This document shows positions 1 to 64,000 of a stretch of 64,000 bases of DNA, one piece after another (position 1 is the stretch's first letter; each line of letters starts with the position of its first letter). The position numbers and the translations under genes were made by a program. The stretch comes from Lutjanus erythropterus. Lineage: Eukaryota > Chordata > Actinopteri > Lutjaniformes > Lutjanidae. The notes below the pieces were generated by a model that did not search any database, was not told the origin of the DNA, and was given only the letters and a program-made list of their open reading frames with translations. The stretch covers positions 38,098,705 through 38,162,704 of the forward strand of contig CM034592.1 of the NCBI GenBank assembly GCA_020091685.1, read 5' to 3'.

Positions 1-2720
1 TTCTGATGAGTTGTGAGATCAGTCAGAAGCTGAGTTGCCATAAACAGACACAGTCATACCACACAAATAATCAATGTCAATGCCTATAGCTAACAACAAC
101 TAGCAAGCCAGAGGGTGAACAATTATTTTTCATGTTGGGCCCCATGAGAAATTGATTGGGCTGCCATGGGCCAGACACAATCGATATAAGATCCTAATAA
201 TGGCCAAATATCTAATAATGGTCAGAAATGTTCTTTAATGGTCACTTCTTCTGTTGGTCACCATTCCTGAATTGCCAATGAAAATTGTGGGCTAATGTTG
301 GCAATGTCTAAAAGCTGATTTTGATATATGCAGTTGGTGCTTCAACTGTCTGGGGAAAACCAACAGGCACTGAACAAATTTACATAAATGTTGTGTGGCA
401 AAAAATGTACTTTGCTTTTAGCTTGACCAGTCCAGTCTTTATATTGAACACACACTATTGCTCTGTCACAGCAGTTGGTTTTAGTTTAACATTCTGTTGC
501 TAGTAGCAACAACTATTGGCATCGCTCTTTAGCCCAGCAGTTTGATTAACACCGTTACATCCATATTATTTTGTCAGATCCGTGACCAGGCAGAAATGAA
601 CTCAAAATTACCTTGTTGGGCCATTGCCTGTAGGTAATTCCTTTTGGCAAATTTGTGTTGGCTGTGAAGGTTTATTGGCTTTTCTCTAACAATCTGACTG
701 TTAGCCAAGCTAGCCATTAGCTAGTTTAGGTGTTAAGAGAGACTGGAGGTAATAACTGGAGTTTTTGATGGGTTTTGAGATCAATCAGAGGCTGATTTGC
801 AATACAAACACACAGACTACACAAAAAGGGTAGGTGCCAATGTTTGTAGTAGGGTGGTTTGCTCTTGTTGGCAGCTGGTTTGAGTGTAACATTCTGTTGC
901 TAATAGCAGTCATCACCATACAGTTCTATAGCACTTTAACTGACAGTGTTACATCCGCTGTTTTTTCAAATCTGTGACAAGACTGACAACTTTTATCCAC
1001 CCTCAAAATGACGTTGTTTGACCATGACCTGTAGGTAATTTCTTAAGCCAGGTCTGTGTCAGCTGTTTTGTTACAGGCTTTTATGTAATTGTTTGACTGC
1101 TAACCAACCTAGCCATTAGATAGTTAAGCAGAAGAAGGAATTTTTGGTGAGTTGTGAGATTAATCAGAGAATCTGAGTTGCCACACAAACACAAAGACAG
1201 GCACAATATTACACAAAAAGGGTTGGTTGTTGGTTGGGTTGTTTCTAGCTAGCCACAGCTAACATCTGTACAGTAGTTCATTGACTGTTTGCGGAAAGTC
1301 AACAGGCAGAAATCTGAGTTGAAGATCTCGTGAAAAATTTATTTGCTTTGTGTTTTAAGAGTGTTTATACACAGTAGCTTACAGTCTTTGGTCTGAGGTC
1401 ACCATCATTGTTTTGTCACAGCAGTTGGTTTTAGTTAAACAGTCTTTTGCTAATAGCAACCATTTCTGGTACAGTTCTCTAGCAGTTCAAGTGACATTGT
1501 TACATCCACAGTATTGCAAAAATATATCTACACTCAAAATGACCTGTTCGCTGTTTTATGTCACAGCATTTAGTTTAAGCTGAATAATCTGTTACTAGTG
1601 GCAACCACTATGGGCACAGTTCTATGGCAGTTTAACTGATACACTAACATCCATGGTTTTGTCAAATCTGTGACCAGACAAAATTGACGACTTCTATCCA
1701 CCCTCAGATTACTTTGTTGGACCATTACCTGTAGGTAATTCCTTTTGGCAATTTCGTGCTGGCTGTGCAGCTTTGATAGCTCTTCTGCAATCATCTGACT
1801 GCTAACTGAGCTAGCTGCAGGTGTGCTCAAAAAGATGAAAAGGAAGAAGAAGAGATTGGAGGGAAATAACAGAACTGCAGTTTAGTGAGCTGTGTGATTA
1901 GTCAGAGACTGAGTTGCCATACAAATGCACACAAACACCGGCACACTACCACACAGACAGGGTCGGTGGAAATGTTTCTAACTAGCCATAGCGAACATCT
2001 GTACAGATGATATATTGGCTGTTTGGGGGAAATTAACAAACACTGCCTGAATGAAGTTTGGCAGAAAAAAATTGCGTTGCTGTCTGTCTGAACAGTCTAA
2101 TACTTTATTTTGAAAACACCATCATTGTTCTGTCACAGCAGTTCGTTTTTGTTGATCATTCTTTTGCTAGTAGCAACCACTACTGGTACAGTTCTGTAGC
2201 ACAGGGTTTTCCCAGACTTTTTTTAGCTTGAGACCCAAAAGAATAACTTTGTGTCTCCCTGGGACCCAAACTTTCCTCATTAGGGACAAGCCTGGAGACA
2301 GGGACAGAATGTTGGAATGTCAATTGGGCCAGCAACATAACATCAGCATTCATAGCTACACTGATGCATTGTTAGCTAGCTAGCAACACGCTAGTAACCA
2401 ACAGACACACCCAACAAACAATTCAAATTCTCCACAAACAAACATGACTGACTTACTTTTCTGCTGTCGAAACACCGTCTCTTTAAAGTCTCTTCTTTGC
2501 AGTTTGGGAATATCTGCATAACTGACATTCTTACACCATTTTGTCGGTGATCTGTAAGTAAGTCAACATCGACAAGCACCTTTTATCCACCTTTTAAATT
2601 CTATTGTTTTTGAACATTATCTGTCAGTACTCAATTTTTATAGAAGTTCTTTTGTGTTTGTTAATTAGTTTACTGTCTGTCAACCAAGCTAGCCTTTAGC
2701 TGTCATTCTAGCTAAATTAT
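1..2720. repeat. Degenerate long-period tandem array
   Basis: A module with the pattern GAGTTGTGAGATnAnTCAGAG..CTGAGTTGCC recurs at about 1, 760, 1141 and 1880. It is followed each time by shared sub-motifs: ACTGTnTGGGGAAA (331, 1277, 2008); CTGTTGCTAGTAGCAAC (about 493, 890, 1441, 1580, 2157); TGTTACATCC; a CTGTAGGTAATTCC block (about 630, 1030, 1728); and a GCTAGC-containing block closing the unit. Spacing varies (roughly 380 to 840 bases) because of internal loss and an insertion at 2202-2512. It runs off the left edge, so the array is larger than shown. No coding frame persists. The family was not recognised. Confidence 0.7.
2202..2512. mobile_element. hAT-like non-autonomous insertion within the tandem array
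   Basis: The fourth array unit is interrupted between GTAGCA (about 2201) and CTGACATTCTTACACC (about 2521); alignment to the other units resumes there. The insert opens CAGGGTTTTCCCAGACTTTTTT, like the CAGnGGTTCCCAAACTTTTT ends of hAT-type elements, and its right end (GTTTGGGAATA) is a partial inverted match. Flanks TCTGTAGC and TCTGCATA could be a decayed 8-base target duplication. Family assignment is from memory. Confidence 0.4.
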
Positions 2721-4489
2721 CATTTAGCCAACTGTTGGGCTACTATTATGTAGTTATATTTTAAGTTATGTAGACTTTTGAATGTGGGCTACTAATTTGG
2801 CAGTTAGTCTGTACTTTAGTTAATCCAGTGTACTAATATATTTTCCCCAACTACTTTGGTTTAACTGATGTTTAGCCTACAGCATCTCATCTTTAGTATT
2901 TATAGCATCACTGAATTTGTTGTGTTTTGTACTGTTTTCAAAATTTACAACTTTAGAGGCCAGCATCTTGTCTTCAACCTATTGTAAGTATGTTACACTC
3001 ATTCTCTTCACACACACAGAGTGAGGACTGAAAAATAAAGCCTATGGAAGAAAAGTACAAGGTGACAGGATTAGCAGACTTTAAGGCCTGTTTTGAACAG
3101 TTTATACTGGTCTCTAGTGGACAGTCTGCATACTACAACTTTTTCTGTATGGGATCCTAAGATCAGAGATTGAAATGTCAAGTTATAATCAAATGTTACC
3201 CCCTGCTGTATGGACCAGCTTCAATAACACAAAATACTTTTTATGTAAAACAGAAATGTGTGTGGTCTGATATCTCTAGATTTATTTTAATTTCCTGTCC
3301 TAAAAGGTGTGAAAAGACGACTGCGTTGAGAAGGATTTAATGACCCTGTTCCCTGAGGTAACTTTGATGACCTTCAAAGCAAATGTCAGAGCCGGTGAAC
3401 TTTAATCTATTTGAAATGGCTCATGCTTGGGAAAAGCTGCTTTCTGTGCTCGGCTATCACTGTCTCGTCTGTGTGAGCTCAATGGACAGATTAATCAGAG
3501 GTTTTAGTGAGTGAATTTAGATTTTCATTCTCACCTCAAACTTAAGTTAAAAAAAAATGCAATTAATTTTATCCACTGCTTTTATTGTTCACTAGCTGGA
3601 CACAGAAGTGTTTCTGCACTTTCAGTCTCAGTTAGGAACTCCACAAGACTGGAAATCCCATCAGAAAATGTACAGCAGTGTGTGTCCAGACAGTCTATTC
3701 AATGTCACCTTAAATTTCCCAAAATCGGGCCCTTTGTCTTTAGAAGTTATTCTTTAACTCATTTATTTTAAAACATATTTTGTATTCTGTGTTTTCTAAT
3801 TGCTGTCTAAAGAAATAATTCACTATTTTGACAAAAAAAAGAAAAAAAAACACTTTCAGGAAAGTCATAAATGGTAAAAAAAAAGAATTTATTACCAGTT
3901 AATAGTTTGATAAAATTTTCATGCAAATATGACAGAAAATGCTCTCAAATACAGAGATTTATTATCACATTAAAATGAATATCTTTGTGTTTTTTAAATG
4001 AGACATTTAAAGACATTACCTTGGACTTTGAAAAACAGTGAAGGACATTTTTCCCTGTTTTCTGACATTTTATTGGCATTATACCTCTAAATTAAACATG
4101 ACAATTACCTTTTGTCTGATAACTGCAATTACAAGGGCAAATAAAATTGACTTTGGGCAAGTCGATTGACCCACTTACCTGAGTGAAGTGATGATGAAGT
4201 ATTGTCATGATAATGACTAAATAAATGCTAAATTTTAAAGCTGCAGGAGGCGACTTAAACACACAATGCAAAACCTTGTGCTTCTTTCTCTGCAGTCTTT
4301 TTTCAGATTGCTGAGCTCCTCTCACCAAATGAAACCCCAAATTCACATGTCATTTTGCTGGGCTTGAAGCAGAACGTCAAGGCTGTCAACTGTCATAACT
4401 AATTAGCAAACTAAGGTCACTTCTACTCAGCGACAGCTACTTATGTCTGACTCACAGATAAAAACAACACGAGCATGTTGAGTCTGAAA
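2721..4489. other. AT-rich spacer, no gene seen
   Basis: Nothing recognisable as gene or structured element. A-rich runs occur at 3831-3850 and 3876-3885. The open frames here (86 and 84 codons) have no codon structure or motif to support them. Confidence 0.4.
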
Positions 4490-4975
4490 ACAGTGTGCAC
4501 CTTTTTGGGTTTTAGATTGAACGACACGTTTCCTCGAAACAGTGCTCAACAGTGTGCATCAGGCTTTGAAATACATTTTCTCTCATTGGTGGGTCTGTCA
4601 CAGGTGTTACCCAATCAGCAGCAACGAGTATTAAAAACGCATTGCAGTGAAGTGCGCCTGCTTACACAACAAGGTGCGTTAAGCCGTGACAAAATATAGC
4701 GAAACATATATTCAAACTGAAACAGGTGATGTGCTGAACACCACTGCATATGCAAGCATACTGCAGTGCACCACCTTTTTAATGTGGCAGTGTTTATGCA
4801 CACATTTCTGCTATTGCTGCTGATTGGTTAACACCTCTGACACCCACCAAACAAGAGAAAAGGTCCTGCAAAGGCCATTGCACAGCGCTGCACACCGTTT
4901 TAAAGAAATATAAACCTGGAAACCGAAAACACTATTTTCAGATTGAACGTGTCCCAGTCTAAAATAAAAATAAAA
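4490..4975. repeat. Palindromic (fold-back) short element
   Basis: Two imperfect inverted arms of about 93 bases, 4540-4632 and 4809-4902, share the core GGTGGGTCTGTCACAGGTGT / ACACCTCTGACACCCACC and CCAATCAGCAGCAA / TTGCTGCTGATTGG. Similarity continues outward: ATTGAACGACAC at 4517-4528 lies opposite CAGATTGAACGTG near 4940. The whole can fold into a large hairpin with a loop of about 175 bases. This is the structure of a non-autonomous DNA transposon (MITE); no family assigned. Confidence 0.5.
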
Positions 4976-5493
4976 ACTAAATATCAGGCTCTCACAGTTA
5001 GACACACTTGCAGCTTACTTGAAGCTTAATAGCAATATACTGCATGTTTCTGGGGTTTATAGTCATATATTTAAAAAAATAAAAATACAAGTTATGCTCT
5101 TACTGTGACTTCAGAGATTATTTACTGCGATTTCTCTTGTACATTTATGTTAAACATGTCAATGAGGCCAAGGTCATCATCAGATCATTGTGTCAAACCA
5201 GATAAGCCACAGATGTTTGACGTGCTTTGAGAGACGTGTTGTTAAATGTAACAAGAGCTGACATTAAAAAGCAGTCCAGTGCTATATTAGTGAAACACAT
5301 GACATGACAAGGCAGCAGCAGCAGCTTGAGGATCCAGAAACTGCTTTTCACTATATTGTTACAAGACAGAACAATAAGAGAACAATGAGGACATTTTCAT
5401 AGAATATATGTGTAAATAAAGAAACAAAAATGGTTTAATTTTGCTGTTTCAGTTGTAGGGGAGACCTTTTCATAGCAGCCAGCGTGTCAGTGT

Positions 5494-5625
5494 AAACACA
5501 GGTGTTATTGATGATACTAATTAAGGTTCTGCTCCATTCAGGTAAAACAGAGTCGCGGTGCTGCTGTGGTGCATGTTGGCCCACTAAACAAACCTTAATT
5601 AATATCATAGTTAACACTTGTGTTT
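5494..5625. repeat. Inverted repeat with 35-base arms
   Basis: Arms 5494-5528 and 5591-5625 are inverted copies with only a few mismatches, around a 62-base loop; CTAATTAAGGTT faces AACCTTAATTAA. A related ACACCTGTG motif recurs at 5687-5697. Likely the centre of a decayed fold-back element. Confidence 0.55.
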
Positions 5626-5785
5626 CCTGTACTATTGTGTATCAGTACGGCTGCCAGCAATCATACTGTCAAGTTCATGTTATTAGTAACACCTGTGCTT
5701 TTCCTGCTATGACAGGCCTGCTGAGAAAAAAGTCCTTAGCAGGCCAAATACTAAGAAAATCCTGACATGTGGTGACACGTCTTTG

Positions 5786-5798
5786 CCACTAGATGGCA
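5786..5798 (+). promoter_or_regulatory. CTCF-like motif
   Basis: CCACTAGATGGCA matches the vertebrate CTCF core (CCACYAGRKGGCA form). Motif match only; binding is not shown. Confidence 0.35.
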
Positions 5799-5799
5799 T

Positions 5800-6857
5800 C
5801 AGTGCACCACTCAGGTTTTTTAAACTCTCAGCTCTCTGATGCAGCAGTCTGCTCCTTCTCTGATGCTGCTCTCAGATGAAGCACAGTTTGAATTTTGAGT
5901 GACTAAATACCTTGGGCGGGCTTAGATCACCATGTTTTTTGTCAAACACAAGAGGAAATACAAGTATATTGTGTGACAGAAAACTTGAATTATCGTGAGA
6001 CTGTATTATAAACATGTTTGTAAATCTCATTGTGTACTGTGATGTGTTTTCCAGCAGGGAGGAAAACACTATTAAAGTAAATAGCTCTGGTGGCTTGTGT
6101 TGCATCTTGGCCTCCCCGCCCTCCTTTTTTTTTTTTTTTTAATTTGATATTTGTGTGCCAAGTCTCCGCAGTCTTGCCAACAGTTGCCACCAACACAAAA
6201 CCCACAAGTCTTTCCATCCCTGATACAAAATTGCAATCAAGTCAGGTCCCCGGGGGAAAGCCGGGGTGCAGCAGCGTCTCGGTTTGGGATGTTCTGTGGA
6301 TGGCAACAAAACTGTTGTGCTGCCTGCCAGCATGTCAGGCCAAGAGCATTAGAGAGGGAAAAGTGGAAAATTAACCAGTACCAATTGCCAGAACGGTCAC
6401 GTGACAACGACACATGGGCAAGACGGCGAGGACAGTTAACATGAGAGAACATTCCAGAAAAAAATTCTCTCTGACATGTGACACTCAATTACAGTATCGC
6501 ACAAATCCGTAACATTTTTTGGAACCTCAAAAACTATGTAAAGTATCCGCTCAGCACACTGAAGGTCAGATAGGATGATAGAACAATTACTGTGAGTTTC
6601 AGGGCTGTTATTAAGCCGGGGAAAATCCCCTAAAGCCTTTGAAAACGTAAAAAAAAAAAAAAAATTGCAAAGACATTTCTAAACAACATTTTTGGACAAA
6701 CGATCAGCAATCAGACAGAGAGAAATCCACTACAGAGGAACCAGAGATAACCGATTTTCCTAACAGCAGTAGCCTCATTAGACAAAAACGCAGCTTTGTG
6801 GATATTTCTCTCTGCTATCTCGCTCTTACCACTTTTGGTATCCTTTGCTTCATGTCC
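5800..6857. other. Unique-looking spacer with poly(T) and poly(A) tracts
   Basis: No gene recognised. A poly(T) run lies at about 6126-6140 and a poly(A) run at about 6650-6664. The stretch 6145-6440 is richer in G+C and CpG and has several overlapping open frames on both strands, none with a recognisable protein; it may be conserved non-coding DNA. Confidence 0.35.
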
Positions 6858-7100
6858 GGCAGCTGTGGTTCAGGAGGCAGAGCAGGTCGTCCGCTAATCA
6901 GGTTTTTGGTTCAATCTCCGGCTACACAAGTCTCCATGTCAAAACTGTCCCTGGGAAAGATACTGAGCTCCAAATTGCTGGAGTGTGTGTGTGTGTGTGT
7001 GAAAGGCTGAGCAATGAATCATCATGGAGCACTTTGGATAGAAAGCACTGTATCACTTCTGTTGAACAGATTATTTTACGAGTTTCTGCATATAAAAGTA
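6858..7100 (+). mobile_element. tRNA-headed SINE relic
   Basis: The head contains a box-A-like TGTGGTTCAGGAGG (about 6864-6877) and a box-B-like GGTTCAATCTCC (6908-6919) at tRNA-like spacing. The body then follows a teleost SINE pattern I remember (CCCTGGGAAAGATACTGAG, a TG-rich stretch at 6983-7001, ending near GATAGAAAGCACTGTAT). Several mutations in the boxes make it inactive. Family name not assigned. Confidence 0.5.
6983..7001. repeat. (TG)n microsatellite
   Basis: About nine TG units, located in the body of the SINE relic where such SINEs often carry TG runs. Confidence 0.8.
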
Positions 7101-7266
7101 ATTAGTTACTAGGAAAAGTGACTTTTGCATTACTTTTACATGTCTGCATCAGTTGTCTTTGGCACACAAATTTAAATGTATCCTGTTCTGTTTTAGTCTA
7201 GATATAATAATATTAATGATGATGATGATGATAATCTTATTTGTATTGTTATTATTATATTCCCAA

Positions 7267-7281
7267 CCACCAGGAGGCAGC
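7267..7281 (+). promoter_or_regulatory. CTCF-like motif
   Basis: CCACCAGGAGGCAGC closely matches the CTCF core consensus CCACCAGGGGGCAGC. Motif match only. Confidence 0.4.
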
Positions 7282-9034
7282 AATGATTAGCATCTCTACC
7301 TTTAAGCTACACTTTCATTGCTTGTAGGTTGGATATTAGAATTTAGGCGATGAAGATCCACAGGATCTGTGTCAGTACATGATCCGTTCCTGCACATGTG
7401 CGTGCAGGCCGCCATCTTGGTTAGCTATTTACGGCAACACCACTTGAACAAACCATGTAGTTTGTTGTTATTAGCTTATTGGCAAGCCTCCTGAATGGTT
7501 CTCCATTCTGTGTAAGCAGCAAGATACAGCAATGTGAGTTAAAAAAAAACCCAAAATCTTCAAAAAACACAATAGCCTAATTAATGTGTTTAGAACCGAG
7601 AGAATCAGTTTACAAAATTATACAGTATAGTGCACTGCAGTATAAATACAAATAATCTGAGAAGCTTGTCCACAGTGTCTGCAAAATTTCCAAAAGAGCA
7701 TGAAGACATACCTTTTTTTATGGACATTCCTATAATCTGGATTTAAATCTAAAGTTTAATACAATATGTATATATAGGTTTCTATATAAGTGTGCATGAG
7801 ACATTGTAGAAAGTGTGATCTTATTTTTCAATACCCAGTTATGTGTCTTGACCAAACATAAGGACCAAAACATTGACTGAATGGACGTCTATTAGACCAG
7901 ATATTTCTCCTTTATGTTCCTTCTGCAGAAAAGGAGGTTGAGTCCTTTAGTCTTTCATTTAGTCTCTGTCCCCTCACGTCCCTCCATCCAGCAGATGTAC
8001 ATATTAACCAAGGGTTGCTACAGTAGATAATATGAGTTATATGATGCCAGTTTACATTAGAAATGCCATGATGACAAAAAGCAAGCTTACGTCGCCCGAA
8101 CTGTGCCGCCATCGTCGCGCCATGGTCGACCAACGTTGGATCATAAACCAGAAAAACCAGGGAACAAGCTACATTTATTGGCTACGTTTGCTATCCTCTG
8201 CAGACGTCCACTGCATTCAGAGACGACAAAAGTAACAAAGAGCTATTTAAATTTCACTAACTGTGCAATGGCATCATGTAACTTGAAGTAGTAGTAGCAG
8301 TGGAATTCTGGTCCAACACTGATTATTATTATACGTAACTAAAGAAAAAACAAATATCAAACCAAACCAAAAGGTTGAAGCCAGGTAAGGGAGTATAGAA
8401 AGCAGTCAGACCGGGTGCCAGATTTTATATCTGTGCCATAATGTTATAATCACAGCAAGTAAAGCACCTGCAGCATACGCTCTAGCTCCCAGTTTTCTCC
8501 TCTGACTGAGAACACGACTGTTTCTGATTCATCCAAAAACATAACCACCGTTCCCCTCCGTAAATTATGCCCATGGCTCTGGTACACTAAACAAGATGAG
8601 ACCTTAATTTATTTCATGAATTAAACCTGTTAAACTGCTGTTTCATATCAATGTGGCTGCCATAAAAAAGTAATATTCACAGTTGTATTATAAGATTGAA
8701 CCGTATTACAACACAATAAGTATTTTATCATGGTTTATCATAGGTACTGAATTAAACAACGCAGAGGGTTGATCATAAATCTTCCTTTGAAGCTTCATGC
8801 AGGGCTGTATGTCTGCTTTGTTGAAAGTTTCTAGTCCATATGAAAATTAAATTTTAAAAAGTATTACTTTTATTCCCTCGGCAACAAAGAAACATCTCTG
8901 CACCGAGCAGTTGGATGATTAGAAACAGAGCTCCTGCAGATCGATCAGCATCTCTTCTCATCTGTGAGAAACACATTAAGCTCTCGAGATATATTCAAGA
9001 GAACAATAAACTGCATGTTGCCTGTTGGCGTTGG
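7282..9034. other. Spacer; probable unassigned dispersed repeat near 8080-8345
   Basis: No gene recognised. The part 8080-8345 (around CCATGGTCGACCAACGTTGG and CCAGAAAAACCAGGGAAC) resembles a dispersed repeat I have met in fish DNA but cannot name. The rest is AT-rich and featureless to me. Confidence 0.3.
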
Positions 9035-9339
9035 TGAACTGGAGATGTTTGTACTGGTTTACTAGTTACTAAACAAGAAATCAATATACTTTACCATTCT
9101 GTCCTAACAAGGAAAGACATGTTGCCAGTAGATTTAAGTTTAACTGTGATTTTGAAATTTTACCCTCAGTTAAACACAAATTTAGTTCTTAGTGAAGCTG
9201 TCGTCTGAATTTTTTCCTCAATTTTTTTTGTGAAATGCTTTGTCGCGTCCAGTCAAAAGTTGAGTGTACAGCATGCGTATTGACATCTTTCAGTGAACTT
9301 GATTTGGTCAGTTTTCGAGTGTGAACTGGGACACAGTTG

Positions 9340-9904
9340 TGCTGCGTTCCAGTCGAAGTCGGGGGTCGGAATTTCCCGGTTGAAATTGCCAGCTTTCGAC
9401 CTCCAAGAGTTCCAGGTGCACGACGCCAAACGTGACTGTGACAAACCGATGTTCCTTTGGCGTGTGCACACAGTTGAACTCTCAGCAGTGCAGCCTCCTC
9501 TCATATACAAACAAAACGGGAGGGAAAAACATGCAAGTTAGTTAGTAACAGACACCATTATACATTTTATTTTACTGCACTTTTGTACTTGGAAATTGAC
9601 CTAAATATTGCATTCCATAATAACACACATTTTGACATAATTTTACATCCAGAACAGGTTACACTGTATGATTGTGTGTTTTATTTTAATTAAATTTGGG
9701 CCTTCCAGTTGATGGTTCCTTGTTTTCAATGCGCGCTTCCATGGGTGCTGCCTTTACTGTGTGATGTCAGACAGCTGCTTCTTAATGAAGTCTGGGTCGC
9801 CTCAAGTTTACGAGCAGGAACTCTGATTCTGAGGGGTGTTTCATTGTAATTTAAGTGCAGAAGGCTGGAAATTCTCAAGTTCTCAAGTTGTTTGGAACGT
9901 AGCA
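9340..9904 (+). mobile_element. Short DNA-transposon-like element, copy 1
   Basis: The ends form an imperfect terminal inverted repeat: TGCTGCGTTCCAGTCGAA at the left, and TTGTTTGGAACGTAGCA at the right, which reads TGCTACGTTCCAAACAA on the other strand. Internal landmarks are GTCGGAATTTCCC, ACTCTCAGCAGTGCAGCC and GACAGCTGCTTCTTAATGAAGTC. It is about 565 bases with no transposase. This is the most complete of three copies nearby; family not assigned. Confidence 0.55.
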
Positions 9905-10360
9905 TAACATTGTGTCCTAGTTCTCGTATACAAGTGTGTGTATTCTAATAGTACTGTTTACAGTATTTACTGGAGATGTTTGTACTAGTTTTCCAATTTA
10001 AAAAAATCAATAGACTCAATAATATCTGTTCTGGGAAGGGAAAGATTCATGCACTTGTAGCTCTCATTTTAACTGTGATTTTGAAATGATACTGACAATA
10101 AAACACAGAGAGACAACAAATTAATTGGAAAAGATTTAATACCCATCTTTAGTTTTTAAAATCTTCCTGAAGCTGTCTTTCTGCCTTCTGCTTTTTGTTT
10201 AATTTTTTTTGCATCTGTGAATCGCTCCTCATTTTTCTACGTGAAACGCTTTGTCTAACAAAAGCGTCCATAAACAGCACAGTCAAGTGTACAGTATCCA
10301 CACCGACATCTTTGAATGAACTTAATTTAGTCCATTTTCGAGTGTGAACTGGGATGCAGA

Positions 10361-10892
10361 GTTACGTTCCAGCAGTCGAAGTTATTGAAGTCGGAGGTCG
10401 GAATTTCCCAGTTAAAGATTCCAACTTCCGACCTCCGCTCCTTGTGCACAACGCCCAACGTGACTGTGACAAACCGATGTTGTAATTTTGGCCAGTGTTC
10501 ACACAACTGAACTCTCAGCAGTGCAGCCTCCCTGCTTATATAAACAGAACAGGAGAAAAAAAATGTGCAAGAGGTAACAGACATATTATACATTTTAATT
10601 TACGGCAAGGAAATTCATCTAAATATCCCATTCCATAACAACATATATTTTGACAGAATTTTACATGCAGAACAGGTTATACTGTATGATATTATGTGCT
10701 GTTTTAATTAAATTCAGACCTTTCACTTGATGATTTACTATTTTCAATGTGTTTCCATGGGTGCTGCCTTTGTTGTGTGATGCTTCTTCATGAAGTCGGA
10801 TAGAAGTCAGATAGAATTGCCTCGAGTTTACAAGTAGGACCTCTGACTCTGTGTGGCTTTTCATTGTATTTTTCAAGAAGGTCGGAAATTCT
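10361..10892 (+). mobile_element. Same element, copy 2, right end lost
   Basis: Aligns with 9340-9904 through GTCGGAGGTCGGAATTTCCC, ACTCTCAGCAGTGCAGCC and TTCTTCATGAAGTCGG, but stops after AAGGTCGGAAATTCT, lacking the right inverted terminus. It sits at the same place in the tandem unit as copy 1, so it was duplicated with the unit rather than inserted independently. Confidence 0.55.
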
Positions 10893-11171
10893 TACTGTGA
10901 TTTTGAAACGATGCTGCCAGTAAAACCCAAAGTGGTAACAAATTATTTGGAAAAGATTTAATACCTAGCTTTAGTGTTTAAGATCTCACTGCCCTCTGCG
11001 ATTCGTTTAACTGTTTTGCATGTGTGAGCCACTCCTCGGTGTTCTTTGTGAAATGCTTTGTTAGGCGCAACAGTGTCCACAAACAGCACAGTCAAAGGTC
11101 AAGTGCACAGTATGACATCTTTGAGTGAAATTAATGTATTATTTAAAAAAAAAAAGTGAACTCAAAACCTT

Positions 11172-11634
11172 ATGCTGCATTCAAGACAACATGGAACTTG
11201 AACATTTCCCACCTCCTACTAGAAAAACTACCGTGGAACATCACTCATAACTGGATTTCCTGCTTGTAACCTTGGGTCAAATCCATCTACCCCGACTTCA
11301 TGAAGAAGCAGCTGTCAGATGCCACACAACAGTAGAGGTGCACATTGTAAATGTGCAAGCAATGTAAAGTGTATTTGCTTGTATTTGATTAAAATAATAC
11401 ATGCAATCATATATTAATGTACTGTAAAATAAAATGCATGAGGGCATCTGTTACCTCGTGTCTTTTTCCCTCCCATGTTTTGTTTGTATATCCATGGAAG
11501 CTGCACTGCTGAGAGTTCAACCGTGTGCACAAACGCATCAGTTTTTCACAGTCAGACATGTTTATTGTTTACGTTTGGCTTCTTGTACGCTTAGATGTCG
11601 GAAGTTTGAAATTTCAGCAGGGAAATTCCAACCT
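11172..11634 (-). mobile_element. Same element, copy 3, inverted and truncated
   Basis: Reads as the reverse complement of copies 1 and 2: TGCTGCATTCAAGACAAC at the outer end, CCCGACTTCATGAAGAAGCAG, then GGAAGCTGCACTGCTGAGAG and GGGAAATTCCAACC. The order of blocks is reversed relative to copies 1 and 2. The match ends where an L1-like 3' end begins. Confidence 0.55.
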
Positions 11635-11635
11635 C

Positions 11636-12395
11636 TTTCTTTCCACTTTCTTTTTGACAGATCTCTTGATCTATTGATTTTCATGACAAGAGCGAAAATA
11701 CAATACATGTAATAAACATCTGAATTTACTTCCCCCTCTTATCCACCCACCCCTGAGCCCCTTCCTCAACCTCTGGCTCCTGTAAACTTAAGAAAAAAGA
11801 GAAGAAAGGGGGAAAAAATGGTCAGACAGACAACATATGGGAGAAAAGGAGAAAAGAAATCTATAAAGCATAAAAAATAAAGGGAAAAAGAGCAACCCAC
11901 AGAGATCAATATAAATATGAGAGAGGCACAAAGCACTTAAAATATAAATAAATAAAATAAGCAATAAATACACTGAATATGAGATTGAAATACATACAGC
12001 TAATGGGATGCAAAAATAAATATTATTGTAAAAGGAGGCTTAGGTGAAAAAAAGAAATTTAAATTCAATAAATAAATGCTCGAGGCTGACATATTTTTAA
12101 GAAACATTATAAATACTGTAGTATACAGACTGATATGAGAGAGGAGAACTCACAGGTCTCAAAGAAATGAAATCAGAAAAGAAAGGTTTCCAAGTTTGAA
12201 AAAAACTTTTCTTGTGTGTCGAGCTCATCAGGTCTCTCATCCATTGAATAAAGGTGAGGTGGATTCTGTTGTTTCCAGTCCAATGAGGAATAAGACGCCT
12301 AACTAGAGCATCTGAGACGGCAAGAGACTCAACTTCTGACTTTGATTGGAACAGTATAACGAAAAAGTCGAGAAAAATTTTAATTGAAAAATTTC
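11636..12395 (-). pseudogene. 5'-truncated L1-like retrotransposon 3' end
   Basis: On the minus strand a stop-to-stop open frame from about 12395 to 12108 reads through segments such as VSDALVRRLIPHWTGNNRIH and SSTHKKSFFQTWKPF, which look like the C-terminal end of an L1-type ORF2 protein (endonuclease/reverse transcriptase polyprotein); this is pattern recognition, not a search. It is followed on that strand by about 470 bases of T/A-rich non-coding sequence ending in an A-rich GAAAGTGGAAAGAAAGAGG stretch near 11636. The layout (short C-terminal coding end, 3' UTR, A-rich tail) fits a 5'-truncated LINE copy. It abuts the inverted element copy at 11634. Confidence 0.4.
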
Positions 12396-13180
12396 AAGGC
12401 AACTTATTTTAATATATGTTTGAGTTTTGAGCCCATTGAAGTGAAAGTGAATATTAAATAGTTAATGATTAAACATTTTCAGTTGCAACCCGTTACTTTT
12501 CAAGCACCCAAATAATGACAAACCAGGTTCGCAGCTCACTTTTTGAAATACATTTTTTGGGGTTTCTCAGCAAAAGATTATAACTCATATAACTTAATTA
12601 GATTCAAAAGTCGAAGATCTAGTGAAGGCAGTTACTTTGAAATTATGAATTTTCTCAACATTTTAAAACTTTTTTTCACAGTGTATGTAATGTGAAGCAG
12701 GTACAAAGAGTTCATTTGTGTCCAGGATTAGTCACTCGAGCACTCATTTACTACAATCAGTAGTTTACTCCATAGTAATCATTGTGACTGACAGCTTCGG
12801 CACAAGGATCTTTTTTGTGTCTATAGTAATGTTCATGTCTGGACACGAGTTAGAGAAACTATTTCACACTTTTACAAATAAATGGTGGAGGATAAATTCA
12901 GTGCATTATATTGTTAATGAAGTGTGATTTCCGATTGCTTTTGCTCAACTTGTTCTCTGAATTGCCTTGTACTTGACTCATGTGGCCCTTACCAGAGCCG
13001 AACAGTCATATAATAAAGCTTTATCTCACTACCAATAATACAGCGTGATGTGTAACACTGAGTCATCTTGAGCCCTTTAGAAACCACTTAATGTCAGGCC
13101 CTGAAATTACCCACTAATGAACATTTCTACAGCTTATAGCATCTGTGACTGAGACACACTGTCAGCTGTACTGCTCTCCC
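12396..13180. other. AT-rich spacer, no gene seen
   Basis: No recognisable gene, repeat boundary or motif. A 69-codon frame at 12718-12927 has no supporting features. Confidence 0.35.
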
Positions 13181-13186
13181 ACCCAG

Positions 13187-13226
13187 CACACACACACGCA
13201 CACACACACGCACACACACACACACC
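13187..13226. repeat. (CA)n microsatellite with CG interruptions
   Basis: CA repeat broken by ACG units. The following 13230-13450 is richer in CpG and unique-looking. A GT-rich degenerate stretch follows at about 13545-13600. Confidence 0.8.
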
Positions 13227-13914
13227 TCTCGTGTGTGTAACTGAAGGTTCACGCCTGCGGTGTCTGATGTGTGGCCACAGACAAGCCGAGCCAACTGCAA
13301 ACACGGCATAAACACGCAGCCAGTCTTTTTGTTCTCCTCCACGGAGCCCGTTGATGATTGTGTGGATCCTCCCGTTTGATTGGTTTTTCCCCCTGACCTC
13401 TGACCTATTTTCGCTCCGGAGCAGAGAGAAGGGCATCTGGACGCAGCATTCCCACTAAGAGCTGCTCAAACACCGAGGTCTATGTAGGTCAGCGAATGGC
13501 CCTCAGTGTCACTTGCAAACCATAAACAGATCGGGAATGCGTGAGAGTGTGTGTTTGTGTGTGGGAGTGTGTGAGTGTGTGCGAGTGTGTCTGTGTGTGG
13601 TATACAAGTACAACTAACTAATTGCAGGGTTGATGTGCATTTCACTGCACTGGAAGGAAAATTCCATCTGTTGCCAATTCTTCTTCATGCTTCATGCTTG
13701 TTTAGTCATTCATTCACTGCTTTTTGACATGCATTACATGATGTTCATGCTAATAATGGCTTTTATATTATCAGATGCTCCGTAAAACCATTCTGTTTAT
13801 ACTTCAAGAGCGCCTACAACATGACACATGGAGTCTTTTTTTGTCTTAATATTAAGTGGGACAAAAATAAATTTTTAGGAACATTTGGTTAAAGACGCAT
13901 TAAGATATTTTTGA

Positions 13915-13927
13915 CCACTAGGTGGCA
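13915..13927 (+). promoter_or_regulatory. CTCF-like motif
   Basis: CCACTAGGTGGCA matches the CTCF core. The central dodecamer is near-palindromic, so orientation is less certain than for the others. Motif match only. Confidence 0.4.
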
Positions 13928-14520
13928 AAAAACCAAGACAAACTACACAACAGATCTCAAAGCTTATCAATGGCTTGGTATAAATGTTTACATTTCAAGC
14001 AGAAATTTCTTTTTCTCACCACATGTAGTTCTGCCCAGTAGTAACTGGTTTAGTCCGTCAGCTGCTGAGAAAAATATCTTTGCCTCCCTTTTTCAGCTGT
14101 CATTTCATATTGTTCAAGTAGCTTAAAAACAACCTGTGTGATTGTGTGTGTTGCAATTCATCAGTTCTTGCTTCTTTCTTAAAAACTTAAATATAATGTT
14201 AACCGGGTTTTCATCAAAAGTTTTGTCTTCCAAGCCCTAAACTGAAGTTAACCTGCCACCTCTCATTTTGTGTTTGTCTGCTTAAAAAGTTCAGAGGAAA
14301 AAAAAAATCCTGTCAATCAAACCACTGATTTAAACTGTATCTATTCATCAATTTTAGCTGATCATTATTAGAACCATATTACATTGCCCTTTCCTGGAAA
14401 TTTCCTAGATATAAATGTTTGCGCACCAAGTTCTTCTTGAGGAAAAAAAAAAACTACTGATAGGAATTACAGCTCTTGAAGAGAGCCGGATCTTTTGGCT
14501 ATGTTCTTTCCCAAGATCCT
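13928..14520. other. Spacer, nothing recognised
   Basis: AT-rich, with short A runs. No gene or repeat structure seen. Confidence 0.3.

Positions 14521-14584
<64 letters not shown>
14521..14584. repeat. (CT)n microsatellite
   Basis: About 30 CT units, nearly pure after the first 12 bases. It produces spurious open frames on both strands (poly Ser-Leu and Arg-Glu). Confidence 0.9.
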
Positions 14585-14586
<2 letters not shown>

Positions 14587-15399
14587 ACATCCTGCAAATA
14601 TAATTTATGTTCACATCTGGACTAAGTTTAGCAACACTAGAGTTGCAATACTAGAATATAGAACTTTGATACAGTATTAGTATAAAAAATGATACTCAAT
14701 ACCTCTTTTGATACCAGAGCAAAAAGAAAAAAGCTCTAGTCACACAAACTATCTTTTTTTAGAATAACAATTTTGTACAGACAAACTCTCTGTCTGGTTT
14801 TGCTACAAGTCAAATTTCAGGCAAGATGATGACAACTGAACTGAGGTCTTGAATGAGCACTTAGATGATTTTTTTTCATTCATTTCATTGAATTTGTGTC
14901 CGTGTTTGAAATATGTCACATAAATAAGGTCGCCCTGCCTTGAATTCAGCTCATAAAACAATGAACTGGAGGCTTTTCTTGATAGAAAAGATGTTTTTGT
15001 CCTTCTCCCAACTGGCTTTGGCAAAAGTTTGATTTACTCACTGGCTCCGCTCTCCTATGACATCATATGATTTGTTGATCTGATTGGTTGAAGTTAGCTC
15101 ATGATAGATGGTGACAGACAGATGGGTTATCCAATCGCCTGCCAAGTATTTTTGAAAAAAAAGTGCCTTTAGTGTTAATTTGGGAGGTCAGCTTGTAGCA
15201 CTTTGATATGCTTCTAATTTTATGCAGTGATTTTAATACAGTTACATCAGAAAATTAACAATAGCTGTGTTTTTTGTTTTTGATTGCATTTCTATGCTGA
15301 AGTGTTTAAAGGTGGTGGAGGTGTGGTTCTACAAGCAAGTCAGTGCATCATTAGGTGGTTTCAGAGAGTTACAAGGTTCTGTAAATGCATCATGAAAAC

Positions 15400-15568
15400 A
15401 ATATGGCAATGTACTGATATTAAAAAATGTACTTGGTAATTTGTTCTTTTCTAAGTATTTTTATAAGCAAGTACACTCGTACTTTAACTCAAGTAAAATT
15501 TTGACTGAGCAACTTTCACGTGGTTGAGTAATATTTGACCAGGAGTATCTGTACTTTGTCCACCACTG
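15400..15568. mobile_element. Right end of a hAT-type short element
   Basis: Contains AAGTACACTCGTACTTTAAC, TCAAGTAAAATTTTGACTG and ends GTACTTTGTCCACCACTG at 15568, the inverse of the CAGTGGTGGA-type terminus. The motif series of AAGTAC/AAGTAAAA is characteristic of a very common percomorph hAT-derived repeat (memory). The left end was not located; 14585-15400 otherwise shows nothing recognisable. Confidence 0.5.
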
Positions 15569-16254
15569 CATAAATGTGAATATAATTATAACTGATATTT
15601 GTGGCCTGATCATTTATTTCTTTTTTCATTTTTGAAAATAAGCTGCAGAACCTGAAAACTGTGATGAAAAAGGTAATAGTTGGAAAATAAGAGACTGAAT
15701 CTGCGTTGCGCTGCAGACAGTACTGTTGATTCTCAGTCGGATTGGTCATTAACTATAAATTAAACAATTTCCTGTAATGTAAAAGAGTTATATCAGAAGA
15801 AATTTTCAGTGTACTGCTATACATATCAGACTCATTGGAGCTTAAAGGTCACTCAGTGTACATCTCTATGCTCGTCCCCTCCCCGCGCCCTCCTGCAGTT
15901 TCACACTTACTAGATTCTGTCGATTGTCATTTACACAGCTCAATAACTATGGGTGGTGCATTGATCAGCCTCCACCAACAGAGGCGAACAGCGGATGTCT
16001 CTCATTATTTCTCACTGCAGAGGAGATTTATTGGGTTCATGTAGTTTGACACAGATTTAGCGGGCAGCAGCGCCTCGAGGGGTGGAGCATCAATGCCGCC
16101 ATGCTTCAGCAAACATCACAGAGTTCAGAGGACCAAACTCTTCATGACCCCTGTGTGACACTCATCCAGCAAGCCATGGCTTATGGTGAGGCTCGAAGCT
16201 GGCACAAGCACTCCACCATCCAGAGCTGGCTGTCAACACATCTCACAGCCAAAC
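15569..16254. other. Spacer, no gene seen
   Basis: Unique-looking. The part 15835-16200 is richer in G+C with two overlapping short frames but no recognisable protein or splice structure. Confidence 0.3.
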
Positions 16255-16287
16255 ACACACACGAACACACACACACACACACACACT
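16255..16287. repeat. (CA)n microsatellite
   Basis: CA repeat with one CGA interruption, directly next to the dispersed repeat that contains the perfect hairpin. Confidence 0.85.
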
Positions 16288-16289
16288 AG

Positions 16290-16485
16290 GTCACGTCAGG
16301 GGATGTAGATTTACATTTGTTTCCTGGAGACCTACCCTGACTCTAACTTTAACCTGACGCTAACGTTAAGGTTAGCGTCAGGTTAAAGTTATGGTGACCC
16401 CAAAATCAGCCTTTTCCCGATTGAGGACACGACTTTTTGTCCCCACAGGACAAGCTGTCCCCAATTAACTGGTCCTCAGTCTGAA
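16290..16485 (+). repeat. Dispersed fish repeat with CCCCACAGGAC motif
   Basis: Includes TTTCCTGGAGACCTACCCTG, CCCAAAATCAGCC, TTTTTGTCCCCACAGGACA and ATTAACTGGTCCTCAGTCTG, a series I remember as a frequent teleost repeat next to CA tracts. Its TAACCTGACGC/GCGTCAGGTTA block forms a perfect hairpin at 16344-16391. Origin class unknown. Confidence 0.45.
16344..16391. repeat. Perfect 21-base inverted repeat, 6-base loop
   Basis: Arms 16344-16364 and 16371-16391 are exact reverse complements around the loop GTTAAG; the pairing stops at the next base on each side. The core is CTGACGCTAAC / GTTAGCGTCAG. Confidence 0.85.
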
Positions 16486-18467
16486 ATGGGTCCCTGAAGG
16501 TAGCGTTGAACTTTTGTATTCTGCCATTTTGTGCAGGTAATTTTGGACGCTTATGTCACACAAACAAACAAACAACATACGTGCATCACTTTCATACTGA
16601 TAATAATAATAATGATAAGACGTGAAAGACACTGGGTTTTATTTACTTTTTTTTATGAAGCTCTAATTGGTCTTTTACCTTCTTACATCAGTTCAGTGCT
16701 TTCTTTTAAAGTGGGCTCTTATCAACCTCGGTCAGGTGACTGGATTACGCTGCAGGTGTCGGCTGTTTTTACTGAACTTAGAAAATTCCGTTTTTTCATT
16801 TTGTGCATCTGCAACATGGAACAACATGCAGAACAACTTAAAGCTTTCTTCATTTTTATTCACAGGGCAATTTAAATCTTTAACTCTATCACATTTTACT
16901 TCTAGGTGTTCCTAGCTGATTAACAGGCCCTACATTTAAACTTTACTTCTTGTTGCCACTTTTATGTAAGTTTCTCTTTGGTGCTTTTATTTTTATTATT
17001 TCACTCAGAAATATATTGAGGTAAAGACCTCATTTACAGTGTAGCTGAGTTAAGATAGAGGTTGAATTAATGAATGAACAATAATAATAATAAAAGCGGC
17101 TTAATGTGCTTTGTGAGGTGATTTAAAAGGGTCCACCAGTTCAGCACGTCTGATCTCATCAGGAAAGGCATTCTAACGTCTGGTGGCTCTAATATTAAAT
17201 TAAATCGCATATTACGCACTGATTATATTGATTCACTGTTTCATTTTTTTTTAATGAACTCAAAATTGCTGATTCATACTGAGAATATTGTTCAGTGGTC
17301 CACCTTTCATTTTTATTCCATGACATATATTTCTATTTCTTGTATTTTACAAAATATCCATTTACTATTTTAAATATATGTTACTGTAACACTTATCTTT
17401 GTTTTATTTGTGTATTCTATGGTTAGGTACCTAAGAATTTCACTGTAGTGTCATCAGTATTCTATAAAACATTTGATTTGACTTAATTAACCATAAAGAC
17501 AAATTTAACTTTGGTATTACGTTTATATTCGTGAATTAAAATATGGCCTGATAATTACATTTTTTTATCTGTTGCTTTTTGAAAACAAGCCACTGAAACT
17601 CAAACATAAAACCATAAGAAATTATTCTCTTGCAGTTCTAACACAGTTTAATCAGATTGCAATTTCAAAGCTGTTAAAACTTTAATTTCAACAGCAGGTT
17701 TAAACGGTAAAAGGCCACTATTGTTGTTTCAGCTACACAGAAACAACCTTTGTGTTAAATACTGCTGTTATTTGTAATTACTCCTTTCACTGTTCTTCAG
17801 TATGAACCCATAAACCAACTGTGTCCATGTAGTCACATCAGGAAGCACCTGGGACTGAGAAGTGACAGGTAAGTGCATGGGGACCTGCAAATTCTCTTTC
17901 GCTCTCCTCACCTCCCGCCTCGTCCAGCACGGCGGAGCTGCGCGTCCTTGTCTGCGGGTCTTCACACCAGCCACAGTCGTCAACGTCCCTCGTGCTATCA
18001 GGACCGGCAATGTGTTGACAGCGATCGATTTTTAATGTCAGCAGCTTCACAGCATCCTCCTGAGGAAGAAAAAGACATCATTCATAGAAAGACACCGACT
18101 GTGGAGCCACTTAGTGAAGACAGGAGAGCTGTAATCTCAGAAATATTACTGTGACAAAGGTCTTGTTCAGAAGAGTCTGTGTGCATGTTAACAATTTAAC
18201 TCTTAACTTATCAGCTTGTCAGTGTAATTTGGCTGCAAATATTTTAAATCAAATGCTAATGTGATGAATTTTCATTTGCAAATTATGACTTTTTTTTTTA
18301 ACATGATTGCTGGATTAGGTTGTTTTGTTACAGTATGGACACAAAAACTGAAAATTTCAGTTTTCAACAAAGATTATCCAACAGAATTGATAGTAAATTG
18401 CAACCAAAATCAAATCACCACATTTAAGTTATCCATTACAAGTCCCTTATTAATTTGTATTAATCTA
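16486..18467. other. Spacer with small repeats and a CpG-richer patch
   Basis: ATA-type short tracts at 16596-16618 and 17079-17093. A stretch reading ACCTAAGAATTTCACTGTAG with TCTATAAAACATTTGA (17428-17475) resembles the 3' end of fish LINEs. At 17840-18060 there is CpG-richer DNA with a consensus-like splice donor CAG|GTAAGT at about 17869, but no convincing exon. No gene called. Confidence 0.3.
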
Positions 18468-19868
18468 CATCCCAGATTCCCAAAAAGTCGGGATGTTGCG
18501 TGAAATGTATAAAAACTGAAGGCAATGATTTGCAAATCATTTTAGACTTGACTTGAATACAGTATGAAGATAAGGAATTTCATGTTCAAGCTGATCAACT
18601 TCATTGTTTTTTGTAAATATACACTCATTCTGAATATGAAGTTGGGACAGGAGCAACAAAGACTTGGAACACTCCACAGGTAAACAGGTTTATTGGCATC
18701 AGCTATTGGGTATTAAAGGGGCATCCACGAAAGGCTCAGCTGGGGCAAATAGTCCAACAGTTTAAGAGCAACATTTCACAACACACAACTGCAAGGAATT
18801 TAGGGATTTCACCATCTACAATTCATAACATTATTAAAACATTGAGCGAATCTGGAGAAATCTCTGCACGCAAGGAGCAAGGCCAAAAACAAACACTGAA
18901 TGCCTGTGACTGCATTAAAAACTGACATCACTGTATAAAAGATATGACCACATGGGCCAAGAACACTTCAGGAAACTGCTGCCATCACATCTATAAATGC
19001 AAGTTGAGACTCTACCATGCAAAGTGAAAGCAATATATTAACTAAACATTCAGAAATGCTGCAGACTGCAGTGGAAAAGTGTGCTGTCGTCTGACAGGTC
19101 CACATTTCAAAGTATTTGGAAATCATGCCAATATGACCGGCTCCTAAGCTGGAACAAAGGAGAGATGCAAACCAAACTTATCAAAAGTGAACTGAAGTTT
19201 TTAAAATATTTAAACAATAATTGCTGCAGTGGGGTAAAGAGCGCGACAGGAACAGTGCAGGACTGATGACTGAGCGCTGGGGTTAACTAGCCTGGGAACA
19301 CTGGCCAGGTGTTTCCACTTACATAATGGCGCCTCAGCTCCACCCAGTGAAGGACCTGCAAGACAGGGCACATACCAAGTACCATAGATCTGGTGCCGTC
19401 ACAGTGCCCATGGCATCATGGCTAATGGTCACATCTATGAGGCCCTAAAAACATTCTGTCTGTTTTACAGTAGCGTGGGTTCATAGTAAAAGAGTTCAGG
19501 TTCTAGACTGACCTGCCTGCAGTCCAGATCAGTCTCCCATTGAAAATGTGTGGTGCATTATGAAGCACAAAATGCACCAAGAGAGACCCCGGACTGTTGA
19601 GCACCTGAGGTCGTATATCAAGCAAGAATGGCTTTCAAAACTTTAACAGTTAGTGTCCTCAGTTTCCAAACAAGTGTTTTTAGAGAAAAGATGATGTATC
19701 ACAGTCGTAAACATGCCTCTGTCCCAACCTTTCTGGAAAGTGTTGCAGGCATCAAATTCAGAAGGACTGTATATTTTCAAAAGACAATAAAATATGTTTG
19801 TTTTAACATTAAATATCTTGTCTTTGTACTTTATTAAATGGAATATAGGTTGAAAAGTATTTTCAAAA
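18468..19868 (+). pseudogene. Tc1/mariner-type transposon relic with long inverted ends
   Basis: The two ends are long imperfect inverted repeats: the left (about 18547-18660, including CATTCTGAATATGAAGTTGGGACAG) matches the reverse complement of the right (about 19714-19850, CTGTCCCAACCTTTCTGG ... AGAAGGACTGTATATTTTC). Inside, broken reading frames give a helix-turn-helix DNA-binding region (ARNLGISPSTIHNIIK, about 18791-18840), a first-aspartate region (WKSVLSSDRSTFQ, about 19073-19110) and a final catalytic-type block (SPIENVW, about 19531-19551, followed by RPRTVEHLRSYIKQEW). The segment that should hold the second catalytic aspartate is missing or replaced (19140-19460). Frameshifts and stops occur throughout. 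The outer part of the left end (CAATGATTTGCAAATCATTT) has no partner on the right, so the right terminus is truncated at about 19868. Confidence 0.75.
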
Positions 19869-20519
19869 CCGATCTATGGTCTACAAAGATAAAACTATAA
19901 TACAAATGCTATTTTGCACAACAGACTGCACACTCAGTCCTACCCCAACATAATGCTTGTAAAAGGCTCTCAAATAGGCTACTGCAACATACTACATGAT
20001 ACATGCTAAATTCTTAATGCCTGAGGCTAAAGCAAGAAGTCCTTGGCAATAAGTCAGCATCTGCACCAGCTCATGATAAGAAGCAGCACTCTTCATGTCT
20101 TACAGTGTAGAGATGGTTAGTGCTAGCATTCATAGCATTCTACAACTGCATTGTGAATAAAATATGATCAAAATGTTATTTGCTCTCACGTAACCCTGAG
20201 ATTGTATCCTCAAACATGACACTATCATGCAAATTTGGCTGGAGTTGTGTGGCTACACAAATCAGAAAAAGAGCAGGACAGAGTCGATCCTAACTCTGAT
20301 GTACCGGCATCATGGCTTCCACTGAGTGGATGTTCCAGTCCTGAACGGCCAGCAGGTAATAATGTAACCTATAACCCAAGAAAATACACAGATAGCTAAT
20401 GGCATTCCCCTTACTACTGAAAAAAACAACAATTTTAAAACTGCAAATGTTAGCAAGGTATGCTATTGTTTGTAGTTTGCAAATTGTATTTGTGGCGTGC
20501 TCAGTTTCTCTTTTAGGCC
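19869..20519. other. Spacer, nothing recognised
   Basis: No gene, repeat boundary or microsatellite seen. Confidence 0.3.
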
Positions 20520-20678
20520 TAAAACTGGTGGTGGTGGTGTTCTGGGTTCTATCTGCTGCTCACTGCTCCTTCTGATATATTTTGCTACAGCTTTTGTTTG
20601 ATTAATAGTGGCTGTCACTCTCTGACTCGGTAAGTAAGCATTCCTCGGGGGTAAATATCAGGCTGTGTTTGTTCTCTC

Positions 20679-20724
20679 TCCTCCCCAAAATAAAGGGTGC
20701 AAGCCCCCTTTATTTTGGGGAGGA
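20679..20724. repeat. Perfect 19-base inverted repeat, 8-base loop
   Basis: Arms 20679-20697 (TCCTCCCCAAAATAAAGGG) and 20706-20724 are exact reverse complements around TGCAAGCC. Confidence 0.85.
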
Positions 20725-21035
20725 TTTATCTCTGCCACCGCTCAGGGCAGACGCCCCTCAACTACACAGTAAATCTCCTTATAGAGTCCAAGCGCCAAAG
20801 ACTTTCTGTCAAGACTTCATCATCACACATCACCCGTTATAATAAATCTTGTCTTTATGTCACTCACTTGTCTGTCCTGATTAAAATGTATGTGTGGCAG
20901 GTCAGGGCAGGTTACGTCAGCTGTTAGCCAAAAAGGTAAATGAAGGATGAGGGAGACAGGCATGCTTTCTACAGGTGGAGGTATTGTTATTATTTTGAGC
21001 TTGTTTGGCTCCTCGAGAAAGAATCTGTGGTAATG

Positions 21036-21164
21036 AAATCTGATGTGAAGGCCACACTCAAAAAGGTCGACTGTGTTTCCACCACAGCCGACATCTGGAC
21101 AGCTACAGCAAAAGCTTTCTGGGTGTCAACACTTCACTGGATTAGCAGTTCAACTTTAGAGCGC
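21036..21164 (+). pseudogene. hAT-family transposase fragment
   Basis: The frame reads KSDVKATLKKVDCVSTTADI then WTATAKAFWVSTLHWIS. This matches the conserved hAT block of the form -TTADIWT...-F..VT.HWI- that begins the RNase-H-like catalytic domain, where the aspartate of TADIW is the first catalytic residue. An in-frame stop follows at 21165, and no other domain (zinc-finger BED, C-terminal dimerisation block) is visible, so this is a remnant. Confidence 0.6.
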
Positions 21165-21351
21165 TAAAAGGCCGCCAACAAAGTATTACAGTAATATAGT
21201 AATATGACAAGTAATGTAACTAATTACTTTTGATACCAAGTAATAATTAGCATATTATGGTTACTTTTTAAAGGAGTGAGTAAAGTAAAAGTTTCTAACT
21301 TTCTGACATAGCAAGCTTTTAAGCTTTGTTTCTCTTAATATTAGAGGTTGC

Positions 21352-21771
21352 TTAAAGGGGTAGTTCACCCAAAACTGAAAATTCAGTCATTATCTACTCA
21401 CCCTCATGCTGATTGAAGGTCAGGTTTAGTTTAGTTAGGAGAATGATGTTGCAGAATCTCCCAGACAATAAAAGTGAATGATGACAAGTTTTCAAACCAA
21501 AAAAACAAAACTGAAAAAACTTAAAATGCCTCCATATTGCTCATCTGGTGTATTTCAAGTCTCCTAAAGCCCCAGCATGCCAAGTTGACTTGAAAGACGT
21601 CATTTACACCACATTTTTAACCTAAATCTTCTCTGTAGATCCTTAGCTTGGAGCCATGTGCTGAACTGGGTGTGTTTAGTGCAACGGTGTGTGAGATTCT
21701 GCAAAGCTGTTTTCCTGCGAAACTCCAGCAGCATTCATTTCAGTTAATTTTTGGGTTAACTATCCCTTTAA
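21352..21771. mobile_element. TTAA-flanked short DNA element (piggyBac-like ends)
   Basis: The left end reads TTAA-AGGGGTAGTTCACCCAAAA and the right end TTTTTGGGTTAACTATCCCT-TTAA. The terminal inverted repeats match at most positions and both are bounded by TTAA, the target duplication of the piggyBac superfamily. Length is 420 bases including TTAA, with no transposase. The sequence matches a very common teleost repeat from memory. Confidence 0.65.
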
Positions 21772-24261
21772 GCCTTTGTCTTATCTGGTGGTTGAAAGAA
21801 TTTAGCCGTTGTGCCGTTGGCTGCAAGTCGGTGTTCCAGCCTTGCGAGGAATTTTGCCCGTATTTACAGTGCTCCCGCCCACAAAATAGTTCCAGTGTCC
21901 GTGGCAGAAAAACAAAGCTTGACAAACCTGTCCTGCCTAAATGCTGTTGATTATCTTGAATATGATTAGCTAACTGCTGTTCACAGTCAGTTGCATTCAG
22001 CCTATATGCTAATTCAAGGGATTAGACATCGGTATTGTATTTGTGGAACAGAAAAGTGTATTCATCTTAGACATAACAGCTGTCATGTATGCATTTCAGA
22101 GAATCTGAAAAATTTAGCTCAAAATGGCTTCATCCCAAGATTTAACAGTGTAACGTCAGTATATCATATTCATACTGTGTTACACACAGCTGAATAACCC
22201 TTCTGCTCGGTCATACATACCTCTGTTCTCAACATGGCATCAACATGTTCCCTCGGCAGCTCTCCTACACTCAATAATACATTAGTTTGTGTGTGTGTGC
22301 CAGCAGTAACAGATGATGCAGGATTTTATCCCGCTTGACTGTAATCGCCATGTAGAGTGAACCACCTTAACTTTTGGGCTGAAGCAGTACAACACATTAC
22401 CGTCCGATAACGCTGCTCTGCTTTGAAAAGACAGCAGTTCCACCAGCGCTGCTCTCACACTGTTCATGTTATCTCATGTTAACGTACTATTGTTTATGTT
22501 TTATATGCAAATAACCAACATCAGAGGAACTTATCTACTGAACAAGACCCTTTGTGTTTCTCTTAGATGACAACTAAATATTGTAAGAGGCCACAGTAAC
22601 CTTTCAATGTTAATGAAGAATCAGGATGCAAAAACCTTTTTTAATGCTGTGAAATCTGCATGTTTGTGGCTGAAGAGCTGAAATCAATCAGAACTTTACT
22701 CTGAAATCCATAAACTGTACATAGCAAGTTTTGCAAATGTTACCTAAAGTACAAGGGGGACAAAATATCTAATCCTGAGATGCTGTTTACATAAAAGTGT
22801 TGCCTAGTGACGCTTTAAGTACTCAGTTGACCCTAAACAGCCATTTGAGTGAGGAAAGATTGCACAGCAAATGATTATTTTATCTACTTTTTGGAACAGA
22901 GTACCCATGAGGGAAAAATAAGCCTAATTTTCATTTTATCTGAGCAATTTCTCCTCTCCAGCTCCTTCTACTCTCAGACTACTTTAGCTCCTACCTGCAC
23001 TACTAACACCTGCTGCTCATTTTTACAAATTTCAGCCACCAGTTGCAGCACTGAATGTACTGTTGCTGAGGAGCAGTTCAGTTGGATGGAGAGGGAGAAC
23101 TGTTGCAGGATTTATGATTTAATTAATTTTATATTTACATTAATGGAAGTCAATCCTTCTCTGTTGGAGTACAGATAAAGTTTTTCCTCACTTTACACTT
23201 GCCTGACATATTTTTTCCCCCTCCTTGGATTACTGAGACATTTGTCATTCGTCTGCTGAGTTTGTATTTTCAACACGCTTCATTTTTATGAATGCCCAAA
23301 TGACTAAAAGGTTCCAGTAGCGATCCAGGACATGTTTATGCTAATGTTACAGCTCGGCTGTTCCCTGGAAACTTCACCCGCATGGGTGTGGTTTTGCAGA
23401 ACAGGCAGTGAACGCTCTGCTACCATCTCATCCACTGCTCTGAGTGCATGCATTCAATATATGACATCAGTTTACTTAATCCGTGTCAAGAATGAAGGTT
23501 TACAGCATATACTATTCATGTTTCATTTATTTTGTGCATTTGGTCTCACACCTCTGTCTGCCTTTGGGCATCTATTGATGCAACTAACTTACACTGATAT
23601 CAGAATACAGACCCCCCATCTGAGTAGATTTTTCTTGTTAGTTAGTGCTAAAATATATTGATATTTTGATGATTTTGTGTACATAAAGTTAAGATGGACA
23701 ACTTGGGAATTTATCAATAATCAGGTAAAAGTCATTTGACAATCTGCAGGGAAGCTTAGTCATGTTTGCAGCCATGTACCCATGTAAATAAATGATCACA
23801 ACAACTCGTCCCTGATCATGGTTACGAACAGGCGTGGAGTCTTCTGCAAGTTTAATCTTGTGGTCAAGGCTGAGATTAGGTTAATAAGCAAGTTTTTAGG
23901 TTACAGGTGAGGTGAGGAGATAATCCAGTGCAAGCCAACAAGGACACGCATCAGGCACACAACAGTCTGCGTGGATGTAAGGCAGCACCCCCCGGTGAGT
24001 TTTTAGTGAGTCCTGTTCCACCAGTGCTGAAGCTACACACAGTTTACTAGACAAAGAGAAATTTAGTAACAGAGCTAACAGGACTAAATGCTCATTTTCA
24101 ACCAGTAGCTGATTATAAATAAAATCAGATTTAAAAAGAGTACACGAAACATGAGTGCCTCCTTACATGCTCAAGGAGCTACATATCATTATTGTTTCCC
24201 TGCTACAACAAATCCAAATGTCTCTCTCTGTGGGCCTCTCTCATTTAGTTTTAGTTTTTTA
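21772..24261. other. Spacer, no gene recognised
   Basis: Two open frames of about 109 codons (22849-23178 and 23332-23661) have no recognisable domain and are likely chance. Short (GT)n at about 22286-22300. Otherwise AT-rich unique-looking DNA. Confidence 0.3.
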
Positions 24262-24375
24262 GTCCACAAACACTGCTGGAGTTTCACAGGAAAACAGCGT
24301 TGCAGACTCTCCGAAACAAGTTCAGTGAATGGTGACCAGTTTGCATTTTCATGTTTGGGTGAACTATCCCTTTAA
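24262..24375 (-). mobile_element. Truncated inverted copy of the TTAA element
   Basis: Ends TTTGGGTGAACTATCCCTTTAA at 24375, the same terminus as the 21352 copy but on the opposite strand; the inner part CTGCTGGAGTTTCACAGGAA with AACAGCGTTGCAG is the reverse complement of 21694-21730. The other end is missing. Confidence 0.6.
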
Positions 24376-24509
24376 GACATGATTTTGTTTCTGATAGTAT
24401 TCAGCATCCATAAAAGGCTGTAAAAAATATCCCTCACACGTGTCGTCTAACTCTGTTCTGGTGTGCAGCTAGCTAACACTGCTGTGTGGTGGAATCATGG
24501 ATGTCTGGT

Positions 24510-24546
24510 ATTTTATGAACTGGATACTGGATCCAGTTCATAAAAT
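24510..24546. repeat. Perfect 16-base inverted repeat, 5-base loop
   Basis: Arms ATTTTATGAACTGGAT (24510-24525) and ATCCAGTTCATAAAAT (24531-24546) flank ACTGG. It is not obviously part of a larger element. Confidence 0.85.
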
Positions 24547-24873
24547 CTGGCACCCGTTCATTGTGATGAAAGCTGTTCACCCAGCACAAACACTAATCCA
24601 TCCATGGGCGGAAGGCAAAGCATGATTAGTTCATGAGCACAAGAAGAAAATCCTTTGATTTTTTCCTTCTGAGTGGGCAGCTTTATTAGCATGTACTCAG
24701 GGCCTTTGGTGCTTTTCTTTGTTGGTGTGACAGGAAACAAAAGACTTACATGCACACAATTCTAATGCTGCTTTCTTGTAGCTTACAGTACGAGCTGCTG
24801 ATCATTTTAAGACGATTCAGTTGTATTTTAACTTGGCTCATGTGTAAATAAATCATAGGTGCTGATGTTCCTT

Positions 24874-24885
24874 CCAGTAGGGGGC
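24874..24885 (+). promoter_or_regulatory. CTCF-like motif
   Basis: CCAGTAGGGGGC, followed by TTG, matches the CTCF core form CCAGYAGGGGGC. Motif match only. Confidence 0.4.
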
Positions 24886-26259
24886 TTGCAGATGTGTGCC
24901 CGGTGGAAGAACAGAGATTTTGAAGGTGGTGGTAATGCTTTATCCCTCCAGCACCCTTGGAGGAAAGTTGATGTACAGCATTAACTACTCATTGGTCTGC
25001 CCTTTCGCCTCTCTCCCCCTCCTTCTTCCCAGATCACTGTCTATATCCGGGCCAGCATCCTGAGTGCAGCGCGCTCTCATGTTCCAGATATTAAATTACT
25101 CATGAAATATTTGCTTGGCCTCCAGGGTCTGCTGCAGCCTGCTCCGAAACCTCCACTTAGCCCCTGAAACGTCTCCGAGTGTAGGCTTGTGTCACCTCTC
25201 GGAGGAAGGTCAATTTTTCCAATTTAGAAACGGCGCATTACAGGCCATTTCAGATTGCATTAGCGTTAGATTTCTGCTCTTGTCACCTTTTTCCTCCTCC
25301 TTCCCGCCGTACCTCTCGTCTTCCTTTCTGTCCAGACGGGGAGGGCTGCTTTCCTAAAACAAGCAGTCTGAGAGGTTGAACATTGCATGATTCAGTAACA
25401 AGAAAAGGCCTGATCACTCACGCTGGGTGCACTTGACTGTACCAGAAAGTTCCATCAAACTCAGTGAACCTTGAAGACATTTTAAAGATACAGTCAGCTG
25501 CAGAGTTCAGAAGGACAGCAGGAGAGTTAGAAACTGTCTAGACTGAGGCGTTACGATTGGACACAATGGCTACTGTTTTTTAAATTTATTAAAAATTAAA
25601 TTTAAGATAGAATTCATATTGGAACTAGACTAATAATCTGCAGTATCATGCCAGCAAAAGTTAGATTTACATTTACATATGACATTTATAAAAAAGCAGA
25701 ATTCTGACTGCATTAATATTGTACATATTGCAAATATACATTAAACAAATAGCCAAAATAAATGATAACTTGTGAATAATTGAGTAAAAACAGCACATAA
25801 ACAATTACAGCAACTTGCTATTTGATACAAACATAAATACGCCACTAAATCTGAATATTTATGACATGTTTTTTTTTAATAATTTACTGTGTTCATGAAT
25901 ATTATATGATGTATTTAAAGAGCTCATTTCCAAACAGTGTTGGATGGTAATAAAATTCTAAAATCTTTGTTTTCTGAAACACAATATGATTATGAAATGG
26001 ATGTTTTTTGTTTTTTGTTTTTTCAGAAGGATCACACTTTGCTTGGACATGTTTTGTTAATCATTTTGGACGACTGTCAGCTCTCTAAAAAATGCCAAAA
26101 TGCTTCTGTTGTCATTTTTTAGGAAATCACACAGGCAGTTGGAGTGTGTATGTCAGAATATCCAAGCAGACTGAAGTTCCCATTTATTCACATATATTCA
26201 AATTAGTTTATCAACTTAAAGATAATGACTGAAGCAAAAATGACCATTGGATAGACATC

Positions 26260-26261
<2 letters not shown>
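24886..26261. other. Spacer; unique-looking stretch at 25010-25360
   Basis: 25010-25360 has higher complexity and low A/T tracts (e.g. TTAAATTACTCATGAAATAT, GCGCATTACAGGCCATTTC) and could be conserved non-coding DNA. The rest is AT-rich. No gene recognised. Confidence 0.3.
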
Positions 26262-26319
<58 letters not shown>

Positions 26320-26325
26320 TGTGTC
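26262..26325. repeat. (GT)n microsatellite
   Basis: About 30 nearly pure GT units; long enough to be length-polymorphic. Confidence 0.9.
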
Positions 26326-26994
26326 TCAGACTGGGTGGTGTACAGTATGCAGACGCCAGGACTGGCGAGCTGAGGAGCTTCAGCTGAAAGAAAGACCGGC
26401 AGTCTGAGGAGGAGGAGACGTAGGTTTCTGCAGTGTGTAGTTTTGGTCATGCAGTGTTGTGCAGCTGGGTTGAACCAATGAGGATTCATTTTCAGACCTG
26501 ATTAAATCATGCTTTAACTTTAAATTATGTTGCATCAAACTTTTAAACTACCTTAAAATTTAGAAAAAAATAAAATCAAATAGTTTTTACTCTAAACTTA
26601 GATTTAATGTAATTCTGTTGCACCAAAACCTTAAACTGTGATCTAGTTTTAGCTTTAAACTTACACTTGTGGTCGTAGTTTAACCTTTATAACAGCTGCC
26701 TTTTGAGATGGATTGAGCAAAATAATCAAGTTCATCTAAGAAAGTTAGGGGACAGACTCAACCCAGTTGAGTTTTATGCTGTGTCTCTTCTTTCTTTCAC
26801 TCTTTCTTTAACTCTGCCAGTTGCTACCAGACAGCATCTTTTTTCCTTACTGTGTTGCCTGATTTTTTTTTTAATCTTTTAAGCTTCTATTACTTGGTCC
26901 TGTTGCTCCATTAATTTGGCCAACAAGTTTTTCTCAAAGGAGGAGAAATTCGATCTTTTCTGCTGAGCCATCTTGAGCAGGCTAATTAGGCTAA
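26326..26994. other. Spacer, nothing recognised
   Basis: AT-rich; no gene or element seen. Confidence 0.3.
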
Positions 26995-27292
26995 CTAGAT
27001 TTTTAGCTAGCTACCAAACAATGTGATGTTTTGTTAACTTTTTACCTAGGTAGCAAACGGCACAATGTTTTGTTAACTTTTTAGCTAGTTTGCAAAAAAA
27101 TTAACTTTTTGTTAACTTGTTTGTTAGCTAGCAAACAGTGTAACATCTTGTTACTTTTAAGCTAGCTAACAAACAAGTTAACAAAAAGTTACATTTTTTT
27201 AAACAAGGTTATGTTTTAACTTGTTAGCTAGGAAACAATGTAGCCTTTTGCTAACTGTTTACCTATCTAGCAAACAATGTAATGTTTGTAAA
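26995..27292. repeat. Degenerate minisatellite, about 38-45 base unit
   Basis: About seven units of the form TTAGCTAGCTAnCAAACAATGT followed by (G)ATGTTTTGTTAACTTTT; unit starts near 27001, 27045, 27083, 27124, 27158, 27218 and 27262. Units differ and one (27158-27190) is partly inverted. An (ATTT)n tract follows at about 27357-27400. Confidence 0.65.
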
Positions 27293-27356
27293 GTGACAAT
27301 ACTGAGCAGATGAAAGTCCCCCCACCCCCCTTTTGCTAGTTCCTTACAACATTTGA

Positions 27357-27400
27357 ATTTATTTATTTATCTATTTATTTATTTACTTATTTATTTAATT
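27357..27400. repeat. (ATTT)n microsatellite
   Basis: ATTT units with scattered C substitutions. Confidence 0.8.
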
Positions 27401-28765
27401 TGGGTGCACAAGCATCTCCATATTGGTTAAACTATTCAATTTTTGGTTTAGTATATTATATTTTGCAGTCTGCTTAATTTTAAATCTTGATTTCCTAAAT
27501 TTAATCCTAGTTTTGCTGAACAGAACTTATCTTAGATTCAAGTCTACTCCAGTCTAACAGTTACAGGTTGAAGTCTCACCGGAGCTCCACTCATAAAAAA
27601 AATCACTTAATATGTTGAGTTTCTTTCAAAAAATCTGAAATGTAGAGAGACTTTGCCTTCAGGAAAGAAAACAAATAAGCATGTGAAGTAATGTTTCAGC
27701 CCAGATTGCAGACACTGAATAATTTTATTAACACCTGCAAGTAGTTTCCTTGAATATTTCAAGATGTGTAAAATTATGTTTGTCTACATTCTGACCATTT
27801 AACTGCTTAATCTCTTCCATTATGTTTCTGAGTTCCAACAAACATCATCAAAACAATGTGCAAACTCATTTTGCGCTGCAATAATAAGTCACATTTACAT
27901 TTTTAAATAATTACAGCATTTCTCTCCCTAATGTAACCTGTTATTTCTGCGACTTGGAGGCACATCAGAAGCAGATAAAGCAACGAGAAGCAGATGTAAA
28001 GATTCCTCTGACTTCAGACCTCAAGCATTCCCATATGGCCACCGAAGGCCTCACAAGTGCACTGTGCCTTCACTTATGGATCTCAGCTAAAAGGTGAGAA
28101 TCCAGTCACCCGTGATTATTACCAGCTCACTCATGAAATCGCCAACCACGGGGCAGTGATGGAGCGAGGAGAGACAGTCAGAGATCAGGAGCTGTTTTCT
28201 ATCAGACAGAGACAGAACCAGTACACACACAGAGCTGCTTTGTTTAGCTTCACCACCTGACAAACACCAGGAAAAACATATTTTAGTGTCTCGGGCTGGA
28301 AAAGGAAATATGCATGCAAATGTTGGACACCGAAGTCATTCCTGTCTTCCACAAGTAATACTGTGTTACTTTAAATTCACACACATGAAATATTTATATT
28401 CCACTGAGAAGCTTTTCCATTTCCTCCAGCATTGTGTTTATTACATCCAGATTAGATTCAGTGTTTTTATCAGCGTGCAGCAGTCTATATAGTCCAGCGC
28501 ACCAAGCTGAATCAGGAGTGTTTGTGAGAATTACACTTACAGTAAGTGAAAAAATACTTTTCTCGCTGCCATGCCTGCAGAAAATTAATGTTTTCCCATA
28601 TACAAACCGAGGTTTTATTAATGCATAACTGAGTGTTAAGAATTTAGATGATCCAGACCATGAAGCATACTTGACCTAAAATAGGATTTAACAGCTCTCT
28701 GAACCTCAGAAAGTGGGAGCTTTTATTACGCTCCCACATCGCTGTATGTGTGTGTGTGTGTATCT
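27401..28765. other. Spacer, no gene recognised
   Basis: AT-rich with a unique-looking patch at 27950-28260. Short (GT)n at about 28745-28761. Open frames of 60-68 codons have no support. Confidence 0.3.
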
Positions 28766-29015
28766 GGAAACCCTTTACAAAAGGCACATAAAACTATAAG
28801 GCCCCTCTGAGGTTGGCTATCCGCACTATCCCAATACTCCAGAAACACGGCGTATAAATCATTCAAATCATATCTGTGATTCTGCTGCATGGCCGCCGGC
28901 TTCTGAATCTCCACATCCTGGATAGAGTGCTTCCCCCAGAGTTTCTCACACTGATGACTCTGCGGCGTAAAGTTGGATTTATAACATCTGTGTACAGAGA
29001 ACAGAAGAACATCGG
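28766..29015 (-). other. Possible exon or conserved non-coding element
   Basis: On the minus strand a pyrimidine tract ending TTCTCTGTACACAG (28990-29003) looks like a splice acceptor and is followed by about 75 codons without a stop in one frame (containing SHQCEKLWGKHSIQDVEIQK and DLNDLYAVFLEYWDS). No protein family is recognised and no good donor closes it. The base composition is more complex than the surroundings. It may equally be conserved non-coding sequence. Confidence 0.25.
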
Positions 29016-30160
29016 CACTGAAATTTCCCTTTTCATTTGAGTAAAGGTACATTCTAAAAAATACACTTTATTTTCTGGTGTGTTAAGTTTTATATGACCA
29101 CAATGGGCATAAACCTTAAGGCTTTATTGTGTTTTCATGCTCAGTGATTATTAATGTATGTAATGACTGCAATGCAGTGTTTTATCATCAAATAAAATCA
29201 TTCAGTCATTCACTGAACTGGGTCCTAAAGACCTCGGGCTCTCTGTAACAGCTCAAAAAAAAAAAAAAATAAATAAAATAAAAATGACTTTATCAACTTA
29301 GAATAAATATTTTACCTAATGACAAGTCAGGACATCTTCTACAAAAACTGAACCCCTCCCTCATGCATATGTCATACTTCCTTGCAGTCTAATTACGAAC
29401 AGGCTACACTGAGACAAGACAACAAGAATAGTTAGTGACCCATCCTATGTTCTGCACTCTGGCAAATTAAATAGATTTAAAAATAAAGTGGAAGAAAAGG
29501 ATGGATATCATTATTATTGTTGTATATATGTCTGCCAAGGTGTTTTGAGAACCTTTGTATGTATGTTTTTGGGTGTGCAATGTTGTCTTTTATGGCTGCA
29601 GCACTGGTGAAAATACCAAGAGAAAATTTCCCCTCTGTGAACAATAAAGTTAATCTTGGTTCTTGAATTTTGATCTTGAATGTGAATCAACACATCCTCA
29701 TACACACACAACAAAATTGTTAAGTAAAATGGACTTTTATTTATCCGTGATTCTTGGTGAAACTTTGATAAAACTTTTTACACAGGATTGCTCCCCAAAA
29801 TCCTGAATAAGTCAGACAGTCAGATCTCTCTGGTGGTCTAACTGACCCCAAACAAAAGTAATATCAGGTAACGTCACTGTTTAGGACAACACTGGCACAC
29901 AAATGAAATATATTTGTTGTTATAGTCAAAAAGAACACATACATCATATATATGTATGTGTTTATATCCTTTTATAGTGTATTAACAATGTTTTATACCC
30001 AGTCTTTATTTTATGAAATTTACTTTTCTACATATTGTGTTTAAATAAAGTTAGAAGAAAAGAAAGAGAACAAAAAATGTTGATTTTGAATTATTATAAT
30101 TTTGACACAAGCATGAATGTAAAGCAAGTAAAGTCAATGTCAACAAATATTCAAGGATTA
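29016..30160. other. Spacer with a possible LINE tail
   Basis: A poly(A) run at about 29256-29269. At 29620-29665, AATTTCCCCTCTGTGAACAA followed by TAAAGTTAATCTTG resembles the 3' end of fish LINEs (memory). No gene. Confidence 0.3.
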
Positions 30161-30228
30161 AATATAATATAATATATAATATAATATAATATAATATAAT
30201 ATAATATAATATAATATAATATAATATA
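30161..30228. repeat. (ATAAT)n microsatellite
   Basis: About 13 units of a five-base AT-only repeat. Confidence 0.85.
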
Positions 30229-31202
30229 GGTTAAAAAAATCAGGACCTAAAATAGTGAAAATAGTGAAAAAATACTGTAAAAACTATGAAACTTATTTGA
30301 ATCGAAGTGACTTCTTTATATATTTATTTTATCTGGAGAACTTTGTCTTAGACCAACCTTAGGTTATGAATGAAACGAAAATACTGGGGGTGTGCATGAT
30401 TCAAAGTCACGGATCATAAGACACTCTAAGATTTCAAAGGACAATCGTGGACATTAAGGACACACAGCTGTTGATAATGCAATATAACCCAGCTTCATTT
30501 AACTATTTATTTTACGTGATGTTGAAGTATTTTACATTTTAAATAGTTAAAAAAAATCTATGTTTTAATGTAATAACACAATATTTAATATATGTAATAA
30601 TTGGTTGGGAGCACTAAAACATTTAGAATTAAAGAATTAAAATAAATGGGGTGAGTCGTGGAGTCAAGATCTTCATCTATATAGACATCTAACCTTCTAT
30701 ATAATATCTAACCTATAAATGTTGTGGGCTTGTTGTGTGTTGTGTGGCTTTACGCTGAGCAGGGTATCATGCGCTCCTGAGCTATTTTTGCCCTTTGCTG
30801 ATAGACAAAACATACATTGTTGACATACATAGTTAATGGGTCAGTTCATCAACTTGCCATAAACGCGTCCATTATACGTACAGTTGAGTCTGCTGAGGCT
30901 GAGAGATGAGATAAGCTTCAGTGTAAACCAGCTTTCCAGTATAATTTATGACCCACAAGTCAAGCCAGATTAGGCCTGATTGGATCGCTGGTGCCATATG
31001 TGACCTACAATCTGTGCTCCGCTTGTACTGCGGGGCGGGAGGGTCAGTGATCTCCCTGGGCAAAGGTTGCCATGGGAACGACCTCTGGATGCTCCTCTCT
31101 CGCTCTTTGCAGCCCTCACACATCTTAAGGCAGAATTATCCAGGATTTCTTTATGTCAGGCCCGTATTCTTCTGCTCTATTTCACCACTCTGTTTCCTCT
31201 CT

Positions 31203-31203
<1 letters not shown>
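30229..31203. other. Spacer, nothing recognised
   Basis: AT-rich to about 30850. 30890-31190 is more complex with overlapping open frames on both strands but no recognisable protein. Confidence 0.3.
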
Positions 31204-31259
<56 letters not shown>

Positions 31260-31332
31260 CATGCACATACACACACACGTATGCATGCACGTACACACGC
31301 ATGCACATATGCACACATGCATGCACGCAAGC
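31204..31332. repeat. (CA)n microsatellite grading into ATGCAC variants
   Basis: Pure CA to about 31257, then degenerate CA with ATGCATGCAC and ATGCACAC variants. A second (CA)n lies at about 31427-31451. These tracts generate the His-Thr and Cys-Val frames on both strands, which are not genes. Confidence 0.9.
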
Positions 31333-31507
31333 AATCACAACATTTATGAGCAGTGGCATTTGGACATTGCACACATGCTGATACATATATGTTCTGTGCA
31401 TAAAAAACACCCACACAAAGAATACAAACACACACACACACACACACACACTGCATCAGTTTTCGTGCTCTTGATCAAACCAGGATGTTCAGCCACAAGA
31501 CATCTTG

Positions 31508-32198
31508 TACACTCTTAGAAATAATGCTAACTAGAACCATAATAGGTTCTTCAGCTTGTCCCCAAAGGAAAACCCTTTTTGGTTCCTGGTAGAACCTTTC
31601 ATAGAGGTTCCGCTTGGAACCCTTTCAGAGAGTTCTATCTAGAAATTTTAGATAGATTTATCTAGCACCCACCCAAAGGGTTCTACTAAAAACCTTTTTA
31701 AATTTTAAGGGTTTCATGTAGAACCCACCCAAGGGGATCTACTAAGAACATTTTTATATTCCAAAGGTTTCCTCCAGAACCCCCCTATGAGAGATTCTAA
31801 AGGAGAACCCTTCCATGGTGCAATGGTTCCACCCAGAACCTTCGCTCCCCATCCTCACTGGGGGTTTTATCTAGGATCTTTCCACCCTCTACCCCTGATC
31901 CTGGGGCTTGTACCAAAATCACTTTTGTATTCCAAGAGTTTCCTTTAGGAACCACACAAGGGATCCTACTGAGAACCTTTTTTATATTCCAAGAACCCTT
32001 CAATATTATGGTAGAAAGAACCCTTTCTTGTAAAGGGGTTCTTTGGATAAAAAGGCATCTTGATGGAACTCTTAGTCTTACAAATAACACTTGATGAACC
32101 CTTTTTTTCAAAGAAGGTTCTTGAGAGGAAAATGCCTCTGGGTAGAACCTCAGCCCTTCAGAGATAACCCTTTTGGAACCCTTATTTCGGAGAGTGTA
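31508..32198. mobile_element. TIR element filled with GAACCCTT-like repeats
   Basis: Starts TACACTCTTAGAAATAATG and ends CTTATTTCGGAGAGTGTA, an imperfect terminal inverted repeat. The interior is built of reiterated pieces such as AGAACCCTT, GGTTCC, TTCTACTnAGAACnTTTTTA and CTAGAACC (over a dozen occurrences). Length 691 bases, with no transposase. The ACACTCT(T/C)..AAATAA..GGGTTC end is widespread in fish (memory). No clear target duplication was found. Confidence 0.6.
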
Positions 32199-33192
32199 TA
32201 CTCGCTTATTAAATCAGGCAAATGTTAAAACTCTGGCAGTCCAACAAATATTTAACTTGTATGTTACATTTGTTTTTTCATGCTATTTTACATACTCTAT
32301 AATCCAATTTATAAAACGACATTCTTTACTTGTTTTGGGAAGTCAACTCTGCTGAACGTCATCTAAGGATCTTTGAGCCTGCAGAAAAATTTCTGGTCGG
32401 TGGTGACAAATTTGTGCTAGCCTGCACAGAAAGACTGTAGCCACAAGCTATTGAGCTTGGAAAGTTACCATGTCTGTTCATGCTGAAACTTCAAAGCTGA
32501 ATTCAACATGATCTGTGATTCACCTCTGAATTTTAAGTCATTCCATGCACACTTTAAAGGACAACTACCTCTTATTTTTATCCTTCAGTGTATAATGGCT
32601 TTTAGTTAAATGGGGCGATTTACCGCACGCATTGAGCTGCTACCACAGACTCGAGGGGAGCACTTCGTTGGCGGTTATAATGGTCATTATAGGTTAAAAT
32701 TGTGACTTGGTTTCAGGATAAGAAATAGAGAGGTCAGACTAAGGGCCTCTAAGAAAAATAAATTCCTTTTCTTAAGTCTGCTGAGATCAACTCTGAAAAA
32801 ACACTAAGAAAGCAGAAAGAGATCCTGTTGCAAAGTCATTATATTGCAGCGAACACGAGAGAAAATATAATTGGATCCCTCTGGAGATTCCCAAGTCCTC
32901 TCCCTGCTTCCTCTCAGGGTTGAGGTTAAATACAAAGGAAATACAATAAAGAGGTAATATCCCTCTGAGCAGCAACCAAGTTAAATTAACCGTTTTTTAC
33001 ACTTTCCAGCGGTGAAAGCATCTACATTTAGAGCCCATGAAGTCATTAAACGACTGCAGGATTTTTATTAGATCTTTATTGAACTGTGCACGTGTGAAAA
33101 TACCTGTACAGTAGCTAATACCTTAAAAGGCCATAAAATCACTAACACAACATGACTCTGTGATACACTGATGTGAGGACATGCAGCATTAG
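32199..33192. other. Spacer; candidate conserved stretch 32600-33080
   Basis: 32600-33080 is complex, low-repeat DNA with phrases such as GCGATTTACCGCACGCATTG and TTGCAAAGTCATTATATTGC. No open frame of note. Conservation is a guess from texture. Confidence 0.3.
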
Positions 33193-33236
33193 CAGCGGTG
33201 GAAGAAGTGTTCACATGCTTTGCTTAAGTGAAAGTA

Positions 33237-33827
33237 GGGGAAATCGTCACGGGGGCGATTGTAAGACACTTAATTTCTCTAAGCAGACACAAAATAAAGT
33301 GATGACACTGTACCTGCTTTGTAAAATTCTTCAATATGAAATTTACTTTAATTTTGTGCATAACCTTTCTTCTGTGGTCTAATGTTTACATGCATTAATT
33401 TGATCTTTAGATTGCTGGTTAAAAATTAACATGAACAAACTATATTAATATTAGTGTTACTAGCTAGCACAGAAGATTTTATCATGGCTGCAAGATCAGG
33501 TCACATGGCCCAGTGTAAGCGCCTTGTTTGATGTACTCTTGAACACATTTCACTTAATTACTTTTAACTTAATTACTAATTCAAATAATTAAAATCTAGT
33601 TATCACTGGAATAGCTGCCAAGCTGTAGAAACACTTGCTCTGTATGCATATGATGCCTGACATATAAAATAATTTTAATCATATATTAAAAAAAACCTTC
33701 AGTATCATTATCAGATACTACAGTGCTAATTTAATTACTGTTAATATGACTTTTTACGTGTTATAAATGCTCCCACCAAGGGGACAAATAAAATGAAAAA
33801 AATGGTACAATGGTCCCCCAGCTCCCC
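33237..33827. mobile_element. 591-base insertion flanked by TA inside the hAT element
   Basis: The host reads GTGAAAGTA|CTAATACAGC once the insert is removed; TA at 33235-33236 and 33828-33829 flank it. The insert ends GGGGA... and ...TCCCC are inverted. TA duplication with inverted ends is typical of Tc1/mariner-type elements. No transposase is visible; the inner sequence is AT-rich. Confidence 0.5.
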
Positions 33828-34219
33828 TACTAATACAGCAAAGCAAAAAATTCATTTACAAGTAAAAGTCCTACATAAAATAATCTCACTTAAGTAAAAC
33901 TACATGAGTATTAGTGGCAAAATGTAGTTAAATTACTGAAGTAAAGGTACCATTCTGGTTCCTCTGACTGATATATTATAGACATCATTATTTGTATCTA
34001 CATCTGAATCTGTTGAGCCGACAAAATGATGTAATATTGGCATACAATTAAATATTTCCACCTCCTCATACTGTACTTTCATTCAAAAATCTGAAACTGA
34101 ACAAAGGTTTTATAAATCAAAATACTGTGTTATTCATCGGAAATCTCGGTGCCTTAAATCAGTCATTGATTGAGGTAGATGTGACCAAGGTAATCTTGGA
34201 GCTGACTTTTTCAGAATAG

Positions 34220-34253
34220 TAACAATAATAATAATAATAATAATGATAATAAC
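34220..34253. repeat. (ATA)n microsatellite
   Basis: About ten AAT/ATA units with a G interruption, inside the hAT element. Confidence 0.85.
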
Positions 34254-34486
34254 AAGCAGCTTCAGATAGAAGAAATATCTGTTTCCATCACATTATTTGT
34301 GCTTTTCCAAATAGCATATTTAGTTTTGGGTGTATCGACTACACTGCTTTTTGTGAGAAATCAGAAGCCAAAAGGTTGAAAAACACTGCTATAGCCTTTA
34401 ACAATGTGTTAAAAGCTTGTTATATTACCCATTAGAAGTAAGTAGTAACTAAAACTGTCAAGTGGAGTAGAGAGTACAATATTTCC

Positions 34487-34686
34487 TTACAGTCTATTTA
34501 TTTGTTTTCTCTGGGCCCACAGAAGAACATATTATTCATTGCTACCTATTCAAACAACGATGGACATTGAAGGACTGCAGAAACTCACAGACTGCCTCCT
34601 AAAGACATTTATGACCTTGTGGAGTCTTTGAACATGCTTATGTGTTAAAAGGAAATAAACAGGAAGTCCCCCTCAACTCCTAAAAA
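34487..34686. mobile_element. 200-base insertion with 13-14 base flanking repeats
   Basis: GTACAATATTTCC (34474-34486) and GTCCAATATTTTCC (34687-34700) flank 200 bases that are absent from the hAT element as I remember it. Direct repeats of this size suggest target-primed retroposition. The insert has no poly(A) end and no recognised source. Confidence 0.4.
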
Positions 34687-34770
34687 GTCCAATATTTTCC
34701 CCTGAAACGTAGCAAAAGGAAGTATAAAGTCGCGTAAAATGGAAATACTCAAGTAAAGTAATAAATGTAA

Positions 34771-35604
34771 ATGCTACAGTATCAGAGAGTCTGAGCTCCT
34801 GTGATGATCTGAACTGCTGAACTACTGTGAACAATCTGTGTGATTTGTAATGTGAATACAGCAACTCAAAACTAGCCACGGCTGATCCCTGTAACCAAAC
34901 GCTATGATGGATATCTCCCCATAAAATATGCATGACAGTAAAACACTGCCCCATTTAAAAGCGATAACATTAAAAAAAGATAAAAACACATTTCCCTAGA
35001 ACCGTTGCTGCTGTTTTAAAGATACCATAGAAAAAATCGTTTGTTATGCCATGCCAAAGCATTTCATAAAACTGTATTCTTGCACACAAAACATGGACGA
35101 ACAAAAGTCACAAGTGTTATGTGCCTCAGCCTCAGTCAAATAAAAAGGTTTCACCTGTGAGAGCGAAGAGAGAAAACCAGCTCTTCTTTCAGACAGTGCA
35201 TGGAGATACATGGACATACAAGAAGGGTCAGCATGTCAGCGGGCTTTGTGGGCTCCGAGGACGAAGACAGTTTTCTGAAACGCGTTGGCACAATAAAGTT
35301 TACGGAAGGAATCAAGTAGCTGCCCTGTGCCTTTCTGTTCAACCTAGTATTTCCAAGGACTGAAGACCGCTCCAGTGGTCTGATAAAAAAGCCTACAGGA
35401 CCTATCTGAAGAAGATATTCAATACATCCAGACAATTTACCTTTAACATCAACATCTTTAGAAAGAGTTAGAAAAACACAAACTCTGTAAACTGCACAGA
35501 TAGTGACTCAAGTTTAAGTGTTGTGACGTGTTGATATGTAACAGCGCAACTCAAAGTTACTCTCGAGTACCTGAAGTTCTCACATCTTCATCAAATCTCT
35601 TTGG
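34771..35604. other. Spacer, no gene recognised
   Basis: Overlapping open frames at 35121-35435 on both strands have no known domain. Nothing else seen. Confidence 0.3.
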
Positions 35605-36045
35605 TAAAACTTTCTATAAAGGTCATTTCTATAATGCATCTTCGGCATATTCATAATGTTTATAATCATGCATGACAACTTATAACAAGGTTGGTAAAGT
35701 ATTTTAAGCTGTGGATAATGTATTATAAGCTCAGCATTCATAACTGTTTATACCTCTATGCAATAGTGGCAACAGTCCTGGGTTACACAGTACATTATAA
35801 CAACCATTACTTTAGCCAGTTATAAACACGTATAGAGAACAGCTCTAATGTATCATAGCAGATTATAAATTTTACGCTTCTGAAATGGAATAATGTCTTA
35901 TATATGTCAATAACATAGCATATTATTGATGTACATATATTCTATATCTTCTTCCAAACACTGTTGCTGCATTATGAATACTGAATTTCTAATACATTAT
36001 GTCTACCACTTATAATACTTTATAAATCTTGTTAAAAGTTGTCAT
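35605..36045. repeat. TTATAA-rich dispersed repeat
   Basis: Recurring TATAATGCAT, TTTATAATCATGCATGACAA, ACATTATAA and TTATAAAC motifs at 20-60 base spacing, with GTAAAACTTTCTATAAAGG at the left and AGTTGTCATGCA at the right. Resembles a frequent teleost non-autonomous repeat. Ends are not sharply defined. Confidence 0.4.
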
Positions 36046-39000
36046 GCAGCCATGTCGGATCCTGCGTCACCCTGTCGCCATTTATTTTGCCATAATTACC
36101 TGCTCAATGTACATTATCCCTCATATTACTTACTTAAAAAAAATCAATAATTAGACACAAAATATTAAAATTTAAAATTAGTCTTAAAGATAATTCTGAA
36201 TAAGTCTTTCAAAAAATGAATGTTTTGTTTATCTCTGTGTAAGATGCGTGATGTTTGGTTCCCGGGTGACGACGACAGCAACCTGGCAACGACTGCAGTG
36301 TAATGAAAGAGGGCTGGTGGTGTTATCAATAGCACCTTTAAACCTTTTAAAATTTTGTGCTTCATTATTGACAAAAGCGTAATAATGTACAGTGGGCAGG
36401 ACATTATCGGAAAATAAACCCTGCATAATATTTCACAATAATGACATCAAAAATTAAAAACATTATTACACATTAAACAACATTAATAACATCTCTTATA
36501 TAATGTATTTTTAATGCTCTGGTGTCAGATTTGGTATGGGAATGAAAGGAGGGAAAAAATAGTATCAGAACATCTCAAACAATGCGCACTCGTTTAACAG
36601 AATTAATTGTAATAAATCCATTTGTCTGTGGAGAATTTGTCACCATTTAATCTCCACAGATGACCTCCTCACAGTAACCTGCTGATGGGAAGCACATGCT
36701 GCCTCCCATAAGGGTGTTACTGTAGTACTACACAGGTCAGTAAGCTTGACACTGGGCCATTCACACACACACACAGAGAGCTGGCACATACCTCCGAGTT
36801 GTGAGCGAAAGGTCAGAGTTCAGAGACTCACGACAATTCGAGGACTTTCTAATCCCACCTGGTGACTCATTTTAATGTTATTCACAGCGGACGTGATCAG
36901 GGATTTCTGTTTGCCAAGCAGGTCAACATGGGTAGTGGCGGGTGGGTTTCAGAGAGCTTAACCAACAACTCCACACCAGTTCCAGTAAGCCAGTGGAGCT
37001 GGGTCACGATGAAAGAGTCTGTCCCCTCAAAAAAAAAAAAAAAAAGTCCAGAGTGACAGGCAAAGAAAGAGGAATCCTCTTAGTGGTAATATCCTGTCGT
37101 GCACCTCCATCTGTTGCTCTGTGACGATGGCCGACAGTCTACATGGAGAGAGGAGAGGAAAGAGATGAGGAGCAGCAGCACGTTCTGTATTCTGGTCTGA
37201 GTGAAGGAAGATTTGAGAGAAGATAAACTCAGCTTTCTTTACAGCATTCAAAAATCCTTACAATTTCATTTGAATTTAATTTATAAGGACAAATTTGGCT
37301 CCTCACACTGTCCAAAGCGTATATTTATACCGCTGTGCGATGTCATTCTCATGAGATGAGATGTGTTTAATAAAACATGAGATCATTTATTTATAAATAT
37401 TTCAATAACAAAATCTTTAATCGGATTATACCAACGCTCAACACAAGCTCATATGTGATAGGTCTGAGCATTAAATCAAAAAAGACAGAAAAAATAAGGG
37501 GCTTCGTAAAAATAATAAGTAAGGGATAATTTACAGTGAGCTTCACATCAGGGTCCTGCACCAACCTTATAGGGATTCATTTTGCAAGAATGACTCATTC
37601 ACTGTATATTATCCTGCTTATTACAGGGCTGCTTACTAAAAATAATAATTTGACACACAATATTAATTTTAAAGTGATTTTATTGGTTTAAAAAGGTTTT
37701 AATGTTCCTCAGGAGTCTATGATAAGAGCTGTATCCATAGCAACGGTCTGTAATCAGAAATAATGGACCTTAAAATGCCGTTGTTAGTTATCAACTAGAA
37801 CTGAGTATTTGATGAAGCTGAGTAATAAATAAAAATAAAATAAGCCAAATTAAGACAATTAAAAAATTCTATACCATGTAATGTATATCACACTGGTCTA
37901 ATGTTAACTCCATTCATGAAGTTTGATGAAAAACAGTTTGAAAACATCTTATTAAATTCAAAGTGACAGACATAACATAGCATATACACACACACATTTC
38001 ATCCTAAATCATATGTTGCATCATTGATATAGAAGCTAAATATTTTTAGGTGCACAGCTGAGAACTGGTCCATTTGGTCACTGACAATAGTTATATGGTA
38101 GTTTAAAAGTTATTTTCTTGGCTCAACACCACTAGCACTGGGGAAAAGAATGAATAGTTATTAATTTCTATGTGTTTAATTTTTCTGACCTTTTCTCAAA
38201 AGCCTGGAAAAGAGGACAAGATTGGTTATTTAATTAGTATTTATTCAGATTTTTCAGTATTATAAATGTTTTGCCAGTGATTTATGGATTTTGTTGTAGA
38301 TAATGAAAGTGAAAATTCCACACTTCAGACTCCAAACTATTTTAGTGGTGGTTTAATGCAATTAAATTAAATATTAACGCGTCAAAAGTTTTTGTTTCTG
38401 TACATGATAGATTTTTTCTTATTGTGTGACTATTTGCTACTTTTAAAACATTGTGAATTTGTAATGATCCATAAATAAGCAAATTAATTAACTTCCATTA
38501 TCTTTTTTTTAAATAGAATACTAGTAGTTTTTGGATAGAAACGTAAAATACGGTTTCTCATGTTTGTTGTTGTGTTTCATTAGACACAACTTGTATACAG
38601 TGTGGACTGGAAAAATGATGCCGTGATGCATGTTGTACACCCTTTACATTTCACCATCCAGTTGTTTCAGCCATAACAAACCGCGCAGTCTTACGAAATT
38701 GTTACAGGGGATCATAATGTCAAGAACTGGCTTTAAAATATCTGATTATTGACTTTTCTGCATCAAGACATAATCTTTCATGAAAGAATCGTGATGCATC
38801 CACTTATGATATACATTGCACAGGAACAACAGCAGGATTTATAATGCTGCTTTACATTCATGAAGCTTTAACTCTAATTTTTACAATGAGCCTTTTCATT
38901 CGAAGAAACTCTCCAAATATCCCCTTACCGCTGAGTCGCAGTCGTATTTTTCATGTGTCCAATTAAATAGATCACATTTTGTCCCTGAAAGAGAACAGTT

Positions 39001-39969
39001 TATCTGGCAGTCTGAGTCAGCATGAGTCTAAAACTTCTTCTAGAGTTAAAAAAACGGCTGAGGATCACTTCAAATAAACTCGATTCTTATGTACAACCAG
39101 CTATTTTTTGAACTGTCCCAAAAGAAATGCAAGTTCCTAGCAGTGAAGATAAGTGAACCCATACTGTACATGAATTTTAACATTTCATAACCGAGTCTGC
39201 TCCTATTATAACAAGAAAAGTCTCCACATCACAGGAGAACACGTGTAGACAACTGCTCACTGTGCGCTTTGGGAAAATTTATCTGTGGTTCTGAGAAGCA
39301 AACCACAGCGACAACAGCACGCAGCATCAACACACAGCAGAGGCTGATTTATGTCAGCGTTTCATATCAATTAGTAGAGAGCTTAGAGAGGATGTTAGCA
39401 TCCAGAACCAAAGCCATGATTGATGACTGCCATTTTATCAAGGCATTCATTTCTTCATGACTGTCAGCTGAATCACTTTTTACTGGGCCTGTGTTTTATG
39501 GCAATAGTGCTTAGATTTATTATGATGATAAAAAGTGTTGTCTGCCCTCCGACAGGCACGCACCATTCAAACACATTTCTTTTTAACTATCATGAACACC
39601 GGTGGCCCACCATAAAGCCAGGAAGACACTGATCCGAGTCTTCACCTCACCTCATTTGTTAGAGAAACACAAGTTAGTGCTTGAAAATTGATTTAAATTC
39701 TGAAGAAGTGAAACTAAAAGACTTTCAGGTCCCAGCAGTATACGAGTGAAAGTTCTACAGTGTCTGCAAAGTTCACTTAACAAGAAAGTAAATTAAATCC
39801 TGCCAGGGCTTTTGGTCTATTTAATTAAAGCTGGAGCAACTTAGTGGGATTGAATTAAATTTTTGGCAGGGGTAAACCAATACGCTGGGAAGGTTATGGT
39901 GGGTGGTTGGAGTGCAGCGGGGTGCAGTAGACTATTCATGAAAGATAAGCAGTGAGCCCATCTTTGTTT
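36046..39969. other. Long AT-rich spacer
   Basis: No gene recognised. Features: 10-base inverted repeat TCTGTGGAGA/TCTCCACAGA at 36627-36662 within a complex stretch 36590-36740; poly(A) 37029-37045; complex stretch 39780-39900 with TTTAATTAAAGCTGG. Open frames are short and unsupported. Confidence 0.35.
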
Positions 39970-41150
39970 TCAGCTTCATTGAATAAATATTGTCTCTTTA
40001 AAACAGCTGAGAATGTCTTTGTGTCCTCACTGGCAGCACCATTTCATTTAGCAACACTGTAAAAATAAACTATTTGTTTTAACTTTAAAAAGTTAGAGTC
40101 AGGGCTGCCTCAAAATTTTAAGTTGACCGATTTTTGAAAAGACAGGTTGTGGTAATTTTGTAATGATTCAAAACAAATACATTCAAGCTTATGTTTAATA
40201 AGCTTAAGATATGGAATTGAACCAACAACTCTTCACTTACATTGGCATATATTAATAACATCTAACATTTATTATAATTTATAATGAGACTGTCTTTGTG
40301 GCAGTGTCATTTAAGCAACATGCACTGTAGCAACACTGTAAAAAAATTTAACTTGAAAAAGTTAGTGTCCAAGCTACCTTAAAAACAAAGTAAGTCAAGG
40401 TTTTGAGAGATTTTGTACTGATTCAAAACAAACTTTTCTAGTCAAATAAACACAATAGTAATTCAGTTGTACATTAAAAATATTTAATAAGCTTAAGATA
40501 TTAAGTTAAAAAAAAACAACTCTTCAGTCACACTGACTGACATATATAAAACTTAACATAATTTATTAGCGTTCATGCTTCATTGAATAATCAGTGTTTG
40601 CAAAACAGTTTGTCTTTGTGTCCTCTGTGACAATGTCATTTAATTTAGCAACAAATAAGCTATTTGTTTTAACTTAAAAAAGTTAGTGTCAGGGCTGCCT
40701 TAAAATTTTAAGTTGACTGAATTTGAGAAGACAAGTTAAGGTAATTTTGTAATGATTTAAAACAAATTATTTTTTCAAGTCAGATAAAATTCATATTAAA
40801 TCACTTTCATTTAATAAATATATGTTCAATGAGATTAAGATATTAAGTTGAACCACCAACTCTTAAGTTGCACTGACAAACATTTATAACATTTGACATT
40901 TATTATAATTTATTTCTTTAATGTCTGGGCTGCCTTAACATTTTAAGTTGACTGAATTTGAAAAGACAAGTTGAGGTAATTTTCCAGTGATTAAAAACAA
41001 ATTTTTCTAGTCAAATGAAATGGATATTAATTCAGTTGTACATGAGACAACATGTTCAATAAGCTGAAGATATTAAGTTGAATCAATGATTCTTCAGTCA
41101 CACTGGCAATCATTTAAAACAGTTGACATTTATTACAATTCATTAACTTT
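39970..41150 (+). repeat. Tandem array of about four 235-320 base units
   Basis: Each unit has, in order, GTCTTTGTGTCCTC.., TTTAGCAACACTGTAAAAA, TTTTAACTTnAAAAAGTTAG, (G)GGGCTGCCT with AAATTTTAAGTTGAC, GGTAATTTTGTAATGATT, AAAACAAA, AATAAGCTTAAGATAT, CAACTCTTCA(G/C)T and ACATTTATTATAATTTAT. The GGCTGCCT landmark lies at about 40103, 40373, 40693 and 40928. Units diverge by small indels, and the last lacks its front. The motif set matches a teleost dispersed repeat from memory. Confidence 0.7.
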
Positions 41151-44100
41151 TAATTAACTGATTCAATGCAGGCATCACACAGTGTTTTCATTACTGTGAA
41201 AACAAGCGACCTTATCTTAAAATGTATCGAGTCACACAGCAAGTTTTCATCATGTGTTTTCTTGAAACTATAAAAAAGAAGGGTCTCAAGAGAGTTTTAA
41301 CTCTTAAACAATGCATGCTGGGAAGTCTGCTAACATGATAATCATGTTTCTTTATACACCTGATTTAATGAGTTGACTGAGCTCTGTATGGTACATTCAT
41401 TCAACTCATTATTTCAAGTAAAGAGACTTCAAGTTAGAAGAACTCATGTTTATGAGTTCTGAAGTGTTCTGAGAAGAAATGTCAAGTTTATTTAACTTGA
41501 ACAAATAAAGCTGAGGAGAAAAGATTAACTGATTCCACTAAATTCCAGTGTGTTTTCTTAAACTAGGAAAAGGAGAAGTAGACAACCAACTTTGCCTTGT
41601 CTGCTGGGACAAATAAAAAAAATAAAACACATTAAAAACACAAATTATCCCAGTTTTTGTTCCCCTGCTCGTCAGAGTTTAATCCAGAGGAGTCTACGCT
41701 GCCTGTTTGTGAGAACGTGGTCTCAGCTAAGGTTAATCCACATGCAAAAGGTCTCTTTAGATTAGAGGAGTCCATGGCTCTTTCTCAGCACAGGGTCAGG
41801 GATCACACACCAACTTTTATGGAGAGCAGGCCGTTTTATTTCCTCGCTCTTTATCCAGCTGCTGATGCCGACTGGGTGCAATACTTCACCGTAAGCCCTC
41901 TGAGGCTCAAGGTGAAATCGATTCCAGCCCAGAGTGGCCATTCTGAATGGGCTTAAGTTCAAACTAAATATTCCAAAGGATAAGAATAGCTTATGAAGTG
42001 CAGGAACTCATTCTCACCCTCGTCTACTTCATTTTCATTCAATAGCACGTATTTAACTTAAGATAAGAGGGTTCAGTGATTGGTGGTGGTCACATGTTTT
42101 GTTTTAATTTTAAGCTGAAATCCATTTAGGGAAATAATTGTCAGAAGTCAAGATTAATCAGTCACATTCATTTAGATTGTATAAAATGTTTCAACACCAA
42201 TAAACATTAGTGTATTTTTTGTATTCTTTTTGTAAATTTGTAAGTTAATAACATTAGCTGTCTGAATAAGCAATTAACTCCTTAACACTTGACTCAGAAT
42301 GAGAATTTATTTTATTCCAGAGGTTATTAAGTTGAATTATGGTCATATGAAAATATTTATAAAATACATAAATTGAATATAAAATAAAATAAATAATTCC
42401 CTGTCCTTGCTTCAGAGGCATTCAACTATTTTAGCTAATTTCTAAATCTAATTTTTGCGGATAAATAATAGTTTTTCAATTCATCACTCAATACATCATT
42501 TATTAAAAAAAAGCAGAACTTTTGAGTTGAGTGTTAATTAATACAGATGACCTTGAGCTACTCTGAATACTCTGAATGATCCCTGTAGAAAATTTCCAGC
42601 GTGTTCAATAATGAGACAACTATAAATGTTCAGCTTTTAAACTCTGGGTGGCAGTGTTGATGCAACGACACTTCACACGGCTTTGGAGAGAAAATCCACC
42701 ACTGCTCCTCTTCTCTCACTGACCAAAACATTTAAATACTTTATTTCTTTTCTGTTCGGCGGATAGGAAGGTATACCATTCATTTTGATATATTATTCTA
42801 ATGTTTTACAAAATATGTTGGGATACATTTAGATCCCTCTTTTAAACTAATTTACTAAAGATTTTCTTGGACTATATTATACAATAAGCATCAAACTGTA
42901 AATCCCTGTATGTTGTGTCATGGTCTGCACAGCTTCATATCCATATACATATTAATATTAATGTACTGAAATATAAATATATAGTAAACATTCAATTATA
43001 TGGATTTAGTAGGCTTTCAGATTAATTCTCAGATTCATTGAGATTAATTTAAATGTTGCCAAAATAATGAGAATATTTCTTCTTCTGTAAGTTTGAGACA
43101 TTTATAAAACAAAAAGAAACTAGAGACAATGCTAATTATTTATTCTATTCTATTATTTAGAACTTAAAGGCAATAATAATATTATTATAGTCATGCAATG
43201 GCTGCTGTGAATACAACTGGCCATTCTGAATTACTGAACAACAACATGAAATTATGCTTATTAAAATTACTATCATTATTAATACCATCTAAAATGTTAC
43301 TATATTATTTTTTAGCAAAAATTATAATCGGTTAATGCATCAGATTATATCAAAATAAAACTGACCTATTTTGTGATAAATTAATGGTAAATTTAAAATA
43401 TGAATAACAGCATATAGTATAATACACAGATAAATTAATTATCGTAATATTAATGAATTAATATTGCACATGCAGTGGTACATTTACAAACACTACAGAA
43501 AACATGTTTTAATAATTACAAAACTATCATTTTATATGACATTTAATATCAATACATCATGTCATGAAATCATTATTTTGTTTATTTTTTATTTCTTAAA
43601 AGCACACACACAAAAGCATTACATTGAAAATTATGATACAGTTTTTAAAGATGCAAACATAGTAATAATTTCAAACAAACATGCAGCTCTGTGTCACTAT
43701 GCTGCAGCTTTACTTCCCAGCATGCAGTTGGTCAAAGTAATGCCCTCACATCATGTATTCAATGGGAATCTGCATGCTGCAATTTTCCAAGCTTGTCTGA
43801 GCTAAAATCAATTTATCCTCGGTGCACCTTATGTGCATTATTAGGAGGTAATTTAACAGGTAATTTGTTGCATGTATTATGAGGTATATGTTTTGTGTTT
43901 ACTTCAGACTGCTGTGGTTGATTTTACTGTAAAACAGTGCTGTTTTGATTCTGCTGTGTTGTAGGTACAGTACTGTACTGTATGTTTTGCTTTTGTGGGA
44001 TTAAAGAGTCACAGAGGAACATGAGAGGATTTATGCCACATTCAGACATCTCTGCTTTGCATTACACATTATTTTATTACTGTGCAGCCATTCTAACATA

Positions 44101-46649
44101 GCGTGGCAGAAAAGATCTCTGTGGGCAATATTAGAGGAGTATTAATATCATTTCTTCAACATCTTTCACTTCTCCTCTGGCTCCAGTCAATATTGAGCTG
44201 GTATGGAACTCATTATAGTGAAGGGAAAGCTGCTTTCTCAGTGCCTCGCCGTTTTGTTCCATCTGTGTTGTAGTCACCTGAACATGATCTGAAGTCAGCC
44301 AGTCAAGTGACCTGGAATCAATACAGTCAAACTCAGTGGAGGCAAATAAATCAGTCTGGCTCATTTAACCCATGAGAGTCCTGCTGCTTATGGAGCTACG
44401 TCGGCGCGGCACGTAATAAGAAAGGCATGTTTGATGACAAATAATTTATTCTAAATGCTTGTTTCTCATCCAGCTTTAGTGACCCCATATTTAATATCCA
44501 TCAGGCATCTCTCGCGGTGCATGATGTTTGCCTGTTTCTCACTGTAAATCCTGATGAACACATCTGAAATCCAGCTTTTTCCTCTGCCCCCTGATGTCCG
44601 TCACTCTCTTTGTGAAAAAAGCAATTTGACAGTTTTGTGTACATTTATTTTTTTTTTATCATGCTTTCTCTCTGGGTATCTATGTATCTTAAACAAAGCA
44701 GTATTTTATTTTTTTTTTGCGGGGCGTATCTCTAATTTCTGCAGCTGCTTCAGTGTATCTCTATGGCATCTGCCCCTATGCCTGTCATATAAAAACCAGT
44801 CTGTCTTTTATTCTTTACCAACCATAACTCTGTATGTAAAGACACTGGAATTTTATTGCCAGCTTCTGGAGCAGGAAATCGGTTTCACACTACTCTAAGG
44901 AAATTTCAAAAATACAGCTATGGTTTGCGAGATGCACCATAAATTCAGAAGTCGTTTTTTTGTGCCAATGATTACTGACAACTACTTGGAAAAGAGTAAT
45001 CCTATTAAAACAGCAGAAAACTCATAAAAGTTGGATGCGTTTTGATTATTAATATACATATTTATTTAATGTATAGCATTTTATTGATTGCTGGGAAATT
45101 ATTGCCATTAATGTTGCTGCCAGACTCCATTGTGCCAAATTAAATAGCGCAAACACAGCTCAATTTTCATAAATTTCCAAGATTAATTGTGACAAAGTAC
45201 TTTGCGCCAACATCACATCAGCTGATTATGATTTTATGATGATTCATGCAGAGGAAGAAAAGTTTTGCATTTCTGGAGGAAGTTACATTTCACTCTGTGG
45301 CTACGGTTATTTGGCTCTGTTATTGGAAAATAACTGCTGCTCGGGTCTACATAATTGACGACTAGGTCTGTTCAATCACGTGATGCCTTCCTCGTGACGC
45401 ATGAATGATGGTTAGCTGGTCTGAAGAAGTTGAATAAATCAAATAACTAACTATATTTCTAAAGCACCTCCTGCTTGACTCATCAAATTAATATGAAATT
45501 CATCATGTAGCAGTCTTACATATGCAAATGTCAGCATTGTTTACTGCACACAGAGGAATCAATGCAGCCAATACTTATTAAATACCCATTCAGAGTTAGA
45601 TTTCTATTGATTTTTCAAGTTATGAATAGACATTCCCCTCAGATATAAATCTTCAGTGGACTGCTTAAGGAACTGCATTTCATTAAGTAGATCTAACAAT
45701 TCTTTTGAATCACTCAGTGACTGTTTTGAAGTGACTCAGCTCTTATGCAGACTGTTCTTAGATTCAGAATAAATTGTAAATCCTTCTCATGTTTTTCAAA
45801 CTTTTCAAACCAAACTGCACTATTTTATCAGATTTCTTTGAACAAGTATTGGTGAAATTTCTCTTAAACTGTACATGGCCCATTTTAAGTAAAAAAATAA
45901 ATAAAAATACATTTTACAGCAGTGCCATAACCATGACTATTTCCCACAGTTTGTCACATTATTTTCTGAGACACTTTGTTCAAGCTCTAAAACATGATTC
46001 ATTATGAAATTTTGGGGGGGGGAAAGGTGGAAAATGTAGTCATTTACGTTTAACAGTTATAAAAAAGAAACAAATATTGAATTTTAATTTAATATACATA
46101 ATAATTTTAAAAATTGTGCTTTAGCTTCTGTTTAAATACACAACTGACAGAAAAAGAAAAGTTTTTACTCAGATTTACATTCACATAGCCTGCATGTCAA
46201 TTCTGAAGTAGTTTCAATCCTAATATAACAAACCTATATGCAATTACACGTACAGTGTAGTCTATGGCTAATTAGTGATGGCATTAATGTTTGTTGCATG
46301 CTAAAGAACTAAATTAATTAAGTGTTAATTTATATCATCTATGCTATAAGCTAAACATGTAGACCATATCCATAAAATATAAAGTAAAGCATCAATTAGT
46401 CAAGAATATAAAACTCTAAGCATCCAAGTGGTTAACAAATAAACTACATACAGAAAACTACCAATAATAGTATTTTATTAGGGTCTGTAATCGAAATAAA
46501 AATAGCAATGTTTGCACAGTGTCATTTTTTAAAGCTATGCAGAAATTTTCCAGGGCAAATTTCACACCAAACGGCCTGGTGGAAGGCTTAGTAGAAAACT
46601 ATAAAGTGGAAACAAATCAAACTGTAAATACTGGAGGTAAAAATGGAAA
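41151..46649. other. Long AT-rich spacer with candidate conserved stretches
   Basis: No gene recognised. 41650-41960 is complex sequence open on both strands without known protein. 44990-45290 is rich in TAAT-type homeodomain cores (e.g. TTGATTATTAATATAC, GATTAATTGTGACAAAG) and low in repeats. A run of nine G lies at 46014-46022. Confidence 0.35.
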
Positions 46650-47297
46650 AGAAAACGGTCAACTTACTTTAATTGTTCTCTCGTGCTCGTCACCTGTTAC
46701 AGCGCCAGAAGTCCCCTTAACAGCCCGTATGAGCCTCATAGTGAACCCCGCAGACACGTTCATGCTTTGTCTTGATAAAAGAATAACCTGTATTTCCATT
46801 TCGCAGCGCAGTGGCAGTGAGAATAAGTTGCTCCATCTTTTATAAATGCCCCACATGGTCCCAAAACACTTAATTATCGCTAGGTAAGGCAGTGTGGACT
46901 GTCCTCCTCTCGATGATTGACAGCGGGGTGAATTGAAGTGGCTTTGAAGGGGATGACGGGTCCTCCCTTTGACGAGCGGCTGCATCGATAATTCAAATAT
47001 TATGAACATTCTCTCATTAATTATGGACATAAAGTTAAACTTTTTGTTTGATGGCACACTGACGGGATTAATGTTTTCCTAAAATGTGTGGCTGTGTTAC
47101 TGTGTTGCTCGGTGCCCCCCTCTGTCTGTCGTTTGTTTGGTTTCGCCCAAACTTGGTTCAGATTTGAGTTGGTTTTCACTGCTATCTGGGATCGCTCTAT
47201 TGGAGGTGAAGGACCGCCTGTCCCCTCTCTGCCTTCGCTGTCAATGGCTTTCGGGACGTATTTTATTTGAATGTCTGGACATTATAAGTGACCAATA
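46650..47297 (+). promoter_or_regulatory. Probable promoter and 5' UTR of the gene starting at 47298
   Basis: Immediately upstream of the signal-peptide exon the sequence becomes richer in CpG and G+C than the flanking DNA (for example around 46690-46760, 46910-46990, 47200-47240), and CpG stays frequent in the start of the intron to about 47780. A TATAAA lies at 46840-46845, but its distance from the ATG would imply a long 5' UTR, so it may be irrelevant. Homeodomain-type ATTAATTA lies near 47015-47022. No transcription start can be fixed from sequence alone. Regulatory role is inferred from position and base composition. Confidence 0.4.
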
Positions 47298-47349
47298 ATG
47301 GATATTCTATGGATATTATGGACCATACCGGCCGTAATAGCTGTTGAAG
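47298..47349 (+). CDS. First coding exon (signal peptide) of a secreted or membrane protein, possibly an EphB receptor
   Basis: Seen: an ATG with A at -3 and G at +4, preceded in frame by a TGA at 47289-47291, opens 17 codons reading MDILWILWTIPAVIAVE plus one base, then AAG|GTAAGC, a near-consensus splice donor at 47349/47350. The peptide is a short hydrophobic signal sequence (ILWILWTIPAVIAV) with a small-residue end suited to signal peptidase cleavage. The phase-1 junction right after the signal peptide is typical of receptors built from extracellular modules. Known from memory: in EphB receptors the signal peptide ends close to A-V-E-E-T-L-M-D and exon 1 stops inside the second Glu codon; this exon ends A-V-E-G.., fitting that junction. 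EphB receptors are ephrin-B-binding receptor tyrosine kinases of the plasma membrane. Inference: ephb-type gene, with the following >16.6 kb as intron 1. Other cell-surface genes with a signal-peptide exon remain possible. Gene start about 0.75; EphB identity about 0.45. Confidence 0.7.
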
Positions 47350-50300
47350 GTAAGCTAATGTTTTCATTGACGGTTGAAGCCGCATCCTCTTGCCGACTTT
47401 GAGTTTGAGACAAAGCGCGTGCACGGACGTTAGCTAATTTAAATCATGAGAAAGCTAACGAAAAATTAACCACTTTTTAGCTCCCTTCATATTTGTTAAT
47501 GTGTTATATCTTGGCGTGCATAGTGCTTAAATGTAGAGTCAGCTCAAAGCAGCAGGCAATGGATGATGGAGGGACCCAAAAACACGTCTCAGCATCTCCG
47601 CAGGTACGCTGTTAACGCCGTTTAACGCTGTTAATTATGGAGTAAAATTAGCTTGCCTTTATGTACCACAGCAAGCTACGCCAGGTTAGAAAACGTTAAA
47701 TCTCAGCTCAGGTACGCTAGGTCGCGCGAATCCCTGCGTGTCCGTGGAGGTGTGTCACCGGTGTCGGCTCAGTTGTCTCAGCTGGTGATAAAAAAAACGT
47801 GAAAGACAAACACTCAACCCTTTTTCAGCGTGTCCGAGTGTGAATGCGCAAACATACCGTGTTGAAATTCCTTTAAATTAACTTACAAACGGGTCTGTCT
47901 GCCCGCTATGCAGTCATATGTGAGCAAATCGTGGCTGAGCAGTAACAGGCAGTAGACAGCGTGGCTCAGCACACAATGAAACAGGTTGAATGGTGAAAAT
48001 AATCTCTTTAATCTAATATGTGTTTACAGTAGTAACTCTATGGTGCACCGAGGTAACTATAGTGGTTTACCTTACATACTACAGCATACTACAGTATTCA
48101 TATATATACGGTAGCTACTTTCAGTAACTATATTATCGTCTTTGCCCTTTGACCTTATAAGGAAAATATTTGATAACGAAAGAGATAATGAAAGCTATTT
48201 TTCATTATCCTTTTTAATCTATGAGCTTTCAGTGTGCACTTTAAATCATAATTTGCAGGTTATATGTCTATGTAGCAGTTTGCTCTGTGAACTGAAGAAT
48301 AGAAAAGTGTCAGCCCAGCCATACATTTATTGAGGCTATTTTTATGATGCTGTCAGAAAACAAATATGTCTTCTTCCTCTGGTCAGTTTAACTAAACCTC
48401 ATAATTACAGGTGGAGCTGAGAAAGTATGTTCAAACTCCACCAAATGTAACCGCAGGATAAAACAACAACAAAAAGAAAAACAGGGAAAATAGTATTTGG
48501 CTGCTTGTTCAGGGTATAGATCATTTCACATCCTAAAAGTGTATAGCAAAAGTTGAAGGACCTGCCGGGTCCCATGTAGGACTGGCAAAGACTTTGATGG
48601 ATGTCAGGCGCATTTATGCAGACTTCTTCTGACTGCTCCTGTTTATGGGTTCAATGTAGTCGCATATCCAAGACTTAAACAGTCTTAGGGCTTCTATTAC
48701 ATTTAACTTTGGCAGCTTTAACATTTGTATCATAGTTTTGAAATTTGTCTCATAGCTTTATAATTTTATTTAAGATTTTATCACTTCACATTGTTCCGGG
48801 ACAGCCATATTATTTTAGGAAATTACGCATACAATCCAGTCTCAGCACTAAAACCAGATCACACGTACACAGGGAACAATGTATGGCATACATTTCATAC
48901 AATTCATGAATTGTATTTTTAATGTATTTTTAATATATTATTTAAATATATTAAAATATATCATCAGATTTATTTTCGTGTCTTAGAACATTTCGCCAGC
49001 GTTACAGAAATTCTAAATATCACATGTGTTAATATTAAAACTGCATGAATTATAGTGTCATGTCCCATATCCCAGTATTTTAAATGATACATTGAATATT
49101 AATATACGCTACTATATTTATGTACAGTATTTTTAATAAAAAGTACAGACTACAAATCTCATAATAGGTAACTGTATATCATCATCCCATGTATATACTC
49201 ATAATAATGAATTTATTTTGTTTTCTTTGAGTAACTGATATCATACTTGATTGTTATCATAATAGTTATTTATTTTTTGATTTTATCCTTGCTGCTCTGT
49301 CCAAGAGCAATGGAGCCAGAGGATGTGAAAATCGCCAAAAATAACAACAGATTCACACCACACAGTGTTTCACTTCCCCTTGTTTTCTGTTTCTCTCTAA
49401 AATGCAAATATGGCCAGGGTTACTTTGTCTACATGTAAAATCTACTGTGAGGCGTATGTGTAAGCTGAGAGCATACAGTGCCTCAAATACCAATCGGCAT
49501 AGCTCCTCAAATATTTATTGCAGTGACTTGAAGTACACTTCTTGTTCGATTGAGATGATGCTGTCGATATTGAGCATTACACTGGGTATACAGCATGCAT
49601 GTTGCAGTACCTTTTGGGCCTGTGGCGTTTCACTTTTTGATTTGGAAACCAGCTAGTCCCGTCGCCAACCCAATACAGCCCCCCTCCATTTTACCCTGTG
49701 AATCACCCTAGTCGACCATCCAATGAAGTTGCAAGGATGGCTTACGTATGAGAAATAAAGGGTTGAAAAAGAGGTCACTGCAGCTCTAATCCGAAAAAAA
49801 AAAAAAAAAAATCCCAGCATGCAACAGAAAAGAACCCTCTAGTGGATCGTTTTGACACGTTTAGTGCTGGGACACTACATTTTATGTTTAATACAAACTG
49901 ACATCTTTGCATAGGCCTAGGTCTAATTTTTTTTCTTCGCTTTTTTTTATTTTTCACAGACAAACGTTACTTGCTAAATACACCTTTGTGTTATTCATTT
50001 ATCGTAGAAGCAGTATATATTCTGTGGGAAACATTTAGCAAAAAAAGCAGTTACACATTTCTAGAATTAATAATTTACTTATTATATTTGATCAGTGAAT
50101 CAGGCAGAGATCATATTAGAGAGGATTAGAGGATTAAAACTACTAAAACTTAAGAAAGTCCTAGCTGTGTCCCAAGTATCCATTTTGCGAATAGCGTGAA
50201 CACTGCCCACTATGCAAAGTCTGAAAGACTGTAACTTGGCCTTCAAACAACAATTAGAATTTTTCCTCGGCATCTTATCTCTATTCAGACTCCTACACTA

Positions 50301-51862
50301 TGTTCCATCGCTTTAGTAATATCGCCATGTTGGACAACTATAAATGGCGTGTATTCATCAGTGGCATTTGACCATTTTTCAAAGGCATTTAATTTATCCT
50401 GTGGAATGTGAAACAACTCTAAATAAATTGTTGATTAGTGTTAATGTAGGCTGCCATTGATGCCACGTCTTATTGGTTTAGTTAACAGGAACAGACAGGC
50501 TCTTTTTGAAAATTAATGGAGGTAGTACTGCCAAGGAAATTAGCTTAGCTATGTCAAACATGTCTATGAAAACACACTGTGGATTTATCCCTTCATTAGT
50601 TTACCCATTCATTGTCATCAGCGCTCAGTTGACAGCCACACTAACAATGGCCGCTCATCTAATTCTGTTGAGTGGAAATTCTCAGATTCATCCCCGGCCA
50701 TAAAACTGTAGTAGCCTGTATTGTTCGGGGGAGATGAAATTTACTAGACGGATCATTTGGCTTTTTTTCGATTTCTCCCCCTCCCTTCTGTTGTGGTATT
50801 ACAGTTTGTACTGTGCAAACACAGCAAACGCTTTCTGGGAGGATTGGTTTTGCTGTGATGCAATAACAACCTCCTCCAGACTTGTATGCAAGTTGTTGTT
50901 GGGGTCAGCAGGATGATAGATCACTTTGATAGGACATTTTCTGTCCTTTTTCTTTGAAGGAGACATAATGGGACAGAAACCACAGCAGAGGATGGTGAAG
51001 TGGGGTAGAATGAGATCACAGCATGGAGTCTTAAAAAATGTCTAGCAGATTTGATTGCATTTCAATATGCACTGCATTCCTTCAGCGCTCTGTTAAGCAC
51101 TGGAGCCCAGTCAGTTGAAAGTTGGCAAACAGTGGCCGCGTTGATGTTTCAAAATTTTCAGTTTATTGTTTTGATTTAGTTTAGTAAATTACATATATTT
51201 GTATATTGCGTAACCCTTTCCGTACCATTTTCCCACACAATATAAGGAGGTCTGACAGTTCATGGCACAGTATGATTGTTAATGTTTAGAAAATCCTGCC
51301 AAGTTTGGTAAAGATGCTTTCATATGTTAATTCAGTGGCTGTTTTTGACCGGAATTGTTTTGTAAGGAATGGACGTGCGAGTGTAACATGGAAGCATTAT
51401 GTTTTGTGGAAGAGTAACAAAAGACAGACGGAGGCGGGCTCCGAAATGGGATTAGATAAAGGTAAAATGAGCGACCGTATACAATCCGGTGTTTTCTCAG
51501 TCCACCCAATGAGCAGATGCAGGGAGCTGGCCTGCACGCCAACCGCCACAGTAGGCTTTCACAAAGAATCTGTCTCTATTCAAGCCTTAATCCATGCTGC
51601 CGAGGGCCCAGGCATTGTCACTTTGCATGCAAAATTTCAATTAGTGCTGGTACCAGTTGTTTCACTTGAAGGGAGGTGTCACATTTCAGAGACATCTATG
51701 GCTACCTTTAGGGTGAGATTAAGGCAGGAGTGTCACTGCTTTGCTTAAGAACATTTTGCATTGCATAAGGTTACTGGTACTGAGCTGCTCTGCTTTACTA
51801 TGGCCACTGTAGACCTAGATCTTCATCAAATTACTAGAGGTTCAACTATACTGTAATATATA
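47350..51862 (+). other. Start of intron 1; mostly unique AT-rich sequence
   Basis: Begins with the donor GTAAGC at 47350. The first 450 bases keep a CpG-rich, promoter-like composition. Beyond that the DNA is AT-rich with no recognisable exon. A poly(A) run lies near 49794-49810. Stretches around 50500-50930 and 51420-51740 are more complex and less repeat-like than their surroundings. A 147-codon open frame at 51305-51748 has no recognisable domain and is probably chance. Confidence 0.4.
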
Positions 51863-52430
51863 CTTAGGTGGCAAAAGTACACACCATTTTCTTGTTTTCT
51901 CAAGTAGAACTACAGATACTTGTGTATCTGGTAATAGCAGAAGTACTCGTTCAACTTCTTTACTCAAGTAAAATTGAAAAATACAGGGTCTGAAATGTAG
52001 TCATGTATAAAAGTAAAGAAGGACATGCCTACTGGCTTTTTCTGTACAAAACTAACTGAACCTCACATTTGCTCCATGGTCAAGTTGCCCTCTCTTGTCT
52101 TGTTAAGTCTGGTACATAGTTTTCATCTTGTTATATCTGTTGTGTGTGATGTGCACTGATGGATAAACGTATGGGTTATTGTCCCATCCTTTAACGTTGA
52201 AATTGATCTATATGTTAGGAAGGTGGCTCACAAGATGCAAATTAAAAATAATCAATAACTCCTCTCAAATAAATTAGAACTCAAGTAGTGATTTTGTTTG
52301 GAAAATGGAAGGAGTAGAAAGTACAGATATTTGTGTTAAAAAGTTGTCAGAAAAATAAGTACTCAAATACAGATACTTGAAAACGCTACTCAAATACAGT
52401 AACAATGTATTTTTTTATTCGTTTAATCCT
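51863..52430 (+). mobile_element. hAT-type short element, decayed
   Basis: Contains GGTGGCAAAAGTACACACC at the left, TTTACTCAAGTAAAATTGAA, GAAATGTAGTCATGTATAAA, then AAGTACTCAAATACAGATAC and GCTACTCAAATACAGTAACA at the right. The AAGTA/TACTCAAGTA series is the signature of the same hAT-derived class as at 15400-15568 and 33193-34770. Termini are not preserved. Confidence 0.5.
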
Positions 52431-55400
52431 TGTTAAAGTTTATTGTCTAAAAGTGAAACAGGTAAAAAAAATAAAGAGCAATCATTCCCTTAAGTTGGAT
52501 TTGTTTAAACCTTCACGCACGAGATGTCACTGTTGTAGGTTTCTGTCCCAGCTGGCGCTGTAAGCAAAATAGTTGCGTATGTTGCTCCTGGCTCCAGTTT
52601 GTTCAACCAATTTAACTAAGGATTCAGTTCAAGACATGATGGACTGTTTGACGCTGTTTCCATGCTTTCAGCTGTTTGAATCAGACTGCTGCGGTTAACA
52701 GTCTTGAGCCAACTCTTCGTTCTCTCTTGCCTGTAACTGTTGAGTCAAGTTTGCTTATGCTCATGTCTGTGAGTGCACTACACACTGGAGTTAAGAGTGG
52801 AAGCATCTAAGGATCAGTTTACCGAAGTTCTGAAGTTAACTATCACACTGGGAAGTACTATCATACCCTTGAAAAACACAGTATAATCAACTGAATGACA
52901 ACTTCAGAAGCCAAGCCAAAATGCAGCTGTATCCACTGCACAACCTCTTCAGACTGTACCTCGTGGCTTAACACTTAATATCACCACACGGGTGAACAGA
53001 GTCTGCTTGTGGTACTATTTTTTTTTTTTCCACATGCCCTGTATCACTAGTTTTCATACTTTTGGTATTTATAGCTTCTTAAAAACAGAACAGGTGTTTA
53101 ATCTTCTGTCTCTTTGGTCTGTTTAGTTTGCTGAGACAAGCCGGTCAGATATGGCTGTCACTTGATGCTATCAGAAAATGAAAATATTTTCAGAGTCAAC
53201 AGGTGTTTCAAGTCTTTCAATATGCAACATAACACTGCCAGTGCATGACTGAGTAACAGACTGAAAACAGTGGGTTTATTTAAAAGTAAATATGAGGTGC
53301 TTTAGACTCCTGGGGTGTGTTTCGGCTTTTAGAAAGGATTGATTTAATGCATACTCTCTCTTAAAGAGACTGCTTAACCAAAATTCATCTTGATAGTTTT
53401 GGTGCGAGTTGCTGAGTTGAAAGAAAGTAGTTTCAGTAGAAGGAAATTGAAACTGCTCACAAGATCTTTGGATTATCGGGTCGTGATTTCTGGCAATAGA
53501 CATTTCTATTCAGCTTTTTAAATGTATTTTTGGCACTCTACAGCTATTTTCAAAACATGGTAATTCACACCAAAACAAAGTTAAGTGGATAAACAGCACT
53601 ACAGGTAAAAGGAAAAAAAAAAATATATATATTTTTTTATTTGGATTATACCTACCCTTCATTTAATATTAATTATTAAGTTTAAAAGCAGATTTTAGAT
53701 TTTCTTGTGTAATAATATGTTAATTACAAAATTTCATTAACAATTGGAAATAGGCTACATGATAGATAAATACACTGGTCTTGGAAACAAGATGGAACAT
53801 GCTGTACTGAGATACAAAAACACACAAAAAAAGTGTCCCGTAGCTGAAATAACAGGAGTTTCAAAATTTAGAAGAAAATATATGGCTTATCTGGAAAAAA
53901 AGAAAAATTAATTACATTATCTCTGTATGAAATTTTCATGTATATTTTCCATGTTGCTAATGTGATTCATATTGGTAAAGAATTAAGAGACTTGAGAGCT
54001 GTGATCTATAGTATATTTGCAGAGGCACAGAAATGTGTTTTGCGTTCACAGCAATGAGGAACTCTGTCACAAGTGTCTACATGTTTGACTTGGTGAAGGG
54101 AGTCTGGCAAGATATATTAATCTGTGATCTCATCAAATCTTAAACACATAAAGATTAAAAGATGTATCCACCCACTTTTATTTAATAATAGGGTTGGTCA
54201 TATCAAACAAAGGCATGCGTGGGTTAAATGATAGTTGCACATAACTCTTAGCATTTGATGTGTTCATCTTTAAGTTTCTAATAGGTGGCATTTAAGTTAA
54301 TTGCAAGTCTCAAAAAATTCTCAAGTTTCCTTTCAGATACTTATCTTGATTGTCTGAACTTATTTTTGGTGCTTATGTTTATGTCCATGTGGAAGTAAGC
54401 TACGATAAGTTTCTCTTAATACCACACACTGGACATGTGTTTTTTCTTTAGAAACAAATCAAATAGCCCTATATATTTTATGTTTGCAGAATCCGTGATC
54501 AAATTGTATACATATTGAGCAGCTTTTGTACAAGGATTTTTTTTTTATGCACAACTCAATCTCTGTTCAAATAGCATATCAATTTCTACTTATATAACAC
54601 TGGAGGTACTGTGTGCTATGAATGGTGAAAAGATGTATTATGGAGAAATGTATTATTTAGTGAGGATCAGGTGAATTAGGGGTCTTGAGATTTGTTTTTC
54701 TTGCAGTGCTTTAAGGATAGGTGTGCCGTTTGATTGGAGGGCTATAATTGTTTCAGTATGTAGTTGGGAAAACAGCGCGGTCAGAAAGTGAAAGAGTATG
54801 ACTAAGGCTATAATAACAGTGTTATAGTGCAAAATATAGCACTCGTAATCCTAAAAGGATAAGACTGGACAAAGATAAGATCGAACTTCGAAGAACAGGT
54901 TGTTCTTTTCTTTTTCACATTATTACAGAAAGGATCTATTATGTTCATCAAGGTTGCAGACAGATGTTAGAAATTAATGTGGGGAGTTTATTCCACAGGG
55001 CTGAAGCAGGCCAGTTGGTCAAAAAGTTCACATATGGTGTTTTCTTGCTGACTAGAAGAGAGTAGTTTTGATAATAAATAGATACTTACGGAAGAAACTT
55101 GCTTTACCTCCATGTAACCTCTCTCTGATAGTTCACACAGGAATCTAGATCAAGGATGTTCTTATATCCTGCTATCTTAATTAGCACGTGTTAATTGGCA
55201 ATGTGCAGTCTCTTGGTAAGTCATATTTATTAGGAAGAGCCTGATTCATCCCAACCCGTTGGGAATAGAAATCATTAGGGGACAGTGAAATGTATTTCCA
55301 GACATTATTCATAACAGGAAACATGTAAGCACTCATAATCAAAATGGCCCAACAACATCTACAGGCCTAATTTGCAGTCTAAATTCTTTGTGCAGTCTCC

Positions 55401-58400
55401 TTAATTTGACGGAAGTCTCAGCCATTATGTGGAATCAGTGTATTTTATGTCTTTGTCAGTGTACATTCCCTCTTTTTATTCATGCGGGCAGTAAAACTGT
55501 TGTCCCTAAGTCTGATAACTGGGTTTTCTGGAAAAGTGGAGGTGAACTGATCGTGATCCAGTGTTCCTGTCCGATACTTCATCTGAATGTTGAGTAGAGG
55601 GAGAGTACAGTAGAATAGTGCTTTTTAATGCTGATAACAATGTTAGGGAAAAGAAAAATTCAGCTATTGACATATTTGCCGATATTGTAATGATCCCTCA
55701 AATGTGCTCATCAAACAGTTGTGACAAAGATATTTATGGCAGGATATTTTACAGTTTAAAGCTGAACAGTCTCATTTTAATACGGATGCCTCTATATGAC
55801 CTACATAAGCACACAAGGCCATCATCGAGAAGACAGGCTATTTCTGTATAGCTTTTCTTAATGCTTGCCACAGGTTCAAATTCTCCTTGAAATCAGATGA
55901 AACCAGCTCTTGTTTACATTTTCCCTGCCAAAGATTTAATGCGTAGTATGAAGGAGATTTTCATTTACATAATTTTGTTTTTGATGTTATATTTTGTGGT
56001 TGTCCAGGGGTCTCTAAAATCAGCAAATATGACAGTTGCTTACAGTAGCTTTAACAATAAACTTTATTGTCCAAAATAATATGAGATAAATTTTTGCTGG
56101 TATTTTTAATAATTATAATAGACAAACAACTATAAATAAAAAAATAACACAAATGAAATGCTTCCTACAAAACATACATAAAGCAATCTGCATTATAATT
56201 TGTTTAAAAAAAAAAAAATCACATTGGCCAACACTGACATAGACTGATGTAGCTGTGACAGGCCAATATTTGACTGGTATAGGCCGACCAATACATCTGT
56301 CTAGGTCTGATGTTGAGTCATACACATTAACAATATGGCATGTATAATATTCAATCCAGCAAAGGCGGCTACCAAGTGAGGACGTAGGGAAAAAGAGAGA
56401 CAGAAGGAGGAGGAGGAGGAGGGAGAGTGTACCCTGAGAGAGGTCAGACCTCGTTTCAGAGACCCCCGTCCACACACACCCCAGGTACTGTGACACTGCC
56501 TTTATGAGTGCGACCGTAGAACACAAACCCACCGGATTAGTGTCTGGCTCTCAATGTCCCCGGGAGCAGAGCCCATCGGCCGAGACAAAGCGGGGCTGAT
56601 TGCGTTGTCATCTGCATCACAAAGGGAAGCCTTTTCTACCTGAACCACTGCCTGTGTGCCGCGCTGCACATCACATCTATCAGCGACTCTGCACCCACGT
56701 GACATCTGCCTTTTGTTTTTTGTCCATCTCTGTCTCCCCCTCTTCCATTCTTTCTCTCTGGCCCACACCGTCTGTCCACCATGGCCCATATCAACAACAG
56801 GACCCCCTCCCCCTCCCTCCCTCCTCTGTGGAAACTAGCTTCTCAGTCTGCACCAGCCAGCACTGACCGTTTTCTGTTTTTGCCGGTAGTTATGTGCTCA
56901 GCGCGGTGTGCATCATCTTCCCTTCACTACAAAGAGCGACTAACACATTTGTTGTCTCTCCTCTTTTCCCCTCTGGCTCTTGGCTGGCTAGCTGTATCTC
57001 AGCCCAGCCAACATGCAGACACATCAGACAAAAAAGCACAGTCTCCCACTGTCAGAACCTAACACGTCTATCTGTCTCACTCGGACAGAGAGAACTCCCC
57101 AGCTGAGGTGCTACCAGTAAGCAGACGTGTTTCATCTGATTAGTGTACTGGGCAGGCAGGCTCTGCTCCTCTATGACTGATGAGTGCTGTCTTGTGTTGT
57201 TGACACAGGCAGGTCCAGCAGCCATAACAGAGATGGATCAAGCTTCCCTATCTGGATTATCTTCTTATGCTTATGTACATATGAGTTTACCATAAGCCCT
57301 ATGTTGGCTTTTATATGCTTTGTGATACTTCATCATCATCAAAGAAATTACTTTTAAAAATCTCCTTCTTCCTTTCATATTTAATGACCTGAATGTGCAC
57401 TACTGTTTAACCGCTGAAATAAAATTTTAATTTTGGGGGAGAAACAAGGATCTTACATCTATGTCACGCATGATAACTGAAGCTGAAAGGTACACTTTTT
57501 TCTTCCTTTTTAGATGCTTTATGAATAGATTCAATAGATTAAACAGGGTATGACATTTAAAACACAGACGGAGGGACGGGAAAGGAAAGAATGACTTTTT
57601 GTGTCCTAAAGTGTGATAGTTGGTGGTTTCTATTCACAAGTAATTGCATTAGCTTAGAGAATTGGGAATTAACACAAGGCAATTAACTGATTTGGCCTTT
57701 GGCTGTGACTCGTCTGGTTTTACAGAGCTGGAGCTCATCCTCTGTTTTCATAGATTAATTTAGAAATCACATTCAGTCAGATGCAGAACCTTGTAAACCA
57801 TACAATGGCAGACCCAAGAACTCGATATACCTCAGTGAAATAAATGAATAAATTTAACATGGGTGGGCGCATTGCAGAAAACAGTCATTGCTGTGAGATT
57901 TCAACCTTGGTTCATTCTAATGAAGCTGTACTAACCCCAATACAGAAAGCCACTTTCCATCTAAAAGTGCAGGATGGAGGTTTAAGAGGTGAGGAATCTC
58001 AAAGGCAGGGGTCATCACAACCGCAGGGTAAACACACTTCTTAGACCTTAATCGCCTGTAGTCCAATTACCATGGACTGCTAGGCCACAGTGGCTAATTG
58101 TCAACAGCTAGGGTGTAATTTTCATTTCAACTTTGGGGGAGAAATCTATTGGGAACCGCTTAAGACACCACAATTATCTTCTTCACCATAGAGAGTGGTG
58201 TGTTCTTAATGGGATTCTATCCATGTGTCATACACTGCATGTACACTTTGACACTTAACATTACACCCTGACCTGAGCAGTTTTTAAGAAAGAGCATGTT
58301 AGCTGATCTTAGGGCAGGGCAACACATCTGTATTATATTGATACTGTGATATGACACTAGACACCATCTAGGTACCAAATTAATGATGGTTATTTAACAA

Positions 58401-59979
58401 AAATCTCATTTTGTTAATAAAAAAGCAATAGTTGTTTAAGTGGTGGGCAGACTCTATTTCCCACTTTTTAATAGATGCTTATCTTAAAGTTACTTTATTA
58501 TTATTTAGCATTATTATTATTATAGCATTACTAAAAGACTGTTTCAGATGGCACATTCATTAAAACTTAATTCATTAAAACATTTTGATGTTTCAGGACT
58601 AATAATAAATATGGAAAAGTGATATGTAACATTTCTGAACTAAAATGTCTAAACATGACAAGACCTATGTTATATATTTTTTGTTGAGTTGTGTACTCTG
58701 AAATATTTTCAGCCATGTTCAAATGCAGACAAATACGTGTTTTTATTCAAAGTCATGGTGCATCTCCTATTGCTATAACTTACACAGAACCATTGGATAT
58801 CTCAGAGAGTGGGGAAGGAAATTGGTGAACATGATTAAGCATATAAATATGAAAAATAAACAGAAGTCCCTCTGCACAGCCAGTATGAGGGATCAGGTGC
58901 AGGTCAGTTGCAGGAACATCTCAGGTATCAGCGTAAACCACCGTGCACTGAACTGATTTACTTTGACTTTATTTGAAGCAAGTAACATCTTTCGCACATG
59001 GCCTCTTCAGATTCACATAAATGTGAAACTTTAGTACATTAACTTGTCCATAAACATGATTTCTGCTTATCAGATAGATTTTCATCAGCGATGGTAGTTA
59101 TTTCACAATGAAGATGCAACTCCCCTGATCCCATGTTATACTTCAGCAAACTAGATCTTGTGTTGTTGGTTTCATGTGAGAGACCCCATGTGGCAGAAAT
59201 GACATATTGTGCATTTAATTTAACAATAAAAAAATGTTGGTCTGGTGTATTGATATCTCATTGAAGAAAGAGGAAAACCATGATTTAATACAATGTGGGT
59301 TTTATTTTCATAGATTCACTCATTAGTTGTATTAGTTTTGACAATTTTATCTCTTGTTTGTCTATTTTTGTTATACAAGTCATGATGCTTATATATTTCT
59401 ATGGTTTGTTGGAGCAACTGTAACGTAACCCAGTTTCCCTCTGCATGGGATCAATAAAATATTTCTGATTCTGATAACATTCATGAGACTGAAAACGTGA
59501 AAAAGTGATGCAGTCACGAAAGTGAGTTCTGAGATCTCAGCAATTATGTTGATGAGTACAATATTATCATAATCAGACCAGATGGCTTGACATATGAAAA
59601 TAAAACTCATGTTGATTTTTTTCTTTAACTTTTATTTTGTAATATCTTTTAAGGACTTTATTTCAATAACGATAAATTAATGTGACTGTGTAACATTTAC
59701 TGCAATTTTGTCTGTTACACATTTGGTATTTATTCAGCTTTCAGACTGAACTGTAGCATGGTGATTGCATTTGAACCCTGAAATCTATGAATGTAGTATG
59801 ACTTACCTAACTCTAACAATATACTGTAAATTGATAATTTACAGTGTAGATTTAAAAGTAGTTAACAAAAATGAACCTCAGAAATGTCAGTTACCTTGCT
59901 AGCAACTGCAGTATCAAGTCAGCCGACAGAATGTCTCTGTTTTATGTTTCTGTTTTTCATGTTTCTAAGGCTTCCACTA
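52431..59979. other. Intronic spacer (if the gene at 47298 is correct), no exon recognised
   Basis: AT-rich with poly(A)/(T) tracts (53029, 53613, 56204). (GGA)n at about 56404-56421. A GGCCAATATTTGACTGGTAT stretch near 56261 resembles a dispersed repeat. 56440-57120 is pyrimidine- and CpG-richer with several overlapping short frames, none recognisable. 59430-59478 (GCATGGGATCAATAAAATAT then TTCTGATTCTGAT) resembles a LINE 3' end with its short tail repeats. Confidence 0.35.
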
Positions 59980-60345
59980 ATGCTAATGATTATTTCACAG
60001 TAGATTAACTGGATGATTTTTTTTTCTTGATTAATTGATCATAGTTGTGTGTTTTAAAAAGAAATTTCAGAAAATTGTGAATAGTGTCAGTCAGTGTTTC
60101 CCAAAGCCTAAGCTGACATCCTTAAATGTCTTGTTTTTACTCACAACTCAAAGATTTTCAGTTTACTGTCAGAGAGGAGTAAAGAAACATTTCACATTTC
60201 ACATTTAAGAAGGTGGAATCAGAAAAAGAAAAAAATGACTTATTTTTCTTTTTAAAAAAATACCCAGACAGGACAATCTATTATCAAAATAATTGTTGAT
60301 TAATTTAATAATTGATTATTAATCAATTAATTGATAAAATGTTGT
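59980..60345 (+). mobile_element. Short element with GATTAAT-rich ends, copy 1
   Basis: Opens CTAATGATTATTTCACAGTA, has TCAGTGTTTCCCAAAGCC, AAATGTCTTGTTTTTACTCA, TTTTCAGTTTACTGTCAGAG and AGAAGGTGGAATCAGAAAAA, and ends in GATTATTAATCAATTAATTG then TTGTAGCTCT. The order agrees with a common percomorph repeat whose ends read as runs of TAATCGATTAAT (memory). Confidence 0.55.
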
Positions 60346-62179
60346 AGCTCTATGTGTTTCTCTCTCTGCATTCTTAGACTGATTAGATTGTTACAATTGG
60401 TCGATAGAGTTAATTGAAGAAGACAAAACATGTATGTGAAATTAACAGAGGGGATTTTTCCTTTCCCTAGAGTGACTGACAGGGATCAACAGAGTTACAG
60501 CCATAGTAAGCACGCAATATATTTCAGATCACCCTAGTAGTGGCAGGTGGCCACTGACCTTACTGTGGTTTACTGTGAGGATTTATTTTATTTTACTCCA
60601 AACAGAGGAATAATGTGGATTGATGAAAAGCAGGACTTAGTGTTTTGGTTTTTTCTCTGACCTCATACCACTCTCCCGCAATGAGTCTACCTCGGCTTAC
60701 GGCTCCAAAATCAATAACCTAGACTCAGCAAAGATTATACCCTTGTGATTGTGTTTATGGAGCCCTATCAATTGACACTTCATTGTAGTTGTTTCATATT
60801 CAGCAAAGCCAGTGATAAATGCACCATTTGGGTAGAAAAGCTTACCTGAATTTACATAATCACTTGTCTGAAAGTGGATCTAGTGTGGGGAGCAATCAGC
60901 AGCATCTGCCACACTCACACTTGTAAGAGCTCCTGTTAATGGAATAACATCTTGTCCCCCTCTTGTTCCGACTAACAATTCATTGTTATTTTATTCTAAT
61001 TTCAAACCTGTTAAAGATTTCCAGCAGGAAACACTATCTCTAAAACACATGCCCACCAGTCTAGAGCTGCCAAAGAAAGACCGATACATGTCCTCTGGGG
61101 TCAATAAAACAATGTCTGGAATCACAATACAGCCATGAGGTAACGTGGCTTTCAAAACAGGAGCCAGGTATATAGGGAGATGGTGAAATGATGACTGTTT
61201 TCCGTGCCTTCCCCTGGCAGGGCCTTTTGGGTAAAAAAATCACAATGGATCATTTGGGAGGGCAGCTGGAAAATCCATAGAGAATCTCAAGAGACCTGCT
61301 GTGCCTGTGAAATCAATACAGAGATCCAGCTGAGACCATTAAATGAAATGAATGTTATATGATAGGGTTAAACATGTAGAATATTATTATTCATGCAGTC
61401 CAAATAGGTTTTTCATCTGCAGATAATACAAGCAGGCATGGACGTCAATAGAGGCACTTGTGTTTCATGCACCTACTACACATTCAAGCAATCCATCATG
61501 TATTTGACCTGTTGTTAGCCTTAAGAAAGCGGCAGAGAAGGTAACTGAGAGAGTTAAATAAATTGAACTAGTGCTATACTGTTATTGGTCTGTGTTTAAT
61601 TGTAGTTTAATACCAGATAAGAAACACTATAGCAGCAGATAAAACTTGGCAGCACTCAGGTTGTGGGCACTCTCAGATAAAACCAGGCCAACAGCCACAA
61701 GTCTGGTAGTGGTGGAAGTCTCATTTCCAGCACATATCGAATCCTCAATAATGGAGATCAGATAGAGGGCTTTTTCACAAACTTAAAAAATAACTAAGAC
61801 ATCTGTTAAAATTAGTGACAGACTAATTAATCGGTCAATAAAATCTGAGATTTCACAGACCAATTAATTGGCTAGTGCCTTAGCTCATGAGTCCGATAAA
61901 CAAAATGCAAGCAGCCTTGTCAGTGTGGCTGCTGTGGAATGGTGTAAGTACCCTCTCTGGAGAGTTTTGGGAAAGCATTGAAACAGTTAGTTTCGAGCAA
62001 TGTACTCTGAAATCGTGAAATAGCCCTCCAACCACAAAGACACCTGTGTTGATTCAAAAGGTGCAAACAGAAACTAAATAATGTGTTCAGGAACTGCTTC
62101 TGTTCTTCAATTTATCTTTATGGAGGTAATAGCTATTTGAGTGTACAACACTGTGCAAAACATAACATATGTCAAACTA
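60346..62179. other. Intronic spacer, nothing recognised
   Basis: Mostly unique-looking; 60640-61330 is less AT-rich and low in repeats. No exon supported. A GACTAATTAATCGGTCAATA piece at about 61820 may be another fragment of the GATTAAT-ended family. Confidence 0.3.
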
Positions 62180-62430
62180 TAATTTATCTACCGTTTTTTT
62201 CATGATTAATTGATGGATTTGATTCTATAATAGAATGTCAGAAAATAGAAAAAAATGCCAAATCCCTAGGTGACAATTGTATATTGCTTGTTTCATCCGA
62301 CCAACAGTCCAAAAACCCAAACATATTCAGTTTACTATCATATAAAACAGACAAGCAGCAAATCCTTGTACTTGTTAAGATGAAACCAGGCAATGTTTGG
62401 TATTTTTGCTTTAAAAAATAAAAAATGACT
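62180..62430 (+). mobile_element. Same GATTAAT-ended element, copy 2, truncated
   Basis: TTTCATGATTAATTGATGGA at the left, AGAATGTCAGAAAATAGAAA, CCGACCAACAGTCCAAAAAC, TATTCAGTTTACTATCATAT, and TTTTTGCTTTAAAAAATAAA. The right end is missing. Confidence 0.55.
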
Positions 62431-62539
62431 TAGCTAGGCTACTAATTCATTTGTTTTGTTGCTCAATTTATTTATTTATTGGACTGTTTGGACAATTTGT
62501 GGACAGTTTGTCACTTTGGACTCTGGGAAATTGTGTGTT

Positions 62540-62727
62540 TTTCAGACTTTTTTTTTGGGGGGGGTGCTTTTATGCCTTTATTGGACAGGACTGCTGAAGT
62601 AAGGACAGAAATGGGGAGAGAGAATGGGGGGTGGGGGGTTGACATGCAGTCAAACCCTTGACTGCTGCAGTGAACTCAGTCTCAGTACATGGGGTGAACA
62701 TGATACCAGCTGAGCTACCAGGCCACA
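62540..62727 (-). mobile_element. tRNA-headed SINE
   Basis: On the minus strand the head reads GTGGCCTGGTAGCTCAGCTGG (box-A-like TAGCTCAGCTGG) and GTCAAGGGTTTGACTGC (box-B-like), followed by a body with CCCCATTTCTGTCC and ending in CCTTTATTGGACAGG (plus-strand reading). Matches a common fish tRNA-derived SINE from memory. It lies between two opposite-facing pieces of the GATTAAT-ended element. Confidence 0.55.
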
Positions 62728-62732
62728 GTTTT

Positions 62733-62828
62733 TGACAGTTTTGACATTTCATAGACTGAACGATTAATCCATTAATTAGAAAAATAATCGGCAGATTAAT
62801 CAATAATGAAAATAACCGTTAGTTACAG
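62733..62828 (-). mobile_element. Same GATTAAT-ended element, terminal piece, inverted
   Basis: Reads GACATTTCATAGACTGAACG, ATTAATCCATTAATTAG, AATAATCGGCAGATTAATCA and AAAATAACCGTTAGTTACAG: the left end of the family in reverse orientation. Confidence 0.55.
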
Positions 62829-62879
62829 GCAGACCTGAAACTCATGTTTTGGAACTGCTATTTTTCAGTCTATCTGCAT

Positions 62880-62932
62880 GGAATGAAACCGTGGACTAAC
62901 TCTCTAACCACTAGGACACCCATACTGACTTG
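62880..62932 (-). mobile_element. tRNA-like SINE head fragment
   Basis: Minus strand GTGTCCTAGTGGTTAGAG resembles box A and GGTTTCATTCC box B, at close tRNA-like spacing. There is no cloverleaf with a clear anticodon arm, so it is read as a SINE fragment, not a functional tRNA gene. Confidence 0.35.
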
Positions 62933-63129
62933 ACAGAGGCACACAAGCACTACTCCATGTGTTTTAAAACTGCTTCTATTCCTCGATTTATCTTTATGGA
63001 AATCTCTTTCTGTTTTTCTAATCTCTATTGTCAGTTTATACAACATTATAGTATATGACTGAGCAAAACCTGGAAGACATTATGTGCAACAACACAGCAA
63101 TCGTAAATTAAAGCATATACCAAACATAT

Positions 63130-63260
63130 GACATTTTATGGATGCTTTTATCCAAAGTGCCTTACGGTAACATAAGGGAACAAATACATTTGTGGCATGG
63201 GTGGCCTCAGAAGGGAAGGAACCCCAAAAACGGGTACGGTTACTCGCATGCTGTGCTCAC
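63130..63260. repeat. Dispersed fish repeat with TTTTATCCAAAGTGCCTTAC motif
   Basis: GGATGCTTTTATCCAAAGTG, CCTTACGGTAACA and GGCATGGGTGGCCTC follow a series I remember as frequent in teleosts (…GCTTTTATCCAAAGCGACTTAC…). Probably a SINE-derived piece in reverse orientation. Confidence 0.45.
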
Positions 63261-64000
63261 TGCAGTGCCGCCCAGCCTGATTACACCTCTTCAGAGCACT
63301 TTCCAATGTGCTTTCCTTTAGAAATGGTTTAACACTTTGTAGTGGTCAGGCAGGCACACTACATGCATGTAGCGCCTGTACGAGCTGATGGGGTGGCTGT
63401 CAGGGAGCCTGCCTGTTGGAGTGATTGAAAAAGCATGTTTGGGATTAGTTGTCTGTCCTCATCTGTGTGTGTCGCTCTGGCAGGGGTGTGTATCCGTGGG
63501 TTGCACTGCTCTCTGGGCCTGCCATGGTGCTGAGTGATGGAATAGGTAGAGCTGGACCTCAGTTCTCACACTCTGCTGACACACACATAGCCTCTCACAC
63601 TACCAAATACACTCAGACACACAGATGTTACCACATGACCTACTCATGAGAGCAAGCACATGCATGTCCCTACTCGAACACAAGGAGCGAGATGATTTAA
63701 ATCTTTGCTCCAGATGTCCCTTGGGCACACTGAATTCAGCCGTTTTAAGACAAAGAAAAAGGCAATTGTTGTTTTGACCTAGCTTCATTTTGGCTTGGTG
63801 TGCAAAACTGAAAGGCTTTGGGTCATTTTACTGTGTGATTTAACTTTTCTTCCCACCATGAGAACCAGTAAAACAGCACATTACGCAAAATGATTCTCCT
63901 TTGATCTTAGTGCCTACAGTAATGTGTCCTATTTTTTTAGAAATAGAAATTGAGACCCATAACAGTGTTTAGTGGTTTTCCTCCTTACAGACAGATTTTT
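63261..64000. other. Intronic spacer to window end
   Basis: No exon recognised. A CA-rich stretch at 63580-63620. The window ends inside featureless sequence. Confidence 0.3.

Follow-up and report, generated by a model that had tools for sequence, protein, structure and literature searches.

The stretch of 52 bases at 47298-47349 of the window is almost certainly the first coding exon of an ephb2 gene in a vertebrate, probably a teleost, and encodes its putative signal peptide; this reading best explains the evidence as a whole. By the window we mean the entire 64,000 nucleotides analysed here (C2:38098705-38162704 of a 938-Mb genome in 444 contigs), and the features referred to below are collected in Table 1. 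An earlier note on this DNA had proposed the first exon of an EphB-type receptor; the exons found further downstream, the domains that they encode and their closest relatives of solved structure uphold this proposal and narrow it to EphB2.

Table 1. Coordinates of features at and around the first exon, numbered from the first base of the window
Feature	Position	Strand	Remarks
CpG-rich region around exon 1	46751..48250	.	taken as the likely promoter
17-mer TTGGTTTCGCCCAAACT	47137..47153	+	144 bases upstream of the ATG (distance by arithmetic)
Upstream ORF, 8 residues (MAFGTYFI)	47244..47270	+	if within the transcript
Upstream ORF, 6 residues (MSGHYK)	47271..47291	+	in the frame of the main ATG, ends 6 bases before it; supplies the in-frame stop
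Coding exon 1 of ephb2	47298..47349	+	putative signal peptide MDILWILWTIPAVIA followed by VE; the last base opens a Glu codon (phase 1)
Splice donor GTAAGC (AAG/GTAAGC)	47350..47355	+	opens the 62,486-base intron 1, which leaves the window
Window portion of intron 1	47350..64000	+	without exon 2

The sequence of the exon is exactly as the earlier note had stated it: 52 bases reading MDILWILWTIPAVIAVE plus a single G, closed by the donor AAG/GTAAGC, which leaves one base over. A stop codon in the same frame, TGA, occupies 47289-47291, and no ATG of that frame intervenes before 47298. The good start context and hydrophobic leader described there are equally borne out, with A in position -3 and G in position +4 relative to the ATG and a hydrophobicity of 2.23. 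When scored with a donor frequency matrix, only eight of the window's 3743 + strand GTs, the donor at 47350 itself counted, score this high. The leader contains a hydrophobic stretch and, judged by eye, positions -1 and -3 of a putative cleavage site are Ala and Val; the -3/-1 rule together with the start of the human mature protein would place signal cleavage after Ala15. There is no positive charge near the start of the leader (MD), which is unusual, and the same is true of the leader of a second ephb2 copy located on contig C5 and described below.

The gene to which this exon would belong runs rightwards out of the window. The best match to the ephrin-binding domain (ephrin_lbd) in the whole genome lies at C2:38222689-38223189, on the strand of the window and about 76.6 kb downstream of exon 1, and a strict + strand search of the interval between exon 1 and this match returned a single exon 2, which starts at C2:38208540, also on this strand and 62,486 bases past exon 1. 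It opens with CAG/AG ACA CTT ATG GAC TCC ACA ACA GCC ACA GCA GAG CTC GGC TGG (acceptor junction CAG/AGACACTTATGGAC) and encodes the peptide ETLMDSTTATAELGW. From the junction A-V-E-E-T-L-M-D the earlier note had predicted a phase-1 exon beginning AA-ACN-CTN-ATG-GAY; the exon found has AG-ACA-CTT-ATG-GAC after CAG, with AG for AA and still a Glu residue. The left-over G of exon 1 and the AG of exon 2 make up a Glu codon, giving V-E-E-T-L-M-D, and in human EPHB2 the junction between exon 1 and the E-T-L-M-D exon is in phase 1. Exon 1 would supply the signal peptide of the receptor, and its spare base would join exon 2 in encoding the Glu of V-E-E-T-L-M-D, the expected N-terminus of mature EphB2. 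Inside the 64-kb window strict searches for exon 2 gave no match on either strand, and two looser patterns gave nine hits, none of them Eph-like by eye.

The remaining exons, located by tblastn with human EPHB2, are collinear on one strand. Joined together, the model comprises 16 exons and 2967 bases including the stop codon and encodes 988 residues without internal stops; its coding span is 171,550 bases (171.6 kb), with intron 1 accounting for 62,486. An in-frame GT...AG solution is present for each of the 15 introns, and the uniformity of these borders is built in because the gene-joining script permitted GT...AG introns and considered no other kind. The predicted protein ends in SVEV and is identical to human EPHB2 at 877 of 973 aligned residues, the human comparator being a sequence for which exact agreement with chains of solved structure was checked at 58 residues. 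Pfam searches of the joined model yielded Ephrin_lbd, Ephrin_CRD, two fn3 stretches, EphA2_TM, kinase and SAM, each above its cut-off; the ephrin-binding domain (PF01404, E 1.6e-75) occupies residues 18-199, after the putative signal peptide, and PF25599, PF07699, PF00041 (2 stretches), PF14575, PF07714 and PF00536 likewise lie above cut-off. By analogy with other members of the family, the product would be a receptor tyrosine kinase for ephrins, expected to bind ephrins and to signal through its kinase domain.

As judged by its best relatives of solved structure, rather than by a family tree, the downstream gene is EphB2 specifically. Exon 3 scores 490.5 bits against EphB2 (7s7k) and 307.7 against the next receptor, EphA4; of the chains restricted to the ligand-binding domain, EphB2 (1nuk) reaches 341.3 and EphB3 (3p1i) 247.8, in a structure listing without a chain named EphB1. 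The listing for the kinase does include one, and here the highest score is that of 1jpa (689.6 bits), whose listed name, 'neural kinase, Nuk', we take to denote EphB2; next come 3zfm, named EphB2 (650.4), EphB1 (603.6) and EphB3 (597.0).

Comparison within the genome provides a further line of evidence. The exon 2 peptide has 10 genomic places at E <= 10, and the pattern GCNGTNGARGGTRAG (A-V-E followed by a GTRAG donor) occurs 94 times in the genome, on the forward strand in 37 cases and on the reverse in 57, compared with 62 for the reversed control. When the two lists are compared by eye, A-V-E plus donor is located at most 65 kb upstream and on the same strand at three of the ten exon-2 places and is absent at the other seven, with distances of 62 kb for the gene considered here, 33.8 kb for one on C5 and 38.2 kb for one on C7; the chance expectation is about 0.003 per place. 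The C5 gene is a second ephb2, since its exon 3 peptide is 92% identical to that of the present gene, and it is probably the partner (ohnolog) that arose in the teleost duplication. The presence of two EphB2 copies, together with contig numbers that reach C24, suggests a teleost genome. Its leader exon, MDMLYFLWMLPAVWAVE with the donor AAG/GTAAGC, measures 52 bases from the aligned ATG, like the exon in the window; it contains four in-frame ATGs, which would give 28, 46, 52 or 88 bases, and the agreement at 52 hangs on the choice between them. The two leaders are identical at 11 of 17 residues and, once the M and AVE used to find the C5 leader are set aside, at 7 of 13, a figure equalled by 4 of 100,000 shuffles. 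The leader exon of the C7 gene, which from its sequence reads as EphB3-like, likewise ends in A-V-E plus one base (AAG/GTAAGA); however, its exon 3 peptide is only 67% identical, and its leader MDYFLLLCSLLLPVVSAVE measures 58 bases from the nearer in-frame ATG and 64 from the other.

The DNA around exon 1 is rich in CpG and is a likely promoter region, and it is from here that ephb2 most likely starts. At 47251-48250 the observed/expected ratio of CpG is 1.01, which ranks first among 1053 one-kb windows spanning 264 kb; on a 500-base scale, the three highest ratios in the 64 kb belong to windows that begin at 47251, 47501 and 47001. The 17-mer listed in Table 1 is shared with the C5 ephb2: exactly two exact copies exist in the 938-Mb genome, the second at C5:1217623-1217639, 175 bases (by arithmetic) upstream of the aligned ATG, and the reversed control has zero exact copies genome-wide. 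A DNA search with the 1.5 kb around exon 1 returned a single match, namely itself, and the segment is thus not seen as a repeat; the C5 ohnolog was not picked up by this search. Further along the gene, a second strong CpG peak at C2:38307955-38309954 (209251-211250 from the first base of the window; 1-kb ratio up to 0.98) sits in the intron preceding the ephb2 exon at 212059 on the same count. Because intron 1 is long, the gene may possess an alternative first exon.

Short open stretches with a hydrophobic leader also arise fortuitously, and their frequency can be estimated. On the + strand between the first base of the window and exon 3 (123.9 kb) there are 18 pseudo-exons, defined as ATG exons of 12-40 codons that end in phase 1 at GTRAG, and two of these combine a full Kozak context with a strong hydrophobic stretch: the one at 47298, which ends in Glu, and another at 3416, which ends in Phe. 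The former is the more hydrophobic (2.23 vs 1.79) and is the only one of the pair with a terminal Glu; among the 23 pseudo-exons of the - strand none is strong in this sense. Sixty Markov resamplings of the window averaged 0.43 such strong exons for each 64-kb strand, so that hydrophobicity, context and donor alone are within chance; strong candidates with a terminal Glu appeared at 0.017 per 64-kb strand. What carries the case for exon 1 is its Glu ending, together with the CpG peak and the gene downstream. That 47298-47349 is a chance open stretch without a transcript we consider exceedingly improbable: the resampled rate and the second candidate at 3416 would suit such an origin, but it leaves the CpG peak, the Glu-ending phase-1 junction, the collinear EphB2 gene and the matching exon of the ohnolog to coincidence.

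Six-frame Pfam searches across the complete window (E <= 0.001) gave HTH_11 as the sole family, in one of 36 stretches. The earlier claim that no coding start other than 47298 has support in the 64 kb agrees with these scans as far as they reach; short exons devoid of a Pfam domain can escape them. The open frame at 18617-18925 (+ strand, 102 residues) matches HTH families and is presumably a fragment of a Tc1/mariner transposase. Scans of the window with Rfam at gathering score and for tRNAs gave no match, and two tandem repeats are present, at 31660-31782 (56-base unit, about 2.2 copies) and 27000-27176 (39-base unit, 4.6 copies). The exon might, alternatively, be a genuine one from a different secreted or membrane protein whose leader exon ends in phase 1, with ephb2 using a different first exon, a notion to which the general abundance of phase-1 leader exons and the 62 kb that separate exon 2 from this site lend some credit. 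Nevertheless, we hold it to be very unlikely in view of the six-frame Pfam result, of the strict filter, which found no further strong leader exon after 47298 up to exon 3 and one upstream, at 3416, and of the C5 ephb2, whose matching leader exon shares this donor and is likewise preceded by the 17-mer. Assignment of the exon to ephb2 thus remains the preferred reading.

Outside the window, the two ephb2 genes differ at the end of exon 2. The C5 gene has a 65-base exon 2 with the donor GGG/GTGAGT and without the residues SSDNS (its intron 1 is about 34 kb), and the human EPHB2 exon 2 also measures 65 bases. In the present gene the corresponding position of exon 2 (C2:38208540-38208619) reads GGG/TCAAGT and lacks a donor. 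Among in-frame donors the best, AGT/GTAAGT, lies 15 bases later and gives an 80-base exon with a score of 5.9 on the donor matrix used above and the predicted addition of SSDNS before W-E-E-V-S-G, at the join of exons 2 and 3. Of ten GTs within about 110 bases, considered as alternative exon 2 donors, four hold the frame to exon 3; the other in-frame exon lengths of 47, 56 and 107 bases have donor scores of -5.1, -1.3 and -5.7 vs 5.9, and a 64-base exon 2 (AGG/GTCAAG, score 1.8) breaks the frame. It is likely, as a prediction, that exon 2 is spliced 15 bases on and that SSDNS is added to the ephrin-binding domain. A broader proposal, which we offer tentatively and with less than even confidence, is that in this lineage one ephb2 lost the usual exon 2 donor and gained SSDNS, and that the 17-mer, kept since the duplication, may be a shared core control site. 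Among the papers that searches of the open PMC library listed for EphB2 or Eph exon structure and for insertions in fish, the titles and abstract openings do not address the exon structure of this gene, and a search there for ephb2a together with ephb2b in zebrafish gave no paper.

Two points follow for the annotation of such loci. A leader exon of 52 bases, lying far from the other exons and below the size at which ORF finders operate, could be called correctly from sequence alone; moreover, exon 1 locates the likely ephb2 promoter in this genome.

The ephb2 described here is an ordinary orthologue. It has the same domain order as mammalian EPHB2 and, compared with the human sequence, shares the predicted mature start VEETLMD and the C-terminal SVEV. 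The present gene differs from human EPHB2 in its leader, which has a different sequence and places 15 residues rather than 18 before VE, and in the five extra residues SSDNS predicted at the join of exons 2 and 3.
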